DNA from: Massilia sp. R2A-15
GTDB taxonomy: Bacteria > Pseudomonadota > Gammaproteobacteria > Burkholderiales > Burkholderiaceae_D
Length of the DNA: 64,000 nucleotides
Assembly: GCF_030704305.1 (NCBI RefSeq)
Contig: NZ_CP131935.1
Coordinates: 1,922,001 to 1,986,000 of the forward strand
Direction of reading: 5' to 3'
Below are positions 1-64,000 of the stretch, one piece after another. The translations under genes were made by a program, and so were the position numbers. The notes beneath the pieces were generated by a model. That model was not told the origin of the DNA, searched no databases, and was given only the letters and a program-made list of their open reading frames with translations. Numbering within the stretch: position 1 is the stretch's first letter; each line of letters opens with the position of its first letter.

Positions 1-34
1 ACCAGCGGACTGATCGCATTACAATACCGGCATC

Positions 35-370
35 ATGACCCGCCGATCCATTGTCCGAGTGCTGCTGTCGCTGCTGCTGCTGATGTCGCAGCAGATGGCG
101 ATGTCGCACGCGATGACGCACTGGGCCGGCGCGGCGCGCGTGCACCACGTCGCCACGGAGGCGAGCGGCGTGTCGTCCGCCTTCGCCCAGGACCAGACTT
201 GCGAGCAATGCCTCGCCTTCGCCCAGATCGCCGGCGCTGTCGGCTGCGACACCCGCAGCTTTGCGCCGGACGGCACCGCCACCTGCGCCCTCGGCGCCAG
301 TCCCACCCAGCCCGGCTGCGAGCGCACCGTCTGCGTGTTCCAGTCGCGCGCGCCACCTTCCTTCGCCTAG
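35..370 (+). CDS. Small secreted cysteine-containing protein beside zinc-uptake genes
   Basis: 111 aa. Residues 1-30 look like an export signal (MTRR followed by a leucine-rich stretch). The mature part has a CEQC motif near residue 57 and three further cysteines (in GCDT, TCAL and GCERTVC), so a small metal- or disulfide-binding periplasmic protein is plausible. It lies 74 bp upstream of a porin-like gene and the metal ABC transporter genes on the same strand, which suggests zinc-responsive co-expression. No family is recognised with certainty; a DUF2946-like relation is possible. The start at 35 follows an unremarkable upstream sequence, and the true promoter may lie outside the window. Confidence 0.6.
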   Translation: MTRRSIVRVLLSLLLLMSQQMAMSHAMTHWAGAARVHHVATEASGVSSAFAQDQTCEQCLAFAQIAGAVGCDTRSFAPDGTATCALGASPTQPGCERTVCVFQSRAPPSFA

Positions 371-444
371 ACACAGCCCGTTTCCCGGTCGCCGCGCGCG
401 TTGTCGCGCCGCGCCTCGCTGTTCTCTGTTTGCAAGGAATTAAC

Positions 445-1809
445 ATGTTGAAGACCACCGTACTCGGTGCGGCGCTGGCTGCCGCACTGGCGTCGCCACT
501 GGCCGCATCGGCCGCCGACGACAAGGAACTGGCCGCCATCCGCGCCCAGATCAAGGAAATGAAGGAATCGTACGAGGCGCGCCTGCAGGCTCTCGAACAA
601 CGCCTGCAGGACGCGCAGGCCGCCGCGGCCCAGGCGCAGAATGCGGCGCTGGCGGCGCAAACCCCGGCGCCGGCCCCGGCGCCCGTCGCAGCCGCCCCGG
701 CCGCCCCGGCCGCCGCCAATGCGTTCAATCCGAACATCTCGCTGGTGCTCGGCGGCACCTACGCCAACCTGTCGCAGGATCCCGAGAAGTATCGCCTGCA
801 GGGCTTTGTGCCGCCGGTGGGCGAAGTTGGCCCCGGCAAGCGCGGCTTCAACCTGGGCGAATCGGAACTGACCTTCGCCGCCAATATCGACCCGATGTTC
901 TCCGGCCAGCTGACCTTCGCCTTGTCGGGCGAGGACACGGTCGGCGTCGAGGAGGCCTTTGTCCAGACCCGCGCGATCGCCAACGGCATCAACCTGAAGG
1001 CGGGCCGTTTCCTGTCCTCGATCGGCTACCTGAACAGCCAGCACGCCCACACCTGGGACTTCGTCGATGCGCCGCTGGCCTACCAGGCCTTCCTCGGCGG
1101 CCAGTACAAGCCCGACGGACTGCAGGCCAAGTGGCTGGCGCCGACCGACACCCTGGTCGAAATCGGCGCCGAACTGGGCAATGGCGGCAGCTTCCCCGGC
1201 AATGCGCGCAACAAGAACGGCGCCGGCGCGGGCGCGCTGTACGCCCACGTGGGCGACGACATCGGCGACTCGGCCAGCTGGCGCGCCGGCCTGTCGCTGC
1301 TGCGCACCGGTGCGGCCAACCGCGAATTCGACAACATGGGCGAGGCCGCCGCGTTCTCGGGCAGTTCGCGCATGGTCGTCGCCGACGCCATCTACAAATG
1401 GGCGCCGAACGGCAACCCGACCCAGCGCAACCTCAAGCTGCAGGGCGAATACTTCCGCCGCAAGGAATCCGGCGAGCTGGCGGCGGCCTCCGCCGTGAGC
1501 GGCTACGACAGCACGCAGTCGGGCTGGTACCTGCAGGGCGTGTTCCAGTTCATCCCGAACTGGCGCGCGGGCCTGCGCTACGACCGCCTAGATTCCGGCA
1601 CGCCGGCGCCGGGCACGGCTGCCAGCTTCCCCCTGCTGTCGGCCTATTCGCCCAAGCGCACCAGCGCGATGGTCGACTACAGCCCCTCGGAATTTTCACG
1701 CCTGCGCCTGCAACTGGCGCGCGACCAGTCCCGTCCCGGCGTGACCGACAACCAGATCTTCCTGCAATACATCATGAGCCTGGGCACGCACGCGGCCCAC
1801 TCGTTCTAA
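445..1809 (+). CDS. Coiled-coil/beta-barrel outer-membrane porin-like protein
   Basis: 454 aa from the ATG at 445, preceded by AAGGA; the reading frame stays open upstream but that part does not look like protein. Residues 1-24 are a Sec signal peptide ending ASA. About 25-65 is a charged coiled coil (KELAAIRAQIKEMKESYEAR), then an Ala/Pro linker, then a barrel-like region with alternating aromatic/polar strands ending in Phe (AAHSF), the usual terminal Phe of outer-membrane proteins. It ends 9 bp before the ZnuA-like gene and so is probably co-transcribed; a zinc-responsive outer-membrane entry channel is the likely role. Specific substrate is inferred only from context. Confidence 0.75.
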   Translation: MLKTTVLGAALAAALASPLAASAADDKELAAIRAQIKEMKESYEARLQALEQRLQDAQAAAAQAQNAALAAQTPAPAPAPVAAAPAAPAAANAFNPNISLVLGGTYANLSQDPEKYRLQGFVPPVGEVGPGKRGFNLGESELTFAANIDPMFSGQLTFALSGEDTVGVEEAFVQTRAIANGINLKAGRFLSSIGYLNSQHAHTWDFVDAPLAYQAFLGGQYKPDGLQAKWLAPTDTLVEIGAELGNGGSFPGNARNKNGAGAGALYAHVGDDIGDSASWRAGLSLLRTGAANREFDNMGEAAAFSGSSRMVVADAIYKWAPNGNPTQRNLKLQGEYFRRKESGELAAASAVSGYDSTQSGWYLQGVFQFIPNWRAGLRYDRLDSGTPAPGTAASFPLLSAYSPKRTSAMVDYSPSEFSRLRLQLARDQSRPGVTDNQIFLQYIMSLGTHAAHSF

Positions 1810-1818
1810 GGAGTCGAC

Positions 1819-2733
1819 ATGAAACACAATCACAAACTGCTGTCCGCGCTGCTGCTGGGCGCCGCTTCGCTGTTCTCGGTGTCGGCCCACGCCGCCCTCA
1901 ACGTGCTGGCCTGCGAGCCTGAATGGGAAGCGCTGACGAAGGAAATCGGCGGCGACAAGGTCAAGGTATCGAGCGCCACCAACGGCCTGCAGGATCCGCA
2001 CCGTATCGAGGCGCGTCCCGGCCTGATCGCGCGCACCCGCAACGCCGACCTGCTCGTGTGCACCGGCCTGGAACTGGAAGTGGGCTGGCTGCCGGTGCTG
2101 GTGCAGCAATCGGGCAACGCCAAGATCGCCGCCGGCCAGCCGGGCCATTTCGAGGCCGGTTCGTTCGTGCCGCGCCTCGACGTGCCGAACAAGCTCGATC
2201 GCAGCGAGGGCGATGTGCATGCCGCCGGCAATCCGCACATCCAGCAAAATCCGCACAACATCGCGCTGGTCGCCGCCGCGCTGTCCAAGCGCCTGGCCGA
2301 ACTCGATCCGGCCGACGCCGCGTACTTCCAGTCGCGCCAGGCCGATTTCTCGGCGCGCTGGAACGCCGCCATGCTCAAGTGGGAGAAGCAGGCTGCGCCG
2401 CTGCGCGGGATTGCCGTGGTCGAACACCACAAGAACATGGAATACCTGATGAACTGGCTGGGCATGCGCCAGGTCGGCACGCTCGAGGCCAAGCCGGGCG
2501 TCGAGCCGAGCGCGGCGCACCTGGGCGAATTGCTGGCCCAGTTGCAGCGCCAGCCGGCCAAGATGGTGATCCGCGCCGGCTACCAGGACGCGCGCGCCTC
2601 GCAGTGGCTGGCCGAGCACGCCAAGATTCCGGCGGTGCTGCTGCCGTTCACCGTTGGTGGCGACGCGAAGGCGACCGACCTGTTCAGCCTGTTCGACGTC
2701 ACGGTCCAGCGCCTGGTGGAAGCGAATAAATGA
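1819..2733 (+). CDS. Zinc/manganese ABC transporter substrate-binding protein, ZnuA-like
   Basis: 304 aa, cluster A-I metal-binding protein (ZnuA/TroA family). Signal peptide 1-25 ends SAHA. Family His ligands are visible in DPHRIEARP, NPHIQQNPHN and VVEHHKNMEYL, with an acidic residue in the final IRAGYQDARAS segment. It lacks the long His/Asp-rich loop of many true ZnuA proteins, so specificity for zinc over manganese is not certain. The start has a strong AAGGAG site. The stop overlaps the next start by four bases (ATGA), showing translational coupling to the permease. It delivers metal in the periplasm to the inner-membrane permease. Confidence 0.88.
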   Translation: MKHNHKLLSALLLGAASLFSVSAHAALNVLACEPEWEALTKEIGGDKVKVSSATNGLQDPHRIEARPGLIARTRNADLLVCTGLELEVGWLPVLVQQSGNAKIAAGQPGHFEAGSFVPRLDVPNKLDRSEGDVHAAGNPHIQQNPHNIALVAAALSKRLAELDPADAAYFQSRQADFSARWNAAMLKWEKQAAPLRGIAVVEHHKNMEYLMNWLGMRQVGTLEAKPGVEPSAAHLGELLAQLQRQPAKMVIRAGYQDARASQWLAEHAKIPAVLLPFTVGGDAKATDLFSLFDVTVQRLVEANK

Positions 2734-3500
2734 ACCTGGAATCCTTCGACCTGATGATCGTGCTGCCGGCCTTCCTGGCCGGCCTGCTGGTGCTCGCCAC
2801 CCATATCCCGCTGGGCGCCCAGGTGCTCAAGCGCGGCATCGTGTTCATCGACCTGGCCATTGCCCAGATCGCCGCGCTCGGCGTGATCGTCGCCGGTTCG
2901 GGCGACCTCGACCCGCACGGCTGGGCGGTGCAGGTGGCGGCCGGCGTCGCCGCCGTGCTGGGCGCCTTGCTGCTGACCTGGACCGAGAAGCGCTGGCCGG
3001 AGGTGCAGGAAGCGCAGATCGGCGTGATGTTCATCCTGGCCGCCAGCGCCGGCCTGCTGCTGGTGGCGCACAACCCGCATGGCGGCGAGCATCTGCAGGA
3101 CTTGCTCGCCGGCCAGATTCTGTGGGTCGGCTACGGCCAGTTGTTGATGCCGGCGCTGGGTGCCGCGATCATCCTGGCGATCCTGTACGTGTTCCACGCG
3201 CGCCTGGCGCGGCTGGGCTTTTACCTGGTGTTCGCGCTGGCGGTGACGGCATCGGTCCAGCTGGTCGGCGTCTACCTGGTGTTCGCCAGCCTGATCGTAC
3301 CGAGTCTGGCGGTTCGCCACTATCCGGAAAATCGCAAGCTGGCGTTTGCCTACCTGACCGGCGTCGGCGGCTACGCCAGCGGGCTGATCCTGTCGGTGCT
3401 TCTGGACCTGCCGTCCGGCGCGCTGATCGTCTGGTGCCTGGCGCTGCTGGCCATGCTGATGTACGCCTTGGGACCGAAACCGGCGGATTCCGCCGCCTGA
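2730..3500 (+). CDS. Zinc/manganese ABC transporter permease, ZnuB-like
   Basis: 256 aa, very hydrophobic, with about eight membrane segments typical of the ABC-3 permease family; the family landmarks HIPLGAQVLKRGIVFIDLAIAQ-like N-terminal helix and the QLVGVYLVFASLIVPSLAVR segment are present. It starts inside the stop of the binding protein (ATGA overlap). A strong terminator follows immediately, so the operon ends here. No ATP-binding subunit (ZnuC) is encoded downstream; it must be upstream of the window or elsewhere. Function: moves the metal ion through the inner membrane. Confidence 0.87.
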   Translation: MNLESFDLMIVLPAFLAGLLVLATHIPLGAQVLKRGIVFIDLAIAQIAALGVIVAGSGDLDPHGWAVQVAAGVAAVLGALLLTWTEKRWPEVQEAQIGVMFILAASAGLLLVAHNPHGGEHLQDLLAGQILWVGYGQLLMPALGAAIILAILYVFHARLARLGFYLVFALAVTASVQLVGVYLVFASLIVPSLAVRHYPENRKLAFAYLTGVGGYASGLILSVLLDLPSGALIVWCLALLAMLMYALGPKPADSAA

Positions 3501-3518
3501 TTGTTGCCAGCCGCACTT

Positions 3519-3553
3519 AAACCCCGCCGTGATCAATCACCGCGGGGTTTTTT
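3519..3553 (+). terminator. Rho-independent terminator after znuB-like gene
   Basis: Nearly perfect inverted repeat (AAACCCCGCCGTGAT against ATCACCGCGGGGTTT, one mismatch) with a 2-base centre, followed by a run of six T. It closes the metal-uptake operon. Confidence 0.88.
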
Positions 3554-3680
3554 CATGCGCCAGCACGGATGCACGATTGTGCGCAGTCAAACCCTCGCTT
3601 GTCCATACCATTAGACTTTTAGCAATAATTAGCAATCCGCTACCCGAAGTTGCAGCCAGGATATCCTGCCGAGGAGCGTC

Positions 3681-5078
3681 ATGAACCGCCCGAATAACAC
3701 GCGCGACAACTACGAAACCTATGTATGGTTCCGTCAGGCTGCCGAGCGCGGTGACGCCTATGCGCAATTCAACCTTGGCCTGATGTACAAGAAGGGCGAT
3801 TGCATCGAGCGCGACTATACCGCCGCCTTCAAATGGCTGCGCCAGGCCGCCATGCAGGGGCTGGCGTTCGCCCAGAACCACCTCGGCGCTCTGTACTACA
3901 ACGGCCGCGGCGTCGAAAAGAGCGATCCCGAGGCTGCTTACTGGTTCCGCAACGCCGCCGAGCAGGGCGACGCTTCGGCGCAGCAGAACCTGGGCCAGAT
4001 GTACCGCAAGGGCCGCGGCCTCGAGCAGAACCACGAACTGGCGCTGGCCTGGTTTTACCGGGCCGCCGAGCAGGGTGTCTCCAGCGCCCAGAACCTGCTG
4101 GCCGAGTGTTATCTGTTCGGGCACGGCGCCACCGTCAACTATCCGCTGGCGATGGCCTGGTTTCGCAAGGCGGCCGTGCAGGGGCATGCGCAGGCGCAGC
4201 TGAACCTCGGCCTGATGTACAAGCGCGGCCTCGGCGTCGAGGCCAGCGACGCGCAGGCGCTGTGCTGGTTCCGCCAGGCCGCCGCGCAGGGCGCCGCCGT
4301 GGCCCAGCGCCACCTGGGCATCGCGTACGCCGATGCGCTGGGCGTGCGCGCCGACCCGCTGCGCGCGGTCGCCTGGCTGCAGCGCGCCGCCGACCAGAAC
4401 GACCGCGAGGCCCAGTACCAGCTCGGCGTGTTTCTGTCGAGCGGGAAGGGCGTGGACCAGGACGAGATCCGCGCCCTGAACTGGTACCAGCGCGCGGCCG
4501 AGCAGGGACATCCGAACGCGCAATACAACCTTGGCAACATGTACGCGAACGGCCGCGGCGCCGCCCGCGACGAGCGGCGCGCGCTCGAATGGTACCGGCG
4601 CGCCGCTGACCAGGGAGCCGCCAATGCCCAGTTCAACCTGGGTGTCATTTTTGCCAACGGCCGCGGCGTGCCGCGCGACGACGTCCGGGCCGCCCACTGG
4701 TATCGCCTGGCCGCCGAGCAGGGCGACGCCAGCGCCCAGAACAACCTGGGCGTGATGTACGCCGGCGGCCACGGCGTGCCGCAGGACGATGCGCTGGCGG
4801 TCTACTGGTATCGCCAGGCGGCCGAACGCAACCACGCGCTGGCTCAGTTCAACCTGGGATCGATGTACGAAGCCGGGCGCGGCGTGGCCCGCGACATCGT
4901 GCACGCCTACATGTGGCTGCTGCTGGCGGCCGAGGGCGGCCACGAAACCGCAAGCGCCAACAAGAGCATCGTCGCGCGGCGCCTCTCGCCGGCCGAGATC
5001 GGCTCGGCGCTGGACCTTACCCGCCAGTGGCAGGTGAGCCACGCCGCGGCGTCGCAGGCGCTGGCGCAGCGCAACTGA
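3681..5078 (+). CDS. Sel1/TPR-like repeat protein
   Basis: 465 aa, almost wholly built from about eleven 36-residue Sel1 repeats, each with the pattern A-Q-x-N-L-G-x-M-Y-x-x-G-x-G followed by A-x-x-W-[YF]-R-x-A-A-x-Q-G. There is no signal peptide: the protein opens in the middle of a repeat (YVWFRQAAERGD). Start chosen at the ATG after GAGGAG. Sel1 proteins are protein-protein interaction scaffolds, often in signalling or envelope stress; the partner here is unknown. It stands alone between the znuB terminator and the cupredoxin gene. The last about 60 residues (VHAYMWLLLAAEGGHETA onwards) are the usual Sel1 capping unit plus a tail. Confidence 0.9.
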   Translation: MNRPNNTRDNYETYVWFRQAAERGDAYAQFNLGLMYKKGDCIERDYTAAFKWLRQAAMQGLAFAQNHLGALYYNGRGVEKSDPEAAYWFRNAAEQGDASAQQNLGQMYRKGRGLEQNHELALAWFYRAAEQGVSSAQNLLAECYLFGHGATVNYPLAMAWFRKAAVQGHAQAQLNLGLMYKRGLGVEASDAQALCWFRQAAAQGAAVAQRHLGIAYADALGVRADPLRAVAWLQRAADQNDREAQYQLGVFLSSGKGVDQDEIRALNWYQRAAEQGHPNAQYNLGNMYANGRGAARDERRALEWYRRAADQGAANAQFNLGVIFANGRGVPRDDVRAAHWYRLAAEQGDASAQNNLGVMYAGGHGVPQDDALAVYWYRQAAERNHALAQFNLGSMYEAGRGVARDIVHAYMWLLLAAEGGHETASANKSIVARRLSPAEIGSALDLTRQWQVSHAAASQALAQRN

Positions 5079-5202
5079 GGACAACCGCACGTTGTTTTTC
5101 CGCAGTAACGGAAAATTCCATCGGGAATTTTTGCCGTAGCTCTACATTTGCCCGGCGCGATGCCGTAACATGGGCAATAACTGTGACCACCCTCCGATTT
5201 TC

Positions 5203-5835
5203 ATGAACCTTGCCCTGCGCGGCGCCATTGTTGCCAGCTTCACCGCCTTGTCCCAGGCCGCGTTCGCCTCGAGCGTTGCCGTCCAGGTCCATGACGCCGC
5301 CGGCAAGGCGCTGGCGGACGTGGTGCTGTACGCCGAGCCGGACAATGGCGCCGCGGCGCCGAGGAACCCCAGGCCGGCCACCATCGAGCAGCGTGGGCTG
5401 AAGTTCCTGCCGCTGGTGAGCGTCGTCCAGGCCGGCAGCCAGATCTCCTTCCCGAACAACGACAAGGTGCGCCACCACATCTACTCGTTTTCGCCAGCCA
5501 AGAAGTTCGACCAGAAGCTGTACTCCGGCGTGGCCGCAGCCCCGCAAGTGTTCGACAAGGCTGGCACCGTCGTCCTGGGCTGCAACATCCACGACCGCAT
5601 GGTCGCTTACGTCAAGGTGGTCGACACGCCGTTTTTTGCCAAGACCGACGCCCAGGGGATTGCCCGGATCGAATTGCCGGCGGTCGGTAAATATACGCTC
5701 AAGGCCTGGCATTTCGCGATGGCCGCCAACGCCCAGGCCGAGCAGGCGTTGCTGGTCCTTGCGGGCGACGCGCCCGCCACCGCCAGCTTCCGGCTCGCGA
5801 TGAAGCCGCCGGTCGACGGCGATCCGGGCAATTGA
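5203..5835 (+). CDS. Periplasmic cupredoxin-like (methylamine utilization protein family)
   Basis: 210 aa from the ATG at 5203, chosen because MNLALRGAIVASF...AAFA is a clear Sec signal peptide; an ATG 33 bases upstream would bury it. The cupredoxin-type metal site is visible: His91/His92 in VRHHIYSF, and Cys127, His130 and Met133 in CNIHDRM, a type-1 blue-copper ligand set. Annotated in related genomes as methylamine utilization protein, but no methylamine genes are near. The GGDEF/EAL gene starts 2 bp after its stop, so the two are an operon; a role in periplasmic redox or copper sensing feeding c-di-GMP signalling is an inference. Confidence 0.82.
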   Translation: MNLALRGAIVASFTALSQAAFASSVAVQVHDAAGKALADVVLYAEPDNGAAAPRNPRPATIEQRGLKFLPLVSVVQAGSQISFPNNDKVRHHIYSFSPAKKFDQKLYSGVAAAPQVFDKAGTVVLGCNIHDRMVAYVKVVDTPFFAKTDAQGIARIELPAVGKYTLKAWHFAMAANAQAEQALLVLAGDAPATASFRLAMKPPVDGDPGN

Positions 5836-5837
5836 CC

Positions 5838-8234
5838 ATGAAGCTGGGTTTCCAAAGCCTGGAAGGGCGCATCGCCACGCTGTTCCTCGCGCTGATCATC
5901 GTGCTGCAAATGCTCGGCCTGGTGCTGATCCAGCGCGGCATCGACAGCAACGCGCGCGCCTCGATCACGGCCGAACTGACCAACGGCGAAAAAGTGTTCC
6001 GCAAGCTGATGGAGCAGAACGCCCAGAAGCGCCGCTTCAGCGCGCAGGTGCTGGCGCGCGACACCGGCTTCGTCCAGGCGGTCGGCAACGACGGCAGCGG
6101 CGACCGCGAGACCATTCAGTCCGCGCTCGAGAACAGCGCGCGCCGCGCCCGCGCCAACCTGACCATGCTGGTCGACGGCGAACGCAAGGTCAAGGTCTCC
6201 ACCGGCATCGGGCGGCCCGCCGAACTGGAAAAACTGGTGCTCGGCCTGCTCGACCAGGCCGAGCAAAGCGAAGGCGCCACCGGCGTCGCCCTGGTCGACA
6301 GCAAGCCGTACCAGATCGTCGTCATGCCGGTCAAGGCGCCCATCACCATCGCCTGGGTGGTAATGGGCTTTGCCATCGACCGCCAGCTGGCGATGGACAT
6401 GAAGGAGTTGTCGGCGCTGGAAGTGGCGATTCTCGCGCGCGGCCCCGACGGCCGCTGGCTCGCTGGCGACGCGACGGTGGCCCCTGGCGCCGCCGGCGCG
6501 ATGGCGGCGCAGCTTCAGGGCCTCACCGGCCGCACCTTCGACGTCGACATGGATGGCGGCAAGTACAGCGCGCGCCTGGTCGACATCGGCCGCGCCGGCG
6601 AGTCCGGCGCCAGCGTCGTGCTTGCGCGCTCGATCGAAGAGGCGACTGCCGAATATTCGCGCCTCGAGCGGCGCCTGGTGGTGCTCACCATCGTCGGCAT
6701 CATCGTCGCCGCGGTGGCCAGCGTGCTGACCGCCAAGCGCATCGCCCAGCCGCTGCGCCAGCTGGCCGGCATCGCGCGCCGGCTCGAACGCGGCGACTAC
6801 CGCGCCCAGACCGGATTGAAGCGGGGCGACGAAATCGGCGCGCTCGCCAAGGCCTTCGACAGCATGCGCGACGGTATCGCCAAGCGCGAACAGGAAATCC
6901 GCCGGCTGGCGTACTGGGACCCGCTGACCAACCTGCCCAACCGCGCCCAGTTCGTCATGCTGCTCAACGAATCGCTGGAGCAGGCCAGAAAGCGCGAGCA
7001 GCAGGTGTTCGTGCTGATGATGGATCTCGACCGCTTCAAGCATGTCAACGACGTGATGGGGCACAGCTTCGGCGACGATTTGTTGCGCCAGGTCGCCGGG
7101 CGCCTGCAGGTGCTGGTGGTCGAAGCCCATCCCGAGGCCCACGTGGCGCGCCTCGGCGGCGACGAATTCGTCGTGCTGCTGCCCGGCGCCGACGCCGGCA
7201 AGGCCCAGGTCATCGCCGCCGCGATCCTGCTCGCGCTGGAACAGCCGCTCTCGCTCGACGACCAGACCGTCGACATCGGCGCCGGCATCGGCATCGCCGG
7301 CTACCCCGCGCACGGCGCCGACGCCGAGGCGCTGCTGTCGATGGCCGAGGTGGCGATGTACGCCGCCAAGCAGCGCAACGACGGCGCCGTGGTCTACGAC
7401 GCGATGATCGACAAGGGCAGCGAAACCAGCCTGTCGCTGCTGACCGAACTGCGCACCGCAATCGAGCGCAACGAGTTCCGCCTGCACGTGCAGCCCAAGA
7501 TGAAGCTCGACACCGGCGAAGTGGTTGGCGTCGAATCGCTGGTGCGCTGGGTCCACCCGGAGCGCGGCAATGTCTTCCCGGACGAATTCATCCCGTTCGC
7601 CGAGCAGACCGGATTCATCCGCGTGCTCACGCGCTGGGTGCTGGAGCAGTCGGCCGCGCTGTGCCGCGACATGGCCGACAAGGGCATCCACCTGAAAGTC
7701 TCGGTCAACCTGTCGACCCGCGACCTGCTCGACCAGGACCTGCCGGCCAAGTTCACCGACATCCTGCGCCGCCACCGGGTCGCGCCCGAATCGTTCTGCC
7801 TCGAGATCACCGAAAGCGCGATCATGGACGACCCGATCCGCGCCCAGCAGACGCTCGAGCGCCTGCACGCGATGGGCGTCGATCTGTCGATTGACGATTT
7901 CGGCACCGGCTACTCCTCGCTCGCTTACCTCAAGCGCCTGCCGGTGGACGAACTGAAAATCGACAAGTCCTTCGTGCTGAACATGGAAAACGACATCGGC
8001 GACACCAAGATCGTCCGTTCCACCATCGATCTTGGCCACAACATGGGCCTGCGCGTGGTGGCCGAGGGGATCGAGAGCGAAGCGGTGTGGCGCCTGCTCG
8101 CCGCGCTGGGCTGCGACGAGGGCCAGGGCTACTTCATGAGCCGCCCGATCCCGGGCGACAAGCTGGTCGACTGGATCCGCAACTGGGTGCCGCCGGTGCG
8201 CTCGGCGCTGCCTTACGCCGATACCATCAGCTGA
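5838..8234 (+). CDS. Membrane-bound GGDEF/EAL cyclic-di-GMP signalling protein
   Basis: 798 aa from the ATG at 5838 (a TTG two codons earlier overlaps the previous stop). Order: TM helix about 12-32; periplasmic sensor domain to about 275; second TM; HAMP linker (AKRIAQPLRQLAGIARRLE); GGDEF domain with intact GGDEF near residue 438; EAL domain with ESLVRW near 564 instead of EAL, but with NLS, EITES, DDFGTG, KIDKSF, AEGIES and EGQGY motifs kept, so phosphodiesterase activity is plausible. No RxxD inhibitory I-site is seen before GGDEF. Likely bifunctional or PDE-dominant. Co-transcribed with the periplasmic cupredoxin. Confidence 0.92.
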   Translation: MKLGFQSLEGRIATLFLALIIVLQMLGLVLIQRGIDSNARASITAELTNGEKVFRKLMEQNAQKRRFSAQVLARDTGFVQAVGNDGSGDRETIQSALENSARRARANLTMLVDGERKVKVSTGIGRPAELEKLVLGLLDQAEQSEGATGVALVDSKPYQIVVMPVKAPITIAWVVMGFAIDRQLAMDMKELSALEVAILARGPDGRWLAGDATVAPGAAGAMAAQLQGLTGRTFDVDMDGGKYSARLVDIGRAGESGASVVLARSIEEATAEYSRLERRLVVLTIVGIIVAAVASVLTAKRIAQPLRQLAGIARRLERGDYRAQTGLKRGDEIGALAKAFDSMRDGIAKREQEIRRLAYWDPLTNLPNRAQFVMLLNESLEQARKREQQVFVLMMDLDRFKHVNDVMGHSFGDDLLRQVAGRLQVLVVEAHPEAHVARLGGDEFVVLLPGADAGKAQVIAAAILLALEQPLSLDDQTVDIGAGIGIAGYPAHGADAEALLSMAEVAMYAAKQRNDGAVVYDAMIDKGSETSLSLLTELRTAIERNEFRLHVQPKMKLDTGEVVGVESLVRWVHPERGNVFPDEFIPFAEQTGFIRVLTRWVLEQSAALCRDMADKGIHLKVSVNLSTRDLLDQDLPAKFTDILRRHRVAPESFCLEITESAIMDDPIRAQQTLERLHAMGVDLSIDDFGTGYSSLAYLKRLPVDELKIDKSFVLNMENDIGDTKIVRSTIDLGHNMGLRVVAEGIESEAVWRLLAALGCDEGQGYFMSRPIPGDKLVDWIRNWVPPVRSALPYADTIS

Positions 8235-8304
8235 GCGAAATCCGCTAGAATCGCCTCAGGCGCAATCCGCCGCCCCATAAAAACCATATCGAGAGATCCT
8301 TACC

Positions 8305-10467
8305 ATGCATATGAGACATGCATCGCTGGTCGCCGCGCTGCTCGCCACGTTCGGCGTGAACGCGCTGGCCCAGACCTGCGCGCCGGCCAGCGCCCCGCTG
8401 GCCTACCCGGTCGCCAAGAAGGTCGAACAGACCGACAACTATCACGGCACCGTCGTCGCCGACCCGTACCGCTGGCTGGAAGACGCCAACAGCGAAGAGA
8501 CCAAGCAGTGGGTCGACGCCGAAAACAAGGTCACCCAGGCTTACCTGGGCCAGATTCCGGCGCGCGAAGCGATCAAGCAGCGTCTCACCAAACTGTGGAA
8601 CTACGAGCGCTACAGCGTCCCGTACAAGGAAGGCGGCCGCTATTTCTACAGCCGCAACGACGGCCTGCAGAACCAGTCGGTGCTCTACACGATGAACAAG
8701 CTGTCGGACACGCCGCGCGTGCTGCTCGACCCGAACACCCTGGCCGCCGACGGCACCGTTGCGCTGTCGGGCACCGCCGTCAGCCCCGACGGCAAGCTGC
8801 TCGCTTATGGCACCGCCGCCTCCGGCTCCGACTGGAACGTCTGGAAGGTGCGCGATATCGCCACCGGCAAGGATCTGCAGGACGAAATCAAGTGGGTCAA
8901 GTTCTCCTCGACCTCCTGGACGCACGACGGCAAGGGCTTCTTCTACAGCCGCTACGACGAGCCGAAAGAAGCGACCAAGCTGGCCGATGTCAACTACTTC
9001 CACAAGCTGTACTTCCATAAAATCGGCACGCCGCAAAGCGCCGACACACTGGTCTACGACCGCGCCGATCAGAAGGAGTGGGGCTTCGGCGCCCACGTCA
9101 CGGACGACGGCCGCTACCTGCTGATCAACGCCACCCAGGGTACCGCGCACAAGAACCGCGTGTTCTTCAAGGACCTGACCCGGCCCGACGCCAAGGTGCT
9201 GCCGCTGATCGATGCCTTCGAATCGGCCTACGAGTTCGTCGACAACGACGGCCCGGTGTTCTACTTCGTCACCGACAGCAAGGCGCCGCGCCAGCGCCTG
9301 ATCGCCATCGATACCCGCAAGCCACAGGAAGCGAACTGGAAGGTCATCGTGCCGGAGGGCGCCCACACGCTGGTGTCGGCAAGCCGCGTCAACAACCAGT
9401 TCGTCACCGAGTACCTGGCCGATGCGCGCAGCATGGTCAAGGTGTTCGACCGTAACGGCCGCGCGCTGCGCGAGGTCACGCTGCCGGGCATTGGTTCGGC
9501 GGCGGGCTTCGGCGGCAAGCGCGGCGATACCGAGACGTTCTACTCGTTCACCGGCTTCACCAACCCGACCACGATCTACCGGCTCGACATGAAGACCGGC
9601 GCCAGCACCGTGCTGCGCCAGCCGAAGGTCGATTTCGATCCGTCGCAGTACGAGACTCGCCAGCAGTTCTTCACCAGCCGCGATGGCACCAAGGTACCGA
9701 TGTTCATCGTCTCCAAAAAGGGCCTCAAGCTCGATGGCCAGAATCCGACCTACCTGTACGGCTATGGCGGCTTCAACATCTCGATGACGCCCGGCTTCTC
9801 GCCGGCCAATCTGGCATGGATGGAAATGGGCGGTGTTTATGTGATGGCGAACCTGCGCGGCGGCGGAGAATACGGCCAGGCCTGGCATGAAGCGGGCACC
9901 AAGCTGCAGAAGCAGAACGTCTTCGACGACTTCATCGGCGCGGCCGAATGGCTGATCGCCAACAAGGTGACGTCGCCGGCCAAGCTGGCAATCGGCGGCG
10001 GCAGCAACGGCGGCCTGCTGGTCGGCGCGGCGATGACGCAGCGTCCGGAGCTGTTCGGCGCGGCGATCCCGATGGTCGGCGTGATGGACATGCTGCGCTT
10101 CCACAAGTTCACCATCGGCTGGGCATGGGCCTCGGATTACGGTTCGGCCGACGATCCCGAGCAGTTCAAGGCGCTGGTGAAGTACTCGCCGCTGCACAAC
10201 CTCAAGGCCGGCAGCTGCTACCCGGCGACCATGATCACCACGGCCGACCATGACGACCGCGTGGTGCCGGCGCACAGCTTCAAGTTCGCCGCGACCGCGC
10301 AGGCCGCGCAGGCGGGCGGGGCGCCGATCATCATCCGGATCGACACCAAGGCCGGCCACGGAGCCGGCAAGCCGACCACCAAGCAGATCGAAGAAGTGGC
10401 CGATCGCTGGGGCTTCCTGACCCGCGCCCTGAAGATGGACGCGCCTGCCAAGGTGGCCGCGCAGTAA
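8305..10467 (+). CDS. Secreted prolyl oligopeptidase (S9A)
   Basis: 720 aa. Signal peptide 1-23 (ends ALA-Q) places it in the periplasm or outside. Seven-bladed propeller domain in the middle, beginning after PYRWLEDANSEET, then the alpha/beta hydrolase domain. Catalytic residues: Ser567 in GGGSNGG, Asp in ADHDDRVVP (about 650), His685 in AGHGAGKPT. It cleaves short peptides after proline. Monocistronic: a gap of 70 bp separates it from the GGDEF gene and a strong terminator follows. Length and motifs match the family, so the call is secure. Confidence 0.95.
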   Translation: MHMRHASLVAALLATFGVNALAQTCAPASAPLAYPVAKKVEQTDNYHGTVVADPYRWLEDANSEETKQWVDAENKVTQAYLGQIPAREAIKQRLTKLWNYERYSVPYKEGGRYFYSRNDGLQNQSVLYTMNKLSDTPRVLLDPNTLAADGTVALSGTAVSPDGKLLAYGTAASGSDWNVWKVRDIATGKDLQDEIKWVKFSSTSWTHDGKGFFYSRYDEPKEATKLADVNYFHKLYFHKIGTPQSADTLVYDRADQKEWGFGAHVTDDGRYLLINATQGTAHKNRVFFKDLTRPDAKVLPLIDAFESAYEFVDNDGPVFYFVTDSKAPRQRLIAIDTRKPQEANWKVIVPEGAHTLVSASRVNNQFVTEYLADARSMVKVFDRNGRALREVTLPGIGSAAGFGGKRGDTETFYSFTGFTNPTTIYRLDMKTGASTVLRQPKVDFDPSQYETRQQFFTSRDGTKVPMFIVSKKGLKLDGQNPTYLYGYGGFNISMTPGFSPANLAWMEMGGVYVMANLRGGGEYGQAWHEAGTKLQKQNVFDDFIGAAEWLIANKVTSPAKLAIGGGSNGGLLVGAAMTQRPELFGAAIPMVGVMDMLRFHKFTIGWAWASDYGSADDPEQFKALVKYSPLHNLKAGSCYPATMITTADHDDRVVPAHSFKFAATAQAAQAGGAPIIIRIDTKAGHGAGKPTTKQIEEVADRWGFLTRALKMDAPAKVAAQ

Positions 10468-10488
10468 GCGATGCATTGACCGAAATCG

Positions 10489-10523
10489 AGGCGCTAGACG
10501 AGAACTTGTCTAGCGCCTTTTTT
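10489..10523 (+). terminator. Rho-independent terminator after prolyl oligopeptidase
   Basis: Perfect 11-bp stem AGGCGCTAGAC / GTCTAGCGCCT with an 8-base loop and six T at the end. Confidence 0.92.
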
Positions 10524-10593
10524 ATTGAATTGGTGTTCAATCACCAGCGTGAACTTTGGCCGAATTGCTGAGTCATAGGGGGATCCGATCTCC

Positions 10594-10622
10594 TTGACGC
10601 TCCAATTTCTCGAATCTACACT
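10594..10622 (+). promoter_or_regulatory. Sigma-70 type promoter of the brnTA locus
   Basis: TTGACG at 10594-10599, a 17-bp spacer, TACACT at 10617-10622. The first ATG of brnT (10627) falls almost at the predicted transcription start, so the toxin mRNA would be leaderless or nearly so. BrnA antitoxins usually repress this promoter; no clear palindrome is seen over it. Confidence 0.5.
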
Positions 10623-10626
10623 GAGA

Positions 10627-10900
10627 ATGTTGATTGAATTTGATCCCCGGAAGCGCGAATGGACGATCGACAACCGTGGGTTGGATTTCCTGAAAGCGGT
10701 CGACGTCTTTTGCCGGACCAGTGATTAACTTTATTGATTCAAGGTTTAATTACGGTGAGCAACGCGTCCGTACTTTCGGTGCGCTCGCTGGGCGTTGGGT
10801 CATCGTGGTGTGGACCGCGCGTGGCGCGAAACGACGGATAATTTCGATGAGGTATGCCAATGAGCGGGAAATTGCGCAATTCGCCCACAGAGTGGGTTGA
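10627..10900 (+). pseudogene. brnT: brnT toxin gene, frameshifted
   Basis: The first frame reads MLIEFDPRKREWTIDNRGLD then FLKAVDVF and is followed by CRTSD and a stop at 10728. The rest of the BrnT protein continues in the next frame: AGPVINFIDSRFNYGEQRV, then RTFGALAGRWVIVVWTARGA and KRRIISMRYANEREIAQF, stopping at 10900. Removing one T from the TTTT run at about 10708-10711 rejoins the two parts into a full-length protein of about 90 aa with the family landmarks (EFDP, RxIISMR.AN.RE). BrnT is a RelE-fold ribonuclease toxin. Only the single-base shift is seen, so it is either a recent inactivation, a sequencing error or a slippage site. Confidence 0.85.
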
Positions 10901-11144
10901 TCCGGACGATGCACCTGAACTGACGGCGGAGTTTTTCGATAAGGGAACGCCTATGATTGGCGATCGCGAGGTATCGTTTGAGGAATTTGCTCGCGCCGCC
11001 AGGAAGGCCGTACCGATAGACAAGATACCGGTAATGGTTCACATAGATGTCGATATTCTCGACGCATTCAGGGCAACCGGTGATGGGTGGCAGGACAGGA
11101 TGAATCAGGCGATGCGTGAGTGGATGATATTGAACCTCCGCTGA
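10860..11144 (+). CDS. brnA: BrnA family antitoxin
   Basis: 94 aa from the ATG at 10860, chosen because GAGG at 10849-10852 is correctly spaced for it and not for the ATG six bases upstream. The N-terminal part (DPDDAPELTAEFFDKGTP) and the ribbon-helix-helix C-terminus (VMVHIDVDILDAFRATGDGW, then QDRMNQAMREWM) match BrnA, which binds and neutralises BrnT and represses the operon. The start lies inside the end of brnT, the usual coupled arrangement. The gene is intact although the toxin reading frame is broken. Local base composition is clearly more AT-rich than the neighbours, suggesting acquisition by transfer. Confidence 0.85.
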   Translation: MSGKLRNSPTEWVDPDDAPELTAEFFDKGTPMIGDREVSFEEFARAARKAVPIDKIPVMVHIDVDILDAFRATGDGWQDRMNQAMREWMILNLR

Positions 11145-11155
11145 CATAATAATCG

Positions 11156-11731
11156 TTAGCGGTGCACCACCACCAGCAATGCTTTCGCTTCAGTCTTCCC
11201 GGTATTCCGAATCACATGTCCCTGGTCGGCCGCATAGCGCGCCGTGCCGCCGATCTTGATCTTCTTCTTGTCCGCGCCCACTTGCACTTCCAGCGCGCCG
11301 TGCAGCACCGTCAGATGTTCGCCTGTGCCAGGATCGTGCGCCTGCGACGCCAGCTCGCCCCCTGGCGCGAGGGTCAGTTCATACCACTCGTATTTGCCGG
11401 CCAAATCCATCGGCCCCAGGATGCGCAACGTGTAGCCGGCATGCGCGCCGGGCAGGGTGGGGGTCTCGTGCGCTTCGAGCACGCGGATCGCCTCCACCGC
11501 GGGCGCTTCGGCCGTCAGCAATTCGCCAATCTGCACGCCCAGCGCATTGGCCAGGCGCCAGGTGATGGCAATCGTCGGGTTCGCCTTCTCGCGCTCGATT
11601 TGCGATAACATCGACTTGGAAACCCCCGCGATGCGCGACAGGTCTTCCAGCGTCAGTCCACGCGCCAGCCGCAGGCGCTGCAAGGTAGCGCCCACCTCAG
11701 GCGGCGAATTGGTCGAAACAGGTGTCTTCAT
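11156..11731 (-). CDS. XRE-family regulator with C-terminal cupin sensor
   Basis: 191 aa. Residues about 14-67 are a Cro/C1 helix-turn-helix (LRLARGLTLEDLSRIAGVSK, SMLSQIEREKANPT); about 110-185 is a small cupin barrel (PGGELASQAHDPGTGEHLTV, GHVIRNTGKTEA). This architecture is common in regulators of amino-acid and polyamine catabolism where the cupin senses a metabolite. The start at 11731 (MKTPVSTNSPP) is preferred for length, but an in-frame ATG at 11761 is also possible. It is divergent from kbl-tdh-sdaA across about 215 bp, so it probably controls threonine/serine catabolism and itself. Confidence 0.85.
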   Translation of the reverse strand: MKTPVSTNSPPEVGATLQRLRLARGLTLEDLSRIAGVSKSMLSQIEREKANPTIAITWRLANALGVQIGELLTAEAPAVEAIRVLEAHETPTLPGAHAGYTLRILGPMDLAGKYEWYELTLAPGGELASQAHDPGTGEHLTVLHGALEVQVGADKKKIKIGGTARYAADQGHVIRNTGKTEAKALLVVVHR

Positions 11732-11839
11732 GAGTAATCGGCGCTCTTGTTCAAAATGCATTTCCAGGGGAATTCCACGGCGGGACTTGCCAAGTTCAAC
11801 AGGCTTGGGTAGTATCCATTATATTGAATTTGAGTTCGA

Positions 11840-11865
11840 GATAGCGGAATTAGCTTAAAGCTATC
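11840..11865. promoter_or_regulatory. Inverted repeat in the regulator-kbl intergenic region (candidate operator)
   Basis: TAGCTT-A-AAGCTA is a perfect inverted repeat at 11851-11863, nested inside GATAGC (11840-11845) ... GCTATC (11860-11865). It lies about 85 bp before kbl and is the strongest dyad between the divergent XRE-cupin gene and the catabolic operon, so it is a candidate binding site for that regulator. Not tested. Confidence 0.4.
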
Positions 11866-11947
11866 GAACTGGTGCAAGATACGCAACAACGGTACAGCAT
11901 ACAGAGACAGTCGGTCAAGCCGGCATTCACCCACGACGAGGATAACA

Positions 11948-13159
11948 ATGAGCGATCAAGCGAAGAACGCGTTTTTCAGCGGCCTGCAAACCAACCTGGA
12001 CACGCTGCGCGAGCAGGGCCTGTACAAGCCTGAGCGCGTGCTCGCTTCGCGCCAGGGCGCCGAAGTCGATGGCGCCGACGGCAGCCACCTGATCAATATG
12101 TGCGCCAACAATTATCTCGGCCTGTCGGGCGACGTGCAGACCCAGGAAGCCGCGGCCGCGGCGCTGGAAAAGTACGGCTACGGCCTGTCGTCGGTGCGCT
12201 TCATCTGCGGTACCCAGACCGTCCACAAGGAACTGGAAAATGCGATCTCCGAATTCCTCGGCATGGAAGACACCATCCTGTACGCGGCGGCCTTCGACGC
12301 CAACGGCGGCCTGTTCGAGCCGCTGTTCGACGAGAACGACGCGATCATCTCGGACGCGCTGAACCACGCCTCGATCATCGACGGCATTCGCCTGTGCAAG
12401 GCGGCGCGCTACCGCTACCAGAACAACGACATGGCCGACCTCGAGGCGCAGCTGAAAGCGGCCACCGCGGCCGGCAAGCGCCACAAGGTCATCGCCACCG
12501 ACGGCGCGTTCTCGATGGACGGCACCATCGCCAAGCTCAATGAAATCTGCGATCTCGCCGACAAATACGGCGCGCTGGTCATGATCGACGAGTCGCACGC
12601 CTCCGGCTTCATGGGCAAGACCGGCCGCGGCACCCACGAGCACCACAACGTCATGGGCCGCATCGACATCATCACAGGCACCCTGGGCAAGGCCCTGGGC
12701 GGCGCGATGGGCGGCTTCACCTCGGCGCGCAAGGAAGTGATCGACACCCTGCGCCAGAAGTCGCGCCCGTACCTGTTCTCCAATACGCTGGCCCCGATGA
12801 TCGCCGGCGCATCGCTGGCTGTCCTCAAGCGCATCACCAGCTCGACCGAGCTGCGCGACCGCCTTGAGGAAAACACCGCATACTTCCGCAAGGAGATCGA
12901 ACGCATCGGCTTCACCATCAAGCCAGGTACCCACCCGGTGGTGCCGGTGATGCTGTTCGACGCGCCGATCGCGCAGAAATTCGCCGCCCGCATGTATGAG
13001 CTGGGCGTGCTGCTGTCGGGCTTCTTCTACCCGGTGGTGCCGATGGGCCAGGCGCGCGTGCGCGTCCAGCTGTCGGCGGCGCACACCCGCGAGCAGCTCG
13101 ACACCGTACTCAAGGCCTTCGAGCAGGCCGGCCGCGAACTCGGCATCCTGAAAAACTGA
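11948..13159 (+). CDS. kbl: 2-amino-3-ketobutyrate CoA ligase (glycine C-acetyltransferase)
   Basis: 403 aa, PLP-dependent alpha-oxoamine synthase. It cleaves 2-amino-3-ketobutyrate with CoA into glycine and acetyl-CoA, the second step of threonine breakdown. The PLP lysine is Lys248 in [10 protein letters not shown]; the cofactor-binding DESHASG and the [10 protein letters not shown] entry motif are present. Start at the ATG after GAGGATAAC. It is first in the operon kbl-tdh-sdaA, with tdh starting 35 bp after its stop, and is divergent from the XRE-cupin regulator. Confidence 0.96.
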
Positions 13160-13194
13160 TTCAACTCATTGACGCAATAAAGAACAAGGCACAC

Positions 13195-14151
13195 ATGGAA
13201 CGCATCCTCATCATCGGCGCAAACGGTCAAATCGGCAGTGAACTGGTCGGCGCGCTGGCCGCGCAGCACGGCGCGCAGAACGTCATCGCCTCCGACATCG
13301 GCGCCAACAACGTCTACCACGCCGAGCGCTACACTCAGCTCGACGTGCTGGACCAGGCGCGCTTGGCGCAACTGGTGGCCGACGAAGGCATCACCCAGGT
13401 CTATCAGCTGGCGGCGCTGCTGTCGGCGACCGGCGAACAGGCGCCGCTGAAGGCCTGGACGCTGAACATGGACGGCCTGCTGAACATCCTTGAAGTGGCG
13501 CGCGAGCGCGGCGAAGCGGGCAAGCCGCTGCGCGTCTTCTGGCCATCGTCGATCGCCGCCTTCGGCCCGAACACCCCGGCCGTCAACACGCCGCAGTACA
13601 CGGTGATGGATCCAACCACGATCTACGGCATCAGCAAGCTGGCCGGCGAGCGCCTGTGCGAGTACTACTTCACCAAGTACGGCGTGGACGTGCGCAGCAT
13701 CCGCTACCCTGGCATCATCAGCTACAAGTCGCCTCCGGGCGGCGGCACCACCGACTACGCCATCGCGATTTTCCATTCGGCGCTGAAGGGCGAGACCTAC
13801 GAGTGCTTCCTCGAGTCCGAGACCACGCTGCCGATGATCTACATGCCCGATGCGATCCGCGCCACCATCGAACTGATGGACGCGCCGGCCGACTCGGTCG
13901 CGATCCGCTCCTCGTACAATGTGGCGGGCGTGTCATTCAACCCGCGCGAACTGGCCGCCGCCATCAAGCGCGTGCTGCCGGACTTCGAGATCAGCTACAA
14001 GCCGGACAGCCGCCAGGCCATCGCGGCGACCTGGCCGCAAAGCCTGGACGACAGCGTGGCAAGCGCGGACTGGGGCTGGAAGCCGCAGGTTGGCATCGAG
14101 AAGATGGTCGCCGACATGCTCGAAAATATCGACGTCGGCCAGACCGCCTGA
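13195..14151 (+). CDS. L-threonine 3-dehydrogenase, SDR (GalE-like) type
   Basis: 318 aa extended short-chain dehydrogenase, not the zinc alcohol-dehydrogenase type of E. coli. NAD-binding IGANGQIGSEL at residues 7-17; catalytic Tyr144 and Lys148 in IYGISKLAGE; SIAAFGP supplies the active-site Ser. The C-terminal part (WPQSLDDSVASADWGW) is characteristic of SDR-type threonine dehydrogenases known from Cupriavidus and Flavobacterium. It oxidises L-threonine to 2-amino-3-ketobutyrate, the substrate of the adjacent Kbl; this neighbourhood makes the assignment firm. Confidence 0.93.
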   Translation: MERILIIGANGQIGSELVGALAAQHGAQNVIASDIGANNVYHAERYTQLDVLDQARLAQLVADEGITQVYQLAALLSATGEQAPLKAWTLNMDGLLNILEVARERGEAGKPLRVFWPSSIAAFGPNTPAVNTPQYTVMDPTTIYGISKLAGERLCEYYFTKYGVDVRSIRYPGIISYKSPPGGGTTDYAIAIFHSALKGETYECFLESETTLPMIYMPDAIRATIELMDAPADSVAIRSSYNVAGVSFNPRELAAAIKRVLPDFEISYKPDSRQAIAATWPQSLDDSVASADWGWKPQVGIEKMVADMLENIDVGQTA

Positions 14152-14192
14152 TCGTCGTATAAAAACTATAAAAGATACCGGAGACAAAACAG

Positions 14193-15590
14193 ATGGACAT
14201 GAGTGTATTCGACCTGTTCAAGATAGGCATCGGGCCGTCGAGCTCCCACACGGTGGGGCCGATGGTGGCGGCGCGCCGCTTCCTGGTCGAATGCGGATCG
14301 CTCGATGACGCGGTCGGCATCGAAGTGGCGCTGTATGGTTCCCTCGCACTGACCGGCATCGGCCATGCGACCGACAAGGCGGTCATCCTCGGTCTGATGG
14401 GCGAGACGCCGCAGGGCGTCAACCCGGACGAAGTGGAAGACAAGCTGGCCGAAGTCGAACTCGATGGCGCCATCAGGCTGCTGGGACAGAAGGAAGTGCC
14501 GTTCAGCGCCAAGACTGGACTGGTATGGCACCGCGCCTCGTCGCTGCCCGAGCATCCGAACGGCATGCGCTTCACGCTGAAGCTGGCCGATGGCAGCGTC
14601 ATCGAGCGCGTGTTCTACTCGGTCGGCGGTGGCTTCATCCACGCCGCCGGCGAATCGCATGCGCGCCAGGGTGCGGGCCAATGCACCAATCCGGTCCCAT
14701 ACCCGTTCGACACGATGGACCAGCTGCTCGCGCTGGGCCGCAACAGCGGCCTGTCGATTCCGCAGATGCTGCGCGCGAACGAATGCGCCAACATGAGCGG
14801 CGAGGAACTGAACGCGGGCCTCGACAACATCTGGCAGGTCATGCGCGACTGCATCGCGCACGGCCTGGTCACCGAAGGCCAGCTTCCGGGCGGCCTGAAT
14901 GTGAAGCGCCGCGCCGCCAATCTGTGGCGCCAGGTGCTGGCGTCGAAGAATGGCGACAACCGCGCCAACGACTTGCCGCACGACGCCGTGCAGCAGGTCA
15001 GCCTGTACGCGATGGCGGTCAACGAAGAGAATGCGGCCGGCGGACGCGTCGTCACGGCGCCGACCAATGGCGCGGCCGGGATCATTCCCGCGGTGCTGCG
15101 CTACTACGCCGAAGACTGCCGTCCAAGCGATCCGGTGAAGGGCGTGCGCGACTTCATGCTGACGTCGGCGGCGATCGGTATGCTGTGCAAGAAGAACGCA
15201 TCGATCTCCGGCGCCGAAGTGGGCTGCCAGGGCGAAGTCGGCGTGGCGTGCGCGATGGCGGCGGCCGGACTGGTTGCAGCCCTGGGCGGCACCAACGAGC
15301 AGATCGAAAACGCCGCCGAAATCGGCATCGAACACCATCTCGGCATGACCTGCGATCCGATCGGCGGCCTGGTGCAGATTCCGTGCATAGAGCGTAACGG
15401 CATGGGCGCGATCAAGGCGATCACCGCGGCGTCGCTGGCCCTCAAGGGCGACGGCACCCACTTCGTCAGCCTCGACTCGGTCATCGAAACGATGCGCCAG
15501 ACCGGCGCCGACATGCAGGAGAAGTACAAGGAAACGTCCTTGGGCGGCCTGGCGATCCACGTCGTCACCGTCAACCACGCCGCCTGTTAA
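14193..15590 (+). CDS. sdaA: L-serine ammonia-lyase, iron-sulfur dependent
   Basis: 465 aa single-chain enzyme with fused beta and alpha domains, the usual length. N-terminal FDLFKIGIGPSSSHTVGPM, the alpha-domain GRVVTAPTNGAAGIIPAVL, and the cysteine-containing GCQGEVGVAC and LVQIPCIERN segments that hold the 4Fe-4S cluster are visible. It converts serine to pyruvate and ammonia. As third gene of kbl-tdh-sdaA (42 bp after tdh) it extends the threonine-glycine-serine route towards pyruvate. A palindromic repeat begins 5 bp after its stop and may end transcription. Confidence 0.95.
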   Translation: MDMSVFDLFKIGIGPSSSHTVGPMVAARRFLVECGSLDDAVGIEVALYGSLALTGIGHATDKAVILGLMGETPQGVNPDEVEDKLAEVELDGAIRLLGQKEVPFSAKTGLVWHRASSLPEHPNGMRFTLKLADGSVIERVFYSVGGGFIHAAGESHARQGAGQCTNPVPYPFDTMDQLLALGRNSGLSIPQMLRANECANMSGEELNAGLDNIWQVMRDCIAHGLVTEGQLPGGLNVKRRAANLWRQVLASKNGDNRANDLPHDAVQQVSLYAMAVNEENAAGGRVVTAPTNGAAGIIPAVLRYYAEDCRPSDPVKGVRDFMLTSAAIGMLCKKNASISGAEVGCQGEVGVACAMAAAGLVAALGGTNEQIENAAEIGIEHHLGMTCDPIGGLVQIPCIERNGMGAIKAITAASLALKGDGTHFVSLDSVIETMRQTGADMQEKYKETSLGGLAIHVVTVNHAAC

Positions 15591-15595
15591 GAGAT

Positions 15596-15622
15596 GGGGT
15601 CAGGTCCGCCGGACCTGACCCC
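15596..15622. repeat. Palindromic repeat, family A copy 1
   Basis: A 27-base perfect palindrome of the type GGGGTCAGGTCCG-C-CGGACCTGACCCC, directly after the sdaA stop. It shares its core with copies at 39087, 39141, 50892, 50947 and 53643. Extragenic, with the ability to fold to a strong hairpin, it resembles REP elements. Confidence 0.85.
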
Positions 15623-15679
15623 GCTTTTGTCCGCGCCGTTTGCCAAAATCCTTCCACCGCAAGAAATCCCCGGTCGCAC

Positions 15680-15685
15680 TATAAT
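15680..15685 (+). promoter_or_regulatory. Candidate -10 box of thrC
   Basis: A perfect TATAAT at 15680-15685, 38 bp before the thrC start. The -35 region (around 15657-15662) matches poorly, so the promoter is weak or activator-dependent. Its presence suggests thrC has its own promoter and is not only read from sdaA. Confidence 0.45.
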
Positions 15686-15723
15686 TAACGCTCGATCGCA
15701 GCGTCCACCGGACTTTCCCCAGC

Positions 15724-17190
15724 ATGCAATACGTCTCCACCCGCGCCGCTTCGGCGTCAGAATCCCAGCCTTTCTCGAAGATCCTGCTTGGCGGCCTCGC
15801 GCCCGACGGCGGCCTGTACCTGCCTGCCGAATATCCCCAGGTGACCGGCGAAGAACTGAATGCCTGGCGTAAGCTCTCGTATGCCGACCTTGCATATGAA
15901 ATCCTGAAAAAATTCGCGACCGATATCCCCGACGCCGACCTCAAAGCCCTGACCGCAAAGACCTACACGGCCGATGTCTACCGTAACGTCCGCGAAGGCG
16001 AGTCCGCCGCCGACATCACGCCGCTGCGCGTACTCGAACAGGACGGCGACAAGACCCTGATGCTGCAGGCGCTGTCGAACGGCCCGACGCTGGCGTTCAA
16101 GGACATGGCGATGCAGCTGCTGGGGAACCTGTTCGAATACGCGCTGGCCAAGGACAAGGCGGAACTGAACATCTTCGGCGCCACCTCTGGCGACACCGGC
16201 AGCGCGGCCGAATACGCGATGCGCGGCAAGCAGGGCATCCGCGTATTCATGCTCTCGCCGCACAAGAAAATGAGCGCATTCCAGACCGCGCAGATGTTCA
16301 GCCTGCAGGATCCCAACATCTTCAATATCGCCGTCGAAGGCGTGTTCGACGACTGCCAGGACATGGTCAAGGCGGTGTCGAACGACCTGCCGTTCAAGGC
16401 GAAGCAGAAGATCGGCACGGTCAACTCGATCAACTGGGCGCGCGTCGTCGCGCAGGTCGTGTACTACTTCCGCGGCTACCTCGCCGCAACGACCGACAAT
16501 GCGCAGAAGGTCTCGTTCACCGTCCCGTCGGGGAACTTCGGGAATATCTGCGCCGGCCACATCGCGCGCATGATGGGCCTGCCGATCGACAAGCTGGTTG
16601 CCGCGACCAACGAAAACGACGTACTCGACGAATTCTTCCGCACCGGGGTGTACCGCGTGCGCAAGTCCGCCGAAACCTATCACACCAGCAGCCCGTCGAT
16701 GGATATCTCCAAGGCGTCCAACTTCGAACGATTCGTCTACGACCTGGTCGGCCGCGACCCGGCTCGCGTGCGAACGCTGTTCCAGAAAGTCGACACCGCC
16801 GGCGGCTTTGACCTGTCGGGCAAGCCGGGCAGCGATGGCGATGAATGGCAGAAGGTCGCCCAGTACGGCTTCCTGTCCGGCCGTTCAACGCACAAGGATC
16901 GTATCGACACCATCCGCGACGTGCAGGACGATTGCGGCATCACGATCGACACGCACACCGCCGATGGCGTCAAGGTCGCGCGCGAGCACGTGGAGGCTGG
17001 CGTGCCGATGATCGTGCTGGAGACCGCGCTCGCCGCCAAGTTCAACGAGACCATCCTGGAAGCGATCGGCATGGACGCCGAACGTCCGGCCGGCTTCGAG
17101 GATATCGAATCGCTGCCGCAGAAATTCGTGGTGATGCCGCCCGACGTCGAAAAGGTGAAGGCCTTCATCGCAGAGAAGACGGGGCTGTAA
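15724..17190 (+). CDS. thrC: Threonine synthase
   Basis: 488 aa, PLP enzyme that converts O-phosphohomoserine to threonine. PLP lysine Lys126 in LAFKDMAMQ; phosphate-cradling SGDTGSAAEYA and VPSGNFGNICAGH are present; N-terminal MQYVSTRAASASESQPFSKI is the typical entry domain. Length fits the long proteobacterial class. Its usual upstream partner hom (homoserine dehydrogenase) is not adjacent here: a repeat and the threonine-degrading operon precede it. It runs into moeA with a 1-bp gap, so they are co-transcribed. Confidence 0.96.
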   Translation: MQYVSTRAASASESQPFSKILLGGLAPDGGLYLPAEYPQVTGEELNAWRKLSYADLAYEILKKFATDIPDADLKALTAKTYTADVYRNVREGESAADITPLRVLEQDGDKTLMLQALSNGPTLAFKDMAMQLLGNLFEYALAKDKAELNIFGATSGDTGSAAEYAMRGKQGIRVFMLSPHKKMSAFQTAQMFSLQDPNIFNIAVEGVFDDCQDMVKAVSNDLPFKAKQKIGTVNSINWARVVAQVVYYFRGYLAATTDNAQKVSFTVPSGNFGNICAGHIARMMGLPIDKLVAATNENDVLDEFFRTGVYRVRKSAETYHTSSPSMDISKASNFERFVYDLVGRDPARVRTLFQKVDTAGGFDLSGKPGSDGDEWQKVAQYGFLSGRSTHKDRIDTIRDVQDDCGITIDTHTADGVKVAREHVEAGVPMIVLETALAAKFNETILEAIGMDAERPAGFEDIESLPQKFVVMPPDVEKVKAFIAEKTGL

Positions 17191-17191
17191 T

Positions 17192-18439
17192 ATGAGCGAC
17201 GCCACAATCAAACGGCCAATGCTTACAGTGCGCGAGGCGCTCGACTTCATGCTCGATGCGGCGCGTCCGGTCATCGATTCCGAGATCGTGCCAACGCTGT
17301 GCGCCAACGGCCGTGTGCTCGTCGCGCCGCAGGCATCCACCATCGCGGTGCCATCGGCAGACAACACGCACATGGACGGCTACGCGGTCCGAGCCGCCGA
17401 TTGCGCGAGCGGCCAGGCGCGGCTGACCGTCAGCCAGCGCATTCCGGCCGGTCACGTCGGCGTGCGCCTCGAACCCGGCTGCGCCGCGCGCATCTTCACC
17501 GGCGCCATGATTCCCGAGGGCGCCGATGCCGTCGTAATGCAGGAACAATGCGAAGCGCACGAGGACGGCACGGTGACGATCAGGCACGCGCCAGCATCCG
17601 GTGAATGGATACGCCGTGCCGGCGAAGACATCACCGCGGGCGCGGTGATTCTGCCGGCCGGCACGCGCTTGCGCAGCCAGGAGCTTGGCCTGGCCGCCTC
17701 GGTCGGGCTGGCCGCGCTGCCGGTGGTGCGCAAGCTGCGCGTGGCCGTATTCTTCACCGGCGACGAGCTGACCATGCCCGGTGAAGCGCCCGGCGGCCAG
17801 CTGGCGCCCGGCGCGATCTACAATTCGAACCGCTTTACCCTGCGCGCGCTGCTGGAGAACCTCGGCTGCACGATCACCGATTTTGGCATCGTGCCCGACA
17901 CACTGGAAGCCACGCGCACCACATTGCGTAGCGCCGCGCGCGACAATGACCTGATCATCACCTCGGGCGGCGTATCGGTCGGCGAAGAGGACCACATCAA
18001 GCCGGCGGTGGAGGCGGAAGGGCGCCTGAACATGTGGCAGATCGCCGTCAAGCCAGGCAAGCCGCTGGCGTTCGGCGAAGTGCGGCGCGAAGGCGGCGAT
18101 GCGTTTTTCCTCGGCCTGCCGGGCAACCCGGTATCGAGCTTCATCACCTTCCTGCTGTTCGTGCGGCCATTCATCCTGCGCCTGCAGGGCGCGCCCGTGC
18201 AGCCGCCGCGCGGTTTTGCGATGCGCGCCGACTTCGACTGGTCCCGGCCGGACCGGCGCAACGAATTCCTGCGCGCCCGTATCAACGCCGAGGGCGGGCT
18301 CGATCTGTTCCCGAATCAAAGCTCGGGCGTGCTCACCTCTACCGTGTGGGGTGATGGGCTGATCGACAATCCACCAAACCAGGCGATCGCGCGTGGCGAC
18401 AGCGTGCGCTTTATCCCGTTCAGCGAATTACTGCATTAG
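17192..18439 (+). CDS. moeA: Molybdopterin molybdotransferase
   Basis: 415 aa. MoeA inserts molybdate into adenylylated molybdopterin. Landmarks: DNTHMDGYAVRA in the N-terminal domain, FTGAMIPEGADAVVMQE in the domain II/III hinge, SGGVSVGEEDHIKP in the MoaB-like catalytic domain, and FLGLPGNPVSSFITF. The start is 1 bp after the thrC stop and moaD follows 7 bp after its own stop, so thrC-moeA-moaD is one transcript. Full length. Confidence 0.95.
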   Translation: MSDATIKRPMLTVREALDFMLDAARPVIDSEIVPTLCANGRVLVAPQASTIAVPSADNTHMDGYAVRAADCASGQARLTVSQRIPAGHVGVRLEPGCAARIFTGAMIPEGADAVVMQEQCEAHEDGTVTIRHAPASGEWIRRAGEDITAGAVILPAGTRLRSQELGLAASVGLAALPVVRKLRVAVFFTGDELTMPGEAPGGQLAPGAIYNSNRFTLRALLENLGCTITDFGIVPDTLEATRTTLRSAARDNDLIITSGGVSVGEEDHIKPAVEAEGRLNMWQIAVKPGKPLAFGEVRREGGDAFFLGLPGNPVSSFITFLLFVRPFILRLQGAPVQPPRGFAMRADFDWSRPDRRNEFLRARINAEGGLDLFPNQSSGVLTSTVWGDGLIDNPPNQAIARGDSVRFIPFSELLH

Positions 18440-18446
18440 GCAACCA

Positions 18447-18704
18447 ATGAAAATCAAGCTGCGTTTTTTTGCCAGCGTCCGCGAGACGCTCGACCTGTCG
18501 CAAGAGGAGACGGAGATGCCTGCCGACGTGACGACCGTTGGCGCGGTGCGCACCCACCTTGCGGCACGCGGAGGTGTATGGGCCGAAGCCTTGGCGCCCG
18601 ATCGCTCGCTGCGCATGGCGTATAACCAGATCATGTGCGGCCCCCAGGTTCGGCTGACGGAAGGCTGCGAAGTGGCGTTCTTCCCGCCGGTGACCGGCGG
18701 CTAG
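18447..18704 (+). CDS. moaD: Molybdopterin synthase sulfur carrier subunit
   Basis: 85 aa ubiquitin-fold protein ending in the required Gly-Gly (FPPVTGG), which is thiocarboxylated to give sulfur for the dithiolene of molybdopterin. Start ATG 7 bp after moeA. Its usual partner gene moaE is missing downstream: the stop codon shares the palindrome CTAG with the stop of a convergent small gene, and a malonate cluster follows on the other strand. Confidence 0.93.
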   Translation: MKIKLRFFASVRETLDLSQEETEMPADVTTVGAVRTHLAARGGVWAEALAPDRSLRMAYNQIMCGPQVRLTEGCEVAFFPPVTGG

Positions 18705-18889
18705 GGTTTGCGCGACTGGTGGTAGCGGTAGCCGGTGAAGATTGCCGCCGCAGCCACAGAGTAGGCAAGCGACATCCAGAAGCTGTCGGCCAGCTTGACG
18801 CCGATGGCGAGGTCGACGGCGACCAGGATGGCGCATAGGATGGCGGCTTCCCGCAGGAACTGCATGATCCAGTGACGCGTTGACTGCAT
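18701..18889 (-). CDS. Small membrane protein, two predicted helices
   Basis: 62 aa with hydrophobic segments at about 13-30 (AAILCAILVAVDLAIGV) and 35-52 (FWMSLAYSVAAAAIFTGY) and a basic C-terminus (RYHQSRKP). A GGGAGCG site lies 5 bp before the ATG, supporting expression. It lies 29 bp after mdcH on the same strand and could be the last gene of the malonate operon. Its stop shares CTAG with the moaD stop on the other strand. Function unknown. Confidence 0.6.
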   Translation of the reverse strand: MQSTRHWIMQFLREAAILCAILVAVDLAIGVKLADSFWMSLAYSVAAAAIFTGYRYHQSRKP

Positions 18890-18918
18890 GATCGCTCCCG
18901 TGAACTGATGGATCTATC

Positions 18919-19806
18919 TTAACTCACCCGCTCGAACCAGGAAACGATTCCGTCAATGCTGCGGAAATCCGCGACCGAGCGGCACGGGATCTGCGGATGT
19001 CGTGCCTGCAGCATGCGCGCAAGCGCCGCGCCGGGCCCAAGTTCCAGCGCAATGTTGATGCCGGCTTCGATGGCGACGTCCATGCAGGCATCCCAGACGA
19101 TCGTCTCGACGAGCTGGCGCGACAGCGCTTCGATGGCACGCGACTTGCCGACGATGGTTTCGGCGCAGATCCCCGACAGCACCGGACACGCCTGCGGCGC
19201 GAAGTCGGCAGTCTCAAGTTCTGCGATGAAGGGCGCGACCGCCCTGGCCATCAATGGCGTGTGGGAGGCGATGCCAACGGGTAGCCGCTGCAGCCTGGCG
19301 CCGGCCTGTGCGATCACGTGTTCAAGGCCTGCCAGTGTGTTTTCCAATCCGCCGGCGATGCAGCTATCGTGGCCAGTCACGATGGCGACCGTGAAGCCAT
19401 TCGCGCCGGCGATCGTGCGAACGCGGTCGACAGGCATGGCGCTGATGGCGACGAGCGCCTGCGGCGCGGTGACCGACGCATCCATTAGCTGCGCGCGCCG
19501 TGCCGCAATGCGGACCGCATCGACCGGCGCCAGCGCGCCGGCCACCCCGTACGCCGACAGTTCGCCGACGCTGTAGCCGGCCACTAGCGACGGCGCCGGC
19601 AGTCGCGTCTTCAGCGCTTCCCACATCGCCAGCGTCGCGCCGACAACTGAAGGTTGCGCAATGCGATTCTCGAACAGAGTATCCCTGTCAAACTGGCCAA
19701 GGTTGCTGATCAGTGCCGCGGCCCGCGCATCGGTGCGTGCGAGATCGAACATGCCGGGGCTTTGCCCGCCCTGGCCGGGGCACAGCAGGAGCAATCGCAC
19801 GCTCAT
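18919..19806 (-). CDS. mdcH: Malonate decarboxylase malonyl-CoA acyltransferase subunit
   Basis: 295 aa, FabD-like acyltransferase fold. CPGQGGQSPGMF at residues 9-20, nucleophile Ser79 in GYSVGELSAYG, catalytic His182 in ASHTPLM. In the Mdc system it loads malonyl onto the acyl-carrier subunit so the decarboxylation cycle can start. The ATG overlaps the mdcB stop (ATGA). Last recognised gene of the operon. The Tyr in GYSVG replaces the more common His of GHSxG, as is usual for MdcH. Confidence 0.93.
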   Translation of the reverse strand: MSVRLLLLCPGQGGQSPGMFDLARTDARAAALISNLGQFDRDTLFENRIAQPSVVGATLAMWEALKTRLPAPSLVAGYSVGELSAYGVAGALAPVDAVRIAARRAQLMDASVTAPQALVAISAMPVDRVRTIAGANGFTVAIVTGHDSCIAGGLENTLAGLEHVIAQAGARLQRLPVGIASHTPLMARAVAPFIAELETADFAPQACPVLSGICAETIVGKSRAIEALSRQLVETIVWDACMDVAIEAGINIALELGPGAALARMLQARHPQIPCRSVADFRSIDGIVSWFERVS

Positions 19807-20693
19807 GGCCCGATACCACCCAAATACGCGTGAACGAGGCAGGTGGCGGCCAGCAGGTCGGCCGCGCCGCCAGGCGAGATGCGTTCGGCCACGAACGCCT
19901 GATGACAGGCGATGGCGTAGCTGCGCCATTCCGGATGCGCGGTGCCGCCCATCTCGATGAAACACGAGGCATGCTGGCGCACCGTCGAAGCGGCCTGCGC
20001 GCCGCCACGATACAGAACATTGGTGTCGCTGACATGGGCCATCAGCGCAAACAGCGCGTCGATGCGGGCGAATTGCATGCTGCGGCCCGCGGCCAGTGTG
20101 CGGCGCAACGCGGGAAGGCCAACCTCGAACACGGACGGCAGGCCAAGCGCGCCTTCCTCGCGCGCGCCGCTGGCCGAATGAAGGGCCGCGGCCTGCAATC
20201 CATGCGACGTGGCGCCGGCGGGACGGGTATGCGCCGCCAAATCTTCGCCCCAGCGAATCAGCATCACGGCGCGCAGGCCATTGGCGCCTGGCGCTATCCC
20301 TTGCGCACGGGCGAGGCCGATCGAGGCGCACAGCATGCCAAGGCTGAAAATGGCGCCGCGATGGGTGTTGATGCCGCCGGTCGCGCGCATCATCCGCGCC
20401 TCGGCTTCGATGCCGAGCTGCTTCAACACGGCGAACGGCGCGTCGTCGAAGCCCGCGCGGCAGATGCGGGCGAAATAGTGGCGCAGCGCGAACATGCTGC
20501 GAACGAAGGTGGCCGCCGTCATGTCGGTGTGGCTGCCGTTATCGACCAGCGACACCAGTCCAGGCTTGGGGTACAGGATCAATTCGGTGTGCAGGCAGCC
20601 GACGGCGATGCGTGCGACCTCCGCGCAAAAGCGGCGCGGATTGGTTGCAGGGCGCGCGACCGGCGCCAGCATTGCGGGCGCGACGAGGTTCAC
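19803..20693 (-). CDS. mdcB: Triphosphoribosyl-dephospho-CoA synthase
   Basis: 296 aa with a GTG start chosen because GTGA overlaps the mdcG stop; upstream residues in the same frame are not protein-like. CitG/MdcB family: ILYPKPGLVSLVDNGSHTDM, RATGGINTHRGAIFSLG and HVSDTNVLYRGG are the family blocks. It makes 2'-(5''-triphosphoribosyl)-3'-dephospho-CoA, precursor of the prosthetic group of MdcC, from ATP and dephospho-CoA. Works with MdcG next door. An unusual start codon may hold its level low. Confidence 0.92.
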   Translation of the reverse strand: MNLVAPAMLAPVARPATNPRRFCAEVARIAVGCLHTELILYPKPGLVSLVDNGSHTDMTAATFVRSMFALRHYFARICRAGFDDAPFAVLKQLGIEAEARMMRATGGINTHRGAIFSLGMLCASIGLARAQGIAPGANGLRAVMLIRWGEDLAAHTRPAGATSHGLQAAALHSASGAREEGALGLPSVFEVGLPALRRTLAAGRSMQFARIDALFALMAHVSDTNVLYRGGAQAASTVRQHASCFIEMGGTAHPEWRSYAIACHQAFVAERISPGGAADLLAATCLVHAYLGGIGP

Positions 20694-21319
20694 GCGTCCT
20701 CCAGGGTCGCCAGAAGCTCCGCGACAGGCGCCAGCCGAACTGCGGCGGCCCCTTTGACCAGCACCCGCTCCGCGCCGGCCCATTCTTTCCACGCGACTGC
20801 ATCCCCCGACGGGAAAACGATTTCGCCGTCCAGCGGCAACGCGCTTGCGGCCATCAATGCCAGCCCCGCGTCGAGCGTGGCGCGGGTACGCGGATGGAAC
20901 AGTAGGTCGATGTCCGATTTGGCAGTCAGGTAGCCTTGGCCCGTAATCGCCTGCAGCGCCAGGGATCCAAATGCGCGCAGGGGAAGGCCCGAGCGGACCA
21001 ACGCGCTGAGATCGGGGCGCCAGTGCGCGGGTGCTGCGTGGGCGGCGTCGGACAGCGAGAGTGGCGGCGCGGTTTCGGCAACATCGCTTTCCAGCGCGTG
21101 CAAAGCGATGCGGCGTTTGACGCCGACCGCATCGGGCGGCATGGCGAGGCCCAGGCTGACCGTGCCCGGCGCGGCGCCGGCTTCATCGCGGCGCACCACC
21201 ACAGGCCAGCCTTGCTGCTTCCACTGTTCCATCGCCCCGTGCTGGCCGGGGAGGGCGCGCGCAAGCGCCGCGTCCCATCCGCGCCCCGTCAGCCAGACCA
21301 TGTCATGGCGCGAGTACAT
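20690..21319 (-). CDS. mdcG: Phosphoribosyl-dephospho-CoA transferase (malonate decarboxylase holo-ACP synthase)
   Basis: 209 aa. Start at 21319 (MYSRHDMVWL) keeps the HD-hydrophobic-WL motif with which MdcG proteins open and overlaps the end of mdcE by 17 bases; an ATG at 21301 is a weaker alternative. A nucleotidyltransferase-like centre is visible: GSLALQAITGQGYLTAKSDI then DLLF, with the paired Asp residues. It transfers the phosphoribosyl-dephospho-CoA group to Ser of MdcC. Confidence 0.88.
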   Translation of the reverse strand: MYSRHDMVWLTGRGWDAALARALPGQHGAMEQWKQQGWPVVVRRDEAGAAPGTVSLGLAMPPDAVGVKRRIALHALESDVAETAPPLSLSDAAHAAPAHWRPDLSALVRSGLPLRAFGSLALQAITGQGYLTAKSDIDLLFHPRTRATLDAGLALMAASALPLDGEIVFPSGDAVAWKEWAGAERVLVKGAAAVRLAPVAELLATLEDA

Positions 21320-22019
21320 CGCTACCCGAGACGATCGCATCGATGACGCGCTGCGCGAGCTTGCGGCCGCCGCGCGCCTGTCCGAGCACGCCGCGCAAAT
21401 CGCCGCCATTCGACGCGTCGAGCGCCTGCTGCAGTTGCGCCGTCAGGTCGCCGCTCCAGATTTCCTGCACGCCGCCCATGCGCAGGTAGTTTTCCGGACC
21501 CGGGGCGAACACCGGATTGGATGCGGCCAGTTCGACCAGCCGCTCTTCCGGTACTTTCGTAATGCGCGCCATCGCCGGCAATCCCATCACGCGGATGGTG
21601 GCGTCGGGCAGCGCGTAGCAGGCGTCGGCCATCAGGCCGCTGGTGATGAAGCCGCCCGACAGCGCCTGGTCGTACACCAGCGCGATGACCTTGTGACCCT
21701 GGCGCCGCGCCAGTTCGACGCATTTGCCCAGGTGCGCCATGTAGCTGTTGATGCCTAACATTTCATCTCGATGGCGCAGGCGCTGGCCCTGGGTATCGAC
21801 CAGCATCAGAATCGGCCGCCCGGGATGTTCGCGGACCGTCTCCAGCACGAAGCGCGCCTGCGCCAGCGCGATTTCTACGCCGATGGGCGCATGGCCGGTC
21901 GTGCCGACGACGGCGATGGTCTGCTCGCCTGCCTGCGCGCTGCCGCTCAGGAAGTTGTCTTCTTCAGTGATCGCGTGGCCGCGCGGGAACAGGGCGCCGG
22001 CGAGTGCTTTCCAGTCCAT
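21303..22019 (-). CDS. mdcE: Malonate decarboxylase gamma subunit
   Basis: 238 aa, carboxyltransferase/crotonase-like fold. Pairs with MdcD as the decarboxylase that releases CO2 from malonyl-S-ACP. Family blocks visible: HAITEEDNFLSG, VVGTTGHAPIGVEIAL, VDTQGQRLRHRDEMLGINSY and YDQALSGGFITSGL. Its ATG overlaps the mdcD stop by one base (TGATG). Full length. Confidence 0.92.
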   Translation of the reverse strand: MDWKALAGALFPRGHAITEEDNFLSGSAQAGEQTIAVVGTTGHAPIGVEIALAQARFVLETVREHPGRPILMLVDTQGQRLRHRDEMLGINSYMAHLGKCVELARRQGHKVIALVYDQALSGGFITSGLMADACYALPDATIRVMGLPAMARITKVPEERLVELAASNPVFAPGPENYLRMGGVQEIWSGDLTAQLQQALDASNGGDLRGVLGQARGGRKLAQRVIDAIVSGSDVLAP

Positions 22020-22915
22020 CAGCGGCCTCCCAGTTGATGCGAAGCGACGGCCGCCATGAAATCGGCGGCATCGAGCATTGGAATTGCCTCCGGCCGCGCG
22101 ACGCCCAGAGCGGCCCAGATATCCAGCGGCTCGGACATCGCGCCGAAGCGCTCGATGCGCTCGCCGAGCATCGCCTGTTCCTGCTCCAGGTCCTGCAGGC
22201 TCAATGCGGTCGTTTGCCCGCGGAAGGCGGCAACGGTATCGATGGCGGCCTGGCGGAAAGCCTCCACCGAATCGGCCACCACTGCCTGGCAGTCGCCCAG
22301 CAGGTAGCGGTGCTTGCCGCCGGTGGTGCGCCACACCAGGGCGCGGTCGCGCGAATCGAATTCCTCGACGCCGCCGGCGGTTTCAATGACCTCCGGCCCC
22401 GACATCGCGAGGCGTCCTTCTTCGGACATGACGATCGCATTGGTGCAGCGCGCGACGATGCCCATGCCGCCGAATACGCCGTTGCTGCCGCCGGCCAGCG
22501 TGATGACCGCCACGCCGGCCGCGCGCGCATCGAGCACCGCGCGCATCACTTCGGACACGGCGATCAGGCCGGCGTTCGCTTCATGCAGGCGCACGCCGCC
22601 GGTTTCCAAAAGCAGCACCACCGCGCCGATTTTCTCGATGACGGCGCGCTTGAGCAGGCCGACCAGCTTGGCGCCGTGGACTTCACCCACCGCGCCGCCC
22701 ATGAAGCCGCCTTCCTGGGCCGCCGCGAAGACCGGTTCCCCGGCCAGCAGCGCGCGGCCGACGATGACGCCGTCGTCGAACGATACAGGCGCGTCCAGCT
22801 GGCCCAGGTGCGGGCTGACGATGCGCGCCGACGGCGGCAGGAATTCGACAAAACTGTCGCCGTCGAACAAGCGGGCGATGCGCTCGCGCGCGGTCAGTTC
22901 GAGATAGCTGCTCAT
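22019..22915 (-). CDS. mdcD: Malonate decarboxylase beta subunit
   Basis: 298 aa, carboxyltransferase-domain protein. Blocks SYLELTARERIARLFD, FAAAQEGGFMGGAVGEVHGA, LLLETGGVRLHEANAG and GGSNGVFGGMGIV include the oxyanion-hole glycines expected of the family. Starts in the mdcC stop (ATGA). Forms the decarboxylase with MdcE; the reaction is biotin-independent because no biotin carrier or membrane decarboxylase subunits are present. Confidence 0.94.
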   Translation of the reverse strand: MSSYLELTARERIARLFDGDSFVEFLPPSARIVSPHLGQLDAPVSFDDGVIVGRALLAGEPVFAAAQEGGFMGGAVGEVHGAKLVGLLKRAVIEKIGAVVLLLETGGVRLHEANAGLIAVSEVMRAVLDARAAGVAVITLAGGSNGVFGGMGIVARCTNAIVMSEEGRLAMSGPEVIETAGGVEEFDSRDRALVWRTTGGKHRYLLGDCQAVVADSVEAFRQAAIDTVAAFRGQTTALSLQDLEQEQAMLGERIERFGAMSEPLDIWAALGVARPEAIPMLDAADFMAAVASHQLGGR

Positions 22916-23226
22916 GGCGCCCCTTCCAGCATGGTCTCGACCGCCTGGTCGAGGCGCAGGCTCACCACCGCCGGCGTGGCGCCCATGTCGTTGATGGCGA
23001 TGCGCGTGTCCTTCAGCTGCCAGCGCTGGTGAAAGTCCTGCATCACCGCCTGCCAGGTCGCGCCGAAGCCGACAGCCGCGGTCTTGATTTCGATGGTGCA
23101 GGCGCCTGCCAGCGGCGCCGATTCGATCAGCACTTCCAGGTTGCCCGAGCCGACCACGCCGACCACCTGCGGCTGCGGGGGCAGCACGCGGGTGCCGTGT
23201 TCAAACCGATATTCCAGCGTTTCCAT
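22912..23226 (-). CDS. mdcC: Malonate decarboxylase acyl-carrier protein (delta subunit)
   Basis: 104 aa. The prosthetic-group serine is Ser27 in VGSGNLEVL, the family attachment motif, which carries the phosphoribosyl-dephospho-CoA arm. The fold is the CitD/MdcC type rather than a fatty-acid ACP. It starts 12 bp after mdcA and its stop overlaps mdcD. Acetyl and malonyl groups are exchanged on its thiol during catalysis. Confidence 0.94.
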   Translation of the reverse strand: METLEYRFEHGTRVLPPQPQVVGVVGSGNLEVLIESAPLAGACTIEIKTAAVGFGATWQAVMQDFHQRWQLKDTRIAINDMGATPAVVSLRLDQAVETMLEGAP

Positions 23227-23238
23227 GTGTTCGATTCC

Positions 23239-24906
23239 TTACCAGTTCCGGAAGCGGCGCGGGGGCGCGTACAGCCCACCGGACGCGCGCACCAGGTCTT
23301 TCATGTTCTTAGCGGCCAGCAGGTCGCGCGAGGCGAGCCGTTTGTCCACGCCGATGTCCTCGGCGCGTTGAATGATGCCGCGGTCGCGCAGGTTTTCGAC
23401 CATGCGCCTGTCGCGCGCCATGCCAACCGGCGTGTAGCCGGCCACGCCGCGAATCGCCTGCTCGCGCTCCTCGTCGGTGCGGCACAGCAGCAGGTTGGCG
23501 ATGCCTTCCTCGGTGAGGATGTGGGTCACGTCGTCGCCGTAGATCATCACCGGCGGGATGTCGAAGCCTGCCTGCTCGGCGAGTTCCCACGCATCGAGCT
23601 TGTCGACGAAGGCCGGCTGCATATGCTCGCGGAAGGTCTCGACGATCTGCACCACCAGCTTCTGGCCCCGCGGGATCGTGTTGCGGCCTTCGCGCGCTTG
23701 GCGGCCGGCCTTGAGCCAAGCCTCGCTGGCATGGCGTCGCCCGCGCGCGTCCGCCCCCATGTTCGGGGCGCCGCCGAAGCCGGCAATGCGCCCGGCTGTG
23801 GCGGTGGACGAATTGCCCTGCATGTCGATCTGCAGCGTAGAGCCGATGAACATGTCGCAGGCGTAGTGGCCGGCCGCCTGGCACAGCGCGCGGTTGCTGC
23901 GCATGCTGCCGTCGGGTCCGACCGCAAACACGTCGGGCCGCGCGCGGATGTAGTCTTCCATTCCCAGCTCTGAGCCGAAGGAGTGGACCGATTCGACGAA
24001 GCCGGCTTCGATCGCCGGAATCAGGGCAGGGTGGGGATTGAGCGCCCAGTGGCGGCAGATCTTGCCCTTCAGGCCCAGCGACTCGGCGTAGGTCGGCAGC
24101 AGCAGTTCGATCGCCGCGGTGTCGAAGCCGATGCCGTGGTTCAGGCGCTGCACGCCGTACTCCGCGTAGATGCCCTTGATGGCCATCATTGCCATCAGCA
24201 CCTGGATTTCGGAGATCAGCGCGGGGTCGCGTGTGAACAGCGGCTCGATATAGTATGGATCGGGCGACTGCACCACGAAGTCCACCCAGTCGCCCGGGAT
24301 GTCGACCCGCGGCAGCGTCTCCATGATGCGGTTCACCTGCACGATCACGATACCGTTCTTGAAGGCGGTGGCCTCGACGATCGGCGGCGTGTCCTCGGTG
24401 TTCGGGCCCGTGTACAGGTTGCCGTGGCGGTCGGCCGCTTCGGCCGCGACCAGGCACACGCGCGGCGGCAGGTCGATGAAGTAGCGGCTGAACAGCTCGA
24501 GGTAGGTGTGGATCGCGCCGATATTGAGCTTGCCGGCGGCGACCAGCTTGGCCACGCGGCCGGCCTGCGGGCCGGAGAACGAGAAATCGAGGCGCGAGGC
24601 GACGCCGCGCTCGAACACGTCGAGGTGCTCCGGCAGCGCCAGCACCGACTGCAGCATGTGCAGCTGGTTGATGCGCGCCGGGTCGAGCGCGGCCAGCGCC
24701 TTGCCGAGGAAGTCGGCCTGCTTCTGGTTATTCCCCTCCAGGCAGACCCGGTCGCCGCATTCGAGTACGTTGTGCAGCAGGTCGCCGATGCGCGCCGCCG
24801 GGACAGCCTTGCCGTCGAGGGCGTCTTTCAACACGTCGCGCGCCCGCGCCAGCCGGCCGGCGCGGTTCGTCTCAAGGGTGTTCCAGGCTTTCGGCGGCGC
24901 GTTCAC
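23239..24906 (-). CDS. mdcA: Malonate decarboxylase alpha subunit (acetyl-S-ACP:malonate ACP transferase)
   Basis: 555 aa. Start is the GTG at 24906, one base overlapped with the dctM stop (TAGTG) and preceded by GGGAG; the ORF open further upstream is only the dctM antiframe extension. CoA-transferase-like protein with KGKICRHWALNPHPALIPAI, SFGSELGMEDYIRARPDVFA and QIDMQGNSSTATAGRIAGFG blocks, all standard in MdcA. It swaps acetyl for malonyl on MdcC, releasing acetate. The first enzyme gene after the transporter genes. Confidence 0.95.
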   Translation of the reverse strand: MNAPPKAWNTLETNRAGRLARARDVLKDALDGKAVPAARIGDLLHNVLECGDRVCLEGNNQKQADFLGKALAALDPARINQLHMLQSVLALPEHLDVFERGVASRLDFSFSGPQAGRVAKLVAAGKLNIGAIHTYLELFSRYFIDLPPRVCLVAAEAADRHGNLYTGPNTEDTPPIVEATAFKNGIVIVQVNRIMETLPRVDIPGDWVDFVVQSPDPYYIEPLFTRDPALISEIQVLMAMMAIKGIYAEYGVQRLNHGIGFDTAAIELLLPTYAESLGLKGKICRHWALNPHPALIPAIEAGFVESVHSFGSELGMEDYIRARPDVFAVGPDGSMRSNRALCQAAGHYACDMFIGSTLQIDMQGNSSTATAGRIAGFGGAPNMGADARGRRHASEAWLKAGRQAREGRNTIPRGQKLVVQIVETFREHMQPAFVDKLDAWELAEQAGFDIPPVMIYGDDVTHILTEEGIANLLLCRTDEEREQAIRGVAGYTPVGMARDRRMVENLRDRGIIQRAEDIGVDKRLASRDLLAAKNMKDLVRASGGLYAPPRRFRNW

Positions 24907-26255
24907 TACTTCGCTCCCATCAGGATGTTCGGCAGGCTTGTGGCGATGCCGGGGAAGAGGCACAGCAGGATCACCGCGACGAACATCAGTCCGACGAACG
25001 GCATCACGCCCCAGATCACGTCCTTCAGCGGTATGTCGGGCGCGATGTTCTTGATGACGAAGATGTTCAGGCCCACCGGCGGGTGAATCAGGCCCATCTC
25101 CATCACCACCGTCATGACGACGCCGAACCAGATCAGGTCGAAGCCGGCGGCTTTCAACGGCGGCAGGATGATGGGCGCGGTCATGAGGATGATCGACACC
25201 GGCGGCAGGAAGAAGCCGAACACGATCACCATCAGCAGAATCACCGCCAGCAGCAGCCAGCGCGACAGGTGCATGTCCACCACCCACTGCGCGGCGGACT
25301 GGCTGATGTGCAGGTAGCTCATCACGTACGAATACAGCAACGACATGCCGATAATGAGCAGCAGCATGGTCGATTCCTTGATCGTCGAGGTCAGGATGGG
25401 CGACAGGTCCTTCGGGCGCCACACCCGGTACACGATGGCGATCAGTACCATCGCCAGCATGGCGCCAAGGCCCGCGGTTTCGGACGGCGTGGCGTAGCCG
25501 CCGTACAGCGCGATCATCACGCCGATCAGCAGGACGATGAAGGGCAGCACGCGCGGCAGCATTTCCACCTTCTCGCGCAGCGTGAAATGTTCGACCTCGA
25601 GGTAGGCCGACTTGGCGCCGCCGCCTTCGTACAAGGCCAGCGCCATCGCATACTCCTTACGGGCGCGGTACACGGCGTAGCCGGCGAACAGGATCACCAG
25701 CAGCAGGCCGGGGCCGATCCCGGCCAGGAACAGGCGCCCGAGCGACTGCTCCGCGGCGACCGCGTAGAGGATCATGGTGATGGACGGCGGCAGCAGGATG
25801 CCCAGCGTACCGCCGGCGGCGATGATGCCTGCCGCGAAGCCTGGCGAGTAGCCGCGTTTGCGCATCTCCGGAATGCCCGCCGAGCCGATCGCCGAGCAGG
25901 TGGCGGGCGACGAGCCGGCCATTGCGGCAAACAGCGCGCAGGCGAACACGTTGGCGATTCCCAGCCCGCCCGGCACCTTGTGCAGCCAGGTGTGGATGGC
26001 CGAGTACAGGTCCTTGCCGGCGGGTGACTTGCCGATCGCCGCGCCCTTCAGGATAAACAACGGGATCGACAGCAGCGTGATCGACGCCATCTCCTCGTAG
26101 ACGTTCTGGGTGATGGTGTCGAGCGAGGACGACGGCATGAAGAAGTACATGAACGAGGTGGCGACGACGCCCAGCGCGAAGGCGATCGGCATCCCGGAGA
26201 ACATCACGACCAGCGTGACGGCGCCGTACAGCGCGCCCAAAGTCAGATCGCTCAT
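24906..26255 (-). CDS. TRAP transporter large permease (DctM family), probable malonate uptake
   Basis: 449 aa with about 12 membrane segments. DctM landmarks: FSGMPIAFALGV, LLSIPLFILKGA, MAGSSPATCSAIGS and GGTLGILLPPSI. ATG overlaps the dctQ stop (ATGA). Forms the sodium-driven import channel with DctQ and the binding protein. Being fused into the mdc operon by overlapping codons, its cargo is most likely malonate. Most described mdc operons use MdcLM or MdcF carriers instead; TRAP-type malonate carriers are known beside other malonate enzymes in rhizobia. Confidence 0.9.
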   Translation of the reverse strand: MSDLTLGALYGAVTLVVMFSGMPIAFALGVVATSFMYFFMPSSSLDTITQNVYEEMASITLLSIPLFILKGAAIGKSPAGKDLYSAIHTWLHKVPGGLGIANVFACALFAAMAGSSPATCSAIGSAGIPEMRKRGYSPGFAAGIIAAGGTLGILLPPSITMILYAVAAEQSLGRLFLAGIGPGLLLVILFAGYAVYRARKEYAMALALYEGGGAKSAYLEVEHFTLREKVEMLPRVLPFIVLLIGVMIALYGGYATPSETAGLGAMLAMVLIAIVYRVWRPKDLSPILTSTIKESTMLLLIIGMSLLYSYVMSYLHISQSAAQWVVDMHLSRWLLLAVILLMVIVFGFFLPPVSIILMTAPIILPPLKAAGFDLIWFGVVMTVVMEMGLIHPPVGLNIFVIKNIAPDIPLKDVIWGVMPFVGLMFVAVILLCLFPGIATSLPNILMGAK

Positions 26256-26806
26256 CGCGTGCTCCGCTTGTTGGTGAGGTGGGCAAGAACCTGGACCAGG
26301 ATCTGCAGGGTCAGGATGGTCATGCCGGCCGCCATCATCGAATACGGAATCCACAGCGGCGGCGCGAAGGTGGATGAGGTGGTCATGCCGTCTACCCAGG
26401 CTTCGTGGCACAGCGCCCACGACTTCCAGGAGAAGAAGGCGCAGAACACGAAGGAGACCAGGTCCACGATGAACAGGCGCACCGCGTTGACCGCCGGCGA
26501 CAGCAGCGTGGACAGCGCCTCGATGCCGATGTGGCCGCGGTAGGACTGCACGTAGGCGGTGCAGAAGAAGGTCACGCCGACCAGCATGAACACCGATGCC
26601 TCATCCTGCCAGTCGGTCGGGGTCTTGAAGAAGTAGCGGACCACCACCGAGTAGGTCAGGATCAGCGCCGTGAAGATCATCGCGATCATCGACAGCTTCA
26701 GGAGAACACCGTTGAAGCGGTCGAGCATGAGCGAGAAGCCGGCCAGCGCGGGCAGGTCTGGAATTGCCGGCCCCTTGGCCGGCTCCAGTTCGAACCCATG
26801 GCTCAC
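26252..26806 (-). CDS. TRAP transporter small permease (DctQ family)
   Basis: 184 aa with a GTG start that overlaps the dctP stop (GTGA). Four membrane helices, at about 26-46, 60-80, 102-124 and 145-170; the family motif around the second helix reads WQDEASVFMLVGVTFFCTAY. N-terminus (MSHGFELEPAKGP) is cytoplasmic-looking. It links the binding protein to the large permease. Partner of the flanking dctP and dctM genes. Confidence 0.88.
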   Translation of the reverse strand: MSHGFELEPAKGPAIPDLPALAGFSLMLDRFNGVLLKLSMIAMIFTALILTYSVVVRYFFKTPTDWQDEASVFMLVGVTFFCTAYVQSYRGHIGIEALSTLLSPAVNAVRLFIVDLVSFVFCAFFSWKSWALCHEAWVDGMTTSSTFAPPLWIPYSMMAAGMTILTLQILVQVLAHLTNKRSTR

Positions 26807-27819
26807 AATGTCTTCTCCGCCAATGCCAGCAGCTTGGCGCAGTTGGCATTCTTGTCGGCGTAGTCCTTCCAGACGTGGGCGCGCGCGATGGACTGCCATT
26901 TCTTGACGATCGCCGGATTCAGGTCAACCACCTTGGCGCCGGCCTTCTGGTACACCGCCGCCACTGCCTGGTCGTCGTCCATCGCGGCCTTGCGCGCGAA
27001 GGTTTCGAGCTCGCCACCGACGGTGAGGATCAGCGCCTGCTGTTCCTTGGTCAGCTTGTCGAACACGGACTTCGACATCATCAGCGGTTCGAACATGAAC
27101 CAGTAGGCGCCGCCGCGGCCGGTGGTCAGCGCCTTCGACACTTCCTCGAGGCGGAACGAAATGAGCGAGGTGGAGGAGGTGAGCGCCGCCTCCATCGCGC
27201 CGGTCTGCATCGCCGCGTAGATCTCGTTCGACGGCAGCGTGACGACGGCAGCGCCTGCGGCCTTGAGCATCAGGTCCATCTCGCGCGAACCGCCGCGCAC
27301 CTTCATGCCCTTGGCGTCGTCCGGATCGACGATCGGCTTGGTGCGCGAGGCGACGCCGCCGGCTTGCCAAATCCAGCTGACCAGAACGATGCCTTTTTCG
27401 AGCAGGATGCGATTGAGTTCCTTGCCCACTTCGGCATTCTTCCAGCCGTAGCCCTGGTCGTACGAGGTGACGAGGCCCGGCATCAGACCGATGTTCACCT
27501 CGGGGACTTCGCCGCCGGCGTACGACAGCGGCACCAGCGACATGTCGAGCGCGCCCTTGCGCATGGCCGAGAACTGGGCGTTGGTCTTCATCAGCGACGA
27601 CCCGGGGTAGATCTCGAATTTGAGGGCGCCCTTGCTGCGCTTTTCCACCTCGGCGGCGAACATGCGCACCAGGCGGTCGCGGAAGTCGCCTTCGCTGACT
27701 GTGCCGCCGGGGAACTGGTGCGAGATCTTGATCTTGCTGCCTTGTGCCCAGGCGGTGTTCAGCCAGAGCGGGCTGGTGGCGAGTGCGCCCAATACGGTCC
27801 TGCGGGTCATTACCGACAT
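26803..27819 (-). CDS. TRAP transporter substrate-binding protein (DctP family)
   Basis: 338 aa from the ATG at 27819, preceded by GGAGG at good spacing; upstream residues in frame are untranslated leader. N-terminus MSVMTRRTVLGALATSPLW has a twin-arginine-like motif (TRRTVLG), so export may use Tat. DctP signature blocks: KISHQFPGG, VRMFAAEVEKRSKGALKFEI, LMKAAGAAVV-like LMLKAAGAAVVTLPSNEIY. Likely binds malonate in the periplasm. First gene of the ten-gene operon; its promoter lies in the gap to the GntR gene. Confidence 0.9.
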   Translation of the reverse strand: MSVMTRRTVLGALATSPLWLNTAWAQGSKIKISHQFPGGTVSEGDFRDRLVRMFAAEVEKRSKGALKFEIYPGSSLMKTNAQFSAMRKGALDMSLVPLSYAGGEVPEVNIGLMPGLVTSYDQGYGWKNAEVGKELNRILLEKGIVLVSWIWQAGGVASRTKPIVDPDDAKGMKVRGGSREMDLMLKAAGAAVVTLPSNEIYAAMQTGAMEAALTSSTSLISFRLEEVSKALTTGRGGAYWFMFEPLMMSKSVFDKLTKEQQALILTVGGELETFARKAAMDDDQAVAAVYQKAGAKVVDLNPAIVKKWQSIARAHVWKDYADKNANCAKLLALAEKTL

Positions 27820-27906
27820 GTCATCCTCCAAGATGGTTTTTATGAACTTCCGGGTGAATCGCGACAGACGCTTGCCGACTGGAAACGTATGCAACGTTCT
27901 TCTTTA

Positions 27907-27980
27907 TGTATACAAGATTAAACTTAAAAAATACGTTGTCAAGCTCATTTGAGCTTTTATAATGAATCACTATATACAAG
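27907..27980. promoter_or_regulatory. Divergent promoter pair with symmetric operator-like sites (mdc operon / gntR)
   Basis: Forward: TTGTCA (27936-27941), 16 bp, TATAAT (27958-27963). Reverse: TTGACA (27942-27937), 16 bp, TAATCT (27920-27915). The two -35 boxes overlap. TATACAAG-type sites sit at each predicted start: the perfect palindrome TGTATACA at 27907-27914 and TATATACAAG at 27971-27980. AAGCTC-ATTT-GAGCTT (27941-27956) fills the forward spacer. The GntR protein is the obvious ligand. Confidence 0.6.
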
Positions 27981-27997
27981 TGTCTGGAAGATTCAAC

Positions 27998-28660
27998 ATG
28001 AAAAGCCGCTCAGAAAGCCTGCGCGAAACGATCGAGGAGATGATCGCCGTCGGCACGCTGGCGCCCGGCCAGCATCTGGACGAAACCGAACTGGCGGCCA
28101 GGTTCGGGGTGTCGCGCACGCCGATCCGCGAAACGCTGATCCAGCTCGCGTCGATGGGACTGGTGGTGATCCGCCCGCGCCGCGGCGCGCTGGTGGCCGA
28201 ACTGGGACCGCAGCAGCTGGTCGAGATGTTCGAGGTGATGTCGGAGCTGGAGGCGGTCTGCGCCAGGCTGGGCGCGCGCCGCATGGCGCCGGCCGAACAG
28301 GCCGCGCTGCTGGCCGCGCACGAAGCCTGCAAGGAGGCCAGCTTGTCGAAGGATCCCGACGACTACTATTACAAGAACGAGGCGTTCCACTACGCCGTGT
28401 ATGCGGGCAGCCACAACCAGTTCCTGATCGAGCAGGCGCGCAGCCTGTCGCGCCGATTGCGGCCTTACCGGCGGCTGCAACTGCGCGTGCGCGACCGGGT
28501 CGGCACCTCGTTTTCAGAGCACGACGCGATGGTGCAGGCGATCGTCAAGGGCGACGGTGAGCTGGCCGCGCAACTGGCGCGCGAACACGTGATGATCCAG
28601 GGCGAGCGCTTCGCCGACCTGATGGCGTCGCTGCCGCAGCTGACGGCGGCCCCCACCTAG
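27998..28660 (+). CDS. GntR-family regulator, FCD domain (malonate operon regulator)
   Basis: 220 aa from the ATG at 27998 (GGAAG upstream); an in-frame ATG at 27962 would overlap the -10 box. Winged helix-turn-helix at about 10-70 (LDETELAARFGVSRTPIRET), then an all-helical FCD ligand domain with candidate metal ligands in the YYKNEAFHYAVYAGSHN block and EHDAMVQAI. Divergent from the malonate operon and so its probable repressor, with malonate or malonyl-CoA as inducer by analogy to MatR-type regulators. Other mdc clusters use a LysR-type MdcR. Confidence 0.85.
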   Translation: MKSRSESLRETIEEMIAVGTLAPGQHLDETELAARFGVSRTPIRETLIQLASMGLVVIRPRRGALVAELGPQQLVEMFEVMSELEAVCARLGARRMAPAEQAALLAAHEACKEASLSKDPDDYYYKNEAFHYAVYAGSHNQFLIEQARSLSRRLRPYRRLQLRVRDRVGTSFSEHDAMVQAIVKGDGELAAQLAREHVMIQGERFADLMASLPQLTAAPT

Positions 28661-28676
28661 AGGCGCGCATCGCCCG

Positions 28677-29492
28677 CTACTGGGAGTAGGAAGGCCGACA
28701 CACATTCGGGTTGGTCGCGCCGAGATGGAAGATCCCGTGCTGGCGCCCGCATGCGGCCGGATTGGACGGCGCGCCGGCGCCCGCCGGAAAACAGCACCAG
28801 CCGGAAGATGCGCCCGCGGCGGCGCCGCTGCTGTCCGTGTCCGAAGGTCCGTCCGCCTCCGGTTGCTCGGCGCGAAAATAGCGCTGCCGCCAGGCTCCGG
28901 CGGCGCGTGCGTCAGCCGCCGTCATGCGCCTGATTGCCGATTTGCCGTTGCTGGCGGCGAAATATTGGTCGTACGCGCCAAGCTTCGCCATGCGCGGCGC
29001 CATCATCTCGACGCTGCCTTCGATGACGGTCACCCGAGCCTCCCTGTTCGTCACCCGAATGTTGACCACGCTGCGCGCCACGCCGGCGGTATTGAGCCGC
29101 TGGTTGCGGAATTCGATGCAGCCGCCCTTGGTGTCGATCGCCGCCTGGCCGCGCAGGATCGACATCAGCAGGCATGCGCCCTGGCGCAGCAGCCGAAACT
29201 CGGGATCCGTGTTCTGGTCGAGCTGCACGCTGCCGCCATCGTTGAGGACCAGCAGTGCGCTCGTGCCCGGGCCGGTGGTGACGGTATCGCCGTCAAATAC
29301 ATAGCTGCCGCTGGGCGCGGGCCTGCGGTTGATGAAGGCGTGCGGGCCGTCGACGGCCAGCCTGGCGATGGTATCGCCCCGCACCTCTGGCAGCTTGAGG
29401 TTCGGCGGCGCTGCTTGTCCGCGCGCCGGGCAAGGACCGGCGGCGAGTGCGCACGCCAGCACGGCCGCTACGGCCGGCGGGATGGTTTTCAT
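28677..29492 (-). CDS. Secreted FecR-domain protein with Cys-containing tail
   Basis: 271 aa from the ATG at 29492, with AAGGAGAG upstream. Signal peptide 1-27 (ends ARGQA). FecR domain about 40-165: IARLAVDGPHAFINRRPA, GDTVTTGPGTSALLVLNDGG, VTNREARVTVIEGSVEM. The tail (about 205-271) is low-complexity and carries four Cys (WCCF, PAACG, NVCRP), unusual for the family. No sigma factor or TonB receptor is adjacent, so this is not a classical iron-signalling FecR. Its ATG overlaps the stop of the upstream membrane-protein gene (ATGA), so the two act together. Confidence 0.75.
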   Translation of the reverse strand: MKTIPPAVAAVLACALAAGPCPARGQAAPPNLKLPEVRGDTIARLAVDGPHAFINRRPAPSGSYVFDGDTVTTGPGTSALLVLNDGGSVQLDQNTDPEFRLLRQGACLLMSILRGQAAIDTKGGCIEFRNQRLNTAGVARSVVNIRVTNREARVTVIEGSVEMMAPRMAKLGAYDQYFAASNGKSAIRRMTAADARAAGAWRQRYFRAEQPEADGPSDTDSSGAAAGASSGWCCFPAGAGAPSNPAACGRQHGIFHLGATNPNVCRPSYSQ

Positions 29493-30493
29493 TTTTTCTC
29501 TCCTTGCCTGAGGTTCTTGCGCCAGCGCGCATCGAACAGATCGTAAGCGCCGTCGATCTCCGCGCGCTTGACGCTGCCGGCGGGTATCCAGAACAATTTG
29601 CGGCTGGCCGCGTCCCACACCACGAAATCGCTGGACGACTTATTGAGCAGGAAAACCGGCGCGTCGGCTGCCAGCGCCGGCGCGCCGTCGAAGGTCAACG
29701 CGATGCGCGGATAATTGGCCGGCCGCTGCAGCACGCCGTAGTCCATCGGCAGCAACAGCAGGTACAGCGCAGTGGCGAAGTACGGGGGCGCCACGCACCA
29801 CGCGCGCCATCGCCAGGAGAGGGTGACGCGCCAGGTGAGATAGGCGATGAGGATGGCCTCGGCCAGTCCGATCGCCAGCTCCTGGAAGGCGGCAAGAAGC
29901 AGCGCTTTGTCCGCGGCGATCAGCGCGTTCCTGAGACTGTCGGCGCCTTGCCCGCCGGCCGCGCCGCACTGCGCCGTGCCGCCATCGGCATACAGCAGGT
30001 TGGCGTAGCACAGCGGACGCTCGAACTTGTCGAGGTAAATGTCGGAATGCCAGAGAAAGAGGATGAACAGTACGATGAAGGCGATGGCGCGCGCCAGCGG
30101 ACGGGCGTCGACGTGCAGGAAGCGCGAGCGCAGCGCATCGCACCAGCGTGCGGCGGTGGCGCGAAGCCGCAGTCCAAGCACGATGCCGATGAGGGCGATG
30201 GGCGTGATGATGGCCAGCAGCGGCAGCACCATATCGCGGCCGACCGAATAGGCGGTGACGAGGAAGAATTTGGCGCCTTCCTGCAAGATGTAGTCGTGGC
30301 TGAAATCGATCAGGCCATACAGGCCGAGCATGCTCAGGTGGGCGCGCGAGACCAGGTAGCCGCAGGCGTACAGGACGGCGGTGATGCCGGCGAGCGCGCC
30401 GCCGAGGCCGACGATGAAAGCGCGCGTCACGGCAAGGACAGTGGATTTCGCCACTGCGCCACCAAGGGGCGGTACGGACAGGTCGGCGGTCAT
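29489..30493 (-). CDS. Unknown multi-pass membrane protein coupled to the FecR-domain gene
   Basis: 334 aa, no family recognised. Hydrophobic segments at about 20-45, 85-110, 135-155 and 210-260 suggest five to six helices; between the third and fourth lies a loop with two Cys (LCYANLLYADGGTAQCGAAG). The last about 80 residues are soluble (VFLLNKSSSDFVVWDAASRK, FWIPAGSVKRAEI). It is translationally coupled to the secreted FecR-domain protein, so an envelope complex is plausible. Confidence 0.65.
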   Translation of the reverse strand: MTADLSVPPLGGAVAKSTVLAVTRAFIVGLGGALAGITAVLYACGYLVSRAHLSMLGLYGLIDFSHDYILQEGAKFFLVTAYSVGRDMVLPLLAIITPIALIGIVLGLRLRATAARWCDALRSRFLHVDARPLARAIAFIVLFILFLWHSDIYLDKFERPLCYANLLYADGGTAQCGAAGGQGADSLRNALIAADKALLLAAFQELAIGLAEAILIAYLTWRVTLSWRWRAWCVAPPYFATALYLLLLPMDYGVLQRPANYPRIALTFDGAPALAADAPVFLLNKSSSDFVVWDAASRKLFWIPAGSVKRAEIDGAYDLFDARWRKNLRQGEKK

Positions 30494-30637
30494 CGGATGC
30501 CCAGTCAGGCTCGGGTCGAGCGCTACTGCTTAGGCATCGGCGGTGCTCAACAGTTCATTGCTTGGGTGCGATGCCTGCGCAAGGTCAAGCGGGCCAGCGC
30601 TGGTTTCCATAGAGCGGATTCGGGCAGGCGGACGTTA

Positions 30638-30673
30638 GTTCCTGCCTGCCTCTGCCTGCCTGCCTCTACCTGC
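30638..30673. repeat. CCTG/CCTCTG microsatellite-like tract
   Basis: Consecutive units of cctgcctgcctctg (about 2.5 copies) run over the 3' end of the 51-aa gene and into the spacer. Such tracts slip during replication; here it lies just after and over the last codons, so changes would alter the C-terminus or 3' end only. Confidence 0.6.
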
Positions 30674-30821
30674 CAAGACGTCCCGCCAGGACCTTGCGCC
30701 ACTCGGAGAAGAATGTGCTGCGCGCAGGCGGTGCGTCGGACGGGCATTGGGCGGGCGCCGGCTTCCTGTCGGCGGGCTTGATCGGCCGGATCGGGGTGTC
30801 GTAGGCAAGCACGTCAGGCAT
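30666..30821 (-). CDS. Small hypothetical protein, proline-rich
   Basis: 51 aa from the ATG at 30821, which has a strong AAGGAG 8 bp upstream, the main reason to accept it. Sequence is polar, with a Pro/Lys-rich first half (TPIRPIKPADRKPAPAQ) and a C-terminal amphipathic stretch (FFSEWRKVLAGRLGR) that resembles the end of many short Burkholderiales proteins of unknown role. Divergent from the LysR-type regulator gene across 102 bp, so it may be its target. Confidence 0.55.
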   Translation of the reverse strand: MPDVLAYDTPIRPIKPADRKPAPAQCPSDAPPARSTFFSEWRKVLAGRLGR

Positions 30822-30923
30822 GATGGACTCCTTGTTAAGTGGATAAGATTCCATTCTGCACTGTTCCGGATGTGGGATAAATGCTTATAATTGAATTAAG
30901 TATCCCGAAAATGGAGCAATCGA

Positions 30924-31847
30924 ATGGATGTGTTGAACTACATGCGGCTGTTCGTCGAGGTCGCGAAGCGCAAGAGTTTCCGCGGCGCGGCGGAGGCGCT
31001 CGACATGCCGAATTCGACTCTTTCGCGCAATATCGCCGAATTGGAGAAGGCCATCGGCGTGCTGCTGCTGCACCGCTCCACCAGGCGGGTGGAACTGACG
31101 GTCGCCGGCGAGCTGTATTTCAAGCGCTGCCAAAGCATCGTGGAGGAAGCGCTCTGCGCGCACGAGTCGTTTCGCGACGTCGCCGAAAGGCCGGTGGGCA
31201 CGCTGCGCGTGTCGATGACCCCGGATTTCGGCGTCGGCTACCTGGCGCCCATGCTCGGTGAATTTGCCGCGGCCTACCCGCTGATCAAATTCGATTTCGA
31301 CCTGTCCTCGCGCGTGGTGGACCTGCAGTCCGATCCGTTCGACATGGCCATCCGGTTGGGGGCTGCGCCGACCGCTCCTTCGAGCCTGGTGGCGCGGCAG
31401 ATCGCACTGCTGCCTCGCTACCTGTATGCGTCGCCCGGCTATCTGGCGCGCGCGGCGCCGCTCACCCACGCGAACGATCTGGCCAACCACGTCATCTGCA
31501 TGGGGACACGCTCCAGCCGGGAGACCGATGTGTGGCGCCGCCTGATGCGCGGCGATGAAATCGTCGAGATCATGGGCGGTTCGCGATTTATCTCGAACAG
31601 TGCGGCGTTGAGCATGGAATGGGCGGCGAATTCGGTCGGCATCGCGGGCCTGGACCCGCAAATCGCCTGTGCGAATGTGGCGGCGGGCCGCCTGGTGCGG
31701 GTGCTGCCCGACTGGCAATTGGAACCGGTCGCGCTGCACGTCATCACCGATACGCGGCACCTGCCCGCGCGCACCAAGCTGTTCATCTCATTTCTCAAGG
31801 CCCGTCTGAGTCAACCGGGAATCTGCTGGCAAGCCGACTGTCACTGA
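30924..31847 (+). CDS. LysR-family transcriptional regulator
   Basis: 307 aa. HTH at about 3-60 (FVEVAKRKSFRGAAEALDMP, then STLSRNIAELEKAIG), substrate-binding domain from about 90. The C-terminal domain (PDFGVGYLAPMLGEFAAAYP; DMAIRLGAAPTAPSSLVARQ) is of the CrgA/DsdC-like group common in beta-proteobacteria. Target and ligand unknown; the divergent 51-aa gene is the nearest candidate and the convergent hydrolase gene is not likely to share its promoter. Confidence 0.9.
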   Translation: MDVLNYMRLFVEVAKRKSFRGAAEALDMPNSTLSRNIAELEKAIGVLLLHRSTRRVELTVAGELYFKRCQSIVEEALCAHESFRDVAERPVGTLRVSMTPDFGVGYLAPMLGEFAAAYPLIKFDFDLSSRVVDLQSDPFDMAIRLGAAPTAPSSLVARQIALLPRYLYASPGYLARAAPLTHANDLANHVICMGTRSSRETDVWRRLMRGDEIVEIMGGSRFISNSAALSMEWAANSVGIAGLDPQIACANVAAGRLVRVLPDWQLEPVALHVITDTRHLPARTKLFISFLKARLSQPGICWQADCH

Positions 31848-31892
31848 TCGTTCCCGGAGAGTGGCAGGTCCGCGGAACCAGCCCCTCCTTGC

Positions 31893-32819
31893 CTACAGCG
31901 ACTTGAGGAAGCCGCGCAGCGTATCGGCCAACATGTCGGGCTGGTCGAACATGACGAAGTGGCGCGATGGCGCGATCGACACCACCTGCAGCTTCGGCGT
32001 GCCGGCCATCAGCGACGTGTAATAGTCCTTCGCCATCTCGCGCGTCAGGCCGCGCTGCACCGCGTCCGGCTCGAAGTAGGGTGCGACCAGCAGCACCGGC
32101 ACGGTGATGTCCTTCAGGCCGGGGCGGAAGTCGGCCGCGATCAGCGCCGCCGCCGCTTCGCCGACCGCGCCCGGATCGCTGCGCGCGGACAGCTTCGCCA
32201 GTTCGTCGGCGCGCTCCATGTCGACCACGCCGGTGCCGCGCATGAACTGTTGCTGGTCGAGGGCGAACTGCTCGGCGCTGGAGCTGGCCATGCGCGCCTT
32301 CATGGCGCCGCCAATGGCCGCGCGCTGTGCCGCCGGCATGCTCTCGGTCCGGGGCATGACCGGCAGGCCGTCGATCGCCACCACGCCGCGGATCAGGGCC
32401 GAATCCTGCTCGGCGAACGCGATCGACAGCGCGCCGCCCAGGCTGTGGCCGACCAGCACCGGCTTGTCGAGCTTGCGCGAGACGATCAACTGGCGCAGCG
32501 ACTGGCGCGCATTGTCGATCGGGTTGCCGGCCATCGGCGCGCGGCCGTCGAAGCCGGCCAGCGTCACGACATACACCACGTGCTCGGCGCTGAACCGGCG
32601 CACGGTGTCCTGCCAGGCCCACGAACCGCCGCTCAATCCGGGGATCAGGATCATCGGCGAGCCGCGCTGGCCGTGGCGCTCGACCAGCATCCCGTTCACT
32701 TCGAAGCTCTCCGCGGGTGCGATGGTGGCTGCGTAGCGGTTCTGCGGCGCCGGCGCTTCCGCGGCAAAGGATGGGGCGCAGGCGCCGAGGATCAATGCCA
32801 ACAACAGTGCTGCTTTCAT
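31893..32819 (-). CDS. Alpha/beta hydrolase, exported (possible lipoprotein)
   Basis: 308 aa. N-terminal hydrophobic stretch with a possible lipobox (ILGAC, Cys14) or a signal peptidase I site after FAA (residue 20). Fold motifs: ILIPGLSGGSWAW oxyanion region, nucleophile Ser126 in GHSLGG, His287 in APSRHFVMF near the end; the acid is probably Asp in the VAPYFEPDA region. Substrate unknown. ATG overlaps the stop of the XRE gene (ATGA), so it is the third gene of a coupled unit with the regulator and a membrane protein. Confidence 0.85.
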   Translation of the reverse strand: MKAALLLALILGACAPSFAAEAPAPQNRYAATIAPAESFEVNGMLVERHGQRGSPMILIPGLSGGSWAWQDTVRRFSAEHVVYVVTLAGFDGRAPMAGNPIDNARQSLRQLIVSRKLDKPVLVGHSLGGALSIAFAEQDSALIRGVVAIDGLPVMPRTESMPAAQRAAIGGAMKARMASSSAEQFALDQQQFMRGTGVVDMERADELAKLSARSDPGAVGEAAAALIAADFRPGLKDITVPVLLVAPYFEPDAVQRGLTREMAKDYYTSLMAGTPKLQVVSIAPSRHFVMFDQPDMLADTLRGFLKSL

Positions 32820-33019
32820 GATGACTCCTGGTCAGGGTTGAAAATCGATTCGATCGGCTTGCCGAACAGCCGCGAAATGGCGAAGGCGAGCGGCAGACTG
32901 GGGTCGTAACGCCCGGTCTCGAGGGCGTTGACGGTCTGGCGCGACACGTCGAGCAGGTCGGCCAGGTGGGCCTGGCTCCAGCCATGCTCCGCGCGCAGCT
33001 GGCGGATGATGTTGTTCAT
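32816..33019 (-). CDS. Minimal XRE-family DNA-binding protein
   Basis: 67 aa, almost entirely one Cro/C1 helix-turn-helix (WSQAHLADLLDVSRQTVNAL, ETGRYDPSLPLAFAISRLFG). Such short repressors, paired with a small membrane protein, are a recurring bacterial module. Starts in the stop of the membrane-protein gene (ATGA) and its own stop overlaps the hydrolase start (ATGA). A duplicated AAGTAnnCTTTACAT site in front of the operon is the probable autoregulatory target. Confidence 0.88.
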   Translation of the reverse strand: MNNIIRQLRAEHGWSQAHLADLLDVSRQTVNALETGRYDPSLPLAFAISRLFGKPIESIFNPDQESS

Positions 33020-33405
33020 CGCGACAGCCATCCGCGCACGCCATTGACAAGGCCCCACGAGATTCCCATCACAATCCAGACGGCGAACATCGAGATCTTG
33101 GGGAAACCGGCGGTTTCGAGGAAGCCGTAGGTGAAGCTCAGGCCCGCGGTGATGGCGGCGGCGATCGAAAAGGCTTCGAGCATCCGGGCGCGCTGGTATT
33201 CGTCGATGCGCGACAAGTTGCGTGCGATGGCCCAGATCATCAGGCCGAAGCCGGCCATCGGCATCACCAGGATGGCGGTGCGCAGGGCGCCTTCGGCCAT
33301 CGGACGTCCGAGGCGGATGGAGCCGACCAGCAGGATCGCGTACACCAGGATCGACAGCCACAGTTCGCGGCGGTAGGACTTCGCGACTCGTTTTTCGTGC
33401 TGCAT
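33016..33405 (-). CDS. Small four-helix membrane protein of unknown function
   Basis: 129 aa from the ATG at 33405, preceded by GGAGA. Basic N-terminus (MQHEKRVAKSYRREL), then hydrophobic segments at about 16-32, 44-62, 75-92 and 100-120. No motif recognised. It is the first gene of the coupled unit with the XRE repressor and hydrolase; in similar pairs the membrane protein is thought to be an anti-repressor or sensor, but this is only inference here. Confidence 0.75.
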   Translation of the reverse strand: MQHEKRVAKSYRRELWLSILVYAILLVGSIRLGRPMAEGALRTAILVMPMAGFGLMIWAIARNLSRIDEYQRARMLEAFSIAAAITAGLSFTYGFLETAGFPKISMFAVWIVMGISWGLVNGVRGWLSR

Positions 33406-33421
33406 TTTGCGTCTCCATGTA

Positions 33422-33479
33422 GTAAAGTATGCTTTACATACTAGACGCGCCAATTTCGGATGTCAAGTACCCTTTACAT
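33422..33479. promoter_or_regulatory. Duplicated operator-like sites before the membrane/XRE/hydrolase unit
   Basis: AAGTATGCTTTACAT at 33425-33439 and AAGTACCCTTTACAT at 33465-33479, differing at two positions, repeat in the same direction with start points 40 bp apart. The first lies in the perfect dyad GTAAAG-TATG-CTTTAC (33422-33437). Likely bound by the short XRE protein. Confidence 0.6.
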
Positions 33480-33542
33480 CTATTTTCGCGACCTGATCTC
33501 GACTACAATTCGGCCCTTTCCACGTTCAGATCGAAAACCCGC

Positions 33543-34805
33543 ATGGCTCCAATGAATCCCCGCGTTGCCGTGATCGGCGGCGGCCCGGCCGGCCTGATGG
33601 CGGCCGAGGTGCTGAGCCAGGCCGGCGCGCGCGTCGACCTGTACGACGCGATGCCGTCGGTCGGCCGCAAGTTCCTCCTGGCGGGGAAGGGCGGCATGAA
33701 CATCACCCATTCCGAGCCAGCCGCGGATTTCGTCGGGCGTTACGGCGCGCGGGCGGAGCAGGTCGGCGCGTGGCTGGCGCAGTTCGATGCGGCGGCGGTG
33801 CGCGAGTGGATCCATGGTCTCGGCATCGACACCTTCGTCGGCAGCTCGGGCCGGGTATTCCCGACCGATATGAAGGCGGCGCCGTTGCTGCGCGCCTGGC
33901 TGCACCGCCTGCGCGAAGCCGGCGTGCAGTTCCACATGCGCCATCGCTGGCTGGGATGGCGCGGCGAAGAGCTGGTGTTCGCCAGCCCCGAAGGCGAGCA
34001 GCTGGCGCAGCCCGACGCAGTGGTACTCGCGCTCGGTGGCGGAAGCTGGGCGCGCCTGGGATCGGACGGCGCGTGGGTTCCGCTATTGGAAGAAAAGGCG
34101 GTCGCGGTGGCGCCGCTGGCGCCGTCCAACTGCGGTTTCGATGTCGACTGGAGCGAGCATTTCAGCAGCCGTCACGCGGGCGATCCGCTGCTGACGGTGG
34201 CGATCGAATCCATCGGTGCTGACGGCAAACCCGTGCGGCGCAAGGGCCAGTTCGTCGTCACCGCGACGGGCGTTGAAGGCAGCCTGATTTACGCGCTGTC
34301 GGCGCCTCTGCGTGACCAGATCGCCAAGCATGGCAGCACCACCATCTGGCTCGACCTGGCGCCGGATTTCAGCGAGGACCGGGTGTACGACGAAGTGACC
34401 CATCCGCGCGGCGCGCGCTCGATGTCGAGCCACCTGCAAAGCCGGCTGGGGATCAAGGGTGTGAAGTCCGGACTGCTGCGCGAATGCCTGGACAAGGAAG
34501 CATTCGCCGATCCGGCACGGCTCGCGGCGGCCATCAAACGCCTGCCAGTGGTGCTGAAACGCGCGCGTCCGATCGACGAGGCGATCAGCAGCGCAGGCGG
34601 CGTCCGTTTCGATGCGCTGGAGCCGGACACCCTGATGCTGCGCGCCTTGCCGGGCGTGTTCGTGGCGGGCGAGATGATCGACTGGGAGGCGCCGACCGGA
34701 GGCTATCTGCTGACCGCGTGTTTTGCGAGCGGCCGAGCCGCAGCGCGCGGGGTCCTGAACTGGCTTCCCGAGCGTCCTACCTGCGAAGGCAGGGACCCAC
34801 GCTGA
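33543..34805 (+). CDS. BaiN/RdsA-family NAD(P)/FAD-dependent oxidoreductase
   Basis: 420 aa from the ATG at 33543 (another ATG at 33552). FAD-binding VIGGGPAGLMAAEVLSQAG near the N-terminus, GRKFLLAGKGGMNITHSE, and the C-terminal GVFVAGEMIDWEAPTGGYLL that closes the FAD site are the family hallmarks. Substrate unknown for this subgroup. The last 12 or so codons (after GVLNWL, PERPTCEGRDPR) lie inside a family-B palindromic repeat, which also supplies the stop. The original C-terminus has probably been replaced by repeat sequence. Confidence 0.88.
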   Translation: MAPMNPRVAVIGGGPAGLMAAEVLSQAGARVDLYDAMPSVGRKFLLAGKGGMNITHSEPAADFVGRYGARAEQVGAWLAQFDAAAVREWIHGLGIDTFVGSSGRVFPTDMKAAPLLRAWLHRLREAGVQFHMRHRWLGWRGEELVFASPEGEQLAQPDAVVLALGGGSWARLGSDGAWVPLLEEKAVAVAPLAPSNCGFDVDWSEHFSSRHAGDPLLTVAIESIGADGKPVRRKGQFVVTATGVEGSLIYALSAPLRDQIAKHGSTTIWLDLAPDFSEDRVYDEVTHPRGARSMSSHLQSRLGIKGVKSGLLRECLDKEAFADPARLAAAIKRLPVVLKRARPIDEAISSAGGVRFDALEPDTLMLRALPGVFVAGEMIDWEAPTGGYLLTACFASGRAAARGVLNWLPERPTCEGRDPR

Positions 34806-34863
34806 GCGTGCGAACCAGGTAAAGAGGATTCAGCATGGGTCCCTGCCTTCGCAGGGATGACGG
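34773..34863. repeat. Palindromic repeat pair, family B copy 1
   Basis: Two inverted copies of a unit whose core is CCTGCCTTCGCAGG flanked by AGC(A/G)TGGGTCC: one at 34773-34807, the other at 34831-34863. The first copy encodes the last residues and stop of the BaiN-like gene. It matches copies at 44302-44376 and 60283-60316. Confidence 0.8.
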
Positions 34864-34895
34864 TCTTCAGTCTGTCGAATAAGGTGCGACGTCCG

Positions 34896-35708
34896 TTACG
34901 GCTTGAACGCGACTTCGCCGGTACCGTTGCGGCTGACGTTGCGCTGCGCCGGGCCGCCATAGACGACCGCGTCGCCGCTGCCGCGCAGCGTCACATCCAC
35001 CGATTTGAGCGCGGTGACGACCGCGTCGCCCGATCCCATCATCTGCAGGTTGACCTCGTCGGCACTCAGGTGGCGCGCAATGACGTCGCCCGAACCGGTC
35101 TGCTCGGCCTTGAACTGCCTGGTCGAGCCGACCACTGTCAACCTGCCCGAACCGACCACCGCCACTTCGACCTTGTCGCTGGCGCCGCCGTTCATTTCTA
35201 GCTCGCCGCTGCCGTGGATTTCGGCCCTGACTTCCTTGTAGCGGCCGTTGAACTTGACGTTGCCCGAGCCGTCCAGGTTCACTTCGATGCGGTCGCCGCT
35301 GAAGCCGTTGATGGTGCTGTCGCCGTTGCCGCGCACCGCGATGTCCTCGATCGACGGCAGCACCAGCGTCACCTGCAGCGGATGGCGATGGTGCAGCAGC
35401 ATGCCGGTGGTGCCGATGTGCAGGGTGCCGTCGGAACCCCGGGTGGTGTCGATGTTGCCGAGCAGGCGCTGTTCGCCGCGCACCACCAGTGAGGGCACGG
35501 CGCCCTGGCGCAAGGTCAGGTCGATCGGTCCGTTCAGGTCGATCCCGCGGATGTCGCCGCTGACCGTGCGCGTTTCGGTTTGCACGGCGCGGCCGGCGCC
35601 GTTCGAGGGATTGCTGATTCCCTGGGCCCTCAGCATGCTGTACGACAGGCCGATCAGCAGGAAGGCCAGCACCAGCAGGCTGAATCCAACTTTCATTAAT
35701 GAGCGCAT
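34896..35708 (-). CDS. DUF2807 (GIN domain) exported beta-helix protein
   Basis: 270 aa. N-terminal signal/anchor (SLMKVGFSLLVLAFLLIGLS). Then the DUF2807 'auto-transporter head-like' fold: repeated short beta units with the pattern GSG(D/N/E)(L/V) about every 20 residues (NLDGSGNVKFNG, EIHGSGELEMNG, VVGSGRLTVVG, QTGSGDVIAR, MMGSGDAVV, LRGSGDAVVYGG). Such proteins are envelope-located and of unknown role. Follows the DUF1700 gene by 17 bp and forms an operon with it. No autotransporter barrel is present. Confidence 0.85.
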   Translation of the reverse strand: MRSLMKVGFSLLVLAFLLIGLSYSMLRAQGISNPSNGAGRAVQTETRTVSGDIRGIDLNGPIDLTLRQGAVPSLVVRGEQRLLGNIDTTRGSDGTLHIGTTGMLLHHRHPLQVTLVLPSIEDIAVRGNGDSTINGFSGDRIEVNLDGSGNVKFNGRYKEVRAEIHGSGELEMNGGASDKVEVAVVGSGRLTVVGSTRQFKAEQTGSGDVIARHLSADEVNLQMMGSGDAVVTALKSVDVTLRGSGDAVVYGGPAQRNVSRNGTGEVAFKP

Positions 35709-35725
35709 GCGTGTCTCCGTCGCGG

Positions 35726-36508
35726 TCAGCTGCCCTTGAGCAGCGAGTAATTCATTTGAACGTAACGCTTGATGCCAACGAACGTGTACTTGGTCACGAC
35801 AAGGCTGAGCAGGAACAGGATGATCGACCCGACCACCATGGCCAGGCCGAAGAAGGTCTGGGTAGTGCGCGAACCGGCGTCCAGGTCGGTCGAGATGCGG
35901 ATGCCGCGGCCGGCCACTTCCTCGGCGCGCTTGATGACTTCCGGAGATGGTTCGCCGTCGGCGTTGTCGGTGGCGTGGGCCGGCGGCGCGTCCTGCGGCT
36001 TGTCCTGGGACACGCGGATGCCGGTGTCGCCGATGGTGATCTTGGTCTCGGCGTCGCCCACGTCCCTGCCGTCGATGACGAAGTGGCGCAGCGGGCCGTC
36101 GAGCACCAGCTCGTTGGCGCCGGACAGGCCGCTGGCGGTAATGGCGATGCCGCCGATGTAAAAGCCCAGCGCGGCGGCGTACATCGCGGCCAGCAGCGAG
36201 GCGTAGACCGCGGCCGGCACCACCATGAACAGGTTGAAGATCGCCAGGCCGATGGCGGAGACGATGAAGCGCAGCAGGTTGAAGGGATTGCGCTTCTGCT
36301 CGAATGCCGACAGGTGCGAGCTGGCGCGCAAAGTCATCGCGATCTTCTTCGGGTCGTCGAGTTCCTGCGCGATGTCCTCTTCGGTGCGACCGGCGGACAC
36401 GCCGTCGACGAAACGCTGATCGTAATACGCCAGCGTCTTCGCCTGCAGTTCCGGCGCCAGGCCGGTCATGGCCCGCTTCAGCGCGTCGAGAAATTCCAGT
36501 TTGCCCAT
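35726..36508 (-). CDS. DUF1700 (HAAS-domain) membrane protein
   Basis: 260 aa. Residues about 1-65 are the cytoplasmic HAAS helical domain (EFLDALKRAMTGLAPELQAK; GRTEEDIAQELDDPKKIAMT), followed by three hydrophobic segments (about 76-100, 105-130 and 220-245). Family members usually pair with a PadR-type regulator that they sequester; no such regulator is present here. It precedes the DUF2807 gene, as it does in many genomes, indicating a shared envelope-stress or adhesion role that is not defined. Confidence 0.85.
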   Translation of the reverse strand: MGKLEFLDALKRAMTGLAPELQAKTLAYYDQRFVDGVSAGRTEEDIAQELDDPKKIAMTLRASSHLSAFEQKRNPFNLLRFIVSAIGLAIFNLFMVVPAAVYASLLAAMYAAALGFYIGGIAITASGLSGANELVLDGPLRHFVIDGRDVGDAETKITIGDTGIRVSQDKPQDAPPAHATDNADGEPSPEVIKRAEEVAGRGIRISTDLDAGSRTTQTFFGLAMVVGSIILFLLSLVVTKYTFVGIKRYVQMNYSLLKGS

Positions 36509-36509
36509 T

Positions 36510-36650
36510 TCAATTTCCGTGTGGTGCTACAAGTGCAATGTTGGCGGCCGCCTTCGTCCCGCCGATCAGCTCCGGCTGGACAATCACGACTGTGCTTGCG
36601 GCAACGATTGCCAGCAGTGCCAGGGTGCGAATGCCAAGTTGCAGGTTCAT
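36510..36650 (-). CDS. Very small membrane protein ahead of the DUF1700 gene
   Basis: 46 aa: MNLQLGIRTLALLAIVAAST followed by VVIVQPELIGGTKAAANIAL and a short tail. One helix with a positively charged N-terminus; could be an inner-membrane peptide or a cleaved secretion signal. The stop is 1 bp before the DUF1700 start, so it may couple translation. Ribosome site is weak (GGAC). No homologue recognised; it is below usual gene-calling size. Confidence 0.4.
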   Translation of the reverse strand: MNLQLGIRTLALLAIVAASTVVIVQPELIGGTKAAANIALVAPHGN

Positions 36651-36809
36651 GATGGTGTCCGGTGGAAGGTGCCAGTGTCGATGGTGCTACTGTACCGACC
36701 GCGCCCGGGCGAAACCACCGGGATGCGACAGGCTGCAAGATTCGCGGGGCAGGCGACGCTATAGGGCGATAATCGCTCGCGCCGCTGAGCCCAGGCGTTG
36801 GACTTCGAC

Positions 36810-38126
36810 TCATGCCAACGCCCGCGCCGCCGCCACCCCGCTGCGCACCGCCGTTTCGAGGGTTGCCGGATAGTCACTGGCCGTGTAGTCGCCGGCCAGC
36901 GCCAGTCCGGGCAGCGCGGTTTGCACCGGCGGCCGCGGCAGGCCCGGCGTGCAGGAAAACGTCGCCCGCTTTTCGGTGATCACCTGGGTCCAGCTCGGGC
37001 TGGCGAGTCCGAATATTTCCGTCAGTTGCTGTGCGATCGCCTGCGCCAGCGCCGCCTGACCGAGCGCCGCGGCGTCGAGCGACGCGCTGACGACCACGGA
37101 CAACAGGCCCGACTGGCCGGCGTCGAGCTGACCGCGGTCGAACACGAACTGGCCCCAGCGGCCGGTTTCCGGATCGTCGATCAGCGCGTAGAAAGGCTGG
37201 ACGAGCCGCACGCCGGCATCGTATTGCAGGTAACAGGTGGTGATCGGTTCGTACCCGAACACCGACAGCGACTCCGCCAGCCCCGGCGCCAGGGCCGCGG
37301 CGGCGGGCGGCGGCACCGCCAGCACTACCGAATCGAACGCCAAGCTGCATGCGCCGCCGACCGCGGCGCCGGTCGCCTCCACCTGCCAGCCACCCCCGCT
37401 TGCCTCGATGGCTGCCACTTTCGCGCCACAATGCACGGCGCCGCCCCGCTGTTCGACAAAGGCTGCCGCCGCGCGCGGGAACAAGGTGTGCAGGTCCAGT
37501 CGCGGCAGCAGCATGTCCGAAGCGGCGCGCTTCGCGCCCAGGCTGTCGCGCAGCACCGCGAGAAATACCCTGGCGGACGCGCGCTCAGGCGGCGTGTTCA
37601 GCGCGGCGAGGCACAGCGGGCGCCACATCAGCTGCACCAGCCGCGGCGTCTGGTCGAAGCGCTCCAGCAGTTCGCTGACGCTGCAATCGACGTTCAGTTG
37701 CCAGCCCATCCAGCGCGCGGTCGACGAGAAGCGCGCCAGCGCCATCTTGTCGGCGAACGCGAGGCCGCTGGCGCGCAGCAGCGCGGCTGCCATGTGCAGC
37801 GGCGCGGGCAGGCGCGGTGCGACGAAGTCCATGCCGCCGCTGGCAGGCGGATAGCGCATCTGCAGCGGCAGGTGCAGCAGCGCCGCCTTCGGATCCACGC
37901 CGACCCGGTTCAGCAGCCGCAGCGTCTCGTTGTAAGCGCCAAGCAGGATGTGCTGGCCGTTGTCGAGCATCCGGCCGTGCAGCTCCACCGCGCGCGCGCG
38001 TCCGCCCAAGGTGCGCGCCGCTTCGAACAGCGTGACGGCGCAGCCGGCGCCGGCCAGCTCCACCGCCGCGGCGCAACCCGCCCAGCCGCCGCCGACGACG
38101 GCGACGCGTTTGCCCGAATCAGCCAC
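36810..38126 (-). CDS. hpnE: Hydroxysqualene dehydroxylase
   Basis: 438 aa FAD-dependent amine-oxidase-like enzyme. N-terminal VAVVGGGWAGCAAAVELAGA; the dinucleotide fold and the C-terminal GLALAGDYTASDYPATLETA that ends FAD sites of this family are present. Reduces hydroxysqualene to squalene. Overlaps hpnD by 8 bases. Third in the hpnC-hpnD-hpnE series; upstream cyclase genes (hpnF/shc) are not in this window, so whether hopanoids are made cannot be told here. Confidence 0.92.
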   Translation of the reverse strand: MADSGKRVAVVGGGWAGCAAAVELAGAGCAVTLFEAARTLGGRARAVELHGRMLDNGQHILLGAYNETLRLLNRVGVDPKAALLHLPLQMRYPPASGGMDFVAPRLPAPLHMAAALLRASGLAFADKMALARFSSTARWMGWQLNVDCSVSELLERFDQTPRLVQLMWRPLCLAALNTPPERASARVFLAVLRDSLGAKRAASDMLLPRLDLHTLFPRAAAAFVEQRGGAVHCGAKVAAIEASGGGWQVEATGAAVGGACSLAFDSVVLAVPPPAAAALAPGLAESLSVFGYEPITTCYLQYDAGVRLVQPFYALIDDPETGRWGQFVFDRGQLDAGQSGLLSVVVSASLDAAALGQAALAQAIAQQLTEIFGLASPSWTQVITEKRATFSCTPGLPRPPVQTALPGLALAGDYTASDYPATLETAVRSGVAAARALA

Positions 38127-38952
38127 GGATGTAGGTTTTCCACGCCAGCCAGAGCTTGCGCAGCGGGGTCAGCGAAGTGCGATGGGTCAGCACGTTGAAG
38201 TTGTCGCGCTCGATTTCGCCGAGCACGGCGCGGTAGATCGCCGCCATCATCAGGCCGGGACGCTGGGCGCGCCGGTCTTCCAGCGGCAGCAGCGCGAACG
38301 CTTCGTCATAGGTGGCTTGCGCGCGCGCCGACTGGAACTTCATCAGCGCCTCGAACTTGTCGCTGTGGCGCGCGTTGAGCAGGTCCGCCGCCGTTACGCC
38401 GAACTGCTGCAGTTCGCTGATCGGCAGGTAGATGCGGCCCTTGCGCGCGTCTTCGCCAACGTCGCGGATGATGTTCGTCAGCTGGAAGGCCAGGCCCAGC
38501 TTCTCGGCGTATTCGAGCGTGCGCGGATTGGTCACGCCGAAAATGCTGGCCGACAGGATGCCGACCACGCTGGCGACGTGCCAGCAGTATTTTTTGAGGG
38601 CAGGGTAGTCGAGGTAGCGCGACTGGTTCAGGTCCATTTCCATGCCGTCGATGATCGCCTGCATGTGCTGCTCCTGCAGGTTGTAGACGGCCAGGTGCGG
38701 CTGCAGCGCCAGCATTACGGGATGGGTGCCGCCGCCCTTGTACATGGCCGACACTTCGGTGCGCCACCAGGCCAGCTTGATGCGCGCGATCGATTCGTCG
38801 GTCGCTTCGTCGACCGTGTCGTCCACTTCCCGGCAGAACGCGTACAGCGCGGTAATCGCCCGGCGCCGTTCGGGCGGCAGGAACAGGAAGCTGTAGTAGA
38901 AGCTGGAGCCGCTCTGGACGGTTTTTTGCTGGCAGTATTCGTCGGGGGACAT
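38119..38952 (-). CDS. hpnD: Presqualene diphosphate synthase
   Basis: 277 aa, all-alpha trans-isoprenyl diphosphate synthase fold. First Asp motif FCREVDDTVDE and second IIRDVGEDARKGRIYLP bind magnesium-diphosphate. Condenses two farnesyl diphosphates to presqualene diphosphate. Start MSPDEYCQQKTVQSGSSFYY is typical of HpnD. It follows hpnC across a 190-bp spacer filled with two repeats, so the earlier coupled arrangement seems to have been opened by repeats. Confidence 0.93.
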   Translation of the reverse strand: MSPDEYCQQKTVQSGSSFYYSFLFLPPERRRAITALYAFCREVDDTVDEATDESIARIKLAWWRTEVSAMYKGGGTHPVMLALQPHLAVYNLQEQHMQAIIDGMEMDLNQSRYLDYPALKKYCWHVASVVGILSASIFGVTNPRTLEYAEKLGLAFQLTNIIRDVGEDARKGRIYLPISELQQFGVTAADLLNARHSDKFEALMKFQSARAQATYDEAFALLPLEDRRAQRPGLMMAAIYRAVLGEIERDNFNVLTHRTSLTPLRKLWLAWKTYIRG

Positions 38953-39086
38953 GGATAAAAATGCAATTATTGGCGAATCGAAGCCGCTATTCTATAGGTC
39001 CGGCAGGCAATGCGGGCCGTGGACGCATGGATTTTTGGCTGCGGCGGCGACAAAGATCGGGCGAGACCGGCAGCGCACGCATCGCC

Positions 39087-39113
39087 GGGGTCTGGTCCCG
39101 CGGACCTGACCCC
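39087..39113. repeat. Palindromic repeat, family A copy 2
   Basis: A 27-base imperfect palindrome between hpnD and hpnC, pointing opposite to copy 3 (39141-39167). The two are separated by 27 bp and together form an inverted doublet of the REPIN type. Confidence 0.85.
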
Positions 39114-39140
39114 ATCTTGATCTGTCGAGATTCTTAACAT

Positions 39141-39167
39141 GGGGTCAGGTCCGCAGGACCGGACCCC
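39141..39167. repeat. Palindromic repeat, family A copy 3
   Basis: Overlaps the 3' end of hpnC: the last codons (GPVLRT) and the TGA stop of hpnC are inside this copy. It has one mismatch in the palindrome near the right arm (ACCGGACC instead of ACCTGACC). Confidence 0.85.
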
Positions 39168-39975
39168 TCATCCACAAGGCGCGCCAGGCGACGATCAGCC
39201 AGTCGAAAGGCCCGAGTTTCGGGCGGCGCGTAAAGACGTCGTAATCGGCGCGTTCGATCGATTCGAGGATGCGCAGGCCGCCTTGCACCACCAGCCGCAG
39301 TTCCCAGCCGATGCGGCCCGGCAGGCGCAGCGCCAGCGGGGCGCCCGACAGCATCACCGCACGGGCGCGCGCCACTTCGAACGCCATCAGCTCACGCCAG
39401 CGCGCATCGGCCGTCCAGCCGCGCAGCGCGGCCGGGTCCACGCCGAAGCGCGCCAGGTCGTCTGCCGGCAGGTAGATGCGGTCTTTTTCGCGGTCGATGG
39501 CGACATCCTGCAGGAAGTTGATCAGCTGTAAGGAAGAGCAGATCGCATCGGATTCGCGTACATTATTCTCATCCGCGGCGCCGTACAGGCACAGCATCAA
39601 CAGCCCGACCGGGTTGGCCGAGCGCCGGCAGTAGTCGAGCAGGGCGGCAAAATCCGGGTAGCGCTTGACAGCGACATCCTGCCGGAACGCGGACAGCAGG
39701 TCGCGAAACGGCTGCAGCGGCAGCTTGTACTGGCTGATCACGGCGGCCAGGCGCGCGAACATCGGGTCGTCCGTCGCTTCGCCGCGGGCGATCGCGTCCA
39801 GCGCCTGTTCGTAGCGCGCCAGCCCTGCCAGGCGTTCTGCGGGCGTGGCGTCGCCCTCATCGGCGATGTCGTCGGCACTGCGGGCGAACGCGTAGATCGC
39901 CTCGACCGCGGGCACCAGCCGTTTGGGCAGCAGGAAGGAGGCAACCGGGAAATTTTCGTAGTGATCGACAGGCAT
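39145..39975 (-). CDS. hpnC: Hydroxysqualene synthase
   Basis: 276 aa from the ATG at 39975 (MPVDHYENFPVASFLL); a TTG 18 bases upstream is open but less likely. Trans-isoprenyl synthase fold with FARSADDIADEGD and FLQDVAIDREKDR Asp-rich motifs and ICSSLQLINFLQDV. Converts presqualene diphosphate to hydroxysqualene. The last six to eight codons (MRGPVLRT) and the stop fall in a family-A palindromic repeat, so the natural C-terminus was altered by repeat insertion. Confidence 0.92.
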   Translation of the reverse strand: MPVDHYENFPVASFLLPKRLVPAVEAIYAFARSADDIADEGDATPAERLAGLARYEQALDAIARGEATDDPMFARLAAVISQYKLPLQPFRDLLSAFRQDVAVKRYPDFAALLDYCRRSANPVGLLMLCLYGAADENNVRESDAICSSLQLINFLQDVAIDREKDRIYLPADDLARFGVDPAALRGWTADARWRELMAFEVARARAVMLSGAPLALRLPGRIGWELRLVVQGGLRILESIERADYDVFTRRPKLGPFDWLIVAWRALWMRGPVLRT

Positions 39976-40078
39976 GGACAGTAAATGACGCAAAAGTCAT
40001 TTGTTTGGAATTGCGGTTATAATAATTTCAAAATAGAAAGCTTGTCGCCTTAGCTGCCGCATAATAAAGGAAATCATC

Positions 40079-41167
40079 GTGTCCGCATCCAAATTCGCGC
40101 GCCGGGCCTTTGCGCTCGCTGCCTTTGCCACCTTGTTGTCCGCCTGCTCCAAAGCCCCCGAAAAGACCGAGGAAATCCGTCCCGTGCGCACCATGACGCT
40201 GGCTGCCGGCAGCGTCGGCGTCAACGCCGAGTTTTCCGGCGAGGTGAAGCCCCGCTTCGAATCGCGGCTGGCGTTTCGAGTCGGCGGCAAGATCACCGCG
40301 CGCAAGGTCGATGTCGGCAGCGCGGTCAAGCGCGGCGACGTGCTGATGCAGCTCGACCCGCAGGACCTGAAGCTGTCCGCGGCCCAGGGGCTGGCAAATT
40401 TGCGAGCCGCCGAAACGAACCGCGATCTGGCGCGCGCGGAGATGAAGCGCTACCAGGAGCTGCGCAGCAAGAACTTCGTCAGCCAGGCCGTGATCGACGC
40501 GAAGGTGTCCGCGTACAAGGCGGCGCAAGCCAGCGTCGATGCGGCGCAGGCGGGCTACCGCGGCCAGTCCAACCAGGCCGGCTACGCCACGCTGGTGTCC
40601 GACATCGAGGGCGTGGTAACGGCGGTCGATGCCGAAGTGGGCCAGGTGGTCACTCCTGGCGCGCCGGTGGTGCGGGTGGCGCGGCTGGACGAAAAGGAGA
40701 TCGTCATCGGTGTCCCTGAGGACAAGGTCGACACCTTGCGCAAGGTGGCCGACGTGACGGTGCGGCTGTGGGCCAATCCGGGCGTGGTCATTCCGGGCAA
40801 GGTGCGCGAAGTGTCGCCGGTGGCCGATCCCGCCACGCGCACCTACCAGATCAAGGTGTCGATTCCAGCGGCGCAGCAGGGCGTCAAGCTGGGCATGACG
40901 GCGCAAGTGCAGTTTTCGTCCAACTCCGCCAGCCCACGCATCGTCGTGCCTTTGAGCGCGCTGGTGCAGGAAAAGGGCGTGACGTCGGTGTGGGTGGTCG
41001 AGAACGGCGCGGTGCGCATGGCGCCGGTGCAGATCGGCGGCGTGTCCGGCAACGACGTGGTGCTGGTCTCGGGCGCCGCGCCGGGCCAGGTGGTCGTGAC
41101 GGCCGGCGCCAACCTGCTCAAGGCCGGCCAGAAGGTCAAGCTGATGCCCGCCGAGGCCGCGAAATGA
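40079..41167 (+). CDS. RND efflux periplasmic adaptor subunit (lipoprotein)
   Basis: 362 aa with a GTG start after AAAGG. Signal with lipobox LLSAC (Cys23), so it is anchored at the inner membrane. HlyD/AcrA-like architecture: lipoyl half-motif GEVKPRFESRLAFRVGGKIT, alpha-hairpin (about 90-155), second lipoyl half QAGYATLVSDIEGVVTAVD, then beta-barrel and membrane-proximal domains. Stop overlaps the RND gene (ATGA). The adaptor bridges pump and an outer-membrane channel, which is not encoded here. Confidence 0.93.
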   Translation: MSASKFARRAFALAAFATLLSACSKAPEKTEEIRPVRTMTLAAGSVGVNAEFSGEVKPRFESRLAFRVGGKITARKVDVGSAVKRGDVLMQLDPQDLKLSAAQGLANLRAAETNRDLARAEMKRYQELRSKNFVSQAVIDAKVSAYKAAQASVDAAQAGYRGQSNQAGYATLVSDIEGVVTAVDAEVGQVVTPGAPVVRVARLDEKEIVIGVPEDKVDTLRKVADVTVRLWANPGVVIPGKVREVSPVADPATRTYQIKVSIPAAQQGVKLGMTAQVQFSSNSASPRIVVPLSALVQEKGVTSVWVVENGAVRMAPVQIGGVSGNDVVLVSGAAPGQVVVTAGANLLKAGQKVKLMPAEAAK

Positions 41168-44100
41168 AGGGCTTCAACCTGTCGCGCTGGGCGCTCGAAC
41201 ACATTCCGCTCACGCGCTACCTGATCGCCGCGCTGCTGATCGGCGGGATCGTCAGCTACGCCAGCCTCGGCCAGGACGAGGATCCGCCGTTTACCTTCCG
41301 TAACATGGTGGTGCGCGCCGTGTGGCCGGGCGCCACCGCGGTGCAGATGGCCGAACAGGTCACCGACAAGCTCGAACGCAAGCTGCAGGAGACGCCGTAC
41401 ATCGACAAGATCAAGAGCTACTCGAAGCCGGGCGAAACCTTGATCATCCTGCAGCTGCGCGAATCGACGCCGCCAAAAGAGACCGCGGCGTCCTGGTACC
41501 AGGTGCGCAAGAAGCTGGGCGACATCGCCGCCACCTTGCCGGCCGGCGTGCGTGGCCCGTTCTTCAACGACGAATTCGGCGACACCTACGGCTCGATCGT
41601 CGCGCTGTCGGGCGAAGGCTTCAGCTATAAAGAGGTGAAGGATTACGCCGACTTCGTGCGCCAGCAATTGCTGCGGGTGCCGCTGGTGGCCAAGGTCGAA
41701 CAATTCGGCGTGCAGGAAGAGAAGATCAATATCCTCCTGTCGCACAAGAAGTTCGCCCAGCTTGGCTTGCCGTTCGAGGCCATCGTCAGCCAGATCGCCA
41801 CCCAGAACGCGGTGGAATCGACCGGCGTGCTCGTCACGCCCACCGACAACCTGCAAGTGCGCGTGACCGGCGCGCTCAAGACGGTCAAGGAACTCGAAGA
41901 TCTGCAGTTGCAGGCGCCAGGGTCTGACCCCGCGGGGTCAGACTCCAGACGTACGGTGCGTCTGGGCGACATCGCCACCATCAAGCGCGAATACCAGGAT
42001 CCGCCGCAGGACAAGATGCGCTTCAACGGCATGGAGGTGATCGGGCTGGGCGTGTCGATGGAGAAGGGCGGCAACATCATCGAAATGGGCAAAGGCCTCG
42101 ATGAGACGCTGGCGCGGATCAAGTCGCAGCTGCCGGTGGGGATCGAGCTGCACCGCGTGTCGAACCAGCCGCGCGCCGTCACCGAGTCGGTCAGCGAGTT
42201 CATTCACACCCTGATCGAGGCGGTGCTGATCGTGCTGGGGGTGAGCTTCGTCGCGCTCGGACTGCACACCAAGCCGCTGCGCCTGGACGTGCGGCCCGGC
42301 CTGGTGGTGGCGCTGACCATCCCGCTGGTGCTGGCGATTACCTTCCTGTTCATGAACGTGCTGTCGATCGACCTGCACAAGATATCGCTCGGCGCCCTGA
42401 TCATCGCGCTTGGCCTGCTGGTGGACGACGCCATCATCGCCGTTGAAATGATGGTGCGGAAAATGGAGGAGGGCCTGTCGCGCTTCGAAGCGGCGACCTT
42501 CGCCTTCACTTCCACCGCGATGCCGATGCTGACCGGCACCCTGATCACTGCGGCCGGCTTCCTGCCGATCGGGCTGGCCAAGTCGGCCGCGGGCGAATAC
42601 ACCTTCACGATGTTCTCGGTGAACGCGATCGCGCTGCTGGTGTCGTGGGTGGCGGCGGTGATGTTCACGCCCTACATCGGCTTCCTGCTGCTGAAGGTCA
42701 AACCGCATGCGCACGGCGAGAGCGAGCACGACGTGTTCGACACGGAAGGCTACCGGCGCTTCCGGCGCCTGGTCGATCGCTGCGTCGAGTGGCGCAAGAC
42801 CACCATCGCGCTGACCTTGCTGGTGTTCGCGCTGGGCGTATTCGGTTTCAACTTCATCGAGAAGCAGTTCTTCCCCGATTCGAGCCGGCGCGAGCTGATG
42901 GTGGAGATGTGGCTCCCGGAGGGCGCGGCATTCCCGGCCAACGAAGCGCAGGTGAAGAAGTTCGAGGCCTTCATCCGCAGGCAGCCGGGCGTGGAAAGCG
43001 TGACCAGCTACGTGGGCACGGGCAGCCCGCGCTTCTACCTGCCGCTCGACCAGATATTCCCGCAGACGAACGTGTCGCAGATCGTCGTGCTGCCGACCGA
43101 CCTCGCCGCGCGCGAGACGCTGCGCAAGAAGATCGTCGAGGTGTTCAAGACAGACTTCCCCGAAGTGCGCGGGCGCGTGAAGCTGCTGCCGAACGGGCCG
43201 CCGGTGCCGTATCCGGTGCAGTTCCTGGTCGCCGGCCCGGACGTGAACATCGTGCGCAAGCTCGCCGACCAGGTCAAGGACATCCTGCGCGCCAATCCCA
43301 ATGCGCTGGGCGTGAACGACAACTGGAACGAATCGGTGAAGGTGCTGCGCCTCGAGCTTGACCAGGACAAGCTGCGCGCGCTCGGCGTGTCGTCGCAAAG
43401 CGTGATGCGCGCGGCGAACACCATCCTGTCGGGCACGCCGATCGGCCAGTTCCGTGAAGAGAACCGGCTGATCGACATCGTGGTGCGCGAGCCGTACGAG
43501 GAGCGCGCGACGATGGAACTGCTGAACGACTCGACGATCGCGACGGCGTCGGGCAAGACGATCACGATCTCGCAGATCGCCAGGCCGCATTTCGTGTGGG
43601 AGCCCGGCGTGGTGTGGCGCGAAGGGCGCGAATGGGCGATCACGGTGCAGTCCGATGTGGCCGACGGCATCCAGGGGCCGACCGTATCGGCGCAGGTGGG
43701 CGAGAAGCTGGCGGGCTTGCGCGCCAGCCTGCCGCCCGGCTACGCCATCAAGCTGGCCGGCGCCGCGGCCGACAGCAAGGCGGCCGAAGCGTCGATCACG
43801 GCCAACGTGCCGCTGGTGCTGTTCATCGTGTTCACCTTGCTGATGCTGCAGCTGCACAGCTTCTCGCGCGCGGTAATGGTGTTCCTCACCGGCCCGCTAG
43901 GCATCGCCGGCGCAGCGATGGCGCTCCTGATCCTGCACCGGCCGTTCGGCTTCGTGGCCAATCTCGGCGTGATCGCGCTGTTCGGCATGGTGATCCGCAA
44001 TTCGGTGATCCTGGTCGACCAGATCGAAAAAGACATCGCCAACGGCGCCGAGCCGTGGGACGCGATCGTCGAGTCGGCGGTGCGGCGCTGCCGGCCGATC

Positions 44101-44280
44101 ATCCTGACGGCAGCCGCTGCGGCGTTGGCGATGATCCCGCTGTCGCGCTCCGTGTTCTGGGGGCCGATGGCGGTGGCGATCATGGGCGGGCTGGTGGTGG
44201 CGACGGGCTTGACCCTGCTGTTCCTGCCGGCCCTGTATGCGGCTTGGTTCCGGGTGAAGAAGCCGGCGGCTGGGGTCTGA
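41164..44280 (+). CDS. RND efflux pump inner-membrane transporter with in-frame repeat insertion
   Basis: 1038 aa AcrB/MdtB-like pump with the usual 12 helices and two large periplasmic loops. TM4 proton-relay Asp pair is in LLVDDAIIAVEMM. The ATG overlaps the adaptor stop (ATGA). Oddities: residues around 253-262 (PGSDPAGSDS) are encoded by a perfect palindrome of the family-A-related type, inserted in frame into a periplasmic segment between LEDLQLQ and TVRLGDIATIKR; and the last codons plus stop (AAGV-TGA) use the sequence GGGGTCTGACCC of another such copy. Substrate unknown. Confidence 0.93.
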   Translation: MKGFNLSRWALEHIPLTRYLIAALLIGGIVSYASLGQDEDPPFTFRNMVVRAVWPGATAVQMAEQVTDKLERKLQETPYIDKIKSYSKPGETLIILQLRESTPPKETAASWYQVRKKLGDIAATLPAGVRGPFFNDEFGDTYGSIVALSGEGFSYKEVKDYADFVRQQLLRVPLVAKVEQFGVQEEKINILLSHKKFAQLGLPFEAIVSQIATQNAVESTGVLVTPTDNLQVRVTGALKTVKELEDLQLQAPGSDPAGSDSRRTVRLGDIATIKREYQDPPQDKMRFNGMEVIGLGVSMEKGGNIIEMGKGLDETLARIKSQLPVGIELHRVSNQPRAVTESVSEFIHTLIEAVLIVLGVSFVALGLHTKPLRLDVRPGLVVALTIPLVLAITFLFMNVLSIDLHKISLGALIIALGLLVDDAIIAVEMMVRKMEEGLSRFEAATFAFTSTAMPMLTGTLITAAGFLPIGLAKSAAGEYTFTMFSVNAIALLVSWVAAVMFTPYIGFLLLKVKPHAHGESEHDVFDTEGYRRFRRLVDRCVEWRKTTIALTLLVFALGVFGFNFIEKQFFPDSSRRELMVEMWLPEGAAFPANEAQVKKFEAFIRRQPGVESVTSYVGTGSPRFYLPLDQIFPQTNVSQIVVLPTDLAARETLRKKIVEVFKTDFPEVRGRVKLLPNGPPVPYPVQFLVAGPDVNIVRKLADQVKDILRANPNALGVNDNWNESVKVLRLELDQDKLRALGVSSQSVMRAANTILSGTPIGQFREENRLIDIVVREPYEERATMELLNDSTIATASGKTITISQIARPHFVWEPGVVWREGREWAITVQSDVADGIQGPTVSAQVGEKLAGLRASLPPGYAIKLAGAAADSKAAEASITANVPLVLFIVFTLLMLQLHSFSRAVMVFLTGPLGIAGAAMALLILHRPFGFVANLGVIALFGMVIRNSVILVDQIEKDIANGAEPWDAIVESAVRRCRPIILTAAAAALAMIPLSRSVFWGPMAVAIMGGLVVATGLTLLFLPALYAAWFRVKKPAAGV
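41920..41946. repeat. Palindromic repeat inside the RND pump gene
   Basis: Core is GTCTGACCCCG-CGGGGTCAGAC at 41922-41943, a perfect 22-base palindrome, inside the coding sequence and in frame. It adds about eight residues to a periplasmic loop without a stop in this frame. Confidence 0.8.
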
Positions 44281-44291
44281 CCCGCAGGGGA
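44272..44291. repeat. Partial palindromic repeat at the end of the RND pump gene
   Basis: GGGGTCTGACCCGCAGGGG-like sequence that supplies the pump stop codon (TGA at 44278-44280). Incomplete right arm. It lies 10 bases before a family-B doublet, making this a cluster of two different repeat families. Confidence 0.6.
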
Positions 44292-44301
44292 AGATCCTGG
44301 C

Positions 44302-44376
44302 CGTCGCCCCTGCGCAGGCAGGGGCCCATGCTGACTAACTCATGCTCAGTATGGGTTCCTGCCTGCGCAGGAACGA
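44302..44376. repeat. Palindromic repeat pair, family B copy 2
   Basis: Inverted doublet: a unit at 44302-44335 (CCCCTGCGCAGGCAGGGG core) faces one at 44341-44376 (TTCCTGCCTGCGCAGGAA core). Same organisation as 34773-34863; the spacer here is only 5 bases. Confidence 0.8.
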
Positions 44377-44566
44377 CAAGCCTGGGGCGACATCGAAAAA
44401 AGCCCTGTCGTGTCAGAAAATACAGTAAAATACCGGGTTGAAGTTGTAGCCCCTAACCAAGGCAGTGCAGGGCGGCCGGTTTCATTGTCGGGCGCCCTTT
44501 GTGTTTTCCGGCGGCTGGTATTGGCCGGCCGACCAGGTGCATCCGGTACAATCCGGCTGCGATCCC

Positions 44567-44653
44567 GCGAGGATGGCGAAATTGGTAGACGCACCAGGTT
44601 TAGGTCCTGACGCCAGCAATGGTGTGGGGGTTCGAGTCCCCCTCCTCGCACCA
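44567..44653 (+). tRNA. tRNA-Leu (anticodon UAG)
   Basis: 87 nt including encoded CCA. Acceptor stem GCGAGGA / TCCTCGC, D-arm GCGAAATTGGTAGACGC, anticodon loop TTTAGGT giving UAG (codon CUA family), long variable arm typical of class II tRNA, T-arm with GGTTCGAGTCC. One C-A mismatch at the top of the anticodon stem. It lies 38 bp before tig. Confidence 0.95.
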
Positions 44654-44690
44654 CGAATGATATTGACACTTTTTTTGGACGATTTTTACA

Positions 44691-46031
44691 ATGGCAACTG
44701 CAGTCGAAACCCTGGGTAAACTCGAGCGTCGCATGACGATCTCTTTTCCGCTGGCTGACGTCCGTACGGAAGTTGAAAAGCGCTTGAAGCAGCAGGCCAA
44801 AACGGCCAAGGCGCCGGGCTTCCGCCCAGGCAAGGTTCCTCTGAAGATGGTCGCAGCCCAGTACGGCTACCAGATCGAATCGGACGTGCTGAACGACAAA
44901 GTTGGCCGCGCCTTTAACCAGGCCGCCAACGAAAACGAACTGCGCGTTGCCGGTTTCCCGAAAATCGAGCCGAAAGAAGACAGCGCCGAAGGCATGCTGA
45001 GCTTTGACGCGACCTTCGAAGTCTATCCGGAAGTTGCCGTCGGCGACCTGTCGGCCGTCGAAATCGAGACCGTCAAGGCCGACGTGTCGGACGCCGAGAT
45101 CGACAAGACCATCGACATCCTGCGCAAGCAGCGCGTGCACTACCACACCAAGGGCGAAGCTGGCGAACACGGCGACGGCGGCGAAGCTGTCGCAGCCAAC
45201 GGCGACCGCGTGACCGTGGACTTCGTCGGCTCGATCGACGGCGTGGAGTTCCCAGGCGGCAAAGCTGAAGACTACGCATTCGTGCTCGGCGAAGGCCGCA
45301 TGCTGCCGGAATTCGAAGCGGCGACCGTTGGCCTGAAAGTGGGCGAGTCGAAGACTTTCGACCTGGCCTTCCCGGCGGACTACCACGGCAAGGATGTGGC
45401 CGGCAAGACTGCCCAGTTCACCATCACCCTGAAGGCGCTCGAGTGGGCCCACCTGCCGGAAGTCGATGCTGAATTCGCCAAGTCGCTGGGCATCGAAGAC
45501 GGCGACGCCGCCAAGATGCGCGCCGACATCAAGACCAACCTCGAGCGCGAAGTCGCCGGCCGCGTCAAGGCCCGCAACAAGGAAGCCGTGATGGACGCCC
45601 TGGTCAAGGTCACCGACATGGAGGTGCCGAAGGTCATGATCGCCCAGGACACCGAGCGCCTGGCCGAGATGACCCGCCAGGACATGGCGCAGCGCGGCAT
45701 GGACGTCAAGAACATGCCATTCCCGCCAGAGCTGTTCGCCACCAAGGCAGAGCGCCGTGTGCGCCTGGGCCTGATCCTGTCGAGCCTGGTTTCGGAAAAT
45801 AACCTGCAAGCCACGCAAGAGCAGGTGAAGGCCCAGATCGAAGACTTCGCGCAGAGCTACGAAGATCCGAAGGAAGTGCTGAAGTACTACTACAGCGACC
45901 GTCGCCGCCTGGCTGAGGTCGAAGCCCTTGTATTGGAAGAAAACGTCGTTAACTACGTCCTGGGCAAGGCGAAGGTCACCGCGAAAGAAGTAGCCTTCGA
46001 CGAATTGATGGGCAGCAACGCACAAGCTTAA
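44691..46031 (+). CDS. tig: Trigger factor
   Basis: 446 aa ribosome-associated chaperone and prolyl isomerase. N-terminal ribosome-binding domain with the signature [12 protein letters not shown] (residues about 43-54); FKBP-like PPIase domain about 150-240 ([20 protein letters not shown]); C-terminal chaperone arms from about 250. Full length. Opens the conserved series tig-clpP-clpX-lon; clpP follows by 42 bp. Confidence 0.97.
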
Positions 46032-46073
46032 AGTTGCTTTAAGCTGCGGTCAGATAACGAGGAAAGAGAAGCC

Positions 46074-46691
46074 ATGAATCATAATCCGGCATTGGACACA
46101 CAAGCACTTGGCCTCGTGCCGATGGTGGTCGAGCAGAGTGGGCGCGGCGAGCGCGCCTACGACATTTACTCGCGCCTGCTGAAGGAACGCGTGATTTTCC
46201 TGGTGGGCCCGGTCAATGACCAGATGGCAAACCTGATCGTGGCGCAGCTGCTGTTCCTGGAGAGCGAAAATCCCGACAAGGACATTTCGCTCTACATCAA
46301 CTCGCCTGGCGGCTCGGTCTCGGCCGGCCTGGCGATCTTCGATACCATGAACTTCATCAAGCCCGACGTCTCGACGCTGTGCACCGGCATGGCCGCCTCG
46401 ATGGGCGCCTTCCTGCTGGCCGCTGGCGCCAAGGGCAAGCGTTTCTCGTTGCCGAACTCGCGCATCATGATTCACCAGCCTTCGGGCGGCTCGCAAGGGC
46501 AGGCCTCGGACATCGAAATCCAGGCCAAGGAAATCCTGTACCTGCGCGAGCGCCTGAACAAGATCCTGGCCGACCGTACCGGCAAGACGATGGAACAGAT
46601 CCACAAAGATACCGACCGCGATCGTTTCATGTCGGGCGAAGAAGCCGCCGACTATGGACTGATCGACAAGGTATTGACCAGCCGAGCATGA
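46074..46691 (+). CDS. clpP: ATP-dependent Clp protease proteolytic subunit
   Basis: 205 aa serine protease that forms a double heptamer ring. Nucleophile Ser109 in [10 protein letters not shown], His134 in IMIHQPSGG, Asp in the DTDRDRFMS segment. The short N-terminal stretch before VPMVVE is the propeptide region. Works with ClpX, encoded 173 bp downstream after a terminator. Good GAGGAAAGAGAA ribosome site. Confidence 0.97.
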
Positions 46692-46738
46692 TGCACGCCG
46701 GGGTCAGGCTTCTGGTCGGGCCCCGGGTGGTGTTGCTG

Positions 46739-46780
46739 AAAACGCCCGAGCGCTTCAACGTTCGGGCGTTTCGTTTTTAT
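46739..46780 (+). terminator. Rho-independent terminator between clpP and clpX
   Basis: AAACGCCCGA at 46740-46749 pairs with TCGGGCGTTT at 46762-46771, 12-base loop, followed by CGTTTTTATTT. It partly separates clpP from clpX. Confidence 0.8.
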
Positions 46781-46864
46781 TTCGGGTAGCATGGCACTTA
46801 TCGGCACCTTGTTGCGCACCCGTATTAGCGTTATATTCACAGCAATCTTTTAGAAATCTGCCCC

Positions 46865-48133
46865 ATGTCAGACAAAAAATCCTCCAGCGGCGAAAAACTC
46901 CTGTACTGCTCGTTCTGCGGCAAGAGCCAGCACGAGGTGAAGAAGCTCATCGCCGGCCCGTCCGTGTTCATCTGCGACGAGTGCATCGATCTGTGCAACG
47001 ACATCATCCGCGACGAGACCACCAGCGTCGAGGCGGTGACGGGCGCCAAGTCCGACTTGCCGACCCCGCACGAGATCGCCGAGTTGCTCGACCAGTACGT
47101 GATCGGCCAGCAGACTGCCAAGCGCATACTGTCGGTGGCGGTCTACAACCATTACAAGCGCCTCAAGCACCTGGGCAAGAAGGATGACGTCGAGCTGGCC
47201 AAGTCGAACATCCTGCTGGTGGGACCGACCGGCTCGGGCAAGACCCTGCTGGCCCAGACCCTGGCGCGCATGCTCAACGTCCCGTTCGTGATCGCCGATG
47301 CGACCACGCTGACGGAAGCCGGCTATGTCGGCGAGGACGTCGAGAACATCATCCAGAAGCTGCTGCAAAGCTGCAACTACGAAGTCGAGAAGGCCCAGCG
47401 CGGCATCGTCTACATCGACGAGATCGACAAGATTTCGCGCAAGTCGGACAATCCGTCGATTACCCGCGACGTCTCGGGCGAAGGCGTGCAGCAGGCGCTT
47501 CTGAAACTGATCGAAGGCACGATGGCATCGGTGCCGCCGCAGGGCGGGCGCAAGCACCCGAACCAGGACTTCGTCCAGATCGACACGACCAACATCATGT
47601 TCATCTGCGGCGGCGCTTTCGACGGCCTGGTCAAGATCATCCAGAACCGCTCGGAAAAGAGCGGCATCGGCTTCTCGGCCAGCGTCAAGAGCCAGACCCA
47701 GCGCGCCAACAGCGAAATTTTGCTGGAAGCCGAGCCGGAAGACCTGATCAAGTTCGGCCTGATTCCGGAACTGGTCGGCCGCCTGCCGGTCGTCGCCACG
47801 CTCAACGAGCTGACCGAAGACGCGCTGATCCAGATCCTGGTCGAGCCGAAAAACGCGCTGATCAAGCAATATTCCAAGTTGCTGGAAATGGAAGGCGCCG
47901 AGCTGGAAATTCGTCCGGCCGCGATGCACGCAATTGCCCGCAAGGCATTGGCGCGCAAGACCGGCGCGCGCGGTTTGCGTTCGATCCTGGAACATGCTTT
48001 GCTCGATGTGATGTACGAATTGCCAAATCAGCAAAACGTCGTCAAGGTCGTAATTGATGAAAATACGATCACGAATGGCGCCAAACCGTTACTGATTTAC
48101 AGCGAACCGGCCAAAGCATCGGGGGAAAACTGA
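46865..48133 (+). CDS. clpX: ATP-dependent Clp protease ATP-binding subunit
   Basis: 422 aa AAA+ unfoldase. N-terminal zinc site Cys15, Cys18, Cys37, Cys40 (CSFC ... CDEC); Walker A GPTGSGKT with Lys126; Walker [10 protein letters not shown]; the IGF-loop region that docks on ClpP ([17 protein letters not shown]) is present. Unfolds tagged proteins and feeds them to ClpP. Standard length. Confidence 0.98.
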
Positions 48134-48222
48134 AATTTCCCCGCACACATGCGACAAATCCGGTGTGCGGGTTAATTCTTGGCGGTACAATTTATCTCAA
48201 AAAAAGAATCAGGCTTCAATCG

Positions 48223-48262
48223 AAAAGCCACTCGCGGCACTTGCCGTGCGGTGGCTTTTTTA
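48223..48262 (+). terminator. Rho-independent terminator after clpX
   Basis: AAAAGCCAC at the left arm and GTGGCTTTTT at the right arm, with an inner CGCGGCA / TGCCGTG continuation and a run of T. The remaining 48134-48416 stretch contains no gene; I see only this terminator and the lon leader. Confidence 0.88.
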
Positions 48263-48416
48263 TTTGGCGTTTAATAAACCTTTCGGACCGTGCCGGTAAT
48301 TCACGTAATACATCGACGATGCAATAGAATTACTTGTCGAAAATATTTTTGCAGACCGGCCTTGTTTTCAGGCAGCGAGTGCCAACATCGTATTCACGCT
48401 TTCTATAAGGTATGCC

Positions 48417-50825
<2,409 letters not shown>

Positions 50826-50844
50826 GCGGTTCTTCAAGCAGTCA

Positions 50845-50876
50845 AGCAGGCGCCTTCGTGGTGCCTGTTTTTTTGT
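50845..50876 (+). terminator. Rho-independent terminator after lon
   Basis: CAGGCGCC / GGTGCCTG stem with one G-T pair, short loop, and seven T. Confidence 0.85.
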
Positions 50877-50891
50877 GGTGTCGTCAAAAAT

Positions 50892-50918
50892 GGGGTCAGG
50901 TCCGCAGGACCAGACCCC
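50892..50918. repeat. Palindromic repeat, family A copy 4
   Basis: Twenty-seven-base palindrome with one mismatch pair. Extended by flanks, it is the exact reverse complement of copy 5, 28 bp away. Confidence 0.88.
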
Positions 50919-50946
50919 GGCGCCGTGACGCGGCGCTGGCAGCATC

Positions 50947-50973
50947 GGGGTCTGGTCCTGCGGACCTGACCCC
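50947..50973. repeat. Palindromic repeat, family A copy 5
   Basis: Exact reverse complement of copy 4 including several flanking bases (CGGGGTCTGG ... CTGACCCCAT against ATGGGGTCAG ... CCAGACCCCG). The pair spans 50892-50973 and forms a REPIN-like inverted doublet that can fold as one large hairpin. Confidence 0.88.
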
Positions 50974-51094
50974 ATCTGCGATTCGGCAATCGGCGATCAC
51001 GCTTGACACACACGGTGGCGGCTTGTTTAATACGCCCTGCGGATTTTTTCCGCCGCGCGCTACCGCGTGAACTTAACAAGGGATGGGGAATCGA

Positions 51095-51367
51095 GTGAAC
51101 AAGACAGAACTAATCGAAGAAATCGCGAAGTCGGCGGACATCACCAAGGCCTCCGCCACGCGCGCACTCGACGCCATGATGGAAGCGGTCACCACCAGCC
51201 TGAAGAACAACGACAGCGTCACGCTGGTCGGCTTCGGCACCTTCACCGTGGGCGAGCGCGCAGCGCGTACCGGCCGCAATCCGCGCACCAATGAAGCCAT
51301 CAAAATCGCTGCCGCTAAAGTTCCTAAATTTAAAGCTGGCAAAGCGCTGAAAGATGCAGTAAACTAA
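51095..51367 (+). CDS. hupB: DNA-binding protein HU-beta
   Basis: 90 aa with a GTG start after GGGGAA; the ATG 12 bases upstream belongs to the ribosome site. [20 protein letters not shown], then the DNA-binding arm [20 protein letters not shown] and the closing [20 protein letters not shown], all standard for HU. Nucleoid protein that bends DNA. Place between lon and ppiD is conserved. An alternative annotation with the ATG at 51083 adds MGNR, unusual for HU. Confidence 0.97.
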
Positions 51368-51441
51368 TTGCCTTTGGCGAGGTGACAATCGCCAGAAGCA
51401 GCCAGGAGTGACATCCGGGTTGGCAGTAAATTGTGTTTAAC

Positions 51442-51518
51442 GGAGCGGTAGTTCAGTTGGTTAGAATACCGGCCTGTCACGTCGGGGGTCGCGGGTTCGA
51501 GTCCCGTCCGCTCCGCCA
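51442..51518 (+). tRNA. tRNA-Asp (anticodon GUC), copy 1
   Basis: 77 nt with CCA encoded. Acceptor GGAGCGG / CCGCTCC, D-arm TAGTTCAGTTGGTTAGAATA, anticodon loop CTGTCAC giving GUC, T-arm GCGGGTTCGAGTCCCGT. Confidence 0.97.
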
Positions 51519-51535
51519 AAAAACACACCGAATTA

Positions 51536-51612
51536 GGAGTGGTAGTTCAGTTGGTTAGAATACCGGCCTGTCACGTCGGGGGTCGCGGGTTCGAGTCCCG
51601 TCCGCTCCGCCA
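51536..51612 (+). tRNA. tRNA-Asp (anticodon GUC), copy 2
   Basis: 77 nt, identical to copy 1 except for C to T at the fifth base (GGAGTGG), which changes a C-G acceptor pair to U-G wobble. Seventeen bases separate the copies. Both are probably transcribed together from hupB. Confidence 0.96.
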
Positions 51613-51620
51613 GCATTAAG

Positions 51621-51655
51621 AAAGAAAGGCGAACGTGAGTTCGTCTTTTTTTTTG
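51621..51655 (+). terminator. Rho-independent terminator after tRNA-Asp pair
   Basis: GGCGAAC / GTTCGTC with a GTGA loop (one G-T pair) and a long T run. Ends the hupB/tRNA unit before ppiD. Confidence 0.85.
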
Positions 51656-51697
51656 TCTGAAATTTAATCGCATTCTCTCGACAAGAATTGGTTGACC

Positions 51698-53587
51698 ATG
51701 TTTGAATTTATTCGTACCCACAAGCGCCTGATGCAGATTTTGCTGATGTTGCTGATCCTGCCGTCGTTCGTGCTCGTTGGTGTCAGCAGCTACCAAGACA
51801 AGGGCGGCGACGCGAACGCCGTCGCCAACGTGAACGGCCTGAAAATCACGCAGCAGGAGTGGGAATCGGCGCAGCGCAGCCAGATCGACCGCTATCGCCA
51901 GATGATGGGCGCGCAATTCGACCAGAAGCTGTTTGAAACGCCGGAAGCCAAGAAGGCCATCCTCGACAACCTGATCGCCGAACGCGCGCTGTCGGGCGAA
52001 GTGGCGCGCAACCACCTGACCATCACCGACGCGATCCTGGCCCGTTTCTACCAGGAGCAGTTCAGCGGCGACGTCGAACGCTACAAGGCGGTCGCCGCCG
52101 CGCAGGGCCTGACCACGGTCGGCCTCGACGCCCGCGTGCGCCGCGACCTGGCGATGCAGCAGCTGACCGGCGCCGTCGAAGCGACCGCGTTCGCGCCGCG
52201 CACGGTCGCCACGCGCCTGTCCGACATCAACGACGAAGAGCGCGAAGTGCAGGAACTGGTGCTCCCGGCCAGCGAGTACGCCTCGCAAGTCAAGGTGACC
52301 GACGAGATGGTCAAGGCCTACTACGACAAGAACGGCGCGATGTTCCAGATTCCCGAGCAGGTGAAGGCGGAGTACGTGCTCTTCACGCCTGAGACGCTGG
52401 AAGGCCAGGTCGCCGTCAGCGACGCCGAGATCGCCGATTTCTACGCCAAGAACCAGCAGCGTTTCGCCACCAAGGAAGAGCGCAAGGCCAGCCACATCCT
52501 GATCACAGTGAAGAAGGACGCGACGGCCGCCGAAAAGGCAGCCGCACAGGCCAAGGCCAACGCGCTGCTCGCGCAAGTGAAAAAGAATCCAGCCGATTTC
52601 GCCAAGCTGGCCAAGGAAAACTCGCAGGATCCGGGTTCGGCCGAACTGGGCGGCGACCTGGGCGTGGTGGAGAAGGGCGCATTCGTCAAGTCCGTCGAAG
52701 ACGCGATCTTCCAGCTCAAGCAGGGCGAGATCAGCGGCGTGGTGCCGTCGGAATACGGTTTCCACATCATCACCGTCACCTCGCTCAAGCCGGCGATGCA
52801 GAAGTCGCTGGAGCAGGCAAAGGACGAGATCGCCGCCGAACTGAAGAAGCAGAAGATGTCGAAGAAGTACTCGGAACTGGCGGAGCAGTTCAACAATACG
52901 CTGTACGAGCAGTCGGAGAGCCTGAAGCCTGCCGCCGACAAGCTCAAGCTGAAGATCGAGACGGTCGACAACCTGACCCGTACGCCATCGCCGGCGCTGG
53001 CCGCGGCGCCGTACAACAACGCCAAGTTCCTCGCCGCGATCTTCAGCGACGACGCAGTCAAGAACAAGCGCAACACGGAAGCGGTGCAGGCCGGTCCGAA
53101 CACCCTGATCGCCGGCCGCGTGGTCGAATTCAGGCCGGCGAGCAAGCGTCCGCTGGCCGAAGTCGAGGCGGTGATCCGCCAGCGCGTAACGGTCGAAGAA
53201 GCGGCCAAGCTGGCGCACAAGGCGGGCGAGGCCAAGCTGGCCGCAGCCAAGGCGTCGGGCGATGCTGCCGGTTTCGGCGAGGCGAAGGTCGTCAGCCGCA
53301 TCAAGCAGCCGGCGATCAATCCGGCGGCCGCGCTGGCCGTGCTGAAAGCCGATGTGTCGAAGCTGCCGGCCTACGTGGGCGTGGACCTGCCGGGCCAGGG
53401 CTACGGCGTGTACCGCATCGGCAAAGTGGCGCAGGCAGCGGCGCCGGACGCGGCCCGCCGCAAGTCCGAGCTCGAGCAGATCGCGAGTGCGCTGGGCCAG
53501 CAGGACATGTACAACTACACCGAAGTGATCAAGCAGAAAGCCAAGGTCAAGGTGCTGCACCAGCCGGCCGCTACCGCCGCCAAGTAA
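51698..53587 (+). CDS. ppiD: Peptidyl-prolyl cis-trans isomerase D
   Basis: 629 aa from the ATG at 51698 (the TTG two codons earlier is less likely). One N-terminal membrane helix (about 13-30, LMQILLMLLILPSFVLVGV), a SurA_N-type chaperone region to about 200, one parvulin domain (about 262-355: KASHILITVKKDATAAEKAA, SQDPGSAELGGDLGVVEKGA) and a C-terminal domain ending near residue 629. It assists outer-membrane and periplasmic protein folding from the inner membrane. Length fits PpiD; its position after hupB is conserved. Confidence 0.94.
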   Translation: MFEFIRTHKRLMQILLMLLILPSFVLVGVSSYQDKGGDANAVANVNGLKITQQEWESAQRSQIDRYRQMMGAQFDQKLFETPEAKKAILDNLIAERALSGEVARNHLTITDAILARFYQEQFSGDVERYKAVAAAQGLTTVGLDARVRRDLAMQQLTGAVEATAFAPRTVATRLSDINDEEREVQELVLPASEYASQVKVTDEMVKAYYDKNGAMFQIPEQVKAEYVLFTPETLEGQVAVSDAEIADFYAKNQQRFATKEERKASHILITVKKDATAAEKAAAQAKANALLAQVKKNPADFAKLAKENSQDPGSAELGGDLGVVEKGAFVKSVEDAIFQLKQGEISGVVPSEYGFHIITVTSLKPAMQKSLEQAKDEIAAELKKQKMSKKYSELAEQFNNTLYEQSESLKPAADKLKLKIETVDNLTRTPSPALAAAPYNNAKFLAAIFSDDAVKNKRNTEAVQAGPNTLIAGRVVEFRPASKRPLAEVEAVIRQRVTVEEAAKLAHKAGEAKLAAAKASGDAAGFGEAKVVSRIKQPAINPAAALAVLKADVSKLPAYVGVDLPGQGYGVYRIGKVAQAAAPDAARRKSELEQIASALGQQDMYNYTEVIKQKAKVKVLHQPAATAAK

Positions 53588-53601
53588 GTCAGTCCTTCCT
53601 C

Positions 53602-53637
53602 CAAAAGACCCGTACGTGAAAGCGTACGGGTCTTTTG
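53602..53637 (+). terminator. Rho-independent terminator after ppiD
   Basis: AAAAGACCCGTACG / CGTACGGGTCTTTT, a perfect 14-bp stem with a 6-base loop, followed by GTTTTT. Six bases later a palindromic repeat begins. Confidence 0.93.
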
Positions 53638-53642
53638 TTTTT

Positions 53643-53669
53643 GGGGTCTGGTCCTGCGGACCTGACCCC
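53643..53669. repeat. Palindromic repeat, family A copy 6
   Basis: Single copy directly after the ppiD terminator, same sense as copy 5. The remaining 53670-53855 stretch before the next gene shows no other feature. Confidence 0.85.
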
Positions 53670-53855
53670 GTTTTTGTCGCGCGGCCTGAACCTAGTCGCC
53701 CCGACGGCAGATTCGCCGGCGCGTTCAACCCCAGGGTCGCGTCGCATGGACCTTTTCGCAAGCCCTTCCGTTCGCGCGCGCACAGAGTTTGTCCATGACA
53801 GCGGCTACGATCAACCTTCGCTAAACTATTCTTACCAACGAGTGAAGGAATTCCC

Positions 53856-54359
53856 ATGTCCGCCTACGACCATTCCGCCCATGTCGCCGAACTTCGCGAC
53901 AAGATCAAGCCGGTGCGTTTCGCCATGTTCACCACCGTGGATGCGCACGGCCACCTGACCAGCCAGCCGATGACCAACCAGGAAGTCGACGCCGACGGCG
54001 GGCTGTGGTTCTATACGTCGACCGCGACCGACCTGTGGGAGAACATCGCCGCCAATCCGAAGGTCAACCTCAGCTTCGCGGAGCCGGCCGACAGCCTGTA
54101 CGTGTCGATCAGCGGCACTGCCGAACGAGTGGTGGACCGCGAGCGCATCCGCTCGCTGTGGAATCCGATGGTTGCCGCCTGGTTCCCGAACGGCGTCGAT
54201 GATCCGCACGTGGTGCTGGTGCGGGTGGCGGCACGCACCGTCCACTTCTGGGACTCGAACGAGAACAAGGTCACGCAGATGTTCGAGATGGCCAAGGCGG
54301 CGATTACCGGCACACGCCCGGAGATCGAGCCCGGTGAACACGGCAAGATCAAACTGTAG
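53856..54359 (+). CDS. Pyridoxamine-phosphate-oxidase-fold flavoprotein (general stress protein 26-like)
   Basis: 167 aa. FMN-binding split barrel, with SQPMTNQEVDADGGLWFYTS, the beta-strand motif NPKVNLSFAEPADSLYVSIS, and C-terminal HVVLVRVAARTVHFWDS. Length and order match the small PPOX group (GSP26, YdaG-like), whose members bind FMN but have no firm reaction. Stands alone; it is not likely to make vitamin B6. Confidence 0.9.
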   Translation: MSAYDHSAHVAELRDKIKPVRFAMFTTVDAHGHLTSQPMTNQEVDADGGLWFYTSTATDLWENIAANPKVNLSFAEPADSLYVSISGTAERVVDRERIRSLWNPMVAAWFPNGVDDPHVVLVRVAARTVHFWDSNENKVTQMFEMAKAAITGTRPEIEPGEHGKIKL

Positions 54360-54625
54360 GCGTGCGCCAATCCAGCCGCGCCGAGTGCGCGGTCGGATCG
54401 CCAATTGGCGCGCCGTTTGTCGGGCAGGCGATTGAAGAGGGAGGCGGCAGCTGCGGCGCGGTCTTTGAGGCTGGGTCCGCAGATTGGTTAAGATCCTAAA
54501 GAAGAGAACGAAAGCCCGGCATCGTCCGAACATCATTTGACATAATATAAATTATCCGAAAATCGGTGTGACCTTACAGTCCGTTCATTTTTCGCATTGG
54601 ATCGCGCGAACCGCTGCATACAGGA

Positions 54626-55051
54626 CTAGCGAACAGCCTTTCTACGCACGGTGGATGCCGAAACGTTCAAGACGGCGGCGGCGCGAACGAGCGCCTTCAA
54701 CGCCGCTTCGTCAATTGTCTCGCCCTCGTGAATATCGATGGCACGTCGGGTGTTTCCTTCTAGGCTGGAATTGAATAGACGAGCCGGATCGTCCAGAGTC
54801 GCGCCTTTGGCGAAGGTCAGCTTTACCGCAGTCTTGTAAGTTTCGCCGGTGCAGATGATGCCCGAGTGTTCCCACACCGGGACGCCGCGCCATTTGACTG
54901 TTTCGACGACCTCGGGAACGGCTTGCTTGATGATGCTGCGTACCCGCGCCAGCGTCTCGCCGCGCCAACCGCCCAACTCCTCGATCTTCGCGTCGATGAA
55001 CTGCGACGCCGAATCGTTGTCATTAGTCAGCGCGCTTTTCGACTTGTCCAT
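54626..55051 (-). CDS. DUF1801 (YdhG/YjbR-like) protein
   Basis: 141 aa. DUF1801 fold: QFIDAKIEELGGWRGETLAR, VKWRGVPVWEHSGIICTGET, KTAVKLTFAKGATLDDP, then NTRRAIDIHEGETIDEAALK. These proteins are small alpha/beta domains of unknown reaction. Local composition is somewhat less GC-rich than the flanks. Upstream, the 54360-54625 stretch holds no gene that I can support; it contains an AT-rich patch at about 54540-54560 (dinucleotide-like cataatataaatt), possibly a promoter region. Confidence 0.85.
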   Translation of the reverse strand: MDKSKSALTNDNDSASQFIDAKIEELGGWRGETLARVRSIIKQAVPEVVETVKWRGVPVWEHSGIICTGETYKTAVKLTFAKGATLDDPARLFNSSLEGNTRRAIDIHEGETIDEAALKALVRAAAVLNVSASTVRRKAVR

Positions 55052-55174
55052 GGTTGCTTGTCCCTTTGTTATTGGTTATGCGGCGTCTGCTTCAATGCTG
55101 AGCGAACGGCAGTGTGCACCAATTCTAAAGGAATCGAGGTCCAGAACGAAAATCTATAGGGAGAGCGAAAGCGA

Positions 55175-55213
55175 ACGATCGGCCAGTACAACGGACTTGT
55201 ACTGGCCGATCGT
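55175..55213. terminator. Long perfect hairpin downstream of the 74-aa gene
   Basis: A 17-bp perfect stem (ACGATCGGCCAGTACAA / TTGTACTGGCCGATCGT) with a 5-base loop, about 30 bp after the stop of the small 74-aa gene and about 125 bp before the DUF1801 start. No T-run follows on either strand, so it may be a protein-binding site or a weak terminator rather than a classical one. Confidence 0.6.
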
Positions 55214-55242
55214 GGGGATGTCGACGGCACGGCCGTCTGAAT

Positions 55243-55467
55243 TCAATGCAACGAGGTTACTGCGTAGCCTTTTTCGGCGATCTGCTCGGACACGCGATTG
55301 ATCTCGTAGTCTTCCAGGTGCTCGGCGTCGTCTTCGACCTCGACCGCCCTCGCCTCGACCTGCCAGTCGGTGTTGGTGGCTTCTTCGGGAATATTGCGGG
55401 TTTCCGGGACGGCCAGATAAGAGAACTTGCCGTCGTTCTCGGCCCTGCGGTAAATGTCCAAGCGCAT
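55243..55467 (-). CDS. Small conserved protein (DUF6139-like)
   Basis: 74 aa, no signal or helix, acidic. MRLDIYRRAENDGKFSYLAV and PEEATNTDWQVEARAVEVED, then EINRVSEQIAEKGYAVTSL. The opening M-x-L/V-D-I-Y-R-R and the PEEATNTDW block are shared by a short family found mainly in Burkholderiales, annotated as DUF6139 from memory, which I cannot check here. AGGAAAA ribosome site precedes the start. Function unknown. Confidence 0.75.
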   Translation of the reverse strand: MRLDIYRRAENDGKFSYLAVPETRNIPEEATNTDWQVEARAVEVEDDAEHLEDYEINRVSEQIAEKGYAVTSLH

Positions 55468-55583
55468 GATGATTTTTCCTATCAGTGAAGACGGACCGAT
55501 GCATTCGGGGTGAAAATCGGGTCCGAGTCTTACCTTAGGCCGGCGCCGGCGCGCCGTCTGTTAGTTGCAGCACACTGGCGATC

Positions 55584-55784
55584 CTAGCGCCCGGGACTGC
55601 CGCGCAGTATCCGCGCCGGCAACATGACGACCGCGCGCAGCAGTTCGAACACCGCCTCGACGCCGATGCCGATGAGGCGAAACGGCAGCAGGATCACCCA
55701 TGCCAGCGGATACAGCACCAGCGCGAGCAAGGCCAGCGGCCAGCACAGGAACAGCAGCACCAACCACACCAGGAAACTCATCAT
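55584..55784 (-). CDS. Small membrane protein
   Basis: 66 aa from the ATG at 55784, with GGAG six bases upstream; an ATG 12 bases further out (55796) would place GGAG inside the gene. Two hydrophobic segments (SFLVWLVLLFLCWPLALLAL and YPLAWVILLPFRLIGIGVEA) and a basic tail (RILRGSPGR). Resembles small beta-proteobacterial inner-membrane proteins of unknown role. Confidence 0.65.
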   Translation of the reverse strand: MMSFLVWLVLLFLCWPLALLALVLYPLAWVILLPFRLIGIGVEAVFELLRAVVMLPARILRGSPGR

Positions 55785-55912
55785 TGCGTTCTCCATCAGG
55801 AAGACGATTTACGTGAGGCTACTGTAAGGCGCGCGCTGCCGGCGGGCAAACACCGTGCGACGAAACGCACGCCAGCGCGAACGAGAGGCGAAATTTGAGG
55901 ATAAGCGGTGGC

Positions 55913-56161
55913 TTATTGGCCCAGGCAGATGATCTTGGTGGCGTACTCTTTGGAATTGGGCTTCTTGCTCAGCGCCCAGTCGATCGCCTGCTTGGCCTCG
56001 GCCACCGTCATCACCGTCGCCTTTTCCTTGTTCTTGATGAAGGAAACGCCCTCGAACTTGCCGTCCTTGCCGCGCATGACTTTGGCGAAGACGGGCGGCT
56101 TGGTTTCGCCGTCGCTGATTTTGTTTTGTTGTACGAGATAACGCTGGTCGATGTTTTCCAT
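55913..56161 (-). CDS. Small soluble protein of unknown function
   Basis: 82 aa, lysine-rich, no signal peptide. ISDGETKPPVFAKVMRGKDG, then ATVMTVAEAKQAIDWALSKK and EYATKIICLGQ. No family recognised. It lies directly after the terminator hairpin of the upstream methyltransferase and has only a weak ribosome site, so expression is not certain. Confidence 0.6.
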   Translation of the reverse strand: MENIDQRYLVQQNKISDGETKPPVFAKVMRGKDGKFEGVSFIKNKEKATVMTVAEAKQAIDWALSKKPNSKEYATKIICLGQ

Positions 56162-56172
56162 GGGAGATGCTC

Positions 56173-56202
56173 AAAAATGTGGATCCGAAGACCCACATTT
56201 TA
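56173..56202 (-). terminator. Terminator after the PRMT-like methyltransferase
   Basis: Read on the minus strand: AAAATGTGG / CCACATTTT, a perfect 9-bp stem with a 10-base loop, then TTTTTG. Lies about 70 bp after the methyltransferase stop. Confidence 0.75.
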
Positions 56203-56272
56203 CGGCCTGGCGCTGGCCGGCGTCGGGAAAACCGCTGCGCCTGCCGCAGCCAGACCGTGAAATGCCTGAAAA

Positions 56273-57196
56273 TCAGGCGAATTCGGCCGCGCGCTGGGCC
56301 GGCTCCGCCACGCCCTGGGTCACAACTTCCGCGCGCATGGTCGCTTCGAGCGATGGCAACGAGCCGCCTGCGCGATAGTGGAAGCTGACGTTCAGCACGT
56401 CGCCCGCACGCACCGCAAGCGGCGTGGCCAGCGGCAGCGACATGTAGTGGTTCAGCCAGTCGATCGTGCCCGATTCTTCCGGCACCACGGCGAGGATGTT
56501 CTTGGTGATGAAGCGCAGCGCGTTCAGCGTGCCCGCTTTCTCGACCACGAACTGGCCTTCCCACGCGATCTGCGTGTCGGTCGGCTGGCTAAAGTCCATC
56601 ACGCTGTACACCGCCGGCGCCGCCAATTCGACCGTGCCCGGATAGACAACGGTGGTTTCCTGGAATTGCACGATCGGTGCGTAGAAGCCTTCGAAATCGT
56701 ATTCCAGCTGCAGCGGCTGCACCGCCATGATGACCGCTTCGGGCATGAACACCGGCAGCGGGCCGCCGAAACGGGCCAGGTAGCGCCGCTTGAACGATTC
56801 CATCACCTCGACCTGCTTCTCGCGCAGCATGCCCACGTGGATCATCTCGCAGATGACCACGTCCACCGGCTCCGGCGGCAGGTATTCGAACGCATCGGCA
56901 TGGATCACCTCGACCTTGTGGCCATTCGGATTCATCGCCATGAACTTGCGCGCTTCCTTGACCATGTCCGGATTGAACTCGACGCAATAGACCTTGTCGG
57001 CCTTGGCCGCCGCGAACCACGACAGCACGCCGGTGCCGCCGCCCAGCTCGAGCACCTTGGCGCCAGGCTTGACCGCGTAATTGATCGCCGACTTGAAACC
57101 GTGCATCCGGTTCTGGTCCATCAGCATGTTGTGATGGTAATGGACGGGGATGAATTGCCCCAGGTAGCAGCTCTCGATTTCGCGTTCGTTCAACAT
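56273..57196 (-). CDS. PRMT-like class I SAM methyltransferase
   Basis: 307 aa from the ATG at 57196, with AAGGAAAA upstream. SAM motif I VLELGGGTGVLSWFAAAK near residues 47-64, acidic post-I residue in VYCVEFNPD. The CEMIHVGMLRE segment resembles the double-Glu loop of protein arginine methyltransferases, and TIDWLNHYMSLPLATPLAVR resembles their THW loop and start of the beta-barrel. So the enzyme is probably a bacterial PRMT relative, although the substrate (arginine in protein or a small molecule) is not known. No neighbour explains its role. Confidence 0.75.
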   Translation of the reverse strand: MLNEREIESCYLGQFIPVHYHHNMLMDQNRMHGFKSAINYAVKPGAKVLELGGGTGVLSWFAAAKADKVYCVEFNPDMVKEARKFMAMNPNGHKVEVIHADAFEYLPPEPVDVVICEMIHVGMLREKQVEVMESFKRRYLARFGGPLPVFMPEAVIMAVQPLQLEYDFEGFYAPIVQFQETTVVYPGTVELAAPAVYSVMDFSQPTDTQIAWEGQFVVEKAGTLNALRFITKNILAVVPEESGTIDWLNHYMSLPLATPLAVRAGDVLNVSFHYRAGGSLPSLEATMRAEVVTQGVAEPAQRAAEFA

Positions 57197-57306
57197 GGTT
57201 TTCCTTTTAATGCGTGTTATCGGTACGGCGTAGCCATTATCGACAATCGGGCGGGAATACCATGCGGCAAGGTCAATTGCTTTTCCATGCCATTTCGGGG
57301 TTTGGC

Positions 57307-57981
57307 CTATTTTTTCGCGGCCAGGTGCGCGTCGATGTCCGCGGCGATGCGCGGCTTGTCGGCGCGCAGGGCGATTTGCGCGGCGGTGAGCGATTCGCTG
57401 TTCTGGCGGGTGGCGTCGGCGCCCTCTTCCAGCAGCACTCGCACGGTCGATTCCTGGCCTTCGCGTGCGGCAATCATCAGCGGCGTGAACTTGGCCGGCG
57501 CCTCGGCGTCGATCTGTGCGCCATGCAGCAGCAGGATCCTGGCGATGTCGTCGTCCCCGCTCGCGGACGCGTAATGCAGCGCCGTCCAGCCCGGCCGGTT
57601 GACCTTGGCGCCCTTCCACAGCATGGCGATCACGGCCGTCTTGTTGTGCTTGAACGCGGCCATCATCAGCGCGGTATTGGTGTTGGGCGCGTTGATTTCG
57701 AGGTCGATCGACGGCTCGGTCAGCAATGTGTCGACCACGCGGTTCGACCCTTCGCGCAGCGCCAGGATCAGCGCCGATTCGCCGCTGCGCGGGTCGATCG
57801 CGTTCGGCCCCAGCGTTTTCGCGGCGATCATGCGCCTGACCGTGGTGGCGTCGTCCATCTGCACCGCGCGGAAGAATCCGGTAACTTCGTCGGTGGTGGC
57901 GGCCAGCGCGGCGGTCGATCCGATGCAGCCCAGCATCATGATACAGACGCAACGAATCATGCGACGGATCAGTATCGACAT
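57307..57981 (-). CDS. Exported ankyrin-repeat protein
   Basis: 224 aa from the ATG at 57981; upstream in-frame ATG would start inside tatD. Signal peptide 1-27 (MSILIRRMIRCVCIMMLGCI, ends TAALA). Four or five ankyrin units follow: NAIDPRSGESALILALREGS, NAPNTNTALMMAAFKHNKTA, WTALHYASASGDDDIARILL and AKFTPLMIAAREGQESTVRV. Periplasmic protein-binding scaffold; partner unknown. Starts 7 bp after the tatD stop, so it is the last gene of the mltG-tmk-holB-pilZ-tatD unit. Confidence 0.88.
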   Translation of the reverse strand: MSILIRRMIRCVCIMMLGCIGSTAALAATTDEVTGFFRAVQMDDATTVRRMIAAKTLGPNAIDPRSGESALILALREGSNRVVDTLLTEPSIDLEINAPNTNTALMMAAFKHNKTAVIAMLWKGAKVNRPGWTALHYASASGDDDIARILLLHGAQIDAEAPAKFTPLMIAAREGQESTVRVLLEEGADATRQNSESLTAAQIALRADKPRIAADIDAHLAAKK

Positions 57982-57988
57982 CAGCTTG

Positions 57989-58768
57989 TCACCGTACCAC
58001 GTTGAAAAGGTTGAAGAAATTGTCCGTGGTCTGTTTGGCCACCTGTTCCAGCGGCACGTCCTTGAGCGTGGCGATGTACTCGGCGACATGGCGCACGAAC
58101 CCCGGCTCGTTCATGCGGCCGCGGAACGGCACCGGCGCCAGGTAGGGCGAATCGGTTTCGATCAGCATGCGTTCGAGCGGCACCGCGCGCGCGACCGCTT
58201 GCAGGTCTTTTGCGCTCTTGAAGGTGACAATGCCCGAAAACGAAATGTAGAAGCCCATCGCCAGCGCCGCCTGCGCCACCTCCAGCGACTCGGTGAAGCA
58301 ATGCATCACGCCGCCAACGCCGCCCTTGTCGGTGCCTGCGCCCTCTTCCTGCATGATGCGAATCGTGTCTTCGCTCGCCGCCCGCGTGTGGATAATCAGG
58401 GGCTTGCGGGTGATCCGCGACGCCTTGATGTGCGTGCGAAAGCGCTCGCGCTGCCACTCGAGGTCGCCCTCGAGGCGGTAGTAGTCGAGCCCGGTCTCGC
58501 CGATCGCGATGATTTTCGGGTGATCCGCCAGTTTGACCAGCATATCCACCGTCGGTTCCGGCGTGTCCTCGTAATCGGGATGTACGCCGACCGAGGCGTA
58601 GATGTGGTAGTACTGCTCGGCCAGGGCGAGCACTTGCGGGAAATCCGGCAGGTCGACCGAGACGCACAAGGCGTGGGTAACCTTGTTCTCGTCCATCTTG
58701 GCGAGCAGTTCTGGCATGCGAGCGGCCAGCTCGGGGAAATTGATATGGCAATGGGAATCGATAAACAT
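57989..58768 (-). CDS. tatD: TatD-family metal-dependent DNase
   Basis: 259 aa TIM-barrel hydrolase. Metal ligands visible in DSHCH (His5, His8 region), GETGLDYYR (Glu), IIHTR (His), MHCF (His) and ETDSPY (Asp). Three TatD paralogues exist in many proteobacteria; position after pilZ fits YcfH. Acts as a 3'-5' exonuclease or deacylase in repair. Full length. Confidence 0.92.
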   Translation of the reverse strand: MFIDSHCHINFPELAARMPELLAKMDENKVTHALCVSVDLPDFPQVLALAEQYYHIYASVGVHPDYEDTPEPTVDMLVKLADHPKIIAIGETGLDYYRLEGDLEWQRERFRTHIKASRITRKPLIIHTRAASEDTIRIMQEEGAGTDKGGVGGVMHCFTESLEVAQAALAMGFYISFSGIVTFKSAKDLQAVARAVPLERMLIETDSPYLAPVPFRGRMNEPGFVRHVAEYIATLKDVPLEQVAKQTTDNFFNLFNVVR

Positions 58769-58810
58769 CCCGCGATTGTAGCCGGATGCCGGCAGGCGCG
58801 CTTGCCAGAA

Positions 58811-59188
58811 TCAGAGGGTATGGGTGGCGCGCGCCGAGCGCAGTGCGGCGCCCAGGATTTCCTCGATGCGCAGCTTGGCGCGCTGGCCGGTTTCGTCGTC
58901 CGGAAAATGCACGCCGATGCCCTGCGCCTTGTTGTTATTGGCGGCGGGCGGCGTGATCCAGGCGACCTTGCCGGCAATCGGATACTTGTTGGGGTCGTCC
59001 ATCAGCGCCAGGATCAGGTAGATCTCGTCGCCGATCTTGTACGGCTTGGCGGTGGGCACGAACATGCCGCCGTTCTTGAGGAAAGGCATGTAGGCCGCGT
59101 ACAAGGCCGCTTTTTCCTTGATGGCAAGCGACAGCACCGATGGCCGAGGAATGCTCGGCGCGCTCGGGTCGGTTGGGTTGCCTGTCAT
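58811..59188 (-). CDS. pilZ: PilZ-domain protein (type IV pilus assembly PilZ)
   Basis: 125 aa from the ATG at 59188. It lacks the RxxxR and D/NxSxxG c-di-GMP motifs and has the short non-binding PilZ pattern (AAYMPFLKNGGMFVPTAKPY, ILALMDDPNKYPIAGKVAWI, KAQGIGVHF) of the protein needed for type IV pili, always found between holB and tatD. No c-di-GMP binding is predicted. Ten bp gap to holB. Confidence 0.9.
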   Translation of the reverse strand: MTGNPTDPSAPSIPRPSVLSLAIKEKAALYAAYMPFLKNGGMFVPTAKPYKIGDEIYLILALMDDPNKYPIAGKVAWITPPAANNNKAQGIGVHFPDDETGQRAKLRIEEILGAALRSARATHTL

Positions 59189-59198
59189 TCCAGTCCTT

Positions 59199-60239
59199 TC
59201 ATGGGGCGCAGCATCCAGTGTAGTCAAGCAGCATCGCTTCGACAAACAGTTTTGGCGACAGCGGATGGTCGGCCGTCGCCCGGCGCTCGTTCGTATTCTT
59301 GATTGCCAGCAACAGTTTAGCAGTGTGCACGGACTCGGCCAAAGCTGCAAGTTCCTTCTTGTAGCGCGGGTAATAGCGGATGCTGCCGGAAAGTTTGTAC
59401 GAGAAAACGTCGTACAGCCACCTTTGCTGCCAAGAAACCAGCGCGGCGAGCGGGGCCTTGCTCAATTTTTCGGCGGTTCGCAGGGCGCTTTCCACATTCG
59501 GCCGCGCCAGCATCTGCAGCAGGATGTCCATTTCCTCGCGGTTGCCCGCTTCCGACTGGGCCAGCGCGGCCAGCGGCGCGCCGCCCTGCTCGCGCAGCCA
59601 GCTGTCGGCGTCGGACAGGCCCTGCTCCTTCAGCCAGCCCAGCGCGGCGGCGTGGTCGGGCATCGGCAGCGCAAACTTGCGGCAACGCGACAGGATGGTC
59701 GGCAGCAAGCGGTCCAGGCTGTTCGACGACAGCAGGAACACGGTGCCAGGCGGCGGTTCCTCCAGGGTTTTCAGCAAGGCGTTCGAGGCCGGCGTGTTGA
59801 GCGCCTCGGCAGGATACAGCACCACCACACGCAGGCCCTGGCGGTGGGTCGAAATGTTCATGAAATCAGCCAGTTGGCGGATTTGCTCGATCTTGATTTC
59901 CTTCGATGGCGCCTTGGCCGACTTGGCTTTCTTGCCGCTGTCGGCGTCGGCCCCCTCTTCGCCTTCAGCCGGCGGCTCGTCTTCCAGCGCCTCCGGGCGC
60001 ACGCGGCGGTAATCGGGATGGTTGTGCTGCGAGAACCAGCCGCAGGACGCGCAGGCGCCGCAGGCAAAACCATCGGCCTGGACGTTTTCGCACAGCAGCG
60101 ACTGGGCAAAGGCTTCGATGAAATCGGCCTTGCCGGTGCCGGCCTCACCGTAGAACAGGATCGCGTGCGGCAGGCGTTCGCGCAGCACTTGCAGCTGCTG
60201 CCAGGCCTCGGACTGCCAGGGGTAGATCGGGTTATTCAT
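59199..60239 (-). CDS. holB: DNA polymerase III delta prime subunit
   Basis: 346 aa clamp-loader subunit. Degenerate Walker A GEAGTGKAD (Ala instead of Ser/Thr), usual in delta prime. Zinc-binding cysteines in CENVQADGFACGACASCGW. SRC motif in LPTILSRCRKF. An acidic/lysine-rich insert (EGEEGADADSGKKAKSAKAP) about residues 88-112 is long for the family. Between tmk and pilZ as usual. A single palindromic repeat sits in the 98-bp gap to tmk. Confidence 0.92.
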   Translation of the reverse strand: MNNPIYPWQSEAWQQLQVLRERLPHAILFYGEAGTGKADFIEAFAQSLLCENVQADGFACGACASCGWFSQHNHPDYRRVRPEALEDEPPAEGEEGADADSGKKAKSAKAPSKEIKIEQIRQLADFMNISTHRQGLRVVVLYPAEALNTPASNALLKTLEEPPPGTVFLLSSNSLDRLLPTILSRCRKFALPMPDHAAALGWLKEQGLSDADSWLREQGGAPLAALAQSEAGNREEMDILLQMLARPNVESALRTAEKLSKAPLAALVSWQQRWLYDVFSYKLSGSIRYYPRYKKELAALAESVHTAKLLLAIKNTNERRATADHPLSPKLFVEAMLLDYTGCCAP

Positions 60240-60282
60240 GTAATGGAATCAGGTACTTGCAAGCGATTGCGGAGGTGCTGCC

Positions 60283-60316
60283 TCAGCATGGATTCCTGCC
60301 TTCGCAGGAATGGCGG
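60283..60316. repeat. Palindromic repeat, family B single copy
   Basis: Unit TCAGCATGGATTCCTGCC + TTCGCAGGAATGGCGG, same as the right half of the copies at 34831 and 44341, here without its inverted partner. Lies between tmk and holB. Confidence 0.75.
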
Positions 60317-60337
60317 TTTTGAGGCTGCGTTGCAAAG

Positions 60338-60967
60338 TTAAAGTAACTTCTCAAGGATGCTGGTCAGGGTCGCGCGGGTTTCCTCGATCGACTTGGTCGA
60401 ATCGACCACCACGATCCGCTCCGGAAACTGCGCGGCGCGGCGCAGGTATTCGTTGCGGCAGGCGGCGAAGAAGTCGGCCTGCTCCTGCTCGAACTTGTCC
60501 AGCGTGCGGGTCGCGTCCAGGCGCGCGCGCGCCACGTCGAGCGGCACGTCGAACAGGAAGGTCAGCACCGGTTGCAGGTGCGGATGCACCCACTGCTCCA
60601 GCGCCTCCATCTTGGCGCGGTCCAGGCCGCGGCCGCCGCCCTGGTAGGCGAAGCTGGCGTCGGTGAAACGGTCGGAGATCACCCATTCGCCCCGCGCCAG
60701 CGCCGGCTCGATCACCTGCGCCATGTGCTCGCGGCGGCTGGCGAACATCAGCAAGGCTTCGGTTTCCAGGTGCATCTTCTCGTGCAGCAGCATATCGCGC
60801 AGTTTTTCGCCGACGGAGGTGCCGCCCGGTTCGCGCGAGGACACCACGGACTTGCCGTGCGCCTTCAGGAAGTCGGCCACGAAGGCGATGTGGGTCGATT
60901 TGCCGGCGCCGTCGATGCCTTCAAAGCTGATGAACTTGCCTGGTGCTGCGCTGCTGTCTTGGGTCAT
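60338..60967 (-). CDS. tmk: Thymidylate kinase
   Basis: 209 aa. Walker [12 protein letters not shown] at residues 14-24; DRF motif in [20 protein letters not shown]; lid region with [17 protein letters not shown]. It phosphorylates dTMP to dTDP. Start 7 bp after the mltG stop. Usual order mltG-tmk-holB. Full length. Confidence 0.95.
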
Positions 60968-60974
60968 GAAACGC

Positions 60975-61961
60975 TTATCGTTGAAATTGATTGACTGCTT
61001 TGTTATGGTCGGTCAGGTTGCCCGAGAACTTGCTGGTGCCGTCGCCGCGCGAGACGAAATACAGCGCATCGGTCTTGGCCGGCCCCAGCGCTGCATCGAG
61101 CGACTGCACGCCCGGCAAGGCGATCGGCGTCGGCGGCAATCCTGCGCGCGTGTAGGTATTGTACGGCGTGTCGGTTTCCAGGTCCTTCTTGCGGATCTTG
61201 CCGTCGTACTTCTCGCCCATGCCGTAGATGACGGTCGGATCGGTCTGCAGCAGCATGCCCATCTTCAGCCGGTTGACGAACACGCCGGCGATCATCGTGC
61301 GCTCAGACTTCTGGCCGGTTTCCTTTTCCACGATCGACGCCATCACCAGCGCCTGGTACGGCGAGGCGTACGGCAGGCTCGGGTCGCGTTTTTCCCAGGC
61401 CGAGTTCAGCTTGGCCAGCATCGCCGCATGCGCCTGCTTGTAGATGTGCATGTCGGGCGAACCCTTGGCGAACAGGTAGGTGTCCGGGAAGAACAGGCCT
61501 TCCGGCGCCTTGAAGTCGGCGTCGATCTTCGCCATCAGTTCCTGGTCGGACAGGTCGGCGGTCTCGTGCTTGAGGCCCTTGTTGGCGGCGATCGCCGCGC
61601 GCATCTGCCTGAAGGTCCAGCCTTCGATGATGGTCAGCGATTCCTGCGCGAACTCGCCGCGCACCAGCTGGTCGACCAGGCGCCGCGGCGTCGTGTTCGG
61701 TTTCAGCTCGTAGGAACCGGCCTTGATGCGCGAGGCCTTCTGCGTCACCCGCGCCAGCATCGAAAACAGGAAAGGATTGACGGGCACGCCGGCCGCGGCG
61801 ATCTGCTGCGACGCCACGCCCACGCCGCTGCCTGGCAGGACCGTGAACGGGATGACCGCTTCTCCGGTGGTGATCGGCTGCTTCGACCACCAGGTGAAAG
61901 CGCCGACAGCCGCGACTGCAACAATGATGCCGGTGATGAAAGTTTTCTTTATGAAGCCCAT
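60975..61961 (-). CDS. mltG: Endolytic murein transglycosylase
   Basis: 328 aa from the ATG at 61961 ([14 protein letters not shown]), an N-terminal membrane anchor about 5-24. An ATG at 62009 would add a basic extension (MSRNSRRTPRKTKKTS) and is possible; neither has a clear ribosome site. YceG-like domain; catalytic Glu in [30 protein letters not shown] and [16 protein letters not shown] are family blocks. Cuts nascent glycan strands at the inner membrane. Confidence 0.92.
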
Positions 61962-62063
61962 GCTTGTTTTTTTGGTTTTGCGGGGAGTCCGGCGGGAATT
62001 TCTCGACATCTTTATAATGAACCCGTAATGATAATGCTTTAAACAGAAAGTATTTGGGAATTT

Positions 62064-63116
62064 ATGGATAACTGGAATGCCTATCTCGCGTCCCAAGGCG
62101 CGCGTCACAGCCCGGATGATACCCTGCAAGCGGCCGATTTTGGCCGCGCGTTAAGCGCAGCGGACCTGGCGGGCGGATTTGTCGCCGTCATCAGCGACCT
62201 CGGCCTGATCTCGGTCTCCGGTGACGATGCGGCAAGTTTCCTGCATAACCAGCTCACCAACGATGTCGAGCACCTGGGTTCGAGCGAAGCGCGGCTGGCC
62301 GGCTACTGCTCGCCCAAGGGCCGCCTGCAAGCGACCTTCCTCATGTGGCGCAACGCCGAATCGGTGTTCCTGCAGTTGCCGCGCGAACTCCAGGCGCCGC
62401 TGCAAAAGCGCCTGTCGATGTTCGTGCTGCGCGCCAAGGCCAAACTGGCCGACGCCGGCGCCGGCCTGGTGACGCTCGGCCTGGGCGGCGCCGCGGCCGA
62501 AGCGGCATTGCGCCAGCACATCGGCGAGCTGCCTGCCGCGCCGTACGGCAAGGTGGACCATGCCATCGGCACCGTGATCCGCGTCGCCGACGCGTTCGAG
62601 GCGCCGCGCTACGAATGGCTCATGACGCCCGAGACCGCCAGCACCGTGATGCCGGCGCTGCGCGCCACGCTCGCGCTGGGCGGCAACCAGGCCTGGCAAC
62701 TGTCGGCGATTCACGCCGGCATACCGCAGATCACGGCCAGGACGCAGGAGCAGTTCGTCCCGCAAATGGTCAATTTCGAGCTGCTGGGCGGCGTCAACTT
62801 CAAGAAGGGCTGCTACCCGGGACAGGAAATTGTCGCGCGCAGCCAGTATCTTGGCAAGCTCAAGCGCCGGACCGTGCTGGCGACCATCGACAGCACCGGC
62901 GCGCAAGCCGGCGACGAGGTGTTCGCCGCGGCCGACCCCGGCCAGCCTTGCGGCATGCTGGTCAATGCCGCGCCAAACGGCGCCGGCGGAGTCGACGTGC
63001 TGGTCGAGATGAAGCTCGCGGCGCTTGGCGAAGGCGACATCCGTCTCGGTTCGGCCGATGGCGAGCCGCTGATCCTGAAGTCCATGCCCTACCTGCTCGA
63101 CGCGCTTGAGGTCTGA
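62064..63116 (+). CDS. ygfZ: YgfZ/GcvT-like folate-binding protein
   Basis: 350 aa, divergent from mltG. The YgfZ signature KKGCYPGQE with Cys250 is present; N-terminal GcvT-like fold (SGDDAASFLHNQLTNDVEHL). Tetrahydrofolate-dependent repair or maintenance of iron-sulfur clusters in enzymes such as MiaB. Followed 6 bp later by the DUF4936 gene, and then the NRDE gene, an order frequent in beta-proteobacteria. Confidence 0.94.
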   Translation: MDNWNAYLASQGARHSPDDTLQAADFGRALSAADLAGGFVAVISDLGLISVSGDDAASFLHNQLTNDVEHLGSSEARLAGYCSPKGRLQATFLMWRNAESVFLQLPRELQAPLQKRLSMFVLRAKAKLADAGAGLVTLGLGGAAAEAALRQHIGELPAAPYGKVDHAIGTVIRVADAFEAPRYEWLMTPETASTVMPALRATLALGGNQAWQLSAIHAGIPQITARTQEQFVPQMVNFELLGGVNFKKGCYPGQEIVARSQYLGKLKRRTVLATIDSTGAQAGDEVFAAADPGQPCGMLVNAAPNGAGGVDVLVEMKLAALGEGDIRLGSADGEPLILKSMPYLLDALEV

Positions 63117-63122
63117 TCCGGC

Positions 63123-63398
63123 ATGAATGACCTGTATATCTATTACCAGGTGCGCGACAGCGACGCCGCCGCCCTGGCGCCGCGCGTGCGCGCGATGCAG
63201 CAGCGCCTGGGCGCCGGCCAGGTCAAGCGCCGGCCGCAGGCGAAGGACGGCTTGCAGACCTGGATGGAAATCTACTGCGCCACCGGCGCCGGCTTCGAGC
63301 AGGCGCTGGCCGACGCGGTGCGCGATGCCAGGCTGGCCGAGCTGATCGCCGGCCCGCGCCATACCGAAATTTTCACGGATTTAGAAAAATGTGCCTGA
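63123..63398 (+). CDS. DUF4936 family protein
   Basis: 91 aa. NDLYIYYQVRDSDAAALAPR and AKDGLQTWMEIYCATGAGFE, typical of this short family that lies between ygfZ and the NRDE gene in beta-proteobacteria. Alpha/beta ferredoxin-like fold is expected. No known function. Last ten bases overlap the start of the next gene. Confidence 0.85.
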   Translation: MNDLYIYYQVRDSDAAALAPRVRAMQQRLGAGQVKRRPQAKDGLQTWMEIYCATGAGFEQALADAVRDARLAELIAGPRHTEIFTDLEKCA

Positions 63399-64000
63399 TC
63401 GTTTTTGCATGGCAGGTTGTTCCGGGCGCACCGCTGGTCGCCGCTGCCAACCGCGACGAATTCTATGACCGGCCAGCAGTTCCGGCCGGCCGGTGGCCCG
63501 AGCATCCGCATGTGTACGCCGGGCGCGACTTGCGGGGCGGCGGCAGCTGGATGGGCATCACGGACGAATCGGCCGGCGGCAAGTTCGCCGCGCTGACGAA
63601 CATCCGCAGTCCGCTGGATCGACGCACCGATGCGCCCACACGCGGCGCGCTGGTGGCCGATTATCTGCTCGGGACGATGTCCGCGCCGGAGTACATCGCC
63701 AGCATTGCGCCCACGGCTGGCGACTACAACGGCTTCAACCTGGTGCTGGGCGACCGCGAATCGCTGTACTGGTTTTCCAACCGGGCCGACGGCGATGAAC
63801 GCAACGGCAAGGCGCTGGCGCCGGGCATCTACGGCATCTCCAACGGCTTGTTGGATTCGCCGTGGCCGAAGGTAGTGCGCACCAAGGCGCAGTTCGCCAG
63901 CCTGTTGTGCCAGGGCGCGCCGGAGGATGCGTATTTCGAGATGCTGGCCGATACCACCCGGGCGCCGGACATGCGGCTGCCCGATACCGGCATCGAGATC
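63389..64000 (+). CDS. NRDE-family (TANGO2-like) protein, truncated by window end
   Basis: 204 residues visible, open at the right edge. N-terminal MCLIVFAWQVVPGAPLVAAA then NRDEFYDRPA is the NRDE signature; Cys2 may act as nucleophile after Met removal as in Ntn-like enzymes, a view drawn from the fold class. GISNGLLDSPWPKVVRTK and GDRESLYWFSN are further family blocks. The start overlaps DUF4936 by ten bases. The C-terminal part is outside the window. Confidence 0.9.
   Translation, partial: MCLIVFAWQVVPGAPLVAAANRDEFYDRPAVPAGRWPEHPHVYAGRDLRGGGSWMGITDESAGGKFAALTNIRSPLDRRTDAPTRGALVADYLLGTMSAPEYIASIAPTAGDYNGFNLVLGDRESLYWFSNRADGDERNGKALAPGIYGISNGLLDSPWPKVVRTKAQFASLLCQGAPEDAYFEMLADTTRAPDMRLPDTGIEI

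What the first reader, a model, noticed from the sequence alone, without database searches (positions are those of the whole stretch)
10627..11144. Intact BrnA antitoxin beside a brnT toxin broken by a single extra T
Two adjacent frames together encode a full-length BrnT; deleting one T in the TTTT run at about 10708-10711 restores it (VF + AGPVINFIDSRFNYG). All other landmarks are kept, so the break is recent, or it is a sequencing error, or the homopolymer is a slippage point that makes low toxin amounts. An orphan BrnA could still act as an anti-toxin against homologous systems. The locus is also AT-richer than its surroundings, as expected for acquired DNA.
Basis: partly seen in the sequence, partly recalled or inferred. 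Interest (0 to 1): 0.72.

Follow-up and report, generated by a model that had tools for sequence, protein, structure and literature searches.

The report
Antitoxin gene beside its broken toxin
A Massilia-type bacterium carries a toxin-antitoxin gene pair in which the toxin gene appears recently broken while the antitoxin gene still looks intact, an ordinary kind of decay that turns up again at several other places in its relatives.

Summary
On a closed 5.03-Mb chromosome of a Massilia-type Oxalobacteraceae, two overlapping frames at 10627-10900 match the two halves of BrnT (PF04365) with no profile positions missing between them. An intact BrnA (PF14384) follows, more likely starting at 10860 than 10854. 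A public 101-aa BrnT from a 1.6-kb contig is intact and matches both halves almost letter for letter, so the break is recent.

A sequencing error is not excluded but less likely: 1 of 139 comparable genes in 400 kb shows such a break. Slippage-made toxin has no support.

The pattern recurs. A same-genus genome has brnA at the same site with brnT cut by an internal deletion. Family-wide, 6 of 29 other BrnA loci lack a whole brnT; in 5 of these brnA is open and its ribosome site kept. The brnA copies of the two same-site genomes are about four times more diverged at silent sites than a neighbouring gene, suggesting acquired or exchanged alleles.

Most likely: toxin-first decay of a type II module, leaving a probably expressed, self-repressing orphan antitoxin. 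Protection against other BrnT toxins is untested. New member of a known kind; modest interest.

The parts
10488..10519 (+). Intrinsic terminator-like hairpin after the S9 peptidase gene, upstream border of the brn module
   Evidence: Terminator scan (1 site found, 1.9 expected in shuffles, so the scan alone is no evidence); G003 has a hairpin followed by T's at the same place (by eye)
10594..10622 (+). Promoter-like hexamers (TTGACG, 17 nt, TACACT) just upstream of brnT, the likely brnTA promoter
   Evidence: Promoter scan (4 sites found in 1.55 kb, 0.6 expected); the first hexamer and its surroundings are conserved in G003, the second is not
10627..10728 (+). brnT, 5' piece: frame from ATG to premature TAA; N-terminal about 28 residues of BrnT followed by an out-of-frame tail
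   Evidence: profile positions 1-29 of 90; no ribosome pairing at this ATG (0.1 kcal/mol)
10694..10900 (+). brnT, 3' piece: second frame carrying the remaining two thirds of BrnT (first start codon GTG 10721)
   Evidence: PF04365 E 1.3e-12; 61% identical to the intact BrnT paralogue over 54 aa; profile positions 27-90 of 90
10849..10862 (+). Ribosome-binding site and start codon (10860) of brnA, inside the 3' end of brnT
   Evidence: Anti-SD pairing -7.0 kcal/mol here and in G003; aligned
10860..11144 (+). brnA, intact antitoxin, 94 aa
   Evidence: PF14384 over its full length; 33 proteins in the homologue search, its own copy included

Best explanation
A horizontally acquired type II brnTA module between a prolyl-oligopeptidase-like gene and a convergent HTH-cupin gene has lost its toxin. 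A recent, genuine short length change inside brnT shifts the frame after about 28 residues and ends translation about 130 nt before the likely brnA start. The promoter-like site and the brnA ribosome site are untouched, so BrnA is probably still made and, as BrnA alone is reported to bind its own promoter, probably still represses its own operon. Toxin loss with antitoxin kept is the expected order of decay, because the reverse order would poison the cell, and it recurs at several other BrnA loci in the family. Shown: both pieces, intact brnA, intact near-identical homologue, recurrent lesions. Inferred: that the lesion is in the cell's DNA, expression, self-repression, and loss of toxicity of both pieces.
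For: Pieces and intact BrnA. Intact near-identical BrnT in public data. The same site in a same-genus genome has brnA open and brnT cut by an internal deletion. Family census: 23 of 29 other BrnA loci have a single-frame BrnT covering at least 80 of 90 profile positions; 6 do not, 5 of these with an open BrnA, with different flanks apart from the shared window/G003 site. Low background of frame breaks in this assembly: 1 of 139 ORFs. The brnA ribosome site is kept. BrnA alone binds its promoter in Brucella (passage in PMC10714953, citing work that I did not see).
Against: No reads were seen, so a base-calling error remains possible, and the near-identity of the intact homologue fits an error as well as a recent mutation. 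Two of the six sister lesions are frame breaks in draft genomes and could be errors themselves. Selection on brnA after the break cannot be measured: the omega of 0.21 between the window and G003 mostly reflects time before the breaks. Expression was not measured.
Confidence: 0.78

Rival explanations
1. Sequencing or assembly error: the strain has an ordinary intact brnTA pair and the frame break exists only in the record.
For: An intact homologue nearly identical to both halves exists, so the break is very young or not real. One other frame-break-like gene appears in 400 kb.
Against: 0 of 34 orthologous ORFs in the window and 1 of 139 in 400 kb show breaks, about 1 per 156 kb of coding sequence, whereas 6 of 29 other BrnA loci lack a whole BrnT, 4 of them through deletion or wider decay that base-calling cannot explain. 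The run is short, and the assembly is rated 100% complete.
Confidence: 0.14
2. Kept antitoxin with a job (an extension of the best explanation, not exclusive of it): BrnA is maintained by selection as an anti-addiction or cross-neutralising factor against incoming brnTA modules or the intact paralogue on the same chromosome.
For: Five other BrnA loci lost brnT while keeping the brnA ribosome site, by eye also the promoter region, and an open brnA. The chromosome holds an intact brnTA whose BrnA is 56% identical with a similar acidic N-terminal stretch. Anti-addiction by a chromosomal antitoxin is described for CcdA (passage in PMC7354431).
Against: Toxin-first decay gives the same picture with no benefit to the cell. 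The census started from BrnA, so loci that lost brnA are not seen. At G097 both genes have decayed. The closest BrnA relatives in 72,556 plasmid and 50,697 phage records are under 60% identical.
Confidence: 0.22
3. Slippage or recoding at the break, or restart at GTG 10721, yields a little whole or split active toxin.
For: The second frame's first start codon overlaps the end of the first frame, so restart is conceivable.
Against: Ribosome pairing before GTG 10721 is at background (-2.6 against a mean of -2.8). No other locus has a frame break at this place: G405 breaks earlier, G290 later, 23 of 29 are uninterrupted, and in the remaining four the place is deleted or decayed and says nothing. 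The run is short.
Confidence: 0.04

Closest known systems
BrnTA type II toxin-antitoxin module (Brucella abortus BrnT/BrnA; PF04365/PF14384)
   Same: Gene order toxin then antitoxin with overlap; profile match of both; the BrnT homologue profile matches the solved BrnT 3u97 (E 1.6e-6)
   Different: The toxin frame is broken, so there is no complete toxin gene
Orphan antitoxins left by decayed TA pairs (surveyed in Klebsiella, E. coli and marine genomes: PMC7192599, PMC10790755, PMC12654330; passages seen)
   Same: Antitoxin kept, partner absent or degraded, original context kept
   Different: Here the toxin remnant and the kind of each lesion are visible; no paper in the held library has the phrase 'orphan BrnA'
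Anti-addiction antitoxins such as chromosomal CcdA of Erwinia chrysanthemi (passage in PMC7354431)
   Same: Chromosomal antitoxin that could act on a foreign toxin
   Different: No neutralisation shown, no close mobile counterpart found

Membership tests
BrnT toxin (PF04365) | Sequence match to the family profile | tested here: met
   C piece E 1.3e-12, above cut-off; N piece E 0.016, below cut-off; together 90 of 90 positions of a homologue profile
BrnT toxin (PF04365) | One uninterrupted reading frame of about 90-100 codons | tested here: not met
   Stop at 10726-10728 and change of frame
BrnT toxin (PF04365) | Ribonuclease activity and toxicity | not testable with these tools
   Needs a bench assay
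BrnA antitoxin (PF14384) | Full-length profile match in an open frame | tested here: met
   E 8e-16, profile 1-68 of 68
BrnA antitoxin (PF14384) | Lies directly downstream of and overlapping brnT | tested here: met
   brnA start 10860 lies inside the 3' piece of brnT, which ends at 10900
BrnA antitoxin (PF14384) | C-terminal ribbon-helix-helix fold, promoter binding, toxin neutralisation | not tested
   Structure prediction did not complete; sequence searches of solved structures gave nothing or only chance-level matches; binding needs a bench test
Functional type II TA module | Intact toxin and antitoxin genes in one operon | tested here: not met
   Toxin frame broken
Orphan antitoxin from a decayed pair | Intact antitoxin, degraded toxin in the partner position | tested here: met
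Programmed frameshift gene | Frame break at the same place in relatives | tested here: not met
   Of 29 other BrnA loci, 23 are uninterrupted, 2 break elsewhere, and 4 lack or have decayed at this part

The most novel reading that the evidence does not exclude
Loci of the form promoter - disabled brnT - brnA ribosome site - brnA are a recurring, selected end state: the cell disarms the toxin but keeps the antitoxin under its own self-repressing promoter, as a standing guard against related BrnT toxins on its own chromosome or on incoming DNA. The window is a very young case, G003 a second case at the same site with a different lesion and a different allele.
Probability: 0.2. Interest if true: 0.5.

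Novelty: new member of a known kind. Interest (0 to 1): 0.27.

Why it matters
It gives one clear, recent snapshot of how chromosomal toxin-antitoxin pairs may die: the toxin goes first and the antitoxin stays open. The family comparison puts a rough figure on it (6 of 29 other BrnA loci without a whole BrnT), and the five loci with open BrnA and different lesions could be used to test whether such leftover antitoxins still protect cells. For this one locus the result is otherwise ordinary.

Tried and rejected
Considered and rejected: chance resemblance (profile and homologue matches are strong). Programmed frameshift or slippage (no shared break, weak restart site). Simple vertical descent of the module with G003 (brnA silent divergence about four times that of kbl; replacement or separate acquisition fits better, but a faster-evolving gene is not excluded). 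Mobile plasmid or phage origin: only distant relatives (58 of 72,556 plasmid records, all under 60% identity; 4 of 50,697 phage records, matches over about half the length). A scan of genome contigs with BrnA alone found nothing: 68 stretches matched a pattern, none encoded a relative. Solved-structure searches for BrnA found nothing or three chance-level matches. NCBIfam gave the three brn pieces no hit except one meaningless weak match to a ribosomal protein, PADLOC none.

Limits of the counts: the census used all 30 BrnA places (window included); 'whole' means one frame covering at least 80 of 90 profile positions. The toxin-side census opened only the 30 loci returned (window included); the other places in that table, some flagged with a stop inside, were not opened. 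Sister loci share sites (six loci of one genus, for example), so 29 is not 29 independent events. The frame-break census kept ORFs of 100 aa or more with at least 65% identity and dropped all others. In one search two of the six loci (L164, L176) were printed at a wrong offset; they were printed again.

Full report
Where it is. The window is bases 1,922,001-1,986,000 of a single-contig 5,028,452-base genome rated 100% complete. Its HTH-cupin neighbour is 92% identical to that of Massilia eurypsychrophila and 76-92% in the 80 loci kept of 227, which carry names such as Massilia, Janthinobacterium, Duganella, Rugamonas, Pseudoduganella and Herbaspirillum. The strain itself is not named by any search. 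The locus lies between a prolyl-oligopeptidase-like gene (8305-10467, +) and a convergent HTH-cupin regulator (11156-11761, -), then kbl (11948-13159, +).

What is there. The frame from ATG 10627 stops at 10726-10728. A second + frame, open from about 10694 with first start codon GTG 10721, runs to 10898-10900. BrnA follows. Searched apart, the N piece matches BrnT weakly (E 0.016, below the family cut-off) and the C piece clearly (E 1.3e-12); BrnA matches PF14384 over all 68 positions. On a profile built from 45 natural BrnT homologues the pieces cover 1-29 and 27-90 of 90 positions. The homologue alignment matches the solved Brucella BrnT, 3u97, at E 1.6e-6, and a chain named only 'toxin', 7vd7, at E 3.5e-13. 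The brnA start is more likely 10860 than 10854: ribosome pairing is -7.0 against -3.3 kcal/mol, the same site in G003 gives -7.0, and the 10854 ATG is not conserved there. The ATG of brnT has no ribosome pairing (0.1 kcal/mol). The promoter scan found 4 sites where 0.6 are expected in shuffles; the terminator scan found 1 where 1.9 are expected, so that one is not evidence by itself.

Age of the break. A database protein of 101 aa (P0001, source not given, longest contig 1642 bases) is an uninterrupted BrnT. It is 98% identical to the C piece, differing at the piece's start residue, and it matches the N piece; the only other difference that I saw lies upstream of ATG 10627. So an intact copy exists in a very close relative, and the break is recent or is not in the cell at all.

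Error or mutation. Comparing the window with the matching 100 kb of G001 gave 34 matched ORFs each way and no frame break in either direction. Comparing 400 kb around the window with 351 kb of G001 gave 1 candidate break in this genome among 139 matched ORFs (51,927 aa) and 3 in G001 among 130. That is about 1 per 156 kb of coding DNA here, whatever its cause. Of 29 other BrnA loci, 6 lack a whole BrnT, 4 of them by deletion or wider decay. A genuine lesion is therefore the better bet, but only reads can settle it; the two sister frame breaks (G405, G290) could themselves be errors in draft genomes.

Same site in relatives. In same-genus genome G003 the same neighbours flank an open brnA (61% identical, 57%), while brnT keeps only about its first six codons and its last 22 or so, with roughly 180 bases gone between and a new stop just before brnA. 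G003 is a draft rated 82% complete with a run of N in the neighbouring HTH-cupin gene. None of 80 named loci shows BrnT or BrnA similarity within the fetched stretch (tblastn E up to 0.01); four of these stretches were shortened by a contig end. In 46 of 80 the peptidase gene is also in reach, and in 18 of these 46 only 79-370 bases separate it from the HTH-cupin gene, one of them (L094) judged on a 32-residue match. In M. eurypsychrophila the 2.35-kb interval holds genes that I read as a potassium-transporter pair (reading recalled, not searched). Between the window and G003, brnA has dN 0.31 and dS 1.47, against 0.056 and 0.36 for kbl (the larger dS is near saturation and rough). That fits separate acquisition or allele exchange at one site.

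How common is it. BrnA was searched against 392 family genomes at E up to 1e-10: 29 genomes, 30 places including the window and its paralogue. Of the 29 places other than the window, 23 have a single-frame BrnT covering at least 80 of 90 profile positions directly upstream and 6 do not. The six: G003 internal deletion; G332 internal deletion from about codon 9 to the brnA ribosome site; G167 deletion from the promoter region to mid-gene; G405 early frame break; G290 mid-gene frame break; G097 where both genes are decayed. In the first five brnA is open and, by eye, its ribosome site and the promoter region upstream are kept. Apart from window and G003, no two of these share both flanks; G405 and G167 share a downstream stretch of 111 bases at 77%. 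From the toxin side, in the 30 loci opened (29 besides the window), 3 of 29 have a broken BrnT (G405 and G290, already counted, and G299 with an in-frame stop), and 1 of 29 (G364) has a whole BrnT without a BrnA profile match; there a short BrnA-like frame follows that, by eye, keeps an N-terminal part only. Toxin broken with antitoxin whole thus outnumbers the reverse 7 to 1 (window included) in what I opened. The numbers are small, and the BrnA-based search cannot see loci that lost brnA.

Mechanism. Reported for Brucella: BrnA neutralises BrnT in a 2:2 complex, and BrnA alone as well as the complex binds the operon promoter (passage in PMC10714953, citing Heaton 2012, which was not available). 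In an A. citrulli homologue, residues at positions 17, 18, 29 and 86 were needed for activity (same paper, passages); its antitoxin, in contrast, did not bind the tested promoter DNA. Such residues lie early and late in the protein, so neither piece here is likely to be active alone (inference; I did not map them). The promoter-like site and the brnA ribosome site make BrnA expression and self-repression likely (inference).

Other copies in the genome. The chromosome also carries an intact brnTA at C1:964766 (BrnA 56% identical, BrnT 61% identical to the C piece over 54 aa), a BrnT at 4,850,044 followed by an overlapping ORF without a Pfam match, and two BrnA-like genes without a BrnT match beside them at 210,086 and 4,483,828. 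The paralogue is an obvious partner for a cross-neutralisation test.

Literature. Searches 'orphan BrnA' (0 papers), BrnA + orphan antitoxin + BrnT (1 paper, passages seen) and brnT + frameshift + antitoxin + pseudogene (3 papers, listing seen; passages of one of them, PMC7354431, on other terms) showed me no report of recurrent toxin-less brnA loci. This covers only the open-licence library, and I read no paper whole. Broader BrnT/BrnA listings were seen, and passages on BrnT and on fused brnTA genes in PMC11980606. Orphan antitoxins in general are well surveyed (passages).

Verdict. Most likely a real, recent, ordinary decay of the toxin half of a type II module, with an interesting but unproven hint that the antitoxin half tends to be kept in working order.

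Noticed in passing
Own genome C1:4,850,044-4,850,280 (locus L002): An intact BrnT (E 1.6e-23) is followed by an overlapping 102-aa ORF with no Pfam match instead of BrnA, and a ParE toxin gene lies upstream; a BrnT with an unusual partner.
   Followed up: partly
Own genome C1:210,086 (L005) and C1:4,483,828 (L007): Two short BrnA-family genes with no BrnT match next to them; possibly further orphan antitoxins or DNA-binding proteins.
   Followed up: no
Window 10488-10519 and L009 about 1945-1985: The terminator-like hairpin after the peptidase gene appears kept in G003 with changes in its arms, seen by eye in the alignment.
   Followed up: no
L191 (G364): Whole BrnT beside a short BrnA-like frame that seems to lack the C-terminal part: toxin kept with a truncated antitoxin.
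   Followed up: partly
L043 and L070, spacer between peptidase and HTH-cupin genes: Short repeated units in the spacer (for example copies of GGGGTCAGAGTC in L070), perhaps dispersed intergenic repeats.
   Followed up: no
Own genome about C1:1,986,200-1,987,350, just beyond the window: One more gene with a frame-break-like signature against G001, the change of frame lying near 1,987,108.
   Followed up: no
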